Shown here piece by piece: positions 1 through 64,000 of a stretch of DNA of 64,000 nt (positions within the stretch are counted from its first letter, which is position 1; each line of letters starts with the position of its first letter). Made by a program: the position numbers and the translations under genes. Source of the DNA: Macrocybe gigantea. Its lineage: Eukaryota > Basidiomycota > Agaricomycetes > Agaricales > Callistosporiaceae. Below the pieces are notes generated by a model, which saw only the letters and a list, made by a program, of their open reading frames with translations, searched no databases and was not told where the DNA came from. Location: contig SJRY01000266.1 of the NCBI GenBank assembly GCA_011319805.1, forward strand, positions 806,001 through 870,000. Direction: 5' to 3'.

Positions 1-1764
1 TGCAGGACACTTCGAGGCACTTGGCTGCAACATCTTCTATGAGCTGAACGACATCCTCTGAACTCATGCCCTTTGTACCATCAGGTTTGAAGCCGACTTC
101 CACTCGTGCATAGTCCAACAAAACTTGATATCTGTCAATGAAGGGATTGATGAGAATGTTTAGCACATCATGACGCGATACTGGCGTCAGCCCAAGATTT
201 TCGAGCTTGGCATGAATAGCTGAAGGGTGCTATGTAGATGCTCGGAAGTGACAAAAATCGTAATGAGAATGACGAGGCGGACTTTAGGATCCGGGGAAGG
301 AAATTCTGAATATAGGTAGCGAAGTGTTTCGATGGTAGGCGGATGGCTTATCGAGCGAGTCACGAGGAATGTCTGTCATGACATACGCTAGTCAGTGACA
401 TGGTCAGGCAGTGGCGCATACAGCTATTCAGAACCTTAATTAAATCTTCAATCAAAGAACTATGTGGAACGACGATGAGAGAACGTTGACAAAAGCGAAG
501 AGGAGCAAACCTCAGTTCAAAACGGAGATCTCCGCTCTTATCCAACTGTTTCAAAGCTGAAAATCCGACTTCGTTGGACTTTGCTTCCATACAAACTTCT
601 GCGACAACCGTACGGCTCAAGAACATCCTGAACGTTTCTCGGCAAATGCATGGGCACGAAAGAAAAAAGTAACTTACGTAGAGTCAAGTCTACAAAGCTC
701 TCGCACATTCTGGACTATGTCCTCCGCCCGACTATCGTTGCCTAGAGAAGGCTTCTCGAACATTTTCCGAAAGACGAAATCGCGGTACTGCTTCGCGTGA
801 GAACACAGACGGACAATAATGTTCAGAGACAGTCACTTTATTGTCCATGTGGAACCCATTCTGAACGGCGAAAGGCAGGAGCCGTGGTTCAATCGCTAGG
901 GCCAACGGGAACTGCACCATGATAGGGTCCTGCAAGGGATTCAATGAATGGCTTTAAGGAGCAGCGACATGCCAGGGACCTTGGAACAGAACGGAATAAA
1001 CTGCAAAAACAATGAAGATCAGAAAATTTGGCTTTCTGCCGTTTACCGGTTCTATTGTCATGAAAAGAGAACGAACATGATATTTATCTAGAATGTCTCG
1101 AACAGTTTCCCAGCTTATGCTCTTCATCGGCGCAGGGAGTCTGCTCTCTTTCAAGAAAGAGGAAAATAAAGAGCCATCGTCTTCCCCCTGACGGCATAGA
1201 GTTAAGTCAAGAAAGAAAAGATTCCGAAAGAGAGAAAACATGCCTTGCCGCGGGGTACTTCTCCGTATCTATCCTCTGCGACCTTGAGGAAATAAAGAAA
1301 GACACGAAGGGGATGTTTCGGACCCAGGCGGTCTTGATGAAGTGTGATTGGGTGTAAAAGTAGTGGTGGATAGCGACTTGAACGAGATAGCGAGATATGT
1401 GGGCGCCGCTTGTTAGGAGAATCTGAATGGGGATTAATTGTGAGAGTGGCGTGTCAAAAGATACGCCCAGGAGCGGCGCATTGAATTAGACGCACGTCGA
1501 GGACACGCTCGGTGATGATCTTGCCTCGACCGAGCGCATAGAACATGGCTTCGATCGGACCGTAGCGAGTGAGAAAGTAGTGCGCGCGGACATATGGGTC
1601 CTGCGAAAGCGGTTAAAGCGTTTTGAGACGAGGGTCAGAGGACTTGGATCAGCGAGCTCGACGAAGATTAAGTGGAGGACCTCGTCTGGCGAAATGATGT
1701 TCAGCGGCCAGGTCTGAAGCGACGCCGAGGGACGGTTGTGTGACTCACCACAGAGGCGCTCCAT
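1..1764 (-). CDS. F-box-type protein, 3' part beyond the window edge
   Basis: The N-terminus (about residues 22-50) has an F-box-like segment, SPDEVLHLIFVEL followed by LVSKRFNRF, so a role as an SCF ubiquitin-ligase adaptor is possible but inferred. The rest is a helical region without a named domain, with blocks such as YFLTRYGPIEAMFYALGRGK, GAHISRYLVQVAIHHYF, SFLKESRLPAPMKSISWETV, FPLALAIEPRLLPFAVQNG and MFLSRTVVAEVCMEAKSNEV. These are separated by short introns with good borders (for example donor gtgcgt and acceptor cattcag around 1420-1490, and several more down to position 400). One intron near 1190-1250 appears to use a GC donor. Three exon joins need a single extra base to stay in frame (near 1600, 1310 and 210). 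Because other conserved genes in this window show the same defect, assembly error is as likely as pseudogenisation. The gene runs off the left edge. The pattern resembles a family I believe is common in mushroom genomes; that is recollection, not a search. Confidence 0.6.
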
Positions 1765-1896
1765 TTAAAGCGGGGGACGAGGGGGTAGGAGGTGAGCGAG
1801 GGGAGCGGGTGGTGGTGGTGGAATGAAAGCGACAACAAAAACCTGATTTAGGACGGAGTTGAATTAATTTAGTCAATCTGATTACTAATTAAGGCA

Positions 1897-2973
1897 TCAG
1901 AACGCTCTGCTATAAAATCCACGCCAAATACCCCAAGCCAATCGCCAGTCTCTCTGCTGCAGCGAACTCTGAAACGCGTCAAAGTCTGTCTCCTCCAATC
2001 GCGTCAAGTACCGCGATATTGGTACACCGGCAAGAAACACAGGCATCGCAGCCCTAGGCACCCTGTGTCGCCCCTCCTCGTCCTTCAGCATCTCGCGCGC
2101 CGTCATCAGGTGGTCGTTCGCGATCGTCGCAAACTCGAATACCGCATCCGATATGCCCTGCGCATAAGGTCCGTGCCGGAACACGTCCTCCTGAACCACT
2201 CCGTGCTTGGCCGTCAGTTCTGCCGGGATGACCATATGCCCCCTTGATACATGATACGGCAGGGCACGCAGGAGCGTCATGATTGTCTGTGCAGTGCCAA
2301 GATGGGATGCTGCATGCGACAAGGTTGACGATGGCAGGTTCAGCAGAGACAGGAGCAAGTAGAGCATCGTGCTTGACGTCGACTCGGCATGTGCGGTGAG
2401 CGAATCCACCGTGAGGTGAGTTGGATTATGTAGCTCCGCGTCTCGCGCGTCAATGATCCGTTTTAAATGGTAGGTGGGCAGATGCGAGCGCTGCGAAGCT
2501 TTATGCAATGCCATCGCGATCGGATGTCGCGGCGGACTCCCCTGTCAGAAAGATAAGCCCTATTTCCCTCACGGGTTCATTTCCCATACTCTTTGAATGT
2601 CCTTCACCGCGTCTCTCCAAAACTGCATCCTCATCTTCCCAATCATTTGGTTCGAGACATTGTCATGCACCTTCGCAAGTTCAATCTGTGGCTATGTTAA
2701 GCATAGTTGAGGACTTTGGTACCGAATGCGACGCACTGAAAAGGCTTTTAATGCAAAGTACCCACCTTTCAATTCGTTCGGGTAAAAATGCGATATGAGA
2801 AAGCCTTCATAGTCATGTTTCCGAACATAACTTTTGCAATATGTGTCTGAATCCGTCGTTGTCTCTTCGGCGCTGTAACGGTGTCTTGTCGAAGGTCGAG
2901 TGAAGGAACGTCTCAGATGCGCTATAGCCCAGCAGTTGCTACCCAGCCTTCGCAGCATCGTCGAACGGCGCAA
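1897..2973 (-). CDS. NDUFAF6-like protein (squalene/phytoene synthase family)
   Basis: Three exons, 2973-2737, 2685-2590 and 2541-1897, join in phase and give about 325 residues. Exon 1 has the family start, YCKSYVRKHDYEGFLISHFYP, then LKAFS. Exon 2 continues with IELAKVHDNVSNQMIGKMRM and QFWRDAV. Exon 3 holds the helical C-terminal part (HPIAMALHKASQ, then HLKRIIDARDAEL). In animals NDUFAF6 is a mitochondrial complex I assembly factor; it keeps the isoprenoid-synthase fold but lacks the paired Asp-rich motifs of true squalene and phytoene synthases, and I see no DXXXD pair here. The basic N-terminus (MRRSTMLRRLGSNC) fits a mitochondrial targeting sequence. Introns are 51 and 48 bp. The start lies 93 bp from the edge of the transposon stack, so the upstream promoter is very short unless it lies inside the repeat. 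Confidence 0.85.
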
Positions 2974-3669
2974 GTTTGGTTGATTGGATGGTGAATTTCT
3001 TATCCCTGGTCATGTGACAGCTGCAGTACTGTATATATTTACTAGTATACATTCTCTGCAAACACTAGGGTGTTTCAAAGTAGCCATTTTGAGGTCCATT
3101 TTGGACTCCCTGTTGACATTCATTTTGACTTATTTCATGCGAAATCTTTGAAAATGGAATCCAAAATGGGGTCACCAGGGGCCCAAAATGGGCTACTTTG
3201 AAACCCCCCTCCTCGAAAATCACTCAAAATGAAATCCAAAATGGGGTGCCCGGTGAGCAGGAGCATCTCGGCACTTCTCGGCAGCCCCTCAATTGAGGCC
3301 CTGCCACCTTGCCATTGTCACTGCTAGCACAAATAGACAGCAATATCAGATGACAGCCCTCATGGGAGTTTCTATACTGCACTGAGTGAGAAGCAATGTT
3401 TTGAGCATATATATTTGTGTGTTTGACAGGGAGGCAATGAGCAAACTACAAGACAAAAATTACTGATGGGAATTGAAGTGGCAAGTTCATAAATAATACA
3501 AACTCAGATGCAAAGAATGCTCTCAATGATGTTTTAAATGCATGAGAATTGAATAAGTAGTATTTATACACTTTTATGACTGCAGAGCTACTGTTTTGTA
3601 GCATGAATGAACTCAATGACATGCCAGCGTGGCGATGGTAGTTGTCATGATTCGTGCACAGCCCATACT

Positions 3670-4086
3670 TGCTACGCAAAACCAATTCTGCGCGCAGGTC
3701 ACTCTAACTAACCCTTAGAGATAAGAGGCGGGATAGGAATGCTATTATAAGCCAGCTCGAAGCTGGATTCTACTACGTACAATTTCAGTATTTATATGTT
3801 ACAACTACCTAGCACGGACTATGACCTTGTTATCCTCGTGTTACGTGAAACCCTCAACCTTTGTCCGTCTGAGTAAGAATCCGACTGCATTCCATGTGTT
3901 ATCCTGCAGGTACTGCGCAATAACCCTTCACCCTAATCAGCGCTGATGCGTCGTTGTCATAGGGTTTCCTCGAGTCATCGCTTTGTGTCTTGTTTGTCAC
4001 ATCACGGTTTCTATCACGTGTTCCATCATGTGGCTTTTCAGTCACGTGCTCATCTTCAAGATAATGATTAGCCTGAAATCGTAACA
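3670..4086 (-). repeat. 3' LTR of element B
   Basis: 417 bp with TG...CA ends in either reading. The adjoining internal sequence on the element strand is the purine tract AAGAAGGGGGG, the likely polypurine tract (about 4089-4101). Confidence 0.92.
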
Positions 4087-4145
4087 TTACCCCCCTTCTT
4101 AGGGATTGCGTCCTCGCAATCATATTCTTCTTCTTCATCATTCTT

Positions 4146-7100
4146 CTAGTTCTTCTTGCACTCATCCTCATGATCAACTTCCTTATTCCGTCGTTCCTGC
4201 CATGCCTGCCAGGCCGCGTCCAAGCAGTCTTCGACTTCTTTCAGGTCCGACATCCAGCCGGTAAGGGTCCTCTTCCTCAGAAGTGTCTTCATTTGTTGAT
4301 CACATGGGTAGACCCAGACTTCATTAGCCGTGTGGTCGAACAAGACCTTCGGTGATTGGGTCTGATGGAAGCGGATGTGTACTACCTTTTTTGGCATGGG
4401 TCGGGGCGGGAGCTGACGTTGTCCTTTTTCTAAGGATGGCGCCTCGGGGTTCTCGAGGTGAAATTGCGTGACTGCGTTCGGCGCATCTTCGTTGATGTTT
4501 TTGGCAGGTTCCCAAGTAGCATCTTTGAGAGGGTATCCCTTCCAGTGTACTCTGTACTGTAATTTTCCTCTGTTCCATCGAGAATTTATTACAGCTTCCA
4601 CTTCATATCATTTCTCTCCTTCCACAACGATGGGAGGAGGCCATTTAAGAATCGTTACCGTTTTCTGTCGTGGAAACACCAGTGCTGTGTATGGGGTGAG
4701 TTCGGACTCATTTCGGACAGGGTGAATTCTCCAATGTTCCGGTAGCTCAAGTTCATATGCCGATTCTCCGATTCGCCATTTGACTTTGAAAGGACTGAAC
4801 CGTTTGTCGTTGAGCTTATCAGTCGGCCGGTCGGTAGTGATGTTTGTTCCTTCTAGCCAGACTTGATCGCCCTCATGATACTTTCAGGCAGGTTTCTGTT
4901 TCTGGTCATACGTCCATTTCATTGTCTCAGCAGCTTTTATCAAAGAGGCTTTGGCCTTGGCCCGAATTTCCTTCATCATTTTGGCGAACTCCTCAGCAGT
5001 CTGCGATTTAGCGTTACGCTTCGGAGGTTCTTTTCCAGTGTACGGATGTCGCCCATGGTTCAGATAAAATGGGGAGTATCCGGTCGCCGAGTGAATTTGA
5101 TTGTTATAAGAGAATTCGGCCATAGGTAGCCAGTCTGCCCAGTCTGTTTGCCGGTAGTTCACGAAGAGTTTCAGGTATTGTTCGAGCTCCTGATTGACTC
5201 GTTCCATTTGTCCATCGGTCTGTGGATGATACGGCGTCGAGGGGGCTCCTTTGATTCCCAAAAGCGCATAGAGGTCTGTCATGAACGCGGAGACGAATTG
5301 TCCTCCTCTGTTGCTGATGACTTTCTTTGGGAGTCTGTAATTCGAGAATATGATGTTGCGTAGATTACGAGCAACTCCTTCGGCCGTGATTTCCATGTTG
5401 ACTGGCATGAACTTGGCTCCTTTCGTGAACCAGTCTACCATCACTATTACGCTGTTGAATCCTTGAGATTCAGGAAGTGGTCCAATGAGGTCTACAGATA
5501 TGATCTCCCATGGTTCCTTTGGTACTTCATTCGGATGAAGTGGGGCATGTTTCCGATTTCTGATGATCTTCGTCCGTTGGCATTTGTCACATCCTTTGAC
5601 ATACGTCTTGACATCATTCATCATTTTAGGCCACCAGAAGTTGCGCGTGATCAACTCGTGCATCTTCATTTGTCCTGGGTGTCCTGAGATCTGATCCGAA
5701 TGATGGATTTCGATGATCCGTTCCCTTATCTTTTGGCTCTTGGGAACGTAGTACCGTTTTAGCCATGTAACGATTTGGTCATTTTCCTCCCAGCCGTGTT
5801 CGCCTTCGTCAAGACGTCTCTGGACCTCAGGTTCTCTTTGTTTCCAAGCCCTTTTGATTTGGTCCAGAATGTCCTGAAATTCCGGTGTCGGCATGATCTT
5901 TGCCATGAAAATCTGGCAAAAATTCTCTGGCTTTAGGAGCACGACGTTTTCGTTATCGTTCTCCCCCTTCTCATGGTCTGGTCGTCTCGATAGACTGTCT
6001 GCCTTAGTCATAGACTTCCCGGGTTTGTGCTCCAGGACGAAATCATAGTCCTGAAGTTCCGAGATCCAGCGAGCTTGCCGGCGATTCAGTTTCTGAGGTT
6101 TCCGGAAGTATTCGAGATTTTTATGGTCTGTCCAAATCTCAAATTTCTGTTTAGCGCTGCAAAGATATTGGCGCCATTCTTCTAGTCCGGTTATGATCGC
6201 AAGCATCTCTTTGTCATAGATCTCATAGTTCTGTTCCGTCGGGTTCAATGACTTTGACATGAAAGCCACCGGTCTCCAGGTACCATTAGATTGTTCCTGT
6301 GAAAGGACGCCTCCGATTGCGTAGTTTGAGGCATCGACTTCTATTCGGAACTTTCCATCATCTCGGGGTATTGAGATGATCGGCGCTGAGCTGATCCGAT
6401 TCTTTAACCCGTTGAAAGCATCGTCTTGGGCCTTTCCCCATGTCCAATTGGCTTTTCCGGTTAGTTCTGTCAAAGGTTTCGCGATCTTTGTGAATCCCTC
6501 AATGAAACGTCGGTAGAAGTTGCAAAAGCCTAAGAATTGCTGGACGTCCCTTTTACAGGTGGGTTTTGGCCATCCTTTGATGCCTTCGACCTTGACAGGA
6601 TCCATCTTAATGCCATTTTCCAAGACGATCATTCCGAGGTACTCTACTTCCAATTGATGAAACGAGCATTTCTCAGGTTTCAGGTAAAGCTTATTATTTT
6701 TTAGCTTTTCCAACACGCATTGGACGAGTCATCTGTGTACATTCAGATCTTTATTGAAGATAAGAATGTCATCCATGTAGATAACTACGTGTCCCTGATC
6801 GATTTCGTCTTTAAAGATTGTGTTCATCATAGTTTGGAAGGTAGCCGGTGAATTTGTCAGTCCGAAGAACATGACCAGGGGTTCAAACATTCCCCGGTTT
6901 GTCCGAAATGCAGCTTTCCATTCGTCACCTTCTTTCATGTGGACGTTGTTGTATCCCCATTGGATGTCAAGCTTCGTAAAGAACTTCGCTTCCTTGAGTT
7001 TGTCAATTAACTCTTGGATTAAGGGGAGCGGGTATTTGTTCTTTATCATCATGTCGTTCAACTTCCGGTAATCCTGTACAGGTCATAGGGATCTGTCCTT

Positions 7101-8212
7101 CTTTTTATGAAGAAGAAAGGCGAGGCCATTGGTGACTTCGACGGTCTGATTCATCTGGTGTTCAGATTTTCATCTAAAAAGGCATCCAGCTGTTTCTGTT
7201 CATCCAGCATCAGGGGATAGACCTTGCAATCCTGGAGTTTGGCTCCTGGGATGAGTTCGATTGCATGGTCCCAAGGTCATCGTGGTGATAATTCGTCGAA
7301 CGACTCTTTTCCGAACACTGAATCCTTGAAACAGTGGTATTCTTCTGGTATGATCTCTTCAAAGGTTTTAGCCTTTGTCACCTTTGCCGTCGCTTCAGCC
7401 AGTTTGGAAGCCGTCATTTGGAAAGCCCTTAGATGGAACTCTTGGTTCATGTCGATCATCAAGAGTTTCTCTCCATGTTCGAAGTCTACCTCATTTGTCT
7501 CGATAGAGGTGTCATCATCTTCAGGGTTTCCTTTTCGGATAATCTGCTGATACTCTTCAGGGCATCGATCAAAGGTGATCTTCTCTGTCTTCCAATCGAT
7601 TCGAGGGTTGTGATGCTTAACCCACTCATAACCGATGAAGATCTGGCCCTTTCCGAGTTCAGTAACTGAAAAGACCATTCGCTCGACGTGATCTTGGACC
7701 CGGACTCTTAGTTCAACATATTCGCGTATGTCGCCTGCCATGTTACGGGTTCCGTCTGCATTGTGGACTGGAATAGGAATTGGATATCTTTTTGTATTGA
7801 TCTCTTTTTCCTTAACGAACTTCTGATCTATGCAAGATCCAGTACATCCCGTGTCAAGCAGGGCCTTTACGCTGTAGGTTCGTCCAGTGTCTAAGGTCAT
7901 GATCGTCAAAGGTACATCCGTTTGATTTCCATTGCCGCCTCTGACAAATCGTGGTTTTTGTCTGAGGTCGAGCAATGTGTGCAGTGCATCGTGATCGTTC
8001 ATCTGATTGATCTCACGAAGCTTCTCCAGTGAGATGTCCTGTTGTCGCGATTGATCTGTCCATGCTTTAAGGATCGAGTATGCTTTAGACTCGTCCTGCC
8101 GATAAATCTGTTGAGCCACCCAGGGTAGAGTGTATCCTCTTACGAGACTGAACTCTCGTGCACCTTCTCGTTCGAAATATTCTTTAAGGTTGGAAATGTC
8201 CCTTATATTCAT
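4146..8212 (-). pseudogene. pol of element B: protease, RT, RNase H, integrase, chromodomain
   Basis: Protease: VKALLDTGCTGSCIDQKFV (DTG intact). [42 protein letters not shown], catalytic IYMDDILIF. RNase [39 protein letters not shown]. Integrase: HHSDQISGHPGQMKMHELI with CDKCQRTK, core ISVDLIGPLPES, then ISNRGGQFVSAF where the second catalytic Asp is Asn, and TDGQMERVNQELEQYL. The tail has the chromodomain VEAVINSRWNRGKLQYRVHW, KGYPLKDATWEPAKNI, plus about 100 residues of uncharacterised extension ending in ERRNKEVDHEDECKKN. Breaks are TGA codons replacing Arg or Trp (R*IRPSKSP, L*PVQDY, HR*LVQ, PA*KYHEGD). Confidence 0.92.
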
Positions 8213-8228
8213 ATTCGATGATACATAA

Positions 8229-9497
8229 TCAGCTGGTGAAGCGGTGCTTCTTCCCAGCTCTATTAAAACCCTGTTTAAGCTCTTTGATCTTGGCGGTGGC
8301 GGCAGTCTCGTTCTGCGTCTCTACGCTCCGTGCGGCATATTTCGGCCGGGGGTTCATCGGGCAGTTATGTCCGATGTGTCCCTTCTGTCTGCACCAGAAG
8401 CAGCGTCCTTCGCGTCTCATCCAGTCGATGTCCATGGCATTCGGGTCAGGCTGTCCTTGAGCATTACCAGTTGCTAGTGCCGGAGTTTGCCCCTTAGGTG
8501 CCGTCATTTCCTGTACCGGTTTCTGTGTTTGTTTGGGAGCGAATCGCTCCTTCACACCGAATTCCTTTTGGGCCTGGCGATATTGCTGGTCCAGTTCCAT
8601 CGCACGCTTGTACCACCAGTCGATGTCCTCCTCGTGGACACCTCCTAGTTCGATAATGCGTCGTCTGAGCGCCTGGTCGAGTCTGTGTTTAAAGATGTCG
8701 ATGAGGGCAATGTCATTGTATTCCGTCAAGGGAGCCCAGCTCCAGAATTTGACGATGTAGTCCTCGACCAGTCGTCGGTGTTGCGACAGTCCTTTAATCT
8801 GAATGATCGCGTCATTTCGTGTTTCCGTGGTCATGAAGAACTCCTTGGCTTCCGCCTTGAAGTCTTCTCAGTCCTTGAACGGTGGGAGATGTCCAAGTGG
8901 GTTCGTTCTGACCTCCGGGGTGTTAGCCGTTGCCGGCGTAACGACGCGTCCTTGTTCCCAGTCATCATAGGTGGAATAGAATCCGAATTCCTGCCTGCGA
9001 CCATTCAATTCCATTTTGAACTCGAGCCACTCTTGTAGCTTTGAGTCTGCCCAGTTCTGTGCACGTTCGGCCTTGCCTCCCGTGATCCATTGCAACGCGT
9101 AGGTTATCATATCCCACTTGTTGGTAATTTCCTCTTTGTCAAAATAGACTTCCATATGTCGAAGCCAGCTTCCGATCAGACTGGGATCCCCTTTATATGG
9201 ATCCGGTGGTTCCGATTTCGTTCTCTTGGGCTTCTTGCCAAAGTCCAGTTCTTCTTTGATCGAATCGATCAAAGTCCATGTTGCATTCTGAACCTGTTCG
9301 GCCTGCTGTGGGTTATTCCGAAGGGTGCCCCAGGCCAAGGCGAGAGGGTTGGCAGCAAAGAGGGTGGTGAGGATAATGGTAATGAAAGCGAAGAGGGCGG
9401 CAGTGAGTTCCATGATGTGTGAGGTGAAGGAGGTTTGGTGTGTAATGTGATTTGTCGAATAGTACCGTGTGGGCAGCGTGCGACTGTCGACTCCCAC
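8229..9497 (-). pseudogene. gag of element B, with a hydrophobic N-terminus
   Basis: The likely start is the ATG at 9413 (MELTAALFAFITIIL...), which opens with a hydrophobic stretch of about 20 residues; an upstream ATG at 9497 would add 28 residues. The capsid-like part follows (DPYKGDPSLIGSWLRHMEVY, EWLEFKMELNGRRQEFGFYS). A TGA near 8868 interrupts the frame where Trp would fit (FKD*EDFKAEAKEFF). The second half ends with the zinc knuckle CFWCRQKGHIGHNC. The TGA is the only obvious defect before the end of gag. Confidence 0.83.
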
Positions 9498-10103
9498 TTC
9501 GGTTGAATCCAGAGAAAAAAAATGGTGCCTGTTAAGCTGCGGATGGGTCAGCTCGAATCCTCATGGCCACGGAGATGCCCCAAATGGCAGTCAAGGAAGG
9601 TTTCCTCGTCAGAGGTTCTAGCAGTCTAGCAACCTCTTTCTCACTTCGGGTCAGCACACGTTCCCGACAACGAACTTCAGGGGCATGTTTGAAAAGGTGG
9701 TCGATGGGTGGGGACTGTCCACATGTCCGAGTCCTCCGGTCTCTCTTGCTTCGATATGCCCCGGGTCAGCAAACTACCCAGTCAGACGTGCAGTGGGACT
9801 CTCCGAGGATTATCCCAGCACAGCCTTAAGATGTTCGATTCGGACGGGGTCGGGCTCAACGTTACCCCTAGTCCTCTCGCACTTCCAAATGCAATGAACA
9901 AGGATCGATGACAGAGACCAGAACAAGAGTTGGCGTGGGGTGGGGAGTAGTGGTGAAAGGTAGGAACATTAGTTTGGGTAGGAGAAAGAGTTGTGATGAT
10001 GTAGCGGGTTCCTTTGGTCGCACAGCACTCGAGGCTGTCTGGCAACGAAGGAAGGGCATGGGAAGGAGTAGAGTGAGGTGCGTTAGTGCTAGCTTCGAGC
10101 TTT
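9498..10103 (-). other. 5' leader of element B
   Basis: About 600 bp between the 5' LTR and gag. Beyond the self-primer at its right end I see no conserved motif; the short ORFs in it have no recognisable product. Confidence 0.5.
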
Positions 10104-10231
10104 TGCTACGCAAAACCAATTCTGCGTGCAGGTCACTCTAACTAACCCTTAGAGATAAGAGGCGGAGATAGGAATGCTATTATAAGCCAGCTCGAAGCTG
10201 GATTCTACTATGTACAGTTTCAGTATTTATA
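10091..10231 (-). promoter_or_regulatory. TATA box, predicted RNA start and self-primer/PBS of element B
   Basis: On the element strand TATAAATA (10231-10224) lies 32 bp before AGCTTCGAGCT (10199-10189). Its complement AGCTCGAAGCT on the element strand (10101-10091) lies two bases inside the LTR, where the primer-binding site belongs. The 11-bp match fits Tf1-type self-priming. No tRNA-like TGG primer site is seen there. Confidence 0.72.
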
Positions 10232-10521
10232 TGTTACAACTACCTAGCACGGACCATGACCTTGTTATCCTCATGTTACGTGAAACCCTCAACCTTTGTC
10301 CGTCTGAATAAGAATCCGACTGCATTCCATGTGTTATCCTGCAGGTACTGCGCAATAACCCTTTGCCCTAATCAGCGCTGACACGTCGTTGTCGTAGGGT
10401 TTCCTCAAGTCATCGCTTTGTGTCTTGTTTGTCACATCGCGGTTTCTATCACGTGTTCCATCATGTGGCTTTTCAGTCACGTGCTCGTCGTCAAGATAAC
10501 GATTAGCCCGAAATCGTAACA
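10104..10521 (-). repeat. 5' LTR of element B
   Basis: 418 bp, near-identical partner of 3670-4086. Followed on the right by ATACT and the rest of the LTR of element A. Confidence 0.93.
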
Positions 10522-10562
10522 ATACTCACATTGTCTCAGTTCTATGTCATTCTCTACATACG

Positions 10563-10658
10563 TATAAATAGGCTCTCATAATCATCGCTGTACCCTAGTT
10601 TCATTCTAGTCTAATCCACCTCATCTGTCCGAGTCGCTGACACATTAGAATGAAACTA
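10563..10658 (+). promoter_or_regulatory. TATA box, predicted RNA start and self-primer/PBS of element A
   Basis: TATAAATA at 10563-10570 lies 33 bp before TAGTTTCATTCTA (10596-10608). The exact complement of that 13-mer, TAGAATGAAACTA, sits at 10646-10658, three bases inside the LTR end. This is the Tf1 arrangement, in which the 5' end of the RNA folds back onto the primer-binding site. The 3' LTR copy has one transition in the 13-mer. Confidence 0.72.
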
Positions 10659-10756
10659 CCTATATCACCTCACTATTGCATCTGTCACTGTCTATGCCGA
10701 TGATTGCATCATCCTTCTACCCCCCACACTAATTACTATATCCGAGACACTACGGG

Positions 10757-11909
10757 ATGTTCCCGAACAACCCCCAAACTGAGCAGGATGTGAACATGAA
10801 CACTCCTGGTCCACCTGGAGAGATCCAAGCTGCACCCATGGAAGATACGACTACCATTTCTATGGTCCAGCTAGCGGAGCTACTCCAGCAGATGGCAACT
10901 ACCCAACAGAGGGTACTTCAGCTCCTTCAGAATGTAAGCAATGCTGCTGATAAACCTAAATGATTGAAAATTGCAGAGCCATCCAAATTTGATGGGAAGG
11001 CCGAGAACCTCGACACCTTCATTAAGGACCTCCATCTGTGCTTTCAAAGTGATCCAGAGGTGTACAAGAATGCTTATAATCGGGCTTACCTTGCTTTGTC
11101 ATGGATGAAGGAAGGAAGGGCTGAGAAATGGGCTCAAGAAGTCATGATGAAGATGGAGAAGCAGGAAAAGCACTGGGCAACCTGGCAGGAGTTCGAGGCT
11201 GAGTTGAGGCAGGAGTTCGAAACCGTAGACCCCATGGCAAATGTGCAAAGGAGCCTCCAAAGCCTCTTACCAGGGGAGTCGCATGGCTGAAGACTATTTC
11301 GCAGACTTCGACATTTACCAACGAAAGGCTGGATTTAACAGCGCAGCTCTCGTCACCACCCTATGGAAGAGGCTTCACTCCAAGCTTCTTGAGTCGATGG
11401 GCAACAGCGACCTGCCTGTGCTCGATGACTACAAGGCCTGGAAGGCTCTTGCCCTCAGAAAGGACTGACAATACCAAGATATGAGGGCAGCCGCCGCTGA
11501 CTATATGTGGGATCACAAACGAAGAGGAGACAGTGGAGCAAGGACAAGGAATGGCAGATCAAATAGGAATGCTCATGTCCTGATGTTTGACTATGGGCAG
11601 AATGACAACAGCAGCAACTGCAGTACGGCTTCAGCACTGCAAGAAAATTCCTCGCCCCCGCCTGTACCTTAAGGTGCCACTGGGACCTTCCCTGGCCATG
11701 GCATTCCAATGGATGTAGACCGAACCTGTGGAGGAGTGTTCGGAGGCCCCACTTGTTATGTCTGTAACAGGCTAGGCCATATCACCAGAAACTGCCCCGA
11801 TGCATGCCAATCTAATACTAGTCATATCTGCACCTTGTTCTCTGATTTATCTGATCAAGAGAAGGAGGAACTCAAAAAGGACATGGGTTTTCCACCCAGC
11901 GAGGGGTGA
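10757..11909 (+). pseudogene. gag of element A (decayed)
   Basis: Starts at the ATG at 10757. The first part (MVQLAELLQQMATTQQRVLQ) is coiled-coil-like. The retroviral-type Gag core follows (PSKFDGKAENLDTFIKDLHL, then WATWQEFEAELRQEF). It is broken by TGA at 10961, a one-base frame change near 11280, TGA near 11466 and TAA near 11670. The zinc knuckle CYVCNRLGHITRNC (CX2CX4HX4C) is intact near 11757-11798. Confidence 0.8.
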
Positions 11910-12253
11910 AGAGTGTGCCCCCCTCACCAAGTCCCAATGCATTGCCTAACTGTTGTACTAATATGTCTCCTGATAATGTCACTTTTTCTACAATGTCAGT
12001 CACACCACTGCCACTTAATGATGTTACCTACGAAGAGTTTGGAAAGGCAGGAAGATTCCTACGAAAGCTTAGAAGGTGTCCAGAATGAATTGAACGAGAA
12101 CTACAACACTGGACGAGTAAGGCGAGACATCCAGAGTTGACCACCCCATTATGCCAATCCCTCCTCTCATCATCTATCCAGGAATCTGTCCACACTCTCG
12201 AAGCCCTCCAGGGCTCATGACACTACATCTCTCATACCGGAAACCACCACTCG

Positions 12254-12804
12254 ATGGAAGTGCCGATGACATTCCAGACTACAGACTCTGGACACACATT
12301 CACCACTAAGGCCTTGATTAATAGCAGAGCCACAGGGTGCTATATCGACGAAGGTGTTAGGTTAGACGAATCTTAAAGGACTCGGGCAGACTAAGTGCAA
12401 GAGTGGTTTAAGACGATGGCAAATGAAATATTAAGCCTAGCACTACTGGTACATCTGGAAGTCCTTATATACATTACAGTACTCGAGCACGGACCATGGG
12501 CTGCACAATGCTGTGGACTGCGGATGAGTAAGACTGGGATGAGATGACTCAGGATAACTAGGAAAGTGAAAATGACTCGATGACTGCATGCTGTGCAGTG
12601 CGATGGAGAGAGGGAGATAAGGGAAGGGAGATAAGATAAGAAAATGAATGGTTCTTCAAGCGACGTCTATAACAGAAGGCTACACTCAGTCACTGAACCT
12701 CAATCTTGACCATTTATCACATGCCATCCCCATCTATAATGCTGATAGCTCCCCAAATGGGAGAGGTTCTATCTGCTACGTGGTCATGGTCAGAATCAGC
12801 ATTA
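12254..12804 (+). pseudogene. protease segment of element A, split by solo LTR C1
   Basis: FTTKALINSRATGCYIDEG is the retropepsin active-site region. The expected D-[ST]-G triad reads N-S-R, so the catalytic Asp and Gly are both lost through G-to-A changes. After removing the solo LTR at 12355-12674 and one GAAGG, the frame continues YTQSLNLNLDHLSHAIPIYN up to the insertion point of element C. Confidence 0.75.
12355..12674 (-). mobile_element. Solo LTR of family C
   Basis: 320 bp, same ends (TGTTAGG...TAACA) and length as the LTRs of element C but more diverged. Flanked by GAAGG (12350-12354 and 12675-12679). Lies inside the protease region of element A, only 135 bp from the full copy of C. 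Confidence 0.93.
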
Positions 12805-12809
12805 GAGAC

Positions 12810-13129
12810 TGTTAGGCTAGACGAATCTTAAAGGACTCGGGCAGACTAAGTGCGAGAGTGGTTTAAGACGATGGCAAATGGAATATTAAGCCTAGCGCTA
12901 CGGGTACATTTAGGAGTCCTTATATACGTTACAGTACTCGAGCACGGACCACGGACTGTGCAAATGCTATGGACTGCGGATGAGTAAGACTAAGGAGGAG
13001 ATGACTTGGAGTGACTAGAGAAGTGGAATGACTCGATGGCTACGCACTGCGCAGCGTGATGGGGAGGATAAGGGATGTGGGAAAGATAAGATAAGAAAAT
13101 GAATAGTCCTTTGGGTGGCGTCTGTAACA
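12810..13129 (-). repeat. 3' LTR of element C
   Basis: 320 bp. On the element strand it is preceded by AAAGAGAGGGTGA (13142-13130), a plausible polypurine tract. Confidence 0.92.
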
Positions 13130-13167
13130 TCACCCTCTCTTTAGATTCGCGTCCTCGCGAAAAGGTC

Positions 13168-13566
13168 CTAGTCTAGCTGTCCCCACCCATTATTGGTCTC
13201 CCAGGCAGTTGTGGCACGTGGGGCCCACATATGAATGAGCTCTTCATTATAGGAGCGGATGTGGTGGAGCATGGTGGCAAGGAGTTTAAGTCGCCGGTTC
13301 TCTGTGTGAAGCATCTCCATTGCTTCGCGAAGCGCGATACATTCAGCTGCTGTGGGACCGGTCCCATCGGGGGTTCATCCAGTCCAAAGGTGTGTGCGGA
13401 CGGTCATAACATAGCGCAGATATGCGCCGAGTGTGATGGCGAGGGGGTCCATGTAGTTGCTAGCGTTGAGAATCCTTGCCAGATTCTCGAGGTCGCTTGG
13501 GCGGTTGGGGATAGGTGCACGGCTGTCCTTGCTGCTGTCGATGCTGATGGGGGCATTGGTGGTCAT
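13168..13566 (-). CDS. ORF3 of element C, overlapping the pol stop (ATGA)
   Basis: The ATG (13566-13564) overlaps the pol TGA as ATGA. The frame runs 133 codons to TAG at 13168, with one internal TGA at 13375 where CGA would fit. The N-half is MTTNAPISIDSSKDSRAPIP... and the C-half is helical and coiled-coil-like (ECIALREAMEMLHTENRRLK, LLATMLHHIRSYNEELIHMW). I do not recognise the product. ATGA overlaps can allow termination-coupled re-initiation; whether that happens here is inference. Confidence 0.5.
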
Positions 13567-16500
13567 GATGTGCAATTTTTGGTCTTCTTTCCTCTTGTCA
13601 TGGTCCTTTTATCCTGGTTTGTAGTCTTTTTTAGGAAACGGTCCAGAGCTTGCTGCGCATTCCCCAGTTCCTTCTCTTTGATCCATGTGTTTTCCTCGTG
13701 CCCGTACCCTTTCCATTTGACCAGGAATAGTGTTCCTCTTCCTTGTTTCTTTCTTTTTAGAATTTCTTCTACCTCGTACTCTTCTTCATCATTTATGATT
13801 TCAGGGGTGGCGGTGATGGTCATTCTTGTATCTTGAAATGGGGTCCTTTGTAGGGTGTGAGTAGTGTTTCGTTGAACATGGGGTGTATCAGCTGCCATGA
13901 TGCTGGGAGTTCTAGGCGATATGCTGAGGCACCTTTCTTTTCGATCACCTTGAACGGTCCGTATCGGAGTGCCGATAACTTCTTTGATGGTCGATTGACT
14001 GTGATATTGGTGGCTTCGAGCCATACCCCATCTCCTTTCTTGTATTCACAGGCCGGTTTTCATCTCGCATCGTAATTGTCTTTGGCCCGTGTTTGCACGT
14101 ACTGCAGCGCAGCATTTGCTTCTTTCTGCATTTGGTCCATTTTTTCGACGAAGTTCTTTGCTGCGGGATTGTTCCCTTCTGCTGTCTGTGGTTCTCCCTT
14201 CTAGGGGTGCATTCCGTAGTTGAGGTAGAATGGCGTTTCCTTCGTTCCCTGGTGTGTTTTATCGTTGTATTGATACTCTGCGATTGCTATCCATTCCGCC
14301 CAATCGTCCTGTAGGTTGTTCATGAAGCTTCTGAGGAAAGCTTCCGTCTCCTGATGGGATCATTCCGCCTGTCCATCTGTCTGTGGATGATAGGCCGTTG
14401 ATAGGTTTTGCTTTGTTCCAAGCAGTTTTAGAAGCGCAGTCATGAATCGTGCTACAAATTGGGGTCCTCGGTTGCTGATGATCTTTCGTGGAATTCCATG
14501 AAGTCGCCACACGTTGTCTCGGTATAGCCGTGTGAGGCCTTCTGCTGTGAGTTCAGTGTTTGTGGGAATCAGGTGGATCATCTTGGTCAGGCGGTCTGTG
14601 ACTGCAGCGATGGCATTAAAGCCGTTCGAGTTGGGTAGTGGTGATAACTATCGGGAAGCACTAACCTACAAACCAACAAGGTGGAATGAAGGAAGCGTCA
14701 GTCCCTATCTGAGGCTGTATAAACTACGAGCTGTTCAAGTCACAGAGTAACCCGAGGGACTGTAGCGTGAAAAGGGGGGGGAATGGAACGAAGTGAATAT
14801 GGATAGTTTCGAGCAGATTTCGGGGTTTTCGAAACAAGGCGGCTAGACTTAGCTGAATTCCCGCGCGATATCGAGGGCTTCGGTGAGGGTTTCGGAAGGG
14901 TTTCGACGATAGTGACTTCCACGCGAAGCCAGGGACACTGATTTCGAGACTGAGTACTGTGGCTCCACGCGAGCGCGACACTTTGAGATCGGATAACACA
15001 AGGACTCCACACGAGTCGTAGACTGCGAGACTGCTGAAGGATTGAGACGGTAACTTTTTCTATGTTGTTACAAATGCCAAGTACATGGGTTTTTATAGAT
15101 GAGAAGATTTCGAGTATCGGAATAACCGGCGAAGTCGAAACCGAATGGAGAGAACATATCGTATGATTTCGAAAGGGTCGTTTAGTGGCTGAAACGTCGG
15201 GGAGATGTAAGTCCGTTCGAAATCTGAACATAAAAGGTGAAACAGTAGGTAAAAGAACATCCCGAAACCGGTGCCACGCATCGTAGAATGGAACGTGAAA
15301 ATAATCTAAGGAACGTAGAATGTATCAGTGAAATATGAGTCATGAATTTCGAAATGAGAGTGGATGAAACGGTAGCGTGCTCGAAATCCCTTGTTTCGAA
15401 TGTACTGCAGCGAGGCAGTGTCGGGAACGCGGGAAGGCGTGAGGCGGTGCGATATCGAAAATGGTAGTAGTCTTGCCATATCGGGATCTGGGAATCGGGG
15501 GAGGCATATAGGAATAAGACTGCCTGACCAGATTGGGCGGTATAGGAAGCACAGAAGGTCCGGAATGTATGGGTGCGATGCATTTGGCGAAGTGTCCGGG
15601 ACCTGGAATGGAAGCCTCACGGAGTTGTTGACATCCCGAGTACTCAAACGAGAAGTCAGCGGCTGGGCTGCGGTATCATTGCTGAGGGGGCCGAGTAGTG
15701 GTATGATTTCGAATGCGGGGGCGGGATTACCAAATTAGGACTTATCGGCGGTCAGCGGCGCGGAGCACTCATCAGCGGTCCTATGAGATCTACTCCAATA
15801 TCTTCCCATGGCTGTTGCGGAATCTCATGCGGGTGTAGTGGCGCATGTTTCTTTTGTCGGATGATCTTGTTTCTTTGACATGTTTCGCATCTATTAACAT
15901 ATTTTTTGATGTCCGTTAGCATTGATGGCCACCAGTAGGTGCAGTTTATGAGTTCGTGCATGTGATATTGTTCTGAATGCCCTCCAATGGGAGTGTCATG
16001 GTGTTCAAACATGATGTCTTCCTTTAGTTTGTTGTCTGGGGGGATGTAGATTTTCCCTCCTGCGTATATGATGTGGTCTTCCTCTGTGAACCAGTGTGGT
16101 TTTTCCTTCAGTCCTGTTGTTATAATCATTTCTCTTCGTGCGCATTGTCAAATTTGTTCTATTCTTGGGGATTCGATCATCATGATCCCTCTTGTCTGTA
16201 TTGTTTCATTATTTTCTGCTCCCCCTTTTTGCAGGTGTTCATCCTCGAACATCATAAATTCGAAATCTCGTTCATTATTCTCTTCCAGATGTCGGATGAA
16301 TGTGGCTTCTTTGATCATTTGTATGTCATCCTTTTCTGCTAGGTTTTCTTCATATCCTGCCATTCGTGATAAGACGTCCACTTTTCCATTCGCTTTTCCT
16401 GGTACGTGTCGTAGTTCATAGTCATATTCTTGTAATTTCAGGTACCAGCCAATCTGTCTCGAATTGAGTCGCTGCAGTTTTCGGAAGTATGATAGGTTCT

Positions 16501-18115
16501 TGTGATCCGTCAATATTTCAAACTTCTCTCAAGCTTCTAGGAGGTATTGTCTCCATGTCTTCAGTGCCACCATTATTGCGAGCAGTTCTTTGTCATAGAT
16601 TTCGTAGTTCTGTTCTGCTGCAGTCATGCATCTTGAAATGAAGGCGATTGGGTGCCACAGTCCTTTCTGCTGTTGTGATAGTACCGCTCCGATGGCATAT
16701 CCTGAGGCGTCCGTTTCAACTCGGAATTTTCCTTCTGTTTGTGGTAGTGCTAGGATGGGTGCCGAGGTTATATGTCAAATTAATTCCCTGAAAGTGTCTT
16801 GCTGCTTGTCTGTCCACTGGAATGTCTTGTTTCCAGTCAGCTCTGTTAAAGGTTTAGCAACCTTTGTATATCCTTTGATGAATCGTTGGTAAAAGTTTGT
16901 GAATCCCAAGAACTTCTGTAGTTCTTTCTTCGTTTTTGGGGTTGGCCAGGATTGTACGGCTGTGATTTTCTCCGGTTCCATTTCTACCTTCCCTTCTCCT
17001 ACGATATATCCTAGTACTGGGACTTTTGATGATTCCCAGACACATTTTGGTCCTTTGATGAATAGGTCGTTCTTGTTCAGTATCTCCATGACTTCTATCG
17101 TGTTCTTTTGGAGTTCCTCTTGTATTCGTCCGATGATTATGATGTCATTCATATAGATTATGCACACTCTTCTTCGTATCTGGTCTTGGAAGAGGTTTGC
17201 CATCATCCAGCTAAAGGTGCCTGGTGCATTGCACTGTCCAAAGTACATGACTGTTGGTTCAAAGAGTCCTCTTGCTGTTAGGAAGGCTGCTTTCCATTCG
17301 TCTCCTTTTCAGATGTGTACGTTATTGTATCCCCAGATAATGTCGACCTTGTTGAAGTATTTTGCTCCTTGTAACACATCGAGGAGCTCACTGATACGTG
17401 GTAATAGGAACTTGTCCTTGACCGTGTATTTGTTTATTTCTCGATAGTCTTGGATGAGTCGTTTGCTGCCATCCTTCTTATTTCAAAAGAAGCAGGGTGC
17501 TGCATAGGGTGATTTTGAGGGACGTATCTTCCCTGTTCTTAATCCTTCTTTGACAAAGGTATCTAGCTCTTCTAGTTCCTTTTGTGTCATCGGGTAGATC
17601 TTGCTCGGTATCGTTTTTGATGCGTCTTTTGTCAAGTTTATTTCGTGGTCCCACTCCTTGTGGTCTGGTAAACGATCGAAGTTTTTCTCTTTAAAGAGGT
17701 GTTTGAATCTCGTCAAATATGGGGGTATCTGCGTTCCCATCCTGTCGCTGGCTGTGGTTTTCGCTTGTTCGGTTACTTTCTGTATTTTGATCGTTTGGTG
17801 GTTTATCTTGCATGTTTTGGGGCATCTGTTAAAGACAACCTCTTCTGTCCTCCACTTGATCATTGGGTTGTGATAGACAAGCCAGTCATGTCCTAGTAGC
17901 ATGTCAGTTTTTCCGATGTCGAGTACGATGGCTTCCATGTGCTCTTTGTGTCCTTTAATGTCAATGTGGACTTCCGCTACCCGATCTGCTGTTTTCTGAT
18001 GGTTGGGTGATCCATCTGCATTTATGATTTGAATCTTCTTGATTCGTCATATCTTTAGTCCTGTTTTTGCTACTATAGCGGTATTGATGCAGGTCCTGTC
18101 TGCCCCGCTATCGAC
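13563..18115 (-). pseudogene. pol of element C, split by a solo D LTR
   Basis: Protease DSGADRTCINTAIVAKTG (DSG intact). RT: KSPYAAPCFF, the FGQCNAPGTF block, and the catalytic box IYMNDIIII, in which YMDD has become YMND, so polymerase activity is lost. RNase H around 16150-16600. Integrase: GGHSEQYHMHELI with CETCQRNK, core GVDLIGPL. The frame then continues, across the solo LTR at 14642-15774 and one 4-bp duplication, as PNSNGFNA. ISNRGPQFVARFM again has Asn for the second catalytic Asp. The chromodomain is EYEVEEILKRKKQGRGTLFL, VKWKGYGHEENTW. A single C missing from a C run near 13812 shifts the frame just before the chromodomain. Pol stops at 13563-13565. Confidence 0.9.
14642..15774 (-). 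mobile_element. Solo LTR of family D inside integrase of element C
   Basis: 1133 bp, inverted relative to the LTRs of element D, ends TGATAAC...CTCATCA. Flanks are GTGG (14638-14641) and GCGG (15775-15778), a 4-bp duplication with one transition. Removing it with one flank restores GPLPNSNG in the integrase of C. It keeps CpG sites that both LTRs of the full D copy have lost at the same positions. Confidence 0.93.
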
Positions 18116-18299
18116 TTCTGGTGTTATCATTGCTATTCCTTTTCGTGTTCGTATCTTTGCTGGTACTGCGAGTTCTTTTCTTTTAGGTGGTTTATCACCT
18201 CAGATGGTTCTTCTTGGTGCTTCAGGTCGCTTTGCAGGAATGGTGTATTTCAGAGTATGGGATGGTCTACATCTGGTATCGAAGCGAGTCTGTTTCAGC

Positions 18300-19971
18300 T
18301 GTATGGGTCACGATTTAGCACCTCTTAGTCAGACCCTTCGACAAAACCCTCTTTGTTAGAGCTTTCTTCATCCTTGTCTTCTTCATCTTCTTCCCCTTCT
18401 TCTTTCACTTCTCTGACTCGGGATTTTCCCTTCTTCTTCTTCTTGCAGTTTCATGCGTAATGTCCTTTCAAGCCGCAATTGAAACATATGACGTTTGCTG
18501 CTCCTTTCCGTGGTTCCAGACAGTTTCGTGAAAGGTGTCCTGGCTTATTGCAATTGAAGCAATTGTTGCTTCATACTTTGTCGACTTCCATGGCTTGTCC
18601 TGCTCCTCGGCTCGGGTTCCCAGGTTTGCATTGGTTGTTTGTGAACTCTCCCCTCATTACATTCCTATGTTCATCGATGTTTCACCCGATCGCTCGAACT
18701 GTCTTGATGTATTCATCTCCATCTGTTGGGAGTACAGAGATCGAGTGTATGGCTTCTGCTGTCCTCTGGTTTAAACTCTTCTCGAGTAGGAAGCGAGGTG
18801 CTGTTCCTGTCATTCCCGCTTTTCCTGCGAGGTCTACAAATTCATCTAGGAATTCATCAATAGGTCAGTTTCCCTGTCTGATGTTGAATAATTTGCTTCC
18901 TGCTTGCGATGGTGACATGACATTGCTGAATCGTATTTCTATTTCGGTCACGAAATCAGCCCATGTGCTTTGATTAGTCGTGGTGTCAATTTTCTTTGAC
19001 GCCCAGTGGGCTCCTGGTCCATCGGTCATCCTGGATAGTACTGCTCCAATCCTCTGTACATCGGTGAGGTCTCCGTGTGCAGTTATGTAGAGTTTCATCT
19101 TCCTCCACCAAATGTCGAAAGCTGTTCGATCTCCTGTGAAGGATTTCGGATCGGCAATAATTCCCTTGTATTCTGTCGTCATTGTCTGTGGAATCTCTTC
19201 GTCGTTGTCTTGGTCTTGGTCTTCCTGTACTTGGGCCTGTTGTGCTTGGGTCTGCTGCTCTTGAATCTGCTTTTGTCTTCGTTCTTCTCTTTGTTCTTTC
19301 CAGTAATCTAGGTCGATTCCTGCGATTCTACAGGCCTGCTCAAAATCGGCCCACTCTGCAGCAGTTGGTCCATCTGTCTTTGGTAGTCTCTTTCGCTCCC
19401 TCCACTGATAGTATTCATTCCAGTCGCTGTCGCTTACTTTCGCCACGGTGGTGCGATTTCCTTCTTATGCTGTACTTCAGCGAGTCGGTCTTCTGAAGGG
19501 GTTTGGTAATTTCGTTCCTATGTGCCCCTGACTTTGGTGTCGCTCTCGTTGATTCTGTTGTACGCTCTGTGCATCGTGTCCTCTCTGTATTAGTATGTCC
19601 TCTTCTTGTACCCAGCGATTGTAGTTTTCAATCTGCTGTTGTCTGAAATTTCAGGCTTGTGTTCGTTCTTCTCTTGTTTTCTTGCGGATTGGTTCGTCCT
19701 CTTCTTCGGCCAGAAGATTCTGGTCTGACCACAGCTCTTCTAGGCTTATCCCGTATTCTCCTTCTAGTAGGAGTTCTGTAATGAGTTGTGCTGCTCCGTC
19801 ACTGAAAATCTCAGTGGGTTCGTCTGTGGTGGTGTAGGCAAACTCTCTCAGGAATGCCTGTTCTTCTTCGTCGCTACTTGGTGTAGGCGTATGCTCCCTC
19901 TTTCGTTTGTTTGAATTGCTAGTGTCTCTGCAGTTGGCGTGGACTGTCTCTGCGAATGGCGTGGACTGCAA
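18300..19971 (-). pseudogene. gag of element C with two zinc knuckles
   Basis: N-terminal acidic region (PTPSSDEEEQAFLREFAY), then the capsid-like part (ADPKSFTGDRTAFDIWWRKM, STWADFVTEIEIRFSNVMSP). Near 18460-18560 two CCHC knuckles follow: [14 protein letters not shown] and [13 protein letters not shown], the second broken by a stop at its penultimate residue. A Lys-rich then acidic tail ends the protein. No ATG is evident at the extreme N-terminus, so the start is uncertain. Stops near 19650, 18872 and elsewhere are mostly TGA. Confidence 0.8.
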
Positions 19972-20114
19972 TGTGTGATCTACTTCTCTGAGCCAGGTGC
20001 TCTCGTCGCTTGTGCTAGTGTTTGCTGGGTCAGCGACCGCTTGTCGTCGAATGCTGATCAGATCTTTGATAAAGCGTGACGTGGTGTGTGTGTGAGTCTG
20101 AGCGAGTCTCGACG

Positions 20115-20244
20115 AGGCTTAATATCTTGTTAGGCTAGACGAATCTTAAAGGACTCGGGCAGACTAAGTGCGAGAGTGGTTTAAGACGATGGCAAATGGA
20201 ATATTAAGCCTAGCGCTACGGGTACATCTAGGAGTCCTTATATA
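20115..20244 (-). promoter_or_regulatory. TATA box, predicted RNA start and self-primer/PBS of element C
   Basis: On the element strand TATATA (20244-20239) lies 33 bp before AGGCTTAATAT (20211-20201). The complement ATATTAAGCCT occupies 20125-20115, two bases inside the LTR end. Same geometry as elements A and B. Confidence 0.74.
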
Positions 20245-20447
20245 CGTTACAGTACTCGAGCACGGACCATGGACTGCACAAATGCTGTGGACTGCGGATG
20301 AGTAAGACTAAGGAGGAGATGACTCGGAGTGACTAGAGAAGTGGAATGACTCGATGGCTACGCACTGCGCAGCGTGATGGGGAGGATAAGGGATGTGGGA
20401 AAGATAAGATAAGAAAATGAATAGTCCTTTGGGTGGCGTCTGTAACA
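20128..20447 (-). repeat. 5' LTR of element C
   Basis: 320 bp, followed to the right by GAGAC and the resumed pol frame of element A. Confidence 0.93.
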
Positions 20448-20452
20448 GAGAC

Positions 20453-22181
20453 CACATTGAAATGACCTCCCTTGCAGTCGCCAACCTCGGCCATAGCCAT
20501 GTCATTCTCAGACATGCTTGGTTGCGACGCCACAACCCCAGCATTGATTGGCAAACAAGCATGCTACTATTCAACCGATGCTCACAGGAGTGCCATGAGC
20601 CACAACTATGGCAAGAGAATGGAGAACAAATAAGGGGGATAGAGGAAGAGATTTTTCTAGAGCACGAACCTGAACGATCTGATGGTCAAGAGACCTTGGT
20701 TGACTTCAACACCAGCAAGCACCTTATATTCCTAGAAGACATCGATGAAATCTGTTTGCAGTATGAAGTATTTATGGAAAGCATCGAGCAGGAGAAAGCC
20801 AAGGTCTGAGCCCAGTCTTACAACGCAGCCATACCGGACCGTTACACTAAGGAGTTCAGCTCCATATTTCAAAAGGTGAACTTTGAGGCTCTACCTCTGT
20901 GCCACACATGGGACCATGCAATTGAGCTGAAAGAGGGCACCAGGCCCTTTACGAGCAAGATCTATCTACTATCGAGGTGTGAACAAGACAAACTCGATAA
21001 ATTCATCGAAGAGCACCTGCGCTCAGGCAGGATCCACCCCTCAAAGAGCCCAATCGCATCACCCTTCTTCTTTGTCAAGAAGAAGGATGGCTCATTATGC
21101 CCAGTTCAGGACTATCGCCATCTAAACCAAATGACAATAAAGAATCGTTATCTGCTACCTCTCATATCTGAGGTCATCGACAAACTCCATGGTGCATGCT
21201 TCTTCACTAAGTTCGATGTTCGATGGGGGTTTAACAATGTCCAGATCAAAGAGGGCGACGAATGGAAGGCAGCATTCATTACCAACTGAGGCCTCTATGA
21301 GCCATGCATTATGTTCTTTGGCCTGACCAACTCACCAGCTACCTTCCAAACCATGATGAACAACCTCTTCCATGAATTGATCAATCATGGTGTCATTATC
21401 GTCTATATGGATGACATTCTCATCTATACTAAAACTATTCTAGAGCATCGTACCATTACACATCAAGTCCTCGACATACTAAAGCAAAACAGTCTATCTC
21501 TCAAGCCTAAGAAGTGCAAGTGGGAGAAGACATGAATCAAGTATTTGGGCATGATCATATCGGAAGAAGGAGTGGAGATGGACCTAAAAAAGGTTGAAGC
21601 TGTCACCACTTGGCCGGAACCCCAGGATAAGCATGACCTCCAGCAATTCCTCAGGTTCGCAAACTACTACTGGTGCTTCATTTCCCAATTCATTCATATT
21701 GCATGGTGCCTCCATCGACTCACAGGTGATACGCCATAGTTGTGGAGCAATACTGGACAGCATGCCTTTAATGCTCTCAAATATGCCATCACCTCTGCCC
21801 TAGTCCTGGCCCTACCAACTGATGACGACCCTTACTGTCTCAAGGCTGATAGTTCAGGTTATGCCACTGGTGCGACCCTAGTACAGAAGCAGGATAACCT
21901 CTGGTGACCCATTATGTTCCTTTCTAAATCCTTAAATGAGGTCAAGTGCAATTATGAAATCCACGACCGTGAAATGCTCGCCATTATGCGTGCTCTTGAA
22001 GAATGGTGCCACTACCTAGCAGGAGCCACCCATACCATTGAAATTCACTCCAACCATCAAAACCTCCAATACTTCATGACAGCACGTAAACTGAACCGTT
22101 GCCAAGTGCGTTGGTCCTTGAGGCTTGCCGACTATGATTTCATCCTTATCCATAAGCCAGGCTGCTCTATGGGACACTCGG
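20453..22181 (+). pseudogene. reverse transcriptase and RNase H of element A (decayed)
   Basis: Continues the pol frame interrupted by element C. Motifs in order: LRHAWLRRHNPSIDWQ (end of protease), [53 protein letters not shown], the catalytic VYMDDILIY (YMDD intact, near 21400), then RNase H with LSKSLNEVKCNYEIHDREML. In-frame stops at expected Arg or Trp codons (ITN*GLYEP, KT*IKYLG, LW*PIMF) show it is inactive. It ends at the insertion site of element D, within the peptide GHS|DALSRR. Confidence 0.88.
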
Positions 22182-23311
22182 TGATGAGCGCTCCGCACCG
22201 CTGACTGCTGATAAGTCCTAATTTGGTAATCCCGTGCCCGCATTCAAAATCATACCACTACTCGGCCCCCTCAGCATGATACCGCAGTCCAGCCACTAAC
22301 TTCTCGTTCGAGTACTCGGGATGTCGACAACTCTGTGAGGCTTCCATTCCAGGTTCTGGACACTTCGCCAAACACATTGCACCCGTACATTCCGGACATT
22401 CTGTGCTTCCTATACTGCCCAATCCAGTCAGGCAGTCTTATTCCTATATGCCCCCTCTGATTCCCAGATCCCGATATGGCAAGACTACTACCATTTTCGA
22501 TATCGCACCGCCTCACGCCTTCCTGCATTCCCGACACTGCCTCGCTGCAGTACATTCGAAACAAGGGATTTCGAGCGCGCCACTGTTTCATCCACTCTCA
22601 TTTCAAAATTCATGACTCATATTTCACTGATACATTCTACGTTCCTTAGATTATTTTCACGTTCCATTCTACGACGCGTAGCACCAGCTTCGGGATGTTC
22701 TTTTACCTACTGTTTCACCTTTTATGTTCAGATTTCGAACGGACTTACATCTCCCCGACGTTTCAGCCACTAAACGACCCTTTCGAAATCATACGATATG
22801 TTCTCTCATTCGGTTTCGACTTCGCCGGTTATTCCAATACTCGAAATCTTCTCATCTATAAAAACCCATGTACTTGGCATTTGTAACAACATAGAAAAAG
22901 TTACCGTCTCAGTCCTTCAGCAGTCTTGCAGTCTACGACTCATGTGGAGTCCTTGTGTTATCCGATCCCAAAGTGTCGCGCTCATGTGGAGCCACAGTCC
23001 TCAGTCTCGAAATCAGTGTCCCTAGCTTTGCGTGGAAGCCAACTATCGTCGAAACCCTTCCGAAACCCTCACCGAAGCCCTCGATATCATGCAGGAATTC
23101 AGCTAAGTCTAACTACCTTGTGCCGAAAACCCCGAAATCTGCTCGAAACCATCCATAATCACTCCGTTCCATTCCCCCCCCTTTACTCTACAGTCCCTCG
23201 GGTTACTCTGTGACTTGAACAGCTCGTAGTTTATACAGCCTCAGATAGGGACTGACGCTTCCTTCATTCCACCTTGTTGGTTTGTAGGTTAGTGCTTCCT
23301 GACAGTTATCA
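22182..23311 (+). repeat. 5' LTR of element D
   Basis: 1130 bp, TGATGAGCGC...GTTATCA. Differs from the 3' LTR at scattered sites, mainly transitions (five within the first 35 bp). A TATA-like CTATAAAA is present near 22855. Confidence 0.92.
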
Positions 23312-23314
23312 TTT

Positions 23315-23331
23315 TGGAGCCCACCGCGAGG
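23315..23331 (+). other. tRNA-type primer-binding site of element D
   Basis: TGGAGCCCACCGCGAGG begins three bases after the LTR. It starts with TGG, the complement of a tRNA CCA end. The rest would pair with an acceptor stem ending GGTGGGCTCCA; which tRNA that is I cannot say. Unlike A, B and C, I find no LTR-complementary self-primer here. Confidence 0.55.
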
Positions 23332-23559
23332 GGCTAGTTCAAGATTTCAAGTAACCCCAACCGCCAATCTTCTACCTCATCCACTGTTACCTCCCGCACC
23401 AAGGCAGCCGCTCGCAGGAGACAAACCCCAGGTCCCTGAAATCTTCGTCGATCACCTGTTCCGCGCTCCCAAGCACCCTCTCCTGAACTCCTTATCTCTC
23501 TTCCCGACTCACTACCTTCATCTCTCGAACCCTTATCCCCAGCCTCAGTCAAACAAGAA

Positions 23560-25058
23560 ATGGATTCCGATCTAGAACTCCTTTCAGACCTGCTTTCGAC
23601 ACTAGACTCAAGTCCCATCCTTATCAATCCAACTCTATCACAGTCCCCTCCTGAAAGAACCCCTTCCCGAAATATCCAACAACTCCGTGATCTCCAACAA
23701 TCAGTTCGAAATCTGTTATCCGGCATGTCTAACAATGAAACCAACAATCCCGCATCTGGTGCTGGTGTCGGTGACCCTGCTCCCACATGGCTAGTAACTA
23801 TGCCAGCTCATGGCCACTCCACAGCTCCACGTTTCGATCCCACGCAGCCCCGTGAGCTCTCCCGATACTTCAGAGAACTCGACCACCTCTTCAGTGATGC
23901 CGGAGTCATGGATGATGCACAGAAGAAGGAGTATGCCATTCGTTATCCTGATTTTGCGACCTCCGAGCTTTGGGAAAGCCTCCTGGAGTTCAAAGGTCGC
24001 CCTTATGCTGACTTCCGAGATGCCATTCAGCGTCTCTACCCCGGAGCTGAAGACAAACATCGCTATAACATGGGCGATTTAGACTGGCTCATTGGTGAAA
24101 CCAGTCACCTCGGCATCAGGACCCATGAGCAGCTCGCGGAATATTACTGCAAATTTTACACTATCACGAAGTATCTAGTTGACAAAGAAGAGATGTCGGC
24201 CAAAGAGCAAGCTAGGGCCTACGAATGCGCGTTCCCCATGGATTTACAAGCCAAAGTCCGAGATCGCCTCGAAGTCAAGTTCCTGGATTACGATCCCTAT
24301 TTACCCACTCACTTGTCGATATACAAGATGCTGCAGCCTACGTTTTTAAATGAGAAGAACAGCCCGGAGCTTTGTCGGTCCATTACCAGTCCATAGCCTC
24401 CGCAACCCGAAGTACTTCAGCCGCTCCCGAAGCCCCTGTAAAACAGGAGGACCTTAACACCATCCTTGCAAGCATGACTCAAAACATCACAACCGGGATC
24501 AGCGATGTTCTCGTCAAGTTTATGCAGGCACAAGCCAATACTGGAGGCTTCCGACCCTGTGCTCCCGGGAACCGTCCCGAGGGTTGTCATTTCTGTGGTA
24601 AACCTGATTGTCGGATTAGGGACTGTGAGACGGCCGAGAATTATATTTGTGAAGGCCTTATCTGCCGTGATTTCAATGAACGAATCACACTCCCGACACA
24701 GGCCGAAATTCCGAGAGCTATTCAAGGTGCCACTATGCAGGAACGTGTCAACAAATATTATAGGCAGTATCCTAACGAGCGACCACATGGAATCATTACC
24801 TCCAATGCAGACACCACTGGCCAAATGCTCCTTTCCGTCGCAACTTATAATCCTACAGAGAATCCCATAGTCCCGAGTGACTCTGCCTATGCTTATGCCG
24901 TAAATCCCGCTGCCAGTACCCAGGTCAACGACCGCCTGTCTGATATCCAAGAACGTATCCGTCAGCTAAATCTCAAAGCCCAAGTCCTCGCCAACCGCCG
25001 CACCATTATGGATCATGTCGAAATCACCCACAGAGGTCCACCTCGCGCAAACCGCTGA
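23560..25058 (+). pseudogene. gag of element D, with a Cys-for-His zinc knuckle
   Basis: Starts MDSDLELLSDLLSTLDSS. The capsid-like part has STAPRFDPTQPRELSRYFRE and DFATSELWESLLEFKGRPYA. Near 24385 the frame slips by one base (first part frame 1, second part frame 3), most simply a missing base. The nucleocapsid has CHFCGKPDCRIRDC near 24590, where the third ligand of the usual CX2CX4HX4C knuckle is Cys. The frame ends at TGA 25056-25058, after which the same frame stays open into protease. Confidence 0.8.
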
Positions 25059-26258
25059 GTCAATCCCGAAACTCCTGCAGTTGCTTCTTCACCTCGAAAT
25101 CCAGAACCTTCCCCAGGTCAGCCACCGAATCCCGAGGCCAGTACTTCGGCATCAAAAGGTAAAGAAAAGGAAGTATTCCCAGCTCCTTCATCACAGACTC
25201 TTCCCAAGAATACCCAGGCTGAAACCATCCATCACGAGGGACCCATCCATCCCTTCCGCGATGTTCCTGAAGTTCGTTACGCTCCTCCCACCACTCGAAA
25301 CTTTGCAGCTCCCGCCCCAGTAGCCAAACCAACTAACAAGGACCCCTTGAAACAACCTGCCTACAAGAATGTTTTCCCTGTCGTCGATAAGAAGCATGCA
25401 GATGAAGTCTTTGAAACCGTTTTGAAAGGCACCACTCAAATCTCTAACGAGGCCCTCCTTTCCCTTTCCTCCAAAATCAGATCGAAGATGCGCGAGCTTG
25501 TCACTCCAAAACGGGTAGCTAATGAGACCAACCCCATCGCAGTCATGTCCCAGGAGTGCAGCATTCCCGAACCTGTGTTTCGAGCTACCATTGAGGAAAT
25601 CTCCGACGAAGATACCACCCCGTCGAAATCAATCAACCTTAACGAACTCCCTTTCGGCATCACAGATTCCAATGCCACTACATATGGACAAGCTGCGCCA
25701 CTGAGGGGCGCTACCATCATCGAAGACCCAATTTCAACCTACATTTCGAGCATGAGCTGTGACCAGATCGATCCCGAACGCCTCATCGTAGCCAAAGAGA
25801 GTCATGCCCTTCACTCTATCACATGTCTCATCGATCATCAAGACTATGTTGAATGTGTCGTTGATCCCGGATCCCAAATTATAGCCATGTCTGATGCAGT
25901 ATGTCACAAGCTCGGGATCGCCTATGACCCTACCATCCACCTCGATATGCAGTCAGCCAATGGCGAAATCGACAAATCGCTTGGATTATTCTGAAACATC
26001 CCAGTTACTATCAACGAAATCACCCTCTACGCCCAAATCCATGTATTGCCTAACCCTGCCTATGATATCCTCCTTGGTCGCCCCTTTGATGTCTTAACCG
26101 AATCTCTTGTCAAGAATTACTGGAACGAGGATCAAACCATCACAATACACGATCCCAACACCAACAGACATACTACGATCCTGACTCAGCCCCGTGGCAA
26201 ACCAAAATACATGATGCCAGGAAAGAAGACTGCTGCAGTGGATTTTTTTCGCAGATAG
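25059..26258 (+). pseudogene. Linker and protease of element D
   Basis: A Pro/Ser-rich linker leads to the protease-like fold: CVVDPGSQIIAMSDAVCHKL has DPG where D-[ST]-G is usual, followed by the flap region and ILLGRPFDV. A TGA at 25992 interrupts it. The frame ends with TAG at 26256-26258, right after a run of seven T (26246-26252) at which a one-base backward shift leads into pol. Confidence 0.75.
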
Positions 26259-29200
26259 AGGACACGTTAGCTGACGGTGATTATGCTTTCGTTGTTTTCT
26301 CGGACAAAACTCAAGACAATTTGGACCTTCGCCTCGATTACTATGCCCAGGTTCCTGCTCCCAATCCCGTTTCTAATTCCGCTCCCGATATGTCCATTTC
26401 AAATTATCTTTCATCCTTATATCTTTCGGCCTGTGATATTTCCATTTCCCCGATTTCAGCTTTACTGTACGAGTCTAGTGGTCATCCAACATGACCTCAG
26501 ATGCAATTTCAGAGTGGTTTCAACACCACGAACACTTCCTCTTCCGATTTTGTTTATTTATATGATGTGACCAGGTGCACTCCCGAACTTTCTAGACATA
26601 CCCCTCCCGAATCGCGCGATATGTTCGCAAAACATAAATACAAGCCCATCGCCCTCAAAGTCCGTTCCGTCGTTGCCCCACTTCCTGATAATGGCAAATT
26701 TCGAATCCTCTGCGAAATCCGTGGAGACCCCCTTGCTAGTATGCTGAAACTATCCCCAAATCCCCCTCCTTTTATCCTGACCGGTCGCTATACCGAGGAT
26801 CGTCGAAATCTCGTCGACAAGGCCCATCCTGAAGGCTTTCTTTGGCCAGAAGAACAAAGACTGATGCACCACTTTATGTGCCTTCAGAATGGCGCCTTCA
26901 CTTGGACCGACCAAGAGCACGGTCGATTTCGAGAAGACTTTTTCCCTGCCATCGAAATCCCTGTCATTCAGCACAAGCCTTGGATTCACAAGAACATTCC
27001 GATACCTCCTGGTATTTATGATGAAATTTGTCAGCTCATTCGTCGAAAGATCAATGCCGGTGTCTATGAGCCCTCAAATTCCTCCTACCGCTCCCGGTGG
27101 TTCACAGTCGTCAAGAAAGATGGCAAGTCGCTTCGCATCATCCACTCCCTCGAGCCACTAAACAAAGTCACTATCCATCATTCCGGAGTTACCCCGGTCC
27201 CTGATCACTTAGCAGAACAATTTGGTGGCCGTCCCTGTGGTGCGATGCTTGACCTCTATGTTGGCTATGATGAACGACTCCTCGCTGAAAACTCTCGGGA
27301 TCTCACTACGTTCCAAACCCCCTTTGGCGCTATGTGACTTGTTACGCTCCCGATGGGCTGGACCAATTCCGTTCCTATATTCTATGATGATGTAACTTTC
27401 ATCCTACAAGACGAGATACCGCATCTTACCATCCCCTATATCGATGATGTCCCTGTGAAAGGCCCAGATTCCAAATATCGACATCCCGATAACAGTTTCG
27501 AAACCATTCCACAGAATCCCAGCATCCGTCGCTTCGTTTGGGAACACTTTTGCAATCTGAACCGTGTTGTCCAGCGCATGAAGTATTCTGGAGGCACCTT
27601 TTCTGGCACAAAGCTCATGCTCTGTAGCCCCAAAATCACAGTTCTTGGACACTGTTGTACGCCTAAAGGTCGTCTTCCTGATGAATCCTGAGTTGTCGCA
27701 ATCAAAACTTGGAAACCATGCCGAGACCTCTCAGATGTTCGCGCCTTCCTCAGAACGATTGGTGTCATGCGTATCTTTATTCGAAATTTCGCTCATCGTG
27801 CTGACGCCTTAGTCCGCCTTACGTGGAAGAATGTAGACTACGTCTTCAGTCAGGAGCAACTCGACACACAGGAAGACCTGAAACAAGCCCTTATCACTTC
27901 TCCAGCTCTCCGACCCCTCAACTACAAGTCGGAAGCCCCCATTATTCTCGCCGTCGATACCTCCTACATCGCAGTCGGTTACTTCCTTTGCCAATGTGAT
28001 CCCGATAACCCTCGAGTCCGATATTACAACTGTTTCGGATCCATCATACTGAACGATCGCGAACGTCGCTTCTCACAGCCGAAACTCGAAATCTATGGCT
28101 TATTCCGATCGGTCTGTGCAGTACGCATGTACATCATTGGTGTATGAAACCTCGTTGTCGAAGTCAATGCCCGCTACATCAAAGGCATGCTAAACAATCC
28201 CGATATAGTCCCCTCTGCCAGTATCAATCAATGGATCCTGACGATCCTGACATTCCACTTCACACTTGTTCATGTTCCTGGCTCTAGTCACGGTCCTGAT
28301 GGTCTTTCCCGCTGACCAGGCGATCCCGAGCCTGACCAAGATGAAGATTTCGACGATTGGATTGACAGAGTCTATAGCTTCATCCATTTTGTTAACACCC
28401 CTCGATATCGTCCCGAAACACGTCGAAGTCACCTCATTTCGATATACCTAGGACAGGACATTTCAAGTGGGGAGGACAGTCAAGCTGTCTTCCATCGAAA
28501 CTCCTCCTCTCCCAAGTCTGAAGACCGTCTAGAAGCCAACCCTGACCTTCGACAGCTCAGCTCCATCCCTGACTATGTATTTGTTCCTCGTTCGAAATTA
28601 GCCATTGCCGACGATCAGCGTCTCGACCTCGTACAGGACTATTTGACCACCTTGCGTCGTCCACCCAGTCTCACAGATTCTGCTTTCGAGGCCTTTGTTC
28701 AGTATTGCTTCCACTTCTTCGTTGCCGCTGACAAGTTATGGCGAAAGGACAATCAAGGTAGTCACAAACTCATGATCCCTCGAAATCGGCATATGAACAT
28801 CATTGCCCAAGCCCATGATGACCTCGGTCACAAGGGCATCTACCCAACATGTACCTTGGTTTGTGAGTGCTTTTGGTGGCCTCACATGCTGGCCGATATC
28901 TCTTGGTTTTGCAGGACTTGTCACATCTGTCAGCAACGACAGTCCCGACAGGTTCTCATCCTGCCAGTCATGGCCATTCCCGTGCCTCTTTTCGGAAAAT
29001 TCTATGCTGATACCATGAAGATGCCAAAGTCCAATGGCTATCAGTACATCGTGCAAGGTTGTTGCTCCCTCACGCATTATCCTGAATTTCGAGCCCTCTA
29101 GAAAGAAAACGGTCCCACAATTGGTGAATGGCTGTTCCAGGATGTATTATGTCGATGGGGTGGTGTTCGCGAAATTGTCACGGATAACGGTGGTCCCTTC

Positions 29201-30025
29201 GTGGCAGGTCTTGACTACCTCGGGAAACGCTACGGCATCTACCACATCCGAATCTCGACATACAATTCCTGCGCCAACGGGATAGCTGAGCGGCCACATT
29301 ATGATGTTCGTCAATCACTGATAAAGGCAGCAGACGGTGTCGAAAGCAAGTGGTCACAATACGTCCATTCGGTCTTCTATGCCGAAAGAGTCACCGCCCA
29401 CCGTCGAATGGGTTGTTCACCTTATTTCGCGGTAACTGGCACCCATCCCATTCTTCCGTTCGATATCATGGAAGCAACCTACCTGCAGCCTCCTCCCGAA
29501 TCCTTACTATCATCCACAGATCTTATCGCTCATCGAGCTGTCGCCTTACAAAAATGGACTGAACAGCTACAAGCCCTTCATGCCGACGTATATGATACCT
29601 GTAGAAAAGCTGCCGAACATTTTGAAAAGAAGCACTATCACACCATTCGTGATTTCAATTTCAAATGCGGTGCCCTAGTCCTCATCCGAAACACTCGTGT
29701 GGAGAAGAGTCTCGATCGCAAAATGCGACTTCGGTATCTCGGACCACTTATCGTTGTCTCCCGGAATTTCGGAGGCACTTACATCATTGCCGAACTTGAT
29801 GGCACAGTCCTGGATCGCCCCGTAGCAGCATTTCGAGTCATCCCGTACTTTGCTCGCTGTGAAATCACCATTCCCGAAACACTTCTCAATATCGATGCTG
29901 ACCGGCTTCATGAAATGCAAGTCTCAAACGATCAAGGCGATGAAATCCCAGATGATTTCGACATGCCTACCGATAGTGATCCCAAAGTTGATTCCGATGT
30001 TGAAATACTTTCGGCACCACATTAG
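26259..30025 (+). pseudogene. pol of element D: RT, RNase H, integrase
   Basis: RT: WFTVVKKDGKSLRIIHSLEP, MLDLYVGYDERLLAENSRDL, GWTNSVPIFYDDV, catalytic PYIDDVPVKGP. RNase H: LAVDTSYIAVGYFLCQ, NDRERRFSQPKLEIYGL. Integrase: AHDDLGHKG with CRTCHICQQRQ (HHCC), ADTMKMPKSNGYQYIV (first Asp), IVTDNGGPF (second Asp), NGIAERPHYDVRQSL (Glu), and a C-terminal part KMRLRYLGPLIVVSRNFGGT. It ends at TAG 30023-30025 with an acidic tail and has no chromodomain. Stops at Arg or Trp positions (AM*LVTLP, ES*VVAIK, GV*NLVVE, SR*PGDPE, AL*KENG) show decay; the catalytic residues remain. Confidence 0.9.
28465..28479 (+). other. Candidate central polypurine tract of element D
   Basis: AAGTGGGGAGGACAG, identical over 15 nt to the polypurine tract beside the 3' LTR (32474-32488). 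It lies about 56% of the way along the internal region (23312-32489), in the pol reading frame between RNase H and integrase. Confidence 0.55.
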
Positions 30026-30196
30026 CTTAGCTCACTTTCATTAAGTCCAACTCTTTTCGCGTTCATTCAATATCCATTTTCTTTGTTATTTGACACTCTC
30101 ACTTACCATTATCTATTTTCACGATCCCTTTTAAGTCCAGCTTCATGTCCATCAGAAACAAGAAAATACCGCATTCAAAAACAATTATTACAAATT

Positions 30197-31017
30197 TTAT
30201 AGTTCGGACAGAATTCTGCCAAACTCATCTTCCTCTTCATCCATCTTGCCCTCACTCTCATCTGACGACTCGTTTTCTTTCTGGTCATCGCCTTCTTCAC
30301 CGCTCTCCTCCGACTTCTCTTCTCCAGACTCTGATCCTGACGACACTTCCGAGCTTTCTGATGAATCGACCCCAGTATCGATCGATGGCGGTATCGAAAC
30401 CGCGAGCTCCTGAACCATTGGCATCTCGACCAATGTCCCTATGCCTCTCGAAACCATCGACTCCCGACGCTGCGCAAGTAGCCAGCGGACTTCGGTTTCG
30501 ACCGCCCTTGGAATGTTCTGTGCCATGAATTGATAGACTTGAGTTAAGAGCTGACGCTGTTGTAACTCTGTTGCCCGACGAACATGTTGAAGGACATTGC
30601 CACCAAGCTCCAGGTATTCCTCCCGATGATTGGCACATTCACACATAGTATGAGCGGCCGTTTCAAGAGTATCCATGAGATCGTACATGTGTCGGGAATC
30701 CTCATTCATACTCCGGAAGGAGTTCCCTAGAAATTCGAAGGCCTTGATATCATACGGGAGTATGAAATTATAGATGTCCTCGTAGTCCCAATTATCGAAC
30801 CGGAGGGCGTCTCGCAACTGAACATCGCTATCCTGAACACGATCAGCAGCAAGGCACGTCGCGGTCTCAGCAATGTCCTCGAAGCCATTGGGCACGTTTG
30901 GGGCTTCGACAGCCTCCCTCCAGAAATCCTGATCTTCGAAATCGTCCGTGGCAGGCAGTGTTCCCGTTTCGAACCATTGACGTGGCCCAGGAAGTCCTGC
31001 TCACGAAGATAATGAAG

Positions 31018-31055
<38 letters not shown>

Positions 31056-32224
31056 GACTTACGATCATGAAAGCCCGGACCGTAGCACGAGTCCATTGGT
31101 GGCACCGGCATCGGAGGAGGCGTAGGTGCAATAATTGGTTCCGGATGATACGGAATGTCCTCCAAAGGCGCATGCATTTCGATATCCTCAAGATGGGACG
31201 GCGGCTCCTGCGAAGTCTCCGAAATCGATTCCTCAGCCTCGGTATCGTAAGCTCGCATCTTGCCCTTTCCCTTTGGATCGCGATGTGGCCTTGGCTCGGC
31301 ATCCTCGTCCCTAGGCTTTGAATGGACGGTCTTTCAAGACTGTGACCTTGTTCGCATGACCCCGTCGCCAGAGTCAGTTTTAATCCGTGAAGTAGTTTTA
31401 GCTGATTTTACAGCACGTGGCCTTTTGAACAAGCAGCTGAGCTGTTTTTCGACACAGCATTGACAAGGGCCCGGCTCGGAATCGATCTTCTCACAGACTT
31501 CGAAGTCGGCCTTCTTACACCATTCGCACTAAACCGTGGTAGGACTCAGAAACAGTCCGGCGGCAAGGAGACACAATCACTCACCTGCTCATCACCCGTA
31601 ACCTCCTTGAAATTGAGTTTCAGGCGGCGCTCCCGATATCGCTGCTGCACGAGCTTGTTCTTCTCCTGGCGAGCCGCTTTCTTTTCATCCTTGTCGGCAC
31701 GCCGTCGTTTCACTCCCAAGTCCGCACCACCAGCTGCAGAATCTGATGCCCCATGCTTTCAAGAAGGTCCCGCAGTTGGGACACACATAGTCAGCATCAC
31801 ATTCGGTGGCACCAGGGGACCATCCGCGAGCACCATTCCACCAAGCGAAGAACCTTCGAAATCAGCAACCCAGTATAGTGGAGACGAAATAAACCTGACT
31901 CACCAGATCCCAGACTTTCGTACAGGCCCCCAACCTCATCCCGACAATCCTCGTCCAGGTGGCCAACCCACTCGTTGTATCGTGAAACCCAGTCTTGAAA
32001 GACGTCTTCAGGAACGTCTTGACCCTCCTTTGCCCACTCATCCTAATGTCAATACGGATAAAGATATCTCCTCACTCACTCCCCGTTGGACTTACAAAAT
32101 GTTTCGAGACCGCAGCACTAAAGGCCTTGATGGCCTCAATGCTCGCGTTCGGTCCGGGGATGGCCTCGAAGAGCCCTTCAAGCTCGGCAATAGAAGTTTC
32201 AGTCTTGACGATTTCGGCGGACAT
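30197..32224 (-). CDS. Antisense five-exon accessory gene of element D with a Zn2Cys6-like cluster
   Basis: Exons 32224-32096, 32042-31904, 31853-31585, 31528-31063 and 30996-30197 (129, 139, 269, 466, 800 nt) join in phase over 601 codons, with introns bounded by gtaagt/attag, gtgagt/cgaag, gtgagt/tttag and gtaagt/agcag. N-terminus MSAEIVKTETSIAELEGL; exon 2 DEWAKEGQDVPEDVFQDWV; exon 3 ends basic (KRRRADKDEKKAARQEKNK). Exon 4 opens with CEWCKKADFEVC...CQCCVEKQLSC, spacing CX2CX7CX9CX2CX6C, close to the fungal Zn2Cys6 cluster. Exon 5 is helical (YNFILPYDIKAFEFLGNSFR) and ends in a long Glu/Ser-rich acidic tail. Two in-frame TGA (31759-31761, 31334-31336) sit where CGA would give Arg. A DNA-binding or regulatory role is inference. 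Its start is only 266 bp from the 3' LTR. Confidence 0.78.
31022..31053 (+). repeat. A32 homopolymer inside intron 4 of the antisense gene
   Basis: Thirty-two consecutive A on the plus strand, read as a T tract near the 5' part of the intron on the gene strand. Its length may be unreliable in an assembly. Confidence 0.9.
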
Positions 32225-32473
32225 GTTGTGCACAAGACGGTTTCGAGAAGTGGTATGTGATTTGGTGAGAGCTGAGATTTCGACGAGTCGACAAGAAAGG
32301 TGTTCGTACCCATCCCACCCTCCCTTTTATACAGGCGAAATCTGCAAACGACGGGAACGCCCGAAATGCCTCGCGACTTCGTCATGGCAGATCACCTCGC
32401 GAAACCCACATTACCCGAATAACGACCAAGGTCGCCGTTCAATGGGAATGCCAACTGAGGACAGTCGACTGCT

Positions 32474-32489
32474 AAGTGGGGAGGACAGA
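32474..32489 (+). other. 3' polypurine tract of element D
   Basis: AAGTGGGGAGGACAGA directly before the 3' LTR TGATGAG. Confidence 0.8.
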
Positions 32490-33621
32490 TGATGAGCGCT
32501 CCACGCTGCTGACCGCCGATAAGTCCTAATTTGGTAATCCCATGCCCGCATTCGAAATCATACCACTACTCGGCCCCCTCAGCATGATACCGCAGTCCAG
32601 CCGCTGACTTCTCGTTCGAGTACTCGGGATGTCAACAACTCCGTGAGGCTTCCATTCCAGGTCCTGGACACTTCGCCAAATGCATCGCACCCGTACATTC
32701 TGGACATTCTGTGCTTCCTATACTGCCCAATCTGGTCAGGCAGTCTTATTCCTATATGCCCCCCCTGATTCCCAGATCCCGATATGGCAAGACTACTACC
32801 ATTTTCGATATTGCACCACCTCACGCCTTCCTGCGTTCCCGACACTGCCTCGCTGCAGTACATTCGAAACAAGGGATTTTGAGCGCACCACCATTTCATC
32901 CACTCTCATTTCGAAATTCATGACTCATATTTCACTGATACATTCTACGTTCCTTAGATTATTTTCACGTTCCATTCTACGACGCGTAGCACTAGCTTCG
33001 GGATGTTCTTTTACCTACTGTTTCACCTTTTATGTTCAGATTTTGAACGGACTTACATCTCCCCGACGTTTCAGCCACTAAACGACCCTTTCGAAATCAT
33101 ACGATATGTTCTCTCCATTCGGTTTCGACTTCGCCGGTTATTCCGATACTCGAAATCTTCTCATCTATAAAAACTCATGTACTTGGCATTTGTAACAACA
33201 TAGAAAAAGTTACCATCTCAGTCCTTCAGCAGTCTCGCAGTCTACGACTCGTGTGGAGTCCTTGTGTTATCCGATCCCAAAGTGTCGCGCTCGCATGGAG
33301 CCACAGTACTCAGTCTCGAAATCAGTGTCCCTAGCTTCACGTGGAAGCCAACTATCGTCGAAACCCTTCCGAAACCCTCACTGAAGCCCTCGATATCACG
33401 CGGGAATTCAGCTAAGTCTAACCACCTTGTGCCGAAAACCCCGAAATCCGCTCAAAACCATCCATAATCACTCCATTCCATTCCCTCCCCCTTTACTCTA
33501 CAGTCCCTCAGGTTACTCTGTGACTTGAACAGCTCATAGTTTATATAGCCTCGGATAGGGACTGACGCTTCCTTCATTCCACCTTGTTGGTTTGTAGGTT
33601 AGTGCTTCCCGACAGTTATTA
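32490..33621 (+). repeat. 3' LTR of element D
   Basis: 1132 bp; the terminal CA has become TA. Followed by TCGG and the resumed integrase region of element A. Confidence 0.92.
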
Positions 33622-35081
33622 TCGGACGCCCTCTCCCGAAGACCTGACCATGAAAAAGGGGCAAATGATAATGATAACCTCATCCTATTACAGCTGCAAC
33701 TCCTCCGATGCCTTGAGTTCGAACTCAAAGGAGAGGATGAAAGATTGCTATAGAGAATTAGGAATAATCGAGACCACGAGTCTGTCATCGAGAAACTAAT
33801 GGCAAGACATGGAACGGAGTGAGAGGTTCATGATGGGCTTATGCTCTGGCAGAACTGAATCTATATGCCACCCGACACCCAACTCTGCTGTGACATTATC
33901 TACCTACATCACAATTCTACCACAGTAGGCCACTCAGGCTGCTACAAGACAGCAGAACTCGTCTTATGATCATACTGGTGGCCCAGGATCCATGCCGATG
34001 TTCAGAAGCATGTTGATACCTGTGACCTTTGTCAACGTACCAAACCAATATGAGAGAAACCACGAGGGACGTTGTCACTGAATGTTGTCCCCACCTATCC
34101 TTGGCAACGCATCTCCATGGACTTGATCATTGACCTCCCACTGAGTGTAGGGTATGACGTGATCTTTGTCACAGTCGACCGCCTAACCAAGATAGTGTGA
34201 CTAGCACCTACGTTTACAACTGTGACATCTGAAGGCATTGCTCGACTCTTCCAGGACTACGTATGGAAGGATTTTGGCATGCCTGAGTCAGTCATCTGCG
34301 ACAGGGGCAGGACCTTCATATCGCAATTCATGATAGCCCTCAACCAGTTGCTAGAGATCAAAACCAATGTTTCTACTGCCTACTACCCAGAGACCAATGG
34401 CCAAACCGAACGAATCAACCAGGAAATCGAGCAATATCTTTGTGTCTTCGTTAACTATCGACAAGATGACTGGGCCAAGTGGCTCTCCCTTGCTGAATTC
34501 AGCTACAATGATAAGGTCAGCTCCAGTACTGGGTTCACCCCTTTCTACCTTAACTGGGGCTGCCATCCTCGCAAGCCTGGGGATCCTAAGAGAGAGACGA
34601 CTATCGAAGAAGCCGATATGTTTGTGAAGCAGATGAAAAAGACACGCGATGAGGCAAGAGCAGCATTGGAGCGTGCCAACCATGACATGCGAACATTCTA
34701 TGATCACTACCATTAGACTGCACCCGAGTTCTACCCCAGAGACAAAGTGCTGCTTGAAGGCCGCAATATCTGCACCAATCGTCCCTCCAAGAAACTCGAC
34801 TACCGCCGCTTCGGCCCCTTCAAGGTGCTCCAAAAGGTCAGATCACGTGCCTATCACCTACAACTCCCTGCTCGCTGGTGCATCTATCCCATTTTCCATG
34901 TCTCCAACCTATTGCCATACAAATCCGATGACTATATGCCCCATGTCTCATCTGCTCCTGAGATCGTTGATGGAGAAATCGAAGATGAGGTCGAGGATAT
35001 TCTATAGAAGAAGACCCTCTGGGGAAAGACCTGATACCTGGTCAAGTGGAAGGGCTACCCGATGGAGGAAAATGAGTGGCT
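33622..35081 (+). pseudogene. integrase and chromodomain of element A (decayed)
   Basis: Resumes in phase with DALSRRPDH after element D and its TCGG duplication are removed. Integrase zinc region: HHNSTTVGHSGCYKTAEL and CDLCQRTKP. Catalytic core: SMDLIIDLP (first Asp), ICDRGRTFISQF (second Asp), NGQTERINQEIEQYL (Glu). The tail has YRRFGPFKVLQKVRSRAYHL and LPARWCIYPIFHVSNLLPY, then the start of a chromodomain, YLVKWKGYPMEENEWL, cut by element E. Confidence 0.88.
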
Positions 35082-35354
35082 TGTTGGAGGTCGAGTCGAG
35101 CTCCCGCCTCAACATGTTATGTAAGCAGGCTAGAAAATTTCGCTCGCTTCTGGTCGCCCGCCTCAGTGGTCCTACCAGACACACTGAGGCGTGAGTCCCT
35201 TATATTTACTTTTTCTTTATTCCTTACTGAAGTACCCCATAGTATATACTTAGGTACTTACATCACATACTTAGTGGTCCTACCAGACACACTGAGGCTA
35301 TATACTTAGATTTCCGTGTTCACGCGCCCCTTCGGTCCCTGCCTACGTCCAACA
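35082..35354 (+). repeat. 5' LTR of element E
   Basis: 273 bp, TGTTGGAGG...CGTCCAACA. Contains an internal direct repeat AGTGGTCCTACCAGACACAC (about 35174 and 35273). Confidence 0.95.
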
Positions 35355-35366
35355 GGTTATGGGCCC
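35355..35366 (+). other. Half-tRNA(iMet) primer-binding site of element E
   Basis: GGTTATGGGCCC touches the LTR and is the exact complement of the initiator-tRNA anticodon-arm sequence GGGCCCATAACC. Drosophila copia and yeast Ty5 are known to use this internal half-tRNA primer. The gag-pol start codon (35359-35361) lies inside it. Confidence 0.8.
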
Positions 35367-38300
35367 CGCAGACCCTGAAATGACTACGACCATTAACACG
35401 AACACGACAGTGACACTACCGAAACTCCGGAGCGACGGCACGAATTGGCCGACATGGCAGGAGCGGATCGTGAACTATCTCACGTCGAAGAACGTCAAAC
35501 GGCATGTCACGGGAACGGCGCTAAAACCGAAGGAGGTAATTGTTGATGGACAGGACTTCTATCTAGAAGGGGATCCGAAGCGCACAAAGCTCAGCAATGA
35601 AGAAGTTGAGAAGCACGCAAAGACCCTTGATGACTGGGAGGTGAAGGAAGCAACGGCAAAAGAGGTCATCTACCAAACAGTAGACAGCACCACGTTCCTC
35701 CAAATCAAGAACGAAAAGACTATTGCTGCCATGTGGACAAAGCTTATCTCTATTCATTCCCACAAAGGCAACCTTCACGAGATCAATCTGATCACCCAGC
35801 TCCAGAATATGCGCATCACCGAGGGTGGAAGCATGCGCGAGCACCTTACGAGAATGACTGAGCTCCGAGAGCGTCTTACCGAATCTGGAAGCCCGATCCC
35901 TGACATATCCTTCATTTCCCATATCCGTACATCCCTATCTCTCGCACCGACGTTCCGAAACATTTTCCAGACCTACTCGACTGCTGTCCAGACTGCCGGT
36001 AAACAGCTTACCAGCTCGGAGGTCGTGACCTACTTAATCAATGAGGCCACCTCTCTCGAAATGGAAGTCAACATCAACAAATCCAACGCGGCTATGATCA
36101 CAGCGGCAGCAGCGGCACTACCCGAGAAAGGAAAGGGGCAGAAGCCAAGGAAGAAGCGAGATGAACGGAAGTGCACCAACCCAAAGTGCGGGCGAACCGG
36201 TCATACAAAGGAGGACTGCTATGAGGAAGGGGGAGGTAAAGCTCACATCGCGCCCGCATGGTTCAAACACAACAAGGAGAAGGCCAAGTCAAAGGCCGCC
36301 TCCAGCGCGAATGTCTCCGAGAAGCCAACCGAAAATGTCGCAATGGCCGCCTATCTCGAAGAACCCCTGATCGCGCTCAGTTGCACCTCCGACCTCCAGG
36401 AGAAAGCCATCCAGGAGGCTATGGTAACCGGATTCTACGGCGGAACTATTATCGATTGCGGCGCAAGCCACCACTTCACCCCTGATCAGGATCGGCTCCT
36501 AAACTACCGGACTATTGATCCCGAGCCAATCCGCGCCGCAAACGGACAGACATTCCAAGCCCTCGGACAGGGAGACCTCATCGTCAACCTGCCAAACGGT
36601 TCTGAAAAGCCAACGAGAAGCGTTCTTAAAGACGTTTATTACGCACCTCACATAGCCTACACACTGGTCTCTGTACAGACTATGGATCGCCGCGGTTTCG
36701 CATCCCACCAAGAGGATGGGATCTGCTCTATCATTCGGAAGCCTGATCGATCGATTGTCGCCCATATTCCGCTCATCCGAGGACTCTACCGAGTTGTCGA
36801 ACCAAACATTCCCCTTACGCCAACGGCAGCGGTGTCATCTGGTTCGATTTCGATCAATGAGCTGCACCATAGGATGGGTCATGTCAACCACGACGACTTA
36901 CGGAAAATGGTCCAAAAGGGGATGATCACCGGAATCGAACTCGACCCCGACTCCTCAAAGGACCGCTGCGACATCTGTAGCCAAGCCAAAATCATTCGGC
37001 AATCCTTCCCGAAAGAGAGCAAGACCACATACCAGCGATATGGCGAGAAAATCTCAGCCGACATCTGGGGCAAGGCATCTGTAGGCTCGCTCGGCGGAAA
37101 ATACTGGTTCCTGCTATTTATAGACCGGTGGAGCCACGAGGAGAAGGTCTACTTCATGCGGCACAAATCCGAGGCATTCGAGAACTACAAGCATTACGAG
37201 GCATGGGTAAAAGCTCAGAGGGACGTACCAGTTATCAAAACCTTCCAGTGCGATCGAGCGGGCGAGTTAACCAGTGGAAAATTCAATGACCACCTGGAGA
37301 AAGCCGGAACAGTTCGTCACCTAAACGTTCATGACTCCTCATCATCAAATGGAGCAAGCGAACGAGGCAATCGAACTCACGTTGGGGATGCCCGAGCCAT
37401 GCTCATTGACGCGAAGCTTCCTGGATACCTCTGGGCCGAAGCCGTCCGCCACAGCGTCTGGATTCGGAATCGCGTACCAACAAGCACTCTATCCGAGGCA
37501 AAAACGCCACTCGAGATGGCGACAGGAGTCAAGCCAGACCTCTCAAACATATGGGCTTGGGGTGCACCAGTCTGGGTCAAGCAGCTTGAAGTTGGGAAAC
37601 TCGAACCGCAGGCCAGCAAGGGACGATTCGTCGGTTACGACGAGGAATCAAAGGGCTACCGCATCTATTGGCCGAGGAAACACAGGATCAGCATAGAACG
37701 TGATGTTTATCTCGCAAGGGAAGATGCACTCACCCCCGAGGAAGTCAGTCTTGAGGGGGAGTGGGACACATTCAATCCAGACATCCTCGGAGAGCCAGAA
37801 TCTGAACCCGAACCCGAGCCTGAACCCGGACCAGAGCCAGAGCAGCAACCGAGAGAGCCCGAAGCTGTGAGGCCACCCGAACACGTCGAAGTCGAGGCAC
37901 CAGTTGAAGAACCGCCTCCTCACGCGCGAAGACGCCGAAACTCCCTTGATGGTCTCCCGAGCTTCGACGAGAACACATACGGTCGCGGAAAGCGCAACTG
38001 AAACCCACTGCCCGAAGCGCACGCATCCGAGAGTGCCAACCCACTCGACTGGCTCGAAGAAGCCATGTTGACGGCCCTCGTATCGAGCGAGGACGAGCCA
38101 ACCCTGGATGAGGCCCTAAACGGCAAGGAGAGTCAGGACTGGCGACAGGCAATTAAAGCTGAGCTTGACCAGTTTGAAAAACTCAATAGCTGGGAACTTG
38201 TAATCCCACCGAAGGATGCTAACGTTATCCCTTGCCGCTACACATTCCGCAGGAAGCGAGACGATGAAGGCCGGATTGTCCGGTTCAAGGCCCGTCTTGT

Positions 38301-39683
38301 CGCAAAGGGGTTCAGGCAGCGATTCGGAGTCGACTACAAGGACACCTTTGCCCCCACAGTCCGCGCCGAAACCCTACGAATTTTATTATCGTTAGCGGCC
38401 TCAAAAGGCGCTATCATCACGCAGTGCGACGCCAAAAATGCTTATCTGAATGCCCGACTACCTCCCGGCATTGTCATCTACATGAAGCTCCCCCTCAGTA
38501 CCTCGAATTCCACAGATTGCCGAAGGACCTGGAGGACAAGGAGGATGCCGTGGCCTGCAAGCTCCTTGCGCCGGTTTACGGGACGAAACAGGGTGCACAC
38601 GACTGGTACGCGACTGTTCGACGAATTGCCGAGGGGCTTGGACTCAAGCGCCTGGAGGCGGACCACGCCGTCTTCTACAAAACTGACGGCGACAAATACA
38701 CGATCATGGCCGCCGCAACGGACGACTTCACGATCCTCGCTGACTCTGAGCCAGCCGCCAGCATCTTGAAGCGCCAGCTCTCCGAGCACTTCGAGATAGT
38801 CGATCTCGGACCAATCAACTGGCTGCTCGGGGTCAAGATTGAGCGCGACCTGGAGGCTAAAACGATTTCGTTAAGCCAAAAGGCTTATATTGAGGAGATG
38901 GCAGAAAAGTACGGACTCGAGAGTGCGCGCGTTGCTGCAACACCACTCGAACCCGCTGTTGACCTCACCCCCGGATCGCCGTCCATGTCGCCAAAGCTCC
39001 TAACGCCTGCCGAAAAGACCCGCTATCGAGAAATCGTCGGGTCGCTGATGTATGCCGCCGTTATGACCCGTCCCGAGATTGCGTTCGCTGTATCGACGCT
39101 GTCCCAGAACTTTGAAGCGCCGAGCACGACGCACCTCGACGCGGCTAAACGCGTTGTCAGATACCTCATCGGGACGAAAGAAATGAGACTCACCTTGGGC
39201 GGAAAACACACCGCCGTCTTCGGGTACTCGGACGCCGACTGGGCTTCCCAGCTCCACCGCCACTCGATTTCCGGTTACGTCTTCTTCGTCGGAGACGGTG
39301 CCGTGTCGTGGAGCAGCAAAAAGCAACCTATAATAACCACATCGAGCACGGAGTCAGAATACGTGGCGCTCACCCACGCATCAAAAGAATTAATTTGGAT
39401 TCAAAAATTACTTACCGAAATTTCCTTCATTTTTCCTTTCCAAAAGCCGACGACTTTCTTCTGCGACAACCAAGGCGCAATTACGCTGTCGAAGGACGCC
39501 AAATTTCATGGACGAACGAAGCATATCGACGTCCATTTCCATTTCGTCCGCCAAACTGTCGAAATGGGCGCTGCGAGCCTCGAGTACTGCCCGACGGCCG
39601 ATATGGTTGCCGACTCGATGACGAAAGCCCTCACGCGACTGAAATTTGAAAAACATCGAGCTTTGATGGGCGTCGGTGCCTGA
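35359..39683 (+). pseudogene. gag-pol of element E (Ty1/copia), one stop and one frameshift
   Basis: Gag (UBN2/copia type): LRSDGTNWPTWQERIVNYLT, then the knuckle CTNPKCGRTGHTKEDC. Protease IIDCGASHHFTP (DCG instead of DSG). Integrase HHCC (HRMGHVNHDDL, CDICSQAK), core SADIWGKASVG, FQCDRAGELTSG, NGASERGNRTHV. A long Glu-Pro repeat lies near 37790-37850. TGA at 37999-38001 replaces Arg or Trp. RT: ELDQFEKLNSWELV, RFKARLVAKGFRQRFGVDY, ATDDFTILAD. RNase H: YSDADWASQLHRHSISGYVF, SSTESEYVALTHASKELIWI. A one-base loss in a C run near 38494 shifts the frame. Both defects could be sequencing artefacts, in which case this copy would be intact. Confidence 0.93.
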
Positions 39684-39709
39684 CGGACGGTCGTTGACTC
39701 GAGGGGGAG

Positions 39710-39982
39710 TGTTGGAGGTCGAGTCGAGCTCCCGCCTCAACACGTTATGTAAGCGGGCTAGAAAATTTCGCTCGCTTCTGGTCGCCCGCCTCAGTGGTCC
39801 TACCAGACACACTGAGGCGTGAGTCCCTTATATTTACTTTTTCTTTATTCCTTACTGAAGTACCCCATAGTATATACTTAGGTACTTACATCACATACTT
39901 AGTGGTCCTACCAGACACACTGAGGCTATATACTTAGATTTCCGTGTTCACGCGCCCCTTCGGTCCCTGCCTACGTCCAACA
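39710..39982 (+). repeat. 3' LTR of element E
   Basis: 273 bp. Preceded by the polypurine tract CTCGAGGGGGAG. The two differences from the 5' LTR are transitions at CpG or CpA sites. Confidence 0.95.
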
Positions 39983-40078
39983 TGGCTAACGGAAGAGGAT
40001 CTCCAACATGCACAGGATATACTTCACGACTTTAATGCCCATTGTCCCTCTCGCACCCTCAAAAGAGAGGGGGGTGAA
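39983..40078 (+). pseudogene. End of the chromodomain and pol of element A
   Basis: After element E and one TGGCT are removed, EWL is followed by TEEDLQHAQDILHDFNAHCP, the chromodomain C-terminal helix, then a short basic tail running into the polypurine tract and 3' LTR. Confidence 0.8.
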
Positions 40079-40221
40079 TGTCATGATTCGTGCATGGCCC
40101 ATACTCACATTGTCTCAGTTCTACATCATTCTCTACGTACATATAAATAGGCTCTCATGATCGTCACTGTATCCTAGTTTCATTCTGGTCTAATCCACCT
40201 CATCTGTCCGAGTCGCTGACA
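40079..40221 (+). repeat. 3' LTR of element A
   Basis: 143 bp, TG...CA ends, preceded directly by the purine-rich tract AAAAGAGAGGGGGGTGAA at 40061-40078, the likely plus-strand primer. Followed by the duplication GTAGT. Confidence 0.93.
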
Positions 40222-40394
40222 GTAGTGGTTTTCTGCAGTTGTTTACAATTGATTATATGGCAACAATCAATCTCCACCAAACCCTGCCAGGAAACTCGCC
40301 AGGAATGTCAAAATGGTCATTTTGTGCAAAAGGAGCTTTTCCTTTCATTTTGACTAAATTGCCCATTTTAGAACTCATTTTCGTTCTCATTTTC

Positions 40395-41705
40395 TCAGCA
40401 TGGGATCCAGCAGGAAGCCCAAAATGGGATCAAAATGGTGTCAAAATGGCTACTTTGAAACACCCTACTGAAACAGTCCCTAACGCCTTGATCTCCGGTG
40501 TTTTCTTCGTCATAGCTACGTCTTGAGCTCTGGCACAAAAGCTTAAATTTTGACTGCGGCAAGGGCGTTTCGAACCGCTCACCAATCCATGTTTTCTCCC
40601 TTGGTGGCCTGGAATCGCGTCTGCTGCTCAAAGGCCGCCTCCATCGTTTCCAAAGTACAAGGCAAAGAGCCACCATAGCGACCGTCCCAACGAGTCCTCC
40701 TATTACCCCGCCTGCAATCTCGCCGGCAACGCTTCCCGGAGAAGCGGAAGAATACGAAGCCATTGGTACATAGCCCGGAATAGACTTGAGATCCGCCGCA
40801 GAGGCATTGTAAGTGATGAAGTCGAGTCCGATCGCGTGTTTCGGCGGCATATTTGTCACATTCATGAACAGCGTGTGATTGCCTGTTGCCAGAGTATCTT
40901 TGTGGAAGAGAAGCGTCATTGGCATGCCTGGCAGTGTTCGTCTGGGTGTTGTGACAGTGGCCGCCTTTTCATCGTCTAGTGTATATGATATGGTAACGCT
41001 CTTGCCGAGGGTCGTATTCATGTAAACTCCGAACAAGGAAACGGAATTGCCTGCAGCCTTTGAGCGAACGTTTTGTCGACCACTTGCAATCGATGAGACG
41101 CACCAAAGAACTGAAATTGCATCGTTGACCCGGCCACGGTCGTCCAGTGCGCTGTATTGTGATACAGCGAGGACGAATAGTGTAGTGCCAAGGGCATGGG
41201 CGGCTCCGTGGTCCAGTTCCCGTGGTACAGGACAGCCCAGTCGCTGTCATCGACTGCAATGGTGCGGTCTTGAAGAAAACTCGAAGGCCCAGCAGTCACA
41301 GTGATGTAGTCCAAGGCTGGGAACAGTTCTGGGTTCCCGACGCCGTACGTGATGGTGTGCTGGCCGTCTTTCAAGATGGGTGACTGGTAGCGTCCATTAC
41401 CTACTTGTGATGTCCAAGGCCAGCCATCAATCTTCACCGTGGTCGTAAGATTGGTCCGAGAAGCAGATGCCACAATATTCACAGCAGTTCCTAGCGCATC
41501 GGGAAGAGGGTCAGCATTGTACAGGCCCATATCGCAGCCAACAGACAGCACCTGAAAACGCATAGCGAAACCAGCCATTGAAACAACTGGCACTGGTGAT
41601 TGAAGTCCAGGTGTTATTGTAATAAGAACCAGACACCGTCTGCTTCGAGACTGGACACAGATATTGAACGTCTTCGTCCTGGTCGTCCACGATGAAGGTC
41701 ACCAT
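40395..41705 (-). CDS. Single-pass transmembrane protein, unknown function
   Basis: Exons 41705-41552, 41490-41104 and 41050-40395 join in phase (phase 1 at both introns). The N-terminal two-thirds is a repeated beta-rich extracellular-type region: MVTFIVDDQDEDVQYLCPVS, FNGWFRYAFSGTAVNIVA, DGQHTITYGVGNPELFPALD, then a second copy with IAVDDSDWAVLYHGNWTTEP, MQFQFFGNSVSLFGVYMNTT. It has several N-glycosylation sequons. A transmembrane helix (IGGLVGTVAMVALCLVL) is followed by basic KRWRR and a cytosolic tail. The last roughly 24 codons and the stop lie inside the end of the DNA transposon (to 40466), so the native C-terminus has been replaced or extended. This architecture is, to my knowledge, common in mushroom genomes. 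Confidence 0.75.
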
Positions 41706-42193
41706 GACCGCGAAAGGAGAGTAAGGCAAAGGATCTCCTATTCCATTCCGGCTGCATTCAGGCTTCCTGACAGGTCAATGGAGTCCGTGGAAATACAGCG
41801 CCCACACGGTGTCGGATATAACTGTGAGTCCTTCGTGATGGCATGTGAGCCCATCGATGTGAAACTTCCGTCGCCGTGAAGTAAGTTCTAAAGAGAAATC
41901 CAGAAGGCGTCTGTTTATAGCTTGACGCATCGATTTCCGCCCACAACCGCCTTACGGCTACATGACCGAAGACACGACGTGACGGGAGGCGAGAAGAGAT
42001 GCTGCGTGTGACAAATAACAAAATTACCTATATTGATGAAACAGAGATTCTACATGATTCCACTAAATGCGAATATCAAGACGATAAGACATTGTGCATT
42101 GCCTGTCGCCGTTGATTCAAATAAGCGATGGTTTGCTGTGCGCTTTTCGAGCGTGAAAAGTCGGTTGGAAAGTCATATATATATGGAAAGTGC
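41706..42193. other. Intergenic region
   Basis: Lies between the start of the membrane-protein gene and the 3' end of MRPL24. Open frames on the minus strand here have no recognisable product; probably promoter and 5' untranslated sequence of the membrane-protein gene. Confidence 0.4.
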
Positions 42194-42722
42194 TTACTCT
42201 GGAAGAGATGAGAGGTTCAAAGCCTTCATGGCCTCCAGTCTCAACTTGTGGGCATCCTCCAGCGTAGGCGGCTTGGTCCCAGGCGTCGTGAGGTCCTGCA
42301 GGGCCTTTACTTTTCCTTCTTCAGCCGCCTTGGCTTCCGCATGACCACGAATTAGCAAGCGGAGTCTCATTCCTTCAAAACCGAGTATTTTTGCGGGCGA
42401 TTTTATAACATAATTGTCCAGTCCGCCATACTATTCAAAAGCAGTATTTCCGTTAGAATGGAGTTCGGCGTTGGGTATATAATAGATGCACCTTTTTAAT
42501 AGTCTTCAACGCTCTCGTCGTAACTTTCACTCGCACCGATTCTCCAAGAGTATCTGAAAACAATCGTTTCCGCTGGACGTTGGGCAGCCACGTCCGTCGT
42601 GTCTTGTGTTTGGAAAATGGAACGTTGTTTCCATATTGCTTGCTCTTGCCCTGGAACAAGCCGAGCTGTGACCGTTTAAATGGCTGTGAAAGCGCCGCGA
42701 AAATGGGAACGGACGGAAACAT
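42194..42722 (-). CDS. MRPL24: Mitochondrial large-subunit ribosomal protein bL28m
   Basis: Two exons, 42722-42492 (77 codons) and 42430-42194 (79 codons), joined in phase, 155 residues. The bL28 signature is clear: RSQLGLFQGKSKQYGNNVPF, KTRRTWLPNVQRKRLFSDTL, VKVTTRALKTIKK, YGGLDNYVIKSPAKILGFEG. A short basic N-terminus fits mitochondrial import. The start was chosen as the first ATG before the L28 domain and lies 119 bp from the divergent SDHAF1 gene, implying a shared promoter. The C-terminus is a short helical extension ending LNLSSLPE. Confidence 0.9.
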
Positions 42723-42841
42723 CGAACAAGGTGCTGATGCCGTCCTTAGGCGCGAAACGCTCGATGCTGACGGTTGTTTACCGACGCCATCTTGGAAAGT
42801 GGCTTCAACATATCCAAACAAACGCCTGACAATCATTTCGA

Positions 42842-43210
42842 ATGTCCCTGCGTAGGTCCGGGCTCCAAAAAGATGTGCTAGCTCTGTACAGAAGGTGAGA
42901 TGAGTTTCATATTTCCTCTCACCGGACATAACTCTATCGCATGTTCAGGGCTCTTCGCATGGTTAGCACCAAACCCCGGGATGCTCAGCCTAAATTTCGT
43001 CTTTTCGTCCGCTATACCTTCCACCAAAACGCCACCAGCATCTCTCCGCGCGACGTTAGCGCCATCGAACACCGCCTGAGGAAAGGAAAGAGGCAACTGG
43101 AACTTTATGAGGATAAGACCGTCAGGGACTGTTGGGTTTCGCAGGAGATGATTGCTTGGGAAAAAGAACGACCTTCATTCCGAGACTCAACGCAGAGGAA
43201 TATATCATAG
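42842..43210 (+). CDS. SDHAF1: Succinate dehydrogenase assembly factor 1 (LYR protein)
   Basis: Exon 1 (42842-42894) encodes MSLRRSGLQKDVLALYRR; exon 2 (42949-43210) continues ALRMVSTKPRDAQPKF. The joined 104 residues have the LYR motif (ALYRRALR), then FVRYTFHQNATSISPRDVSA and IEHRLRKGKRQLELYED, typical of Sdh6/SDHAF1. The family acts in the mitochondrial matrix, helping insert Fe-S clusters into the SDHB subunit. The start exon is short enough to be missed by ORF scans. It is divergent from MRPL24 and convergent with MRPL4 (58 bp between stops). Confidence 0.9.
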
Positions 43211-43267
43211 ATCTCGGATATTATGCAGGTCGCGTTCATATTAAACGAGGAAATGCAGACATTATAA

Positions 43268-44246
43268 TCATGAGCGTCTAGATTTCTCTGCGGTGATCTC
43301 CTCCCCGAATAGACCAGCAGCGACAGCATCCACAGGTTTTGTTGGTGTTGGACGCACCAGCTCAGGATGTTTTGACTCGGGTTCAACGTCTGTCTTCTTA
43401 GAGTCACTCTCTGCCGCCTCCACGCCCTCGCGTCTCATCGTATCCGTAAGCGCTGGCGTTTCTTGGGCAAAGATAGGCAATGGTTCATCAAGCGTCGGCT
43501 GGGTTGTCCGTCGCGTTGTGTCGCTTTCCGCAAACTGCGCATAGGCAAATTGCCCTCCTCCTCGTAGACGCGTTTCTGGTGTTCCAACACCTCCTTTTCA
43601 ATTTTCTCTTCCCGCTGTTGCTGGAGGATCTCGATGACCCCTTCATAAGCCAGACGTCTTTCGTTTAAGACGGCTTTTATGCGTGCCATAGATTTGCGGC
43701 ACTGCGTAGTGAATATTAGGCGGAGATTATTATGATTGTTTGGACGGCTTACCTGGTGTACTCGGACCGCGGAAACCTGGAGCTGCGCGCTCGAGACTCC
43801 CATCCGCCTTGCTTCCTCCTTCTGAGTCGCTAGCAGATTACGTTCCCTCAATAGGATATACCAAAGTGTATGCAAATCACGAAAGCTCTTCAGGCGTAGT
43901 TCTGAAGCTCTCCATGCTCTTCCTGTTATACATCCAGTTTTAAAGGCCATAGCAGGGAGTTCTGAGATTACCCACCGGTGACGGTCTGCATTTCGTTGGG
44001 CGTCTCAACCACTTCAAAACGCGCATCTCCTACGAGGCCCTCTCCGGCCTTCCTCCTGAAAAATGCGTACAGTCCGTGGTCCTCCCGCACGGGTATGCGG
44101 CCTTTTATAGGCAAACCACCTCGGGTGGGGACATTCGGTAGAACGGTTTCTTGGACATTTGAAGGGACGTTGGCAATTTCCGCGAGGTTGCGCTTCAAGA
44201 CCGGTCGAATGCAAGCCGCGCGGGCGGCCTTCGCCAACGCAAACAT
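43268..44246 (-). CDS. MRPL4: Mitochondrial large-subunit ribosomal protein uL29m
   Basis: Exons 44246-43976, 43922-43753 and 43701-43268. The N-terminus [20 protein letters not shown] is basic, as for mitochondrial import. Then [20 protein letters not shown], and the uL29 core [60 protein letters not shown]. The first two joins are in phase. In exon 3 the frame changes near 43552-43566 within a GAGGAGGAGGG run: one missing G moves reading from a frame ending RIR at 43435 to the longer frame ([40 protein letters not shown]) that ends at 43268. The longer reading looks like the real C-terminus, so a one-base assembly loss is likely. Confidence 0.85.
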
Positions 44247-44869
44247 TTCTGGCTGCTTGTCGCAAAGTTTCTTCTTGCCTCTGGCCGGATTCGGAGTGTT
44301 TGATGGAAAGGGCGCCGCCAAACACATTTCAGACTCCGCTGTAGCGGAACGTGATTGGCAAGGACGCGTCTTGAGTGAAAGCCATGCCGGGATACGTAAG
44401 GCTACCTCCCCTTTCAGGCCAGGTCGCGCCTCGTCAGAGATGATGGCAGCCAGACATTCCGTCCCAGGGCACGAAGGAGAGCAAGATTTGGGAGTGTGAT
44501 GCAAATCCATGTATCCTCGACTAGCTTCCTAATGAGGTAGCCTCCCACATGAGTTGCTGATGTAATGTAGTTCAATAATTTACACTTGTTATCCCAATTC
44601 TGGCACAGAAGGGCTTCAGGTGGAAATACGCCAGCTTGACGCGTTTTTCCTTTGTCCGTAGTCCGTGATCCATATAAACCAACAGACAGAGACTTGCTCT
44701 TCAGCTCCCGGCCGAAGAATAGTTTGTTTCTGCCAAGGTAAGTCCATTGACCGTCAGATTGAGTCCTCTTTGATGTCGTCGACCGTCGCTGTCACTTATC
44801 GTTGCAACCCAGCAGCTGTTTCGCTGTTTCTATCAACACAACCCTCGCAACAAAGGTTTAGGCTTTAGC
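44247..44869. promoter_or_regulatory. Divergent intergenic region MRPL4 / RAD50
   Basis: 623 bp between two divergent genes. The long ORFs here read into MRPL4 exon 1 without new domains. I see no clear TATA box; presumably both 5' regions. Confidence 0.4.
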
Positions 44870-47800
44870 ATGGCTAGCTTGAACAAGCTCGCGATTCGTG
44901 GCATCCGCTCCTTCGACGACAAGCAGATATCTGTCATTGAGTTCTTCTCTCCTGTCACCGTCATCGTTGGACACAACGGAAGTGGCAAGACGACCATCAT
45001 TGAATGTCTCAAGTATGCTACGACGGGCGACCAACCGCCGAACACTCGCGGAGGTGCGTTCGTGCATGATCCCAAAATGGCGAACGAGAAGGAAGTCAAG
45101 GCTCAGGTCAAGTTGCGCTTCCACGCTGCTAACGGGACTCGCATGCTCGTCGTGAGGAATTTGAGTGTGACCATGAAGAAGACAAACATGGCCATGAAGA
45201 CCCTTGAAAACATACTTGCGTTGGCGGACGGTAACGCTGACAGGGCGGAAAGGCAAGAACCTAGCTTTATATATCATTTTACAGGTGCTTGTTTACAGAA
45301 TGTTACTTCTTTAGCGCGGTGTTATATCTACGAAATGTGCAGAAATAGACACGGAAATTCCTCAATTGCTTGGTGTGTCGAAGGCTGTTCTGGAGAATGT
45401 CATCTTCTGTCACCAAGAGGACTCCTGGTGGCCCCTTTCCGAGCCTCGGCATTGAAGAAGAAATTTGACGATATCTTCGAAGCTACGAGGTGGGTAACAT
45501 CTGTTAGGAGTCCACGTTCGGTTTTCGGACGATCACCGCTAGGTATACGAAAGCATTGGATTCGATCAAGAGTCTTCGAAAAGATCGTGTGGCTGAGCTT
45601 AAAGCAGAGAAAGAGCGGCTTGTTGGCCTTTCCCGCGAGAAGGCCCATTCCGACAAACTCAAGGCTAGGATTGCGGAACTCAACTCTACCATTGCAGCTA
45701 AAGAAGTCACCTACGAAGAAACCAAAAAGAAGTACGAAGAAACGGTAGAGTCAAACCAGAAATTGTATGACTATGCAACAAAGTTCAGCGAGCTGTACCT
45801 GAAAGTAGAAGGGCTACAAGAGAAGAAAGACCGACTCCAAGCGGATTTGGACGACACTAAACTTAATCTGCAGGAACTTGCTGGTGGGCTGTTTATCTTT
45901 GTCTCGCTGATCGTACTGATTGTATTGTAGGCACCGATAACGAGTTGCAACAACGTCTCCAACACTTTGATGAACATATCAATGCACAGAAGCAGCGCAA
46001 ACGCCTTGAAGACAACAAGAGGCAAGATCTGGAAGACGAGTTGGCAAGCGTACGGAGACGACATACGCAACTTGTTGCTCTTCACGGAGGGCTTGTTGCT
46101 GAAGCTGACGTTAGTTTAATTCATAATCATATACTTATTTTAGCCTCATTTTTATAAACAGGCTCAAAAACAAAGAATTGCTGAGCGCGAACAGACCATA
46201 CGCGAAATCAGCGAGAGGTATGGTATCAAAGGATTTAGCCATTCTCCTCTCGAGCGAGAAAAGGTAGTGGAGTTCCTCACCAAAGTGACGGACGTCCAGC
46301 GACGGCAGAAAGTAGACCTTGAACAGCTTCAGGTACTTCCGTCTTCTACAATGACGTTCTTGTTCCTCATGGCCATTCTTCAGAACGAGTTACACTCCAG
46401 GACTGAAGAGTACAACCGGAAGGCAAGACAGCTCGACAGTGAACTACAAGGTCATAAGCTACAGAAGAAAAGCCTTCGGGATCAGCTGGTGAGTCTGACT
46501 GACTTTCATTATCTTTAATCAAGCTAAACGAGATGTCATAGGCCGAGCGGCAATCGTCAATATTGAGCGCGGAGCGAATGCTGGAGAATCAACAAGGCTT
46601 GCCTTCGCAACTCCGAGCATTGCAGGCAGAGATTGAAGAAAAGGAAGAAAAGCTCACCAAGATCAAGGCTGACATCATGGCCGCTAAATACGACGTTCGC
46701 TTGACTGAAAAGGCCGAGAAGTCTAGATTATTCGAAGAGAAGAGAGAACAATTAAACACGGAAATCAGGACCCTGAGTCTGCAAGCGGATGCAAGAGCTA
46801 AGCTGGATCTAAAACGGGGGGAAGCAAAAGCAAAGCGAGACGAACTCGCCAGCACGTAGGTACCATTCATGCGTACCATATCACTTACTCGATTGATACA
46901 GGCTCGAGGTTGTCAACAAGAAATTCCGCAAGTTCAGGCCTAATAAAGACGTGACAGTTGAAACAGCGGAACTGGAACTAGAAAAGATCACTAGGTCTGT
47001 CTTGTCCTTTGATAAGTCTCACATTTCGTGCTAATCGTCGTCAGTGAGAAGGAGCTTGAACAAAACGAACTTGAGGCAGAAGTCAACACGGCTAATGGCT
47101 TACTTCAAAAATCGGAAGCCACTATTACCAACGTCAACGAACAGCTAAGTGCCAAAAAGCGAGAATTCAAAGGTACGGTAATGTTCTGATAGTTAGAGTG
47201 TCTAAAGCTGACAATCACGCATAGCCTTGGATAACAGGTTGAGAAACGAAGTGGAACAAGATACCCTAGAAGCTGGGATTAAAGAAGCATATGATGAAAT
47301 CAACCATAGAAAGACGTTCGTGATGTAACTGCACTCATTAACCAGTAAACTGATCTGTGCTTGCCATGCAGGTCAGTCCATAATCTAGCAGGAAGCAGTT
47401 CTGTTTATGAATCGTTGCTGCGCATCGGAAAACAAAAAAAGATATGCCACGCGTGCAACCGTCATTTGGAGGACGACGACTTGGCAGTTTTCGAGGAACA
47501 TGTTCGTCGCTCTCACACATCCCTTTGACCGCTGTTAATCCACCGCTCCCTTAGCTCAAAGCACTGATCAAGAAGGCTTCTCCAGAATCTGTCGAGAAAG
47601 AAAAGGAGGAATTGGCCGACTGGGAGAACGAACTCGAGCGACTCCAAAAACTTCGACCTGTCCAAGCCGCCCGCGATCAGCTGAAGTACAAGGAGCTGCC
47701 CGCCCTGGAAGAACAGAAAAAGAAGGCAGAGGCAGAACGACCCGACTTAACCCATCGAGCGGAAGAGGTAGACAGCGTCTTTCGTTCTCACCATTGCAGC

Positions 47801-49942
47801 TTCATGCTCACATACTACCTAGGCAACCGAAAGACTTGAGGCGGTCAAGCAGGAACTCAAGGAAGTAGCCACAATGAGAGAACACGCAAGGACAGTTATG
47901 CGACTGCAGCGGGAAATTGGACGTGCTGAACAAGATGCGGCGAGCATTGAGAGCGATCTCTTGACTACAGGTACAGCCAAAACCACGGATGACGTGCAAA
48001 TGGAGCTTGACACCATCTCGGCTGAACTGTAAGTATCCAATGCCTTACCTGCTAGAATTTGGGCTGAAGCATGGCTCATCAGCCGAACCAATGAACGAGA
48101 TAAGCAAGCTATTATGCACGAACGAGAACGACAGAACGCTGCGCTTCGCAACGTTGAGACCAGTCTACACACGCTAGAGCTTAGAGAAAGAGATCTTCAA
48201 AACGACATAAAAGAAAGGACAGCGCTGGAGCAGAAGATCGAAACTATGAAAGCCGAGGTTGCGTCGTTCTCTTCAAGAGCGAAGGTATGATATGTCGTTT
48301 AGCTTAGGACCTTATTTTTGCTCACGATATTGTGCAGGATCTTGAAGCCAAGATCACTGAAGCCCAAGCACCAATCAACGCTCACGAAGAGCAGTTCCGC
48401 CAGACTCAGAGCGAGCTAAATTCCAAGATTTCAGAGGCGCAACGCCTCTCACAAGAATTCAACATGAATGTCGATAAGCTTGCAAATATTAACAAGGCCG
48501 TCGAAAGGTAGCGAATGCTGTCTAGTATTATGACTGATCCGATTTCTAATTTCATTTGCGTAGATATGTCAAAGAGAAGCGGGGTAAACAACTGGAGGAA
48601 TGCGCCCAGAATATTGAGCAACATGAGGAGGAGCTGGGAGAGACGGCCAAAAAGATTGAGGCTGCAAGAGAAGTTATCGCGGCAATTGACAAAGAAATCA
48701 ATGCAAGCGGTGCATCCGTCGCTAATTATCGTGAAAACATTCGCGTCCGCAAACTGGCCAAGGAAATTGCTGAGACTCAGACCGAGATTGACCAATACGA
48801 TATGGAAGAAGCTGCCAGAGCGAGGAGAAATTTCCAAGAGAAATTCACTAAGGCGAAGGAACTGGAAAACGAGCTCCAGACAAAGGTATGCCTTTTTCAG
48901 TGATTGAAGCGCGTTTTTGCTCAGCTAAGCATCTCGTAGTATTCACACATAGCAGGCGAAGTCAGCTCATTGAAGACACAGCGAAAGTCATCAGAAGACG
49001 ACCTGAAGGAATTCAAGGATATCAACAAACGATACACTGACCAATTAATTAAAGTCAAAGTGAGTATTCTAACGGTGCTCATGGCGATCATGGCGTTAAT
49101 CGCGTAGATGTCGGACATGGCAAATAACGATTTGGAAAAATACGCCAAAGCACTGGACAAGTGAGAACTTTTTGATTCACGATAGGCTGTAGCTAACGGC
49201 CCATAGTGCCATCATGAAGTATCATAGCCTTAAGATGGAGGAAGTGAACGACACTATGAAGCATCTTTGGAACAAGACTTATCAGGGCACTGGTAAACAA
49301 CGATCTTACCTGGTACTTTCAATCTGTTCATTCCTTGAGCCCCAGATATCGACGGAATCAAAATTCGATCTGATGTCGAGGGAGGTGCCTCGAAGCGATC
49401 ATATAATTATCGTGTATGGAACATCGTGTCGATTATGGGCAAACAGCTCCTTATTTTTTTTCAAGGTCGTGATGACAAAGGACCAAGTTGAAATGGACAT
49501 GCGAGGAAGATGTTCAGCCGGTCAGAAAATGTTAGCATCGATCATAATCAGACTCGCGCTCTCGGATTCTTTTGGCCAGAACTGTGGTATTCTCGCCCTG
49601 GACGAACCTACGAATGCCTTGGACACAGAAAACATCGATGCACTGGCGGCCAGCCTAGTGGAGTGAGTTTTGTCACCTTTTGCCATCAGACCATCTTTCG
49701 CTTACGCCAATGTTCACATTCAAAGCATCATCAACGAGAGGAAGTCACATTCGAACTTCCAGCTAATCATTATCACACACGACGAGAATTTCCTGCGGAA
49801 GCTCGGTCAAAGTGATGTTATGGAATACTACTGGTATGTACTCGTAATTATAGTATTGATGCCCACTTCTCAGTCTTGCTGCAGGCGTGTGTCTAGAGAT
49901 TCACGGCAGAAGTCCGTTATCGAGAGACAGAGGTTCCGTTGA
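44870..49942 (+). CDS. RAD50: DNA double-strand-break repair ATPase Rad50
   Basis: SMC-type ATPase of the MRX/MRN complex (with Mre11 and Nbs1/Xrs2), acting in break sensing, end resection and telomeres. N-terminal lobe: [17 protein letters not shown], Walker [14 protein letters not shown]-loop region [18 protein letters not shown]. Long coiled coils follow, with the zinc hook [14 protein letters not shown] (CXXC) near 47440. C-terminal lobe: signature [20 protein letters not shown], Walker [18 protein letters not shown]-loop [10 protein letters not shown]. About twenty exons split by 45-60-bp introns. Two weak points: the exon join near 45250-45320 (GNADRAER to GVISTKC) has no clean in-phase splice, and one base is missing near 45445 (SEP to [10 protein letters not shown]). 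Both look like assembly losses in an otherwise well-conserved gene. Stop at 49940-49942. Confidence 0.95.
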
Positions 49943-50218
49943 CGCATGATTATTGACGTATTCTATGACCAATATATACCCTACGTCCAATCTTCCCTTC
50001 CAAATGGTGCACTGGCATCTACTCTAATGGAGTAGGTGTGAACAGTTCTTCAAGTTTGTACTGTACATTTTTTCCGCATTGCATGACTGATATACCGCAC
50101 AAAAAAAGAACGAAAAGAAAAAGAGGTTGCTTGAAACAGGATCAAAATTGACCGATTTGCTTTTTATGCCATGATTTCTCGCGGAATAGTATCGAAGTCA
50201 TATAGTCTGAATTCATTG

Positions 50219-51850
50219 ATGAGTGAAGCAGAGCCAGACACCAGACCCGAGAGAATGTGATTGGCGGCGATACAACAGTGTTCGTGACATAGTCAAACAT
50301 ACCTTGGTCGTTCCCTCGACCATCAACCACAATTGCTATAGTGAAATACGTTCAGTGACTCTCATGCCCCAAAGCCATGGATGTTCCACAGAAGATTCGT
50401 CTTGTACCACACCCAACGGCCCGCAGTCAATCAATCGCTACAATGAACATACCGGCAGGTTCTTAATTCTCTCAACAACTTCGTTCGCGACCATTCTTCT
50501 GCCGAGTGAGAAGGGCCGAAGATGTGATATGTGTTTCAGACTAGCTACCAATCGATCCCGACTTCGCAAATGTTCTGGATGCGCATCTTACTGGTATTGT
50601 GACGAAACATGTATGTTGCTCATGGTCCCGACTCTGTGTCATAATTATCATGTCTGCAGGTCAAAACGCACAGTGGAAACTGCATCATAGAAAGATATGC
50701 AAGACTTTCAATCAATTTATTGCATCCGAATCTTTCCTATCACTCCCTGAGAACGAGAAAATGGATTCACTGCTACTCAGCCATGTGCTTGCACAAGAGG
50801 CCGAAATCAAGAAGTCCGCTGACAAGACGTCTTTCATCGCCATCCTCCTGTCGCTACTTCCGGGACCGACACACAGGAGTGGATCAGGCCATCCGCCTTG
50901 CCTTTCTGCATCGGCGAAATTTCAAGACATAGGTGACGAGGTTTATGCGCGATTCGAGAATAACAACTTCGCTATTCATTCACATCTTGTTACGATCGGT
51001 CATGGTATCTTTCCTCTGGCTAGTAGGCTTTTCAATCATTCTTGCGAGCCGAATGCGGCCGTGAAATATGTCGTTTCCCCCGCTAAATCCGCAGTGATGG
51101 AAGTTGTTGCGCTCCGTGACATAGACCAGGGTGACGAAGTAAGCCTCGGTGTTCAATGTCCATGCTGTCGCTCAGGCTCACCCCTAGATATGTTTGACTT
51201 ATCTTGACCCCGCTCTGCTCCAAATGCGTCATGACATTTTGGAGCTGACTTATGGCTTCGCTTGCAATTGTGCATCTTGTCAGCACATCGAGAAATTGAA
51301 ACCTTTTCCTGTCCCACCCACCGACTGGTCTGAGCTTCACCAACTCTCTTTGTCATTGCAGGATTTCACAGGCATCAGCCGTTTTTTTTCAACTGGATTG
51401 CCTACCAAGCCAACGCCACAGATACCAGAAGCATTGACCTGTCTCCTACACGAGAATTATCTGTCAGATCTTTCCGAAACGTTCAGCAGGGCGGCGCATG
51501 AGTGGGACTACGGCTTAGCGCTCCAGTCCGGAATGACATTGTTGGCGTTGTACGTCATGATATATCCACCGAACTATCCTCAAATTGGTGCGTCCCGCCG
51601 ATGTCACATTGTAGATGGCTGCTTATTACCTTATTTCCCAGGCATGCATTTATTGGAATTGGCCAAGACAACTTGGAATATGATGGTTAGCTCCACGAAG
51701 ATGACGCCGGACCGAGAAAGAGAAATTCAAATTCAAGTCCTGACTCTATTGTCCTCAGCTCAGAAGGTCTTAAGCGTCTTCGGTGCAGAGGGTGACGACG
51801 ACGGCCCCCTTAAAGAGATCGAAACGCTTCAAGTACTGCTGGACGAATAG
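50219..51850 (+). CDS. SET and MYND domain protein (SMYD-type lysine methyltransferase)
   Basis: The MYND finger CDMCFRLATNRSRLRKCSGC, YWYCDETC, then after an intron (50611-50659) QNAQWKLHHRKIC, is complete. The SET core follows: FAIHSHLVTIGHGIFPLASR, then SRLFNHSCEPNA (the NHSC cofactor and catalytic motif), ALRDIDQGDE, and after an intron the post-SET CNCASC. A helical C-terminal part ends at TAG 51848-51850. Introns near 51138-51190 and 51585-51641 have standard borders. The MYND finger lies before the NHSC part, as in SMYD proteins, which methylate histones or other proteins using S-adenosylmethionine. The N-terminus is uncertain: candidate ATGs at 50219 and 50365, and the first SET segment is not clearly seen. 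Confidence 0.85.
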
Positions 51851-52201
51851 CACAGTTTACACCTTAAATTTACAGGAGTACGTATCTGCCGAATATCCTA
51901 TCTCCGATTAATAACCTGTGTTCATCATATGTTCGGGAATGGAAGCATATCTAACATCTTCGGAGCAGAACTGGAAAGCCATGTACATCATACACTGCCT
52001 TGACAAGACAAGTACCAGACGCGGCGACACTCGAGTCTTTCCTACTGTCATAGAAGTTCACCCGAAATGATGGGACTTGACTTACGAAGAGGAACCTGTC
52101 CAAAAATGCCTTCTTTTCTCTGTTTCAAGGTTATATGAGCTGGAGCAAGACGCTCGGTATTACCCTTAGCCGTTCAACTACTTCCGACCTGGCGCACAGA
52201 G
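51851..52201. other. Intergenic region
   Basis: 351 bp, 3' region of the SMYD-type gene and 5' region of the following membrane-protein gene. No motif recognised. Confidence 0.4.
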
Positions 52202-53869
52202 ATGCCTCCCGCTCCTGTTTCCCGCCTCTTTCAACCTCGCCATTCCTTTCGAAAACTCCGATCCTTTCATCTGTCACCAGACTCCCAGCAACTAAATACT
52301 AGAAAATCTAATTCACTTCCCAAGTCCCTTTCCCAAGGACTTACGAGCTACGCAATACCTCTCCGTGGCGCAGCCATCATGGCCATAGCCCTCGTCGCAT
52401 CATTAGTCTTCATCTCCACCATATGTTTTGCATTCATTGGAGGAGGCCTAGAAGAACCGTACATCATGGCCGTCTTGGACGAAGCTGCAAAGTCAACTCC
52501 AGGGGTAAGTGATGGTTCTGAAAGGAAAAAAAAAAACTCAAATCATCGCAGATCGTTCTTGTCGGGGAGAACGTAGACGTCGACGTGGATGAGCCATCGG
52601 TCACAGTACGCTGGTCGATTCTTGCCTGCGGGGAACGATATGTCCTTCCTGGGTCTGGGGGTGTCCATGGCAGCTCGACTTGTGGATTGCCTTCACAAAC
52701 CTTGCACATATTTGTGGACAGGTTTGTCAGGCCGTATCGCTTTGCGTATGATTACTCACTTTGATGTAGTGCGCAAAACCCAAGTGCTACATATGATCCA
52801 TCACAGATTCCTTTCGCTAGCGGTACAGGGTCCCGGCGAAAGTAAGGAACGATATCACGAACCGGCAGCTTGCTAATCTTCTGTGACAGCATTCAAAATC
52901 TCGTTCAATTCGACAGTGACCACGTTCTCGACGTTCACCAAGCTCGTTTGTACCCTTTCGACACGTACTATCTTTCTAGCACCGTCCGAGCGGTGTCGTT
53001 CTCCAACGAAACTATCCCAATTCGCAGGATTGCCACGATTGACTCCACCTCTAGCTTTGACATCCAGACAGTTGACACGCAAAGCTATGCCACTACGGAA
53101 GGAGATGCACAGCAATCGCATAGAGATTTTGACATGAGAATCACCAGGCCGGGAGGGCCGCGGCTGTTCTCTTTACTGATATTCTGCATCAATTGGATGC
53201 TCGCTCATGTCACCATCGGCATCGTCATCATCTCTAGACGGCTTTCCCAGCTGAAAAGCATCGCCAAGTATTTAGTTTTAGCTGGTGCGATCCTCCTTGC
53301 GATACCTCAGTTGCGAAATAGCATGCCAGATGCTCCCGGATTCGACGGTGAGACTTTGCCATTGCTGTGATTTCTAGTTACTGAACTCGTGCATTTCTAG
53401 GCGTCTTGATTGGTAAAGCGACATTCTTTCTTGAACTACAACGGACGTCTGATGCGCGGCACCGACAGACTGCATCGGATTCTTTCCGCAAATGGTCATC
53501 AGTGGATTCTCGAGCATCATCATCTTGGCGCATCTCATCAGCCAAGAGATTGACCTCATGAAGGATCCTCTGCTCCCGCGCCCGAACCAGACCCAAGAAC
53601 GCAGATCGCCCCCTCCGCCGAGTCGGGCCCCTCTCACGCCAACGGCTTCTTCGAATGGGGAAGAAGTCAGAAAGTACCAGCTGCAACGCTTGAAGAGACA
53701 CTTCCAGGGCGAATATGTGTTTCCTCCCGTTGAAATTTACTATCCTACTCGCCCCAACGGGAATACGGAGCACCGCAAGTCAAAAACGACGTTGAAAGGT
53801 CTGAGAACGGGAGTCTGGCATTACTCGGATGGATTCAGTGATTCCCGCAAATGGACTGTGGTACATTGA
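52202..53869 (+). CDS. Multi-pass membrane protein, DUF4436-like
   Basis: After a basic N-terminus there is one membrane segment (GAAIMAIALVASLVFISTIC), an extracytosolic beta-rich domain containing VDVDEPSVTVRWSILACGER and ARLYPFDTYYLSST, then three membrane segments: LFSLLIFCINWMLAHVTIGI, YLVLAGAILLAI and QMVISGFSSIIILAHLIS. The loop IPQLRNSMPDAPGFDG resembles the conserved loop I recall for DUF4436 proteins. Introns near 52505-52550, 52630-52890 and 53352-53470 are inferred from frame and borders. The cytosolic C-terminus is Pro-rich, then basic. The function of the family is unknown. Confidence 0.68.
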
Positions 53870-54105
53870 TCTGATTGTCTTTTCCGGGGACTGTATCGCG
53901 TATGTACTTCTACGGTTACATGGACAATACGGACAGTAAGGACAATGAAAGTTTCTACCAAGCTACCGTGGGCCCCCACCCCTCCTAATGTAAAGTCGAC
54001 ATCATCATGTTCTGGTAGGCAAGAAATAGCTTCCTGGTCGCTCGCCAAGCCAACAGAACGACGATTCCTCAGAGCAGATCTTACATTAGGCGTGTCGACT
54101 TCGTA

Positions 54106-55054
54106 CTACAAGTCTCCAAACAGGCGCTTTCTGGTGGCGTGGTCAACAGAGGCGGGGGACATAATGAAGGATTCCACGTACAGCCTGACGGGCGCGTCGC
54201 TGAAAAACGTGTTTCCACCCATCATCTCTCTTGTCCAGACGTCTCTCATGAACCAGCCTATGTGTCCGACGGCACAACCAACAAGATCACCTGCGGCGGC
54301 CTTCCATGTCCCGTTCAGGACCCACGAGAAGCCCACGAGCGCGACAGGAAGATAGGGTGCCGTGATCGTGATCATGCCGAAGAGCGAGATGGGGGTGGTC
54401 GGATGTCGCCTGGACCACACGTAGATCGGCACGAATGCCAGCGAAGAAGACAAGAACGGCAGGTTGAACAGGGGCGAGAGTAACTGAGTGAGTTCGGGCC
54501 CGGTTGGATTGAGTGTCAGCGGGGCAAGGCGATATGACAAGTGTCGCGACGTACCAGGAGCATGACGGATGACAAGAGGAGGAGCCAGAAGTAGTCGGCC
54601 TTGCGATTGGCGAAGGAGGATTCCTCAAGCATCCTGCTGTACCTCATGCTGTCGCGCGCACAGACGATGCTCAGACTCCATCCACAACGCCACTAATTGA
54701 AAACGCACGACGCACAAGAAAAAGAGGTGGAAAACAAAGTCCAGAGATATGGGTCCAAAGTAGAAGAAAGTCGTCACCGTGCGCCATAGCTGTTCGTGGT
54801 CACCAATGTCAGCGAGCGTGTACCACGCGGACACGAGCAGAGTCGCACCTGCGCATTGACAAAGGCGCTCTTTGGACTATAATAGAGCTGGAGCGTCGTC
54901 ACGAGTTGGCATTGCTAGACGATTTCAGACGGTGCGTCAGAGGCAGCGTTGAACGGACACTCACTACAGCGAGACTGGTCAGGACAGACAGAGCCAACCA
55001 ACCGCGGGTGATGGGTGGAATTTGTATTATCCAGTCCTCGATTCCTGCCGGCAT
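54106..55054 (-). CDS. DER1: Derlin-family ER protein (Der1-like)
   Basis: From the ATG at 55054: MPAGIEDWIIQIPPITRGWL, then QCQLVTTLQLYYSPKSAFVN AQ, LWRTVTTFFYFGPISLDFVF, MRYSRMLEESSFANRKADYF, LLSPLFNLPFLSSSLAFVPI, and the rhomboid-pseudoprotease C-part VLNGTWKAAAGDLVGCAVGH followed by IGWFMRDVW. These are the landmarks of derlins, which serve in ER-associated degradation. At least four short introns (for example gtgagtgtcc...cgtctag, gtgcgactct...gaacag, gtgcgtcgtg...gcgacag, gtacgtcgcg...ctcactcag) separate them. Ends at 54106. Convergent with the DUF4436-like gene. Confidence 0.88.
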
Positions 55055-55394
55055 GAAGGCGGACAGATGGCTTATTGCTGGGCGGTTATGGCCTCAGTGG
55101 CATGCACTCGAAGACGTGATTGATCAGACACGTCACACGAAATGGACTGAGAAATACAACAACATTTCTGAATTGCATACTGGTATGTAAAAGTCTTCAT
55201 ATACGCCGGCGAGATATAGATCGTCAAAAATTAAGAAATAAATGACCTGAAATGTGTATCATCAAGAAAGCAAGAGAAAGGCAAGTCTGACGCATATACA
55301 ATGAAGCAGCATAAGCCAAGAAAGAGACCACTTGGTCATACGGTTAACGATTCGGCCTCTGTAATGAGGTATAAACAAGAAGATAAAGCGACCG
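55055..55394. other. Intergenic region
   Basis: 340 bp between the derlin start and the stop of the NDPK-fold gene. AT-rich, nothing recognised beyond likely promoter and 3' sequence. Confidence 0.4.
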
Positions 55395-57110
55395 TCATGC
55401 CGCGATAGGCTTGAAGCTAGAAGGCGGGGCTTTCGTACGCGTTTTCTTCATGGCGGCAGCGGCAGCCGCCGCATTGGTCTGTTCCTGTTTCGCTGCTCTC
55501 AGAGCAGCGCTCCGGTTGGTCCGTGGCGCGATAGAAGGCGCCGCGATGCTGCTGGGACGGGGTCTTGGCTTGGCTGCGGGAGCCTTCTCATCACCGTTCA
55601 CAGATCGCACGGATGGATTGTGTCCGGCGACAGATGCCGACCGAGTCGACGTCGTACGACTCGGTATAGCTTGACCAGAAGCCTGTGAGGCTGGACGCGG
55701 AGGTAGTTTTGTCGCACTCGTTTTAGTCACAGAGCCGGCTTTGACTGCACAGAGTAGGTGAGCATGATCCCGAGAAGCAGGTCTGTATTTGTGTGAAGAC
55801 TCACAGGAGCTAGGAGGCGCCTGATCTTTTTGCACACGCAATGCAGCACTCTTGTTCAACCTCGGCGCAATAGTCGGAGCCTGGATGGATGCGACAGCGA
55901 TGGTTTCCCGACGTTTATGGCCAGGAACACCCTCGAACGTCTTTGCAATGCGTTCGGCACTCAAAGCTTTCCTGGGAATAGCAGGAGCAGCAGGTTTCTG
56001 GCCTAGCCTGAGGGACGCGGCGCGCGTCATCCGAGGTGCAATCGTCGGCGCAGCCGTAGAGGCAACCTGGATGACTTCGGCCCTCTTGTGTCCCGGAACG
56101 TTCGCGAACGTCTTTGCGAGCTGCTCCTTTGACAGCGGGGCGCGCGGCGTCGCGGGTTTCTTCTCAACGACCTCTCCGGCACGGAGCGCGGCGCTCTTTG
56201 TCGTTCTGGGGACGATGTCAGGTTTGAGGTGAGTGGAAGGAAGCGGGCGAGCCTTGAACGAAGGTTTGCCGTTCCCATTGAGCTTCGTGGAGCTACCGTT
56301 CACTGTCGAGGGACTAGTGACATTCGAGGGCGCGTATCCTTCCTCGGACGCGCCCCTGCGTAGTGCAGAGAGAACGGATGAGGAGACGGAATTCATCGTT
56401 CCGTAGCGCTCATCTGGTAGTTCTGAGGTGGGGAAGGGCGGAGAAGAGACAAAGAGTGAAGCAATCTGGACTTCAGCAATATGGTTGTCGGCTGCGCCCA
56501 TGAGGCCATTCTGCACCCTGGAAATGCCATACAGAGCGCGAAGGGAGTTGGCGATTCTTCCTTGGCGATTTCAGGATCTGGGTTGCCCATGAGCGTCTTC
56601 CAAACCTCGACAGCACGTCTGCGTTCAAGAACATATACCCACACGGGACCTCTACAGCGCAAAGACGTGCATTGACGCGTAAACCATTAGAATGAGAGCA
56701 GACGGTCCACTCACTCTGCCAAGGACCTTGCGTCTTCATCAAAAAGCTCGAACAGGGTATCGGGATCGGTCTCTGTGTCGAATTCCATCTGTCTTTCTTT
56801 GACAATCTACATATTTATGTATCCAAGTAGAACAGGGAGGACGAGGGCAGAGGCAGAGTGTTTAATCAGCCTGATGAACTTTTGTAACGATGAGTGGCAA
56901 GACCATTCAGACCTCAAAGCTGGCCTCCTGGATGCGGCGCTCGATCTCAAAGCGGTGCATCAGTGCATGATTCTTAATGATGGCCACGGTACGGGTGGTA
57001 GGCTGGCCTGGAGAGGAGTGCTGGCGCGAACCCGTGGTGGAGGAAGAGCGGGACTGTTCTTGCAGAGGTGCGTCATGGTCGCTTTCGCGCGGCGAAGATG
57101 GGACAGACAT
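55395..57110 (-). CDS. Nucleoside-diphosphate-kinase-fold protein without the catalytic His, with a repeat tail
   Basis: Exons 57110-56913 (66 codons), 56806-56715 and from 56651 on join in phase. The NDPK fold is read as RTVAIIKNHALMHRFEIERR, IVKERQMEFDTETDPDTLFE, GPVWVYVLERRRAVEVWKTL, then SLRALYGISRVQNGLMGAAD. The motif around the phosphorylated His (N-x-x-H-G-S-D) reads NGLMGAAD, so His is Met and kinase activity is not expected. A base is missing near 56555 (AKEE to IANSLRALYG). The C-terminal 300 residues contain about three diverged repeats of the type SAALR...LSAERIAKTFEGVPGHKR...VASIQAPTIAPR, Ala/Pro/Lys-rich. An intron lies near 55742-55806. A structural or scaffolding role is inference. 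Confidence 0.75.
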
Positions 57111-57629
57111 GGTATGTGCGACGAGGAGGAAGGGCGAGCGGCACAAGCGTAAACGGAGAATTGGGAATTAACGGGTTAAGGACAGGAATGTTCAAGAGAA
57201 CTGGGATGATTTGATCCACGTTCCGGACCTCGGACACCATGACAACTGGACGATCAACAAAGAAGGTGTCTCTCAGGATTGGCTGAGCATTGACGCTTGC
57301 AGCCGGCACCGGGTGCCCGTGGACACGCTGCTCGACGAGGACGATGACGGTGAGTATGATGAGAGAAGGTACTGTGTCGATCATCTGAAGCGAGCAAGGG
57401 GCCGTATAACGTCATAATATCCCTCCCCGCAGAATATACGCTACAATTAGCTATTACTGTGATCCATAACATGATACAGGTCTATAATCCATCTATCCGC
57501 CAATTCATCACGAGGATCCCCTCCACCATTTCCCTATCTTTGCAGAGCTGTATCGGATGCTCTTGGCAATCCCAGCGCTGGCGATTCCTTTGAGCGATTG
57601 GATGGTGGCAGGGTATCTGACAATTCGGC
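57111..57629. other. Intergenic region
   Basis: 519 bp between the NDPK-fold gene start and the TAM41 stop. A minus-strand ORF at 57073-57384 shows no known domain and overlaps the NDPK-gene start, so I did not call it. Confidence 0.4.
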
Positions 57630-58845
57630 TCATTTCTGGTTAAGAACGGTCAGCATAGCAATCACCACATCCGAGAGTTCCTTGCCTTCGTGCAGCACTT
57701 TCGACAAATTCTCATCACCAGCGAGGCGCACCCAGTATGCGCTCTCGTCCGCTTCAATAGCAGGAATGGATGAATGGCGGGAATAGTTGTTCTTGATGCC
57801 AGCCAACAAATTTGAAGGCAGCTTCCGCAAGTGCGCCGACCGCGCATGTGGGCTGGTATCCTGTTGGATCGTCGACAGATGGATCGGCCAATGGACGCCG
57901 GGAAGGCCGACGACGAGTCGGTGGTACAGTTCCTTGAACTGCGGCCTTTGTTTGCGGACGATGTTCCCCACTTTGCCCCTGTTCTCCGCAGGCAGTATCA
58001 TGCGAGGGTCACCGCTGTAGCTGATGCCCGCGATGCGCTCAAAGAGCTCCGTCTCCGAGAACTCGGACGGCAGAGTAAGAAGCGCAGCGCGGACGGCAGA
58101 AGTCAGGTTGACCTGCTGCGTAAGCCGCACACGAGCATCATCCTTGATGATTCGGAGGGGCTTGTGCATGCGACCCGCGAGATACAGCGTCTTCCAATTG
58201 AGCAGATCTGCACAGAGATTATCAACAGTGGTCACGCCGTATTTAATCACCTGCGACGAAAGCTTCAAAGACATGTCCAGTTACATCCGCACTGAAGCCA
58301 CTTACGACGTCATTCATGGGAACGTAGGCATTGAACCAGACTCCTGGGCCAATCTGCTCCACACTGGAAACATAGGACGACCCAAAGAGGCGTGCATGCA
58401 GGGGGTAATGACTGGGGTGCTGATGCATGTTGATAGAATGAAAATGATCCGCATGCGTGACGGCGAACATGAAATCGAGCATGGGAGTGTCCTTGGCCTT
58501 CTTCAAATCATACCCGTCCTGCTCAAACACCCCAGAACCGTATGCAAACGCATAACGGATGGGTGCGTCAAACTGGGCGACGATGGACTCGAGAAGCGCG
58601 CGCGTCGAATTAGATACAGGAAGTAATTGATTACGACCAAAGCTAGGAGGTAGATAGGGCAGACCGGGATGTTGGAGAGAAGGAGCGGGGCGCGGGCGAG
58701 GATAGAGTGCGGTGCGGGGCTTGGAGGATTTGCTTGACTTTGGCGGAGGAAAGGGGAGTTCCGGTGGGTTCGATAAAGTTTCTGTGGCAAGGGAACGAGC
58801 GAGTAATGCTGTGCGAGGGACAGCGCGAGGGAAGCGAGCTAGCAT
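57630..58845 (-). CDS. TAM41: Mitochondrial phosphatidate cytidylyltransferase Tam41 (Mmp37)
   Basis: Exons 58845-58306 (180 codons) and 58250-57630 (207 codons with stop), 386 residues. The presequence MLARFPRAVPRTALLARSLA is typical for matrix import. Catalytic region: YAFAYGSGVFEQDGYD, MLDFMFAVTHADHFHSINMH, QHPSHYPLHARLFGSSYVSS, GVWFNAYVPMND; exon 2: VIKYGVTTVDNLCADLLNWK, LYLAGRMHKPLRIIKDD, ISYSGDPRM. Tam41 makes CDP-diacylglycerol at the inner membrane for cardiolipin synthesis. An upstream in-frame ATG at 58959 would give a poor presequence, so 58845 was chosen. Confidence 0.94.
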
Positions 58846-59048
58846 GGCGGCAAGGCGTCGTAGTCGTCGTCGAGTGTGTTGTGGTCGTCCCGGAGTCTCG
58901 AGGACGTCGAGGACATTCGTCTGCCCGAAAATATTTGAATTGACGAATCCTCCCTCCACCTGCTCACGTGCTGCGGCATCGGCACCGGCACAAATTTAAC
59001 CATAGCAAAATAAATAATTCCAATTAATTTTACAATACATATCCGAGA

Positions 59049-61662
59049 TCAGCGCTCTGCCGGCTCAACGCTTGTCGCCCTTAGGCTGTTCGAATCGTAC
59101 ACTCGCCGGTTGCGAATACGAGAGGCATTCAGACTCACTGCCCTGCCTCCCATCTGCCGGAAGCTGCCCGTCATGCCTGAGCTTGCGCCCGACGCGATCC
59201 CACCCGCAGCATCCGACTTCCCCGGCTTCGCTTGCTCATCCAACTGATTCCCTCTCACACCTCCAATGGCCCATCCTTCCTCTACGCAACGTTTGATGCT
59301 CCATAGCCATGTCAGCGCGAATACAGGAGTGCAGATGAGCACGTTCAACACTGGGAACAAATCTGGATAACGAGAAGGAGGGGTGATGAACCATTCGGCA
59401 ACGTGCACAGTAAAGGCAGCGACGTAGAAACCCTGTTGAAAACGTTGCGTAAATATCTGACCAGGAATAAGCCAGTGAAAAGACAGACAAAGGATAAAAG
59501 TTGAAGGGGTGATTTTGAAGGCAGTCTGAATGGATTATGGCCGACAAGCCTGTTCCAGAGAACTAGGATGGCAATGTACTGCACACCCAATCCATCTCTT
59601 TTCAAGAGAGGCCACAAGCTATAAGCAGATGTCAGGGTGGTCAAAACAGTGGACAAGAGAGTGACATGCCTAAAAACCGCTGCATTGTTGACAACACACC
59701 CCAAGAAAACAGTGAGGAGTCGACATAGGCGCTGGAAAGCAGCAGTGTCAATGGCATGAGAGGCAGCAGAATCGTCTTCTCGTGGACTTGAAACGAGAAC
59801 AGAAAGAATGACATTGAGCTGTTCAAAAGTGCGTAGGGAAGGAGTGGAAGGAACGGCGTCCATCTCTGCTTTTGCGCGTCCTTGCCTTGCCCGAGTCGGT
59901 GACTGTAGCCTGATTTAAGCATGACGATAACGCTGGGAAGAAAGCCAAGAGCTGTAAATGCCGCAGAAAGCCTGACGAGGACGCTCGGAGAACTCCATCT
60001 CTTCCACTTGAATACCACATTTGTAGCACACCAGAAATTCGCGACCTTGTCCTCAAATAGACCACGAGCGAACGGGAAAATGCGTGTGACTGGATCTACG
60101 ATGCCTGATAGTGGTGCAAACGGGGAAGAAATGGCAGGAACAAGATAATGAATGTAATGACGGTTGCGGCGGCCAATCGGATGAACAGGTTCCGACTGTA
60201 ACATGTCTATTAGAATGAGAACTGGAGAAGATTTATGTTTCAGCTTACCCCTGTGGTGGCCCAAGATAAACATTTTGCAATAAGGTATGTTCCGATGGCA
60301 GGCGCATAGTAGAGTGCCATTTGCTTGAATCCGAGACTCAGGACGAAACAAATCGCACCCAAGATATCATGTCCCATGGCAAAAAAGTCGAGACATAACA
60401 GAGATAGACCTATATTTGGTGTCCGTTAACCCAGGAAGTCGTCCAGTAGGTCGACGGTAACGCACCGAGCATCACCGAGTTGTATTGGAAATGTCCAAAG
60501 TCAATCAACAACATGGCGGGTTGGAATAGCAAAGTCAGGAGCGCAACATTCTTCATTACGTGGATCAGCCTACATCTAACTAAGAAAACCGACAGGCACT
60601 GACTTGCGTTCGTTTTGACCTAGTTCCTTGCCATGTCTTGATGAAGAGCAACAAAGCAGGAATCCACACCAATGCATCCAACACCAACACGGTCGTACGC
60701 ATATAGATTTTGCTCTCCTCTGTTTCGATCCCTCGAGATTTGTCGAGCGCAAACCAGGAAGGATTTAGCCAAGATCCACTGTCAGGTATGTGAATCTTCC
60801 GATTCAACCATAGAGCCCGAGGGAGAAACATACATCATACCACATAGCCACGAAACGTATGCCGTCAAAGGGGGATAGTCGAGACCCCAGTACTGCAGAT
60901 CGTACTTGTACCACTGTCGGATGGGCAGATGTATGGTCAACTCCATCCAATGGCGCTGGGCTTCGTAGTCTCCATACATGGGCGGAATATTGTAACCTTG
61001 GAAAGATTTCAGTTCAAAAGCTATGTTGAGACGTGTGCCGAGATGAACACACCTGAATACGAACCAAGACTAAGGCAAGCCTTGACCAGTGTCGAGCCCA
61101 AGAGAGATATAGGCACGACCGACGACTTCATGCCCGTCTTATGCATCCACCGGACCCACCTCCGAGCCATTGACGCTGTCGCCTCCGTGTCAACCTTGTC
61201 GCGAGGGCGCGCGCTGTGGGCATGCTCTTGTCCTAGAAGCGAGCTAAGACTGTGCTGATGTCCCAAAACTTTTTTTCGCGGGATTTTGACAGAGGATTGG
61301 CTGTATAAAGAGGTAGGAGACCCGGCGCGCGAGGACATGGGAGAAAGCGGCGGTGTGCGCATCCATTGCTGGCTTGCCGAACTATCGATGAGGTGTCTGC
61401 GAGGCGTGGGGGATAATATTTCAGGTGACAATCTAACGGAATTCGATCAAAGTCGGTCAGTGCGAGCGCGTTGCTAATATATTGACCTTGCTTTTCTTGC
61501 CAGCGATTCTTGGGATTGGTAATGACGAGGAATGGATGTACGCGTCGTGGAAGGGCTGGAAGGTAGCTGATAAGCTGCTTTGCTTGTGTTCGTGCTAGTA
61601 GTCCTTATGCGCGTGGGCCTCTTAGGAAGATCTTCAGGGGGAAGTGCAGACGACTCAAACAT
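59049..61662 (-). CDS. ALG6: Dolichyl-P-Glc:Man9GlcNAc2-PP-dolichol alpha-1,3-glucosyltransferase (GT57)
   Basis: The hallmark block reads YNIPPMYGDYEAQRHWMELT, IHLPIRQWYKYDLQYWGLDY, PPLTAYVSWLCG, as in Alg6, which adds the first glucose to the lipid-linked oligosaccharide in the ER lumen. Further parts include LNPSWFALDKSRGIETEESK, many hydrophobic segments (59600-60500), and the C-terminal PPSRYPDLFPVLNVLICTPV. The protein has a long Ser/Pro-rich cytosolic N-terminus (from MFESSALPPEDLPKRPTRIR) before the first membrane segment SVVPISLLGSTLVKACLSLG. Several introns; one at about 60968-61020 splits SLGSYSG from YNIPPMYG. The start at 61662 is the first ATG in the N-terminal frame. Confidence 0.9.
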
Positions 61663-61755
61663 TGGGACGGAGGAGGTTGCCTTGCATTCGGCAATATGTG
61701 CCAACACGACATGTGGAACGGGCAAACAACGTGTCACAATCAGACCGGATGCACT

Positions 61756-62700
61756 CTAATCTATATCCTCCCCTTCAATCACCTTCTCTCCATCTTCTGA
61801 AAATTTGACATTTTGCTGTCGGTGAGAATGAGCTGCAGGTCGAACTGTGGACAGGAAAGCGTCTGCCTTACTGGGTGGCTAGAAGACTTTCCGATATACT
61901 TCGTATGGTCTATAGACGCAATTAATCAGTGTCGATGGAAGACCGCCTCATTTGCTTACATCCGTATGCGACGAGTTCTCCGGCAGGATTTGTAAAATCA
62001 ACGCGGGTGTACGCCAACGATTTACCTGTACCGCATTGTGAATGAATTCAAACGTCAAAGTCGCTAACATCATTCTTACCCATTCCCGTCAGGACGGCTT
62101 TCGCATGTATAACATCACCCACGCGTCCGCCTGGGCGAACGAATGACGTGCCGATGTCAGTAGAGACGCCAGTCATATAATGTCCTTTGGTGGACACCGC
62201 AAGCGACCCGAGCGTGTCCGTCAATGAAAGGATGAGACCTCCGTGGACTAGGGAGCAGCCGATCAGGGCAAATTCTGCCATTCTAAAGCACAACGATGGT
62301 CACCTGTCTTTTTGGAGTCGTGTTAGTTGCATTCTTCCAGGAAGTCAAGCGATATATACGCACTCCAACCCGGTTGACTACACCGCAGACGGTCAACAGG
62401 CGCTTGATAATGCTTCAGTTGGGGACATACGGTTGTATTCTTCTATCTCCAGCGACGCCTCCACCTGGCCTGGTCGAGCACGGTGTACAATGAGCTAATT
62501 CCGAAGATGTAACAGTTTATGTCACTGGGAATACTCTGGTCATGCGCGAAGTCTATCCTTACGTTTGGGAAGCATTGCGCATCGTGTCCTGGACCATTTT
62601 CGGCGTTGGATGAGAATGGAGTCATCCCGTCGCTCTCGGGGCGTACCTTTATTGTCAATGAACGAGCGCCAGACCTTTCCGCAGAAAGCTCATGTCAGAA
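61756..62700 (-). CDS. Hotdog-fold acyl-CoA thioesterase (ACOT13-like)
   Basis: Read across several short introns: KVWRSFIDNKGHDAQCFPN, LIVHRARPGQVEASLEIEEY, N then MAEFALIGCSLVHGGLILSL, TDTLGSLAVSTKGHYMTGVS, TDIGTSFVRPGGRVGDVIHA, GKSLAYTRVDFTNPAGELVA, YGYHTKYIGKSS. HGG at the end of the first strand and the central helix TDTLGSLA identify the PaaI/ACOT13 family, which hydrolyses acyl-CoA. The first exon(s) and start codon are not resolved. The C-terminus either stops soon after HTKYIGKSS or, with a one-base change, continues to TAG near 61756. The gene is upstream of, and in the same orientation as, ALG6. Confidence 0.75.
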
Positions 62701-63136
62701 ATGTAAATGTCGAACAAAAATCCTCGACAGGACTTGCCCTTCTAGTGAATCGCAAGCACGCGGACATTGTGCACGCGTTCAGGAATGTTGGTGGCGATAG
62801 AATTGGTGTTGACGGCTCGGGCTGTCACGAGCTCACAATTGCATGTTGCAAAGCTTGATTGCCACCATCCACTTCATCGTTGGCGGTCATCAACGCGATA
62901 TCTACGTCCGTCTTAACATCGCTGCAGATTGCGATGCCATATATTCCCAGTTTCTGATCTTACTTGGCGTATCTGCAACCAATATCGACACCGTCGTCGG
63001 ATGTTTCGGGTCTTGCAGTTCCCCGTATAACCGTATCCAAATCAAGTGACCATACGATGCGACGCCCCCCGTCACATATATATACACATTCCCTTACTAC
63101 CACGAAATGGGGCCTTACGTTGTTTGAACGACCAAT
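62701..63136. other. Intergenic or unresolved 5' region
   Basis: Divergent region between the thioesterase gene and the acyl-CoA dehydrogenase gene. It probably contains the unplaced first exon of the thioesterase. No other gene seen. Confidence 0.35.
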
Positions 63137-64000
63137 ATGCGCATTGAAGAGGGGTTTCAACCAGTATGTTTTAGTAAATCAACAACTGCCGTGCCGACGC
63201 TGACAGGCCTTGAATTCCAGACTCCATTTACATACGAGAATGCCTACACGACCGACCCTGTGATCCCGGCTCTCTTGAGGCGAACACTTCCACAAAGGTA
63301 TCGTTGTCGTCCTCCGTCAACCAAACATGTGCTAATGCGACATTTGAAGCGTGTTCAAGGAGGTCGACGCAGACCTTGAGCGTTTCGGAGGGAAGTGGTC
63401 ACCTGTGCGTCAATTTGCTCACATGTCCTGCTCCCAAGGATCGCTGATGTCATTGTGAAGCAATTCTCGAGCTGGGAAAGCCGGAAAGAGTGATCCCACC
63501 GACTCTTGTCCAGTACGATCAATGGGGCCGAAGAGTGGACGAGTTGCGCACCAGCGAGGGTTGGAGAAACCTCAAAGCCGTCGCACAGAAGGAAGGTCTG
63601 CCCGGAATATTCTACGAACGCAAATACGACGAACACAGTCGTTCGTATGGTTTTTCCAAGATGATGCTCATGTCTGGGGAGGCACATATGGCAAGTCCGC
63701 TCATTGTCGTACTTTTCCTCTTGTTCATACTTTCCATAGGTTTTCTGCCCTATAAGCATGACCGATGGTGCCGCTCGCGTCATTGAACTGCTGGGCTCCG
63801 ACGAAATGAAGAGGCATCTGTTGCCCCGACTGATCAGGTTCGTCAAGATGATGCTCCCCAGATCTAAAGCGATTTCCTAAATAGTCTGATAGTCGAGACC
63901 CCTCATGCGCTTTCACATCCGGTCAATGGATGACGGAGGTGCGTTCATTTGCCGTTTGCAATTTAAAGCAGAATGTTCACTGGTTGTGTTTAGCGGCCGG
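63137..64000 (+). CDS. AidB-like acyl-CoA dehydrogenase, N-terminal part
   Basis: ATG at 63137: MRIEEGFQPVCFSKSTTAVP, LTGLEFQTPFTYENAYTTDP, an intron (about 63299-63350), FKEVDADLERFGGKWSP, another intron, then RVIPPTLVQYDQWGRRVDEL, GLPGIFYERKYDEHSRSYGF and, after an intron before 63741, FCPISMTDGAARVIELLGSD. The SMTDGAARVIE segment is the region that binds FAD and substrate in the AidB/isovaleryl-CoA-dehydrogenase branch. The gene continues beyond the right edge. The C-terminal catalytic Glu is not in the window. A mitochondrial or peroxisomal oxidase or dehydrogenase role is inferred from the family. Confidence 0.85.

Follow-up and report, generated by a model that had tools for sequence, protein, structure and literature searches.

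A multi-exon gene antisense to gag-pol, carried by a Ty3/Gypsy-type LTR retrotransposon, may encode a DNA-binding regulator

The window analyzed here, 64 kb of a 41.2-Mb assembly (333 contigs) that was searched as a whole, contains an LTR retrotransposon, element D, with a multi-exon gene predicted on the strand opposite gag-pol. This locus raises two questions: whether the antisense gene is real and belongs to the element, and what its product would do. As our main reading, with a probability of roughly 0.6, the gene would encode an accessory DNA-binding regulator that has its own promoter and serves element D. Element D spans approximately positions 22182–33621 and has the following layout:

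22182–23309, plus strand: 5′ LTR, sharing 95.2% identity with the 3′ LTR across 1130 bp; right end within a few bases
23440–25058, plus strand: gag region with two overlapping open stretches, assigned by position
25059–25994, plus strand: open stretch, in part resembling an aspartic protease (Pfam gag-asp_proteas, E 5e-4, 21 bits, cut-off 28.2)
26495–28147, plus strand: reverse transcriptase (RT) and RNase H, broken by stops (RT_RNaseH_2, E 6e-12)
28316–30025, plus strand: integrase with one internal stop (Integrase_H2C2, E 2.5e-16, in its first part); pol stop codon at 30023–30025
32474–32488, plus strand: polypurine tract before the 3′ LTR
32490–33619, plus strand: 3′ LTR with a TATA box at 33166; right end within a few bases

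By its LTRs and the order protease-RT-RNase H-integrase, in which the protease match lies below the cut-off, element D is classified from sequence as a Ty3/Gypsy-type LTR retrotransposon. The pol of the window copy is interrupted by stops. Neither open stretch of the gag region has a Pfam match, and the second integrase part (29102–30022), which also has none, was assigned by position; Pfam revealed no chromodomain in the last part of pol. The RT piece gave no Pfam match of its own, but the protein database contains 1008 sequences related to it, several of them with PF00078, and the best 120 of the 1008 are 56–73% identical to it. Mycena venus is the only named source among these 120, in keeping with an Agaricomycete. 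The assembly is fungal by its content: a genome-wide Pfam search gave 55 Zn_clus matches at E ≤ 1, of which 38 were individually above the cut-off, and 22 hydrophobin matches.

The antisense gene lies opposite gag-pol, in the interval bounded by the pol stop (30025) and the 3′ LTR (from 32490), and runs from 32224 to 30197 with five exons, 600 codons, and a TAA stop. Its predicted features are as follows, with pN/pS values from the copy comparison given below:

32325–32331, minus strand: TATA-like box, about 105 bp before the antisense ATG
32096–32224, minus strand: exon 1 with the ATG (pN/pS 0.28)
31904–32042, minus strand: exon 2 (pN/pS 0.18)
31585–31853, minus strand: exon 3, with a bZIP-like basic stretch at its end (pN/pS 0.59, the weakest exon)
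31063–31528, minus strand: exon 4, with a six-cysteine cluster at its start (pN/pS 0.35)
31415–31528, minus strand: the cluster CX2CX7CX9CX2CX6C (codons 180–211) and the basic residues following it
30197–30996, minus strand: exon 5, with a helical part modeled at low confidence, an acidic tail, and the TAA (pN/pS 0.34)
32095–32043, 31903–31854, 31584–31529, and 31062–30997, minus strand: introns, GT..AG

Acceptor combinations were tried around the first-proposed junctions, and those with three or fewer stops were kept. Among these, a single combination had AG at all four acceptors, and it is in frame, so the five exons with canonical borders that a first-pass annotation had joined in phase over 601 codons are reproduced. 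The DNA search of the genome with the antisense gene gave at least 41 matches, and 26 copies were aligned. The annotation had also regarded two TGA codons at probable CGA positions as the only stops, and the copies bear this out: codon 121 is CGA in 20, CAA in 2, and TGA in 4 of the 26 copies, and codon 244 is CGA in 21, CAA in 1, and TGA in 4. This spectrum is the one expected from CpG decay on either strand, so both internal TGA codons of the window copy are likely to be decayed CGA. None of the 26 copies is open from end to end, so either the family has become inactive in this assembly or single-base errors of assembly have added to the decay; many of the lesions are 1-base indels.

The six cysteines of the cluster are kept in all 26 copies wherever they can be read (1 of 156 cells is unreadable). 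Their spacing, as first described, is matched in 23 copies, the three others carrying indels. The six cysteines are also present in a diverged copy (C40) that is 66% identical in exon 4. Seven other cysteines of the window copy are arginine in 14 to 21 of the 26 copies, which points to CpG-type decay of arginine codons. The fungal Zn2Cys6 domain (PF00172) has the spacing CX2CX6CX5-12CX2CX6-8C. In the D cluster, four spacers fit, but the first loop is one residue too long. Of 18 exon 4s free of stops, 14 were scanned; Zn_clus was the only Pfam family found, in 11 of the 14, with a best E of 0.47 and scores of 10–11 bits against a cut-off of 21, and only the second half of the profile was matched. 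No D copy appeared among the 55 genome-wide Zn_clus matches at E ≤ 1.

A PDB search with the exon-4 profile returned LEU3 as its only match (E 6.5). The second half of the LEU3 cluster is CX9CX2CX6C, which the D cluster shares, and the surrounding basic residues and the acidic tail are as in Zn2Cys6 factors. It differs from LEU3 and GAL4 in its first loop (X7, not X6), in the basic stretch before the cluster, and in falling below the Pfam cut-off. A comparison with GAL4 by hhalign gave a probability of 6%, out of register. AlphaFold modeled exon 4 (mean pLDDT 57) with two short helices starting after the first and fourth cysteines, the places where the helices of the Zn2Cys6 fold begin; the model would thus agree with that fold, at a confidence too low to count. 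Exon 5 was modeled as helical (mean pLDDT 42), and the C-terminus is strongly acidic, as the first reading of the sequence had stated.

That reading had also noted a basic region before the cluster; the region is present, and its likeness to bZIP proteins had been missed. The basic stretch lies at the end of exon 3, directly before the cluster. On cut pieces, Pfam bZIP_1 (PF00170) was matched at E 0.006 (a 44-residue piece) and 0.008 over profile positions 4–26 of 64, with 16.7–17.1 bits against a cut-off of 27.6; in a 334-aa protein, bZIP_1 was not found. The PDB matches of the 88-residue core were ATF-4 (E 0.79), an unrelated UvrA domain (1.3), and FosB (2.4 and 3.6). The bZIP basic-region signature (PROSITE PS00036) fits 13 of the 26 copies, the window copy not among them; when the basic stretch of one copy was shuffled 20000 times, 14 of the shuffles matched it. 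A leucine zipper is missing: beyond the basic stretch there are no heptad leucines, and the cysteine cluster comes next. The whole window protein (with X at stops) and exons 1–4 of another copy gave no Pfam family at E ≤ 10. As neither domain passes its family cut-off, the antisense protein resembles both Zn2Cys6 and bZIP proteins in sequence but cannot be filed as either.

These features leave room for a real accessory gene whose protein is not a transcription factor and works on nucleic acid during replication of the element, as an RNA or cDNA chaperone, in nuclear import of the cDNA, in integration targeting, or in shielding from silencing. We regard this as the strongest competing explanation, though clearly less probable than a regulator. 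A basic stretch, a cysteine cluster, and an acidic tail suit RNA or cDNA binding equally well, and the failure of both DNA-binding families to reach their cut-offs also favors it. However, most of the best weak matches involve transcription-factor DNA-binding domains, and the spacing of the cluster is unlike that of CCHC knuckles. Nuclear import of the pre-integration complex has been discussed for the products of plant antisense ORFs, in the passages of PMC7264820 that we drew on; the other roles named here are suggestions of ours.

The TATA-like box of the antisense gene precedes the 3′ LTR and lies outside it; it reads TATAAAA in 16 and CATAAAA in 7 of the 26 copies, lacks one base in 1, and has no aligned stretch in 2. 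The TATA box of the LTR itself (33166) is identical in 26 LTR sequences (two from the window copy and one per locus for 24 loci). A GCN4/AP-1 site, ATGACTCAT, is found at 32920 in the LTR and is invariant in all 26 of these D-family sequences. As a site that a bZIP protein could bind, it is a lead only, because 115 of 1125 nine-base LTR windows are equally invariant and, in a diverged subfamily, the corresponding aligned place of the LTR lacks ATGACTCAT. Within 32225–33622, TTACGTAA and TGACGTCA are absent; CGG..CCG pairs (5 vs a shuffled expectation of 3.6) are near expectation, and CCG..CGG pairs (0 vs 3.6) are below it.

A more specific form of the regulator is conceivable, in which the product is a composite factor with a bZIP-type basic region and a Zn2Cys6-like cluster, is expressed from its own antisense promoter, and controls the LTR, possibly at ATGACTCAT. 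We consider this detailed version unlikely. In HTLV-1, the antisense gene HBZ is spliced, sits at the 3′ end of the retroelement, and encodes a bZIP factor that acts on transcription; its leucine zipper is complete, and its promoter is inside the 3′ LTR. The D gene differs from HBZ in having no zipper, in the cysteine cluster that comes next, and in a TATA-like box that stands before the LTR. If it exists, the composite factor would be a fungal counterpart of HBZ, reached independently. Antisense genes of HTLV are mentioned in the parts of PMC11963269 and PMC7264820 used here.

Whether the antisense gene belongs to the element was evaluated from its position in the genome. The matches (at least 41) were merged into 36 loci and compared with 37 integrase loci, for which rows of at least 69% identity were used; rows of about 25%, which represent other Gypsy families, were left out. 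An integrase adjoins on the opposite strand in 31 of the 36 antisense-gene loci, with a gap of 170–189 bp in 29 of the 31 and gaps of 232 and −17 bp in the other two. The five unlinked loci are one at a contig end, the second half of an insertion-split copy, two C40 fragments, and a 132-bp fragment on C81. The two C40 fragments share one place near a solo LTR. One extra match on C197 (E 0.06) was dropped, since its frame lacks the six cysteines.

Six of the integrase loci have no close match to the antisense gene and represent a related dead subfamily, with approximately 70% amino acid identity in the integrase. All six carry a homologue of exon 5 (about 31% amino acid identity) in the same antisense place; homologues of exons 1–4 were not seen in these six loci. 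The antisense gene is thus present at all 37 integrase loci of at least 69% identity, 31 with close copies and 6 with diverged exon-5 homologues. Two RT loci without a listed integrase were checked; one runs into a contig end, and the other has no D sequence within 3 kb. A lack of homologues beside other D copies had been named as an outcome that would refute the accessory gene, and in this genome such homologues were found. Taken together, the linkage data support the antisense gene as an accessory gene that belongs to element D and moves with it. Between the subfamilies, the antisense protein has changed much faster than the integrase, yet it stayed with the element.

Outside the genome, the whole antisense protein had no match in the protein database at E ≤ 1 (7998 candidates scored), and most of exon 5 had none at E ≤ 10 (624 candidates), in a search that requires shared 5-residue words and that relatives of 30% identity could escape. 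Viral contigs and bacterial and archaeal genome contigs, collections not expected to hold fungi, also gave no match. With 1008 relatives for the RT of D and none for the antisense protein, the gene presumably evolves faster or is narrower in distribution.

The five exons with introns look host-like, and one could suppose that the gene was recently captured from the host and was the passenger of one burst of copies. A gene inserted in antisense would be expected to retain its introns, because the RNA of the element is the complementary strand. We nevertheless judge recent capture improbable. No host paralogue and no free-standing host homologue were found in this genome, so the case of homologues existing solely as free-standing host genes, raised in the first-pass annotation, did not occur. 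The exon 5 homologue in the diverged subfamily indicates that the gene is old, and it has been kept by selection. An old host capture is plausible as the origin of the gene.

Selection was measured on 24 of the 26 copies, leaving out one with a 325-bp insert (L024) and one that is truncated (L026). Each of the four introns retains its GT and AG throughout the 26 copies, apart from the intron-4 donor in two. Across the 24 copies, variation at the splice dinucleotides was seen in 2 of 384 cells, and at the remaining intron positions 172 of 4373 cells vary. The first-pass annotation had named an absence of splicing as refuting; as an indirect check on this, the conservation favors splicing of the predicted gene. 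The pN/pS of the gene frame is 0.354 (bootstrap 0.29–0.43), and the shifted frames of the same strand give 0.907 and 0.746. The three frames of the opposite strand give 0.845, 0.417, and 0.869; the frame at 0.417 is the one whose wobble bases lie opposite the wobble bases of the gene, and 11 of its codons are stops in most copies. The integrase region has a pN/pS of 0.376 (22 copies), and in the 19 copies common to both sets the values are 0.339 for the antisense gene and 0.373 for the integrase. Purifying selection on the antisense protein is therefore about equal to that on the integrase. With a pN/pS of 0.48 in the cysteine region, the motif-bearing parts (exon 3 and the cysteine region) are less constrained by this measure than exons 1, 2, 4, and 5.

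Context-dependent mutation was modeled because CpG decay could bias pN/pS. The CpG-aware N/S is 0.52 (noncoding-site rates) or 0.60 (coding-site rates) of the neutral expectation, and in the shifted frames it is 1.27 and 1.17. Against the diverged C40 copy, exons 4 and 5 give a dN/dS of 0.22, and the shifted frames give 0.85 and 0.67; the differences fall at codon positions 1, 2, and 3 in the ratio 62:68:124. The raw shared variants per site are 0.092, 0.105, and 0.160 at codon positions 1–3, a modest third-position excess, and the raw singletons are 0.116, 0.093, and 0.148. Decay of copies after insertion pulls such ratios toward 1, so the past constraint was probably stronger.

An antisense transcript that is itself functional, through sense-antisense control or as a source of small RNA, with coding secondary, appears very unlikely. 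The gene and pol converge, their stop codons being 171 bp apart, which would suit such a role, and antisense regulatory RNAs are described for other elements in the consulted parts of PMC7264820. However, it leaves unexplained the pN/pS of 0.35, the wobble pattern, the kept cysteines, and the kept splice sites. A chance ORF with chance splice signals, for which one could cite the lack of any Pfam family above cut-off and of any homologue outside the genome, is refuted by the frame-specific constraint, all comparative tests being against it. By the conservation of its frame, splice sites, and cysteines, the antisense gene is a real gene beyond chance, and the view in the first-pass annotation that this is no accidental ORF holds.

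Returning to the accessory regulator, we infer from these sequence data that it is expressed from its own promoter, is located in the nucleus, and binds zinc and DNA, and we also infer its role. Elements of the D clade have, antisense to gag-pol, a resident accessory gene in the interval that separates pol from the 3′ LTR. It would be driven by its own TATA-like promoter before the 3′ LTR, transcribed toward the pol end, and spliced from five exons. The product, of about 600 aa, would consist of an N-terminal part, the bZIP-like stretch, the zinc-cluster-like motif, a Ser/Pro-rich linker, a helix-rich part, and the acidic tail, and would be built like a nuclear DNA-binding regulator. Its likeliest role may be in tuning transcription of the element through the LTR or its own promoter, or in acting on host genes that limit the element. 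As selection has acted on the protein over many transpositions, the protein probably helped the element spread.

Genes of this kind are known from other retroelements. In the passages of PMC7264820 and PMC11963269 available to us, maize Grande, rice RIRE2, Silene Retand, and bean PvRetro13 are described as having antisense genes that lie after pol and before the 3′ LTR. Grande gene23 and RIRE2 resemble the D gene as antisense accessory ORFs in this place, and gene23 is described there as having its own promoter and a nuclear protein; these are plant elements, whereas the D gene has several exons and encodes bZIP-like and zinc-cluster-like parts. The products of plant antisense ORFs show no clear similarity to other proteins, according to the same passages of PMC7264820. 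The conserved antisense ORF of Retand, also located between pol and the 3′ LTR, is predicted to bind DNA and has been proposed as a regulator (PMC11963269, in part); it differs in its TRP28 domain (PF04195) and its occurrence in plant elements.

A fungal case is Boty of Botrytis and Sclerotinia, a Ty3/Gypsy element with an extra gene, brtn, antisense to gag-pol (PMC7264820, PMC8365987, and PMC4227169, each in part). Boty differs from D in its ascomycete host and in the chromodomain that one of these passages reports for the element. The passages on brtn, used here for a comparison by description, mention no bZIP-like or Zn2Cys6-like content. An antisense gene in a fungal LTR element thus has a precedent, and the narrower statement of the first-pass annotation, which knew of no well-described Zn2Cys6 example in such an element, is not contradicted by these passages. 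In the parts of the openly licensed literature searched, we found no antisense accessory gene from a basidiomycete and no antisense gene of an LTR element with a Zn2Cys6-like or bZIP-like product. The main text of a survey of fungal LTR elements (PMC3248453) mentions neither antisense, zinc, nor an additional ORF. As far as seen in this literature, the kind of gene is known, and the host group, exon structure, and domain pair are new.

With element D, a further lineage of fungi, likely basidiomycete, joins those whose retroelements retain an accessory antisense gene, here a multi-exon one with strong evidence of frame-specific selection and recognizable DNA-binding-like motifs. The question of what antisense genes of LTR elements do becomes testable with a defined fragment (exons 3–4) and a defined target (the LTR).

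The 3' LTR of the decayed Ty3/Gypsy element D is preceded by a polypurine tract, and an exact duplicate of this tract was found inside pol (window 28465-28479), between RNase H and integrase; from its sequence and position, the second copy is likely to be a central polypurine tract. This tract and other features noted in D, in a second element of the window and in a related subfamily are as follows.

Window 32474-32488: polypurine tract AAGTGGGGAGGACAG, preceding the 3' LTR of D
Window 32920-32928: predicted GCN4/AP-1 site ATGACTCAT in the 3' LTR, also present in the 5' LTR of D
Window 35082-39982: second element, apparently Copia-like, its class judged by eye from the open reading frame
L031 8577-8579; L041 about 1534; six loci on contigs C192, C322, C323 and C324: related subfamily of dead D relatives

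The predicted GCN4/AP-1 site showed no variation among the D-family LTR sequences (26/26) and was not conserved in the LTR of the related subfamily. The six loci of this subfamily share a nearly identical stop pattern, and the three compared (L031, L032 and L041) are ~99% identical across 4.7 kb. In these three, the LTR start is joined head-to-head with pol, an arrangement such as might be left after self-integration. Two loci lie in opposite orientation on C192, and likewise two on C324.

Two D copies (G000 C247:88189-94707 and L039 2271-5338) are interrupted by later insertions, the first within the antisense gene, where the insertion holds a distant integrase match, and the second within the LTR. 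Many of the 26 antisense-gene copies carry single-base deletions in exons, which could reflect either genuine decay or assembly errors at homopolymers.

The second element in the window has 273-bp stretches at both ends that are 99% identical and a 901-aa open frame (35296-38001), and it looks young.
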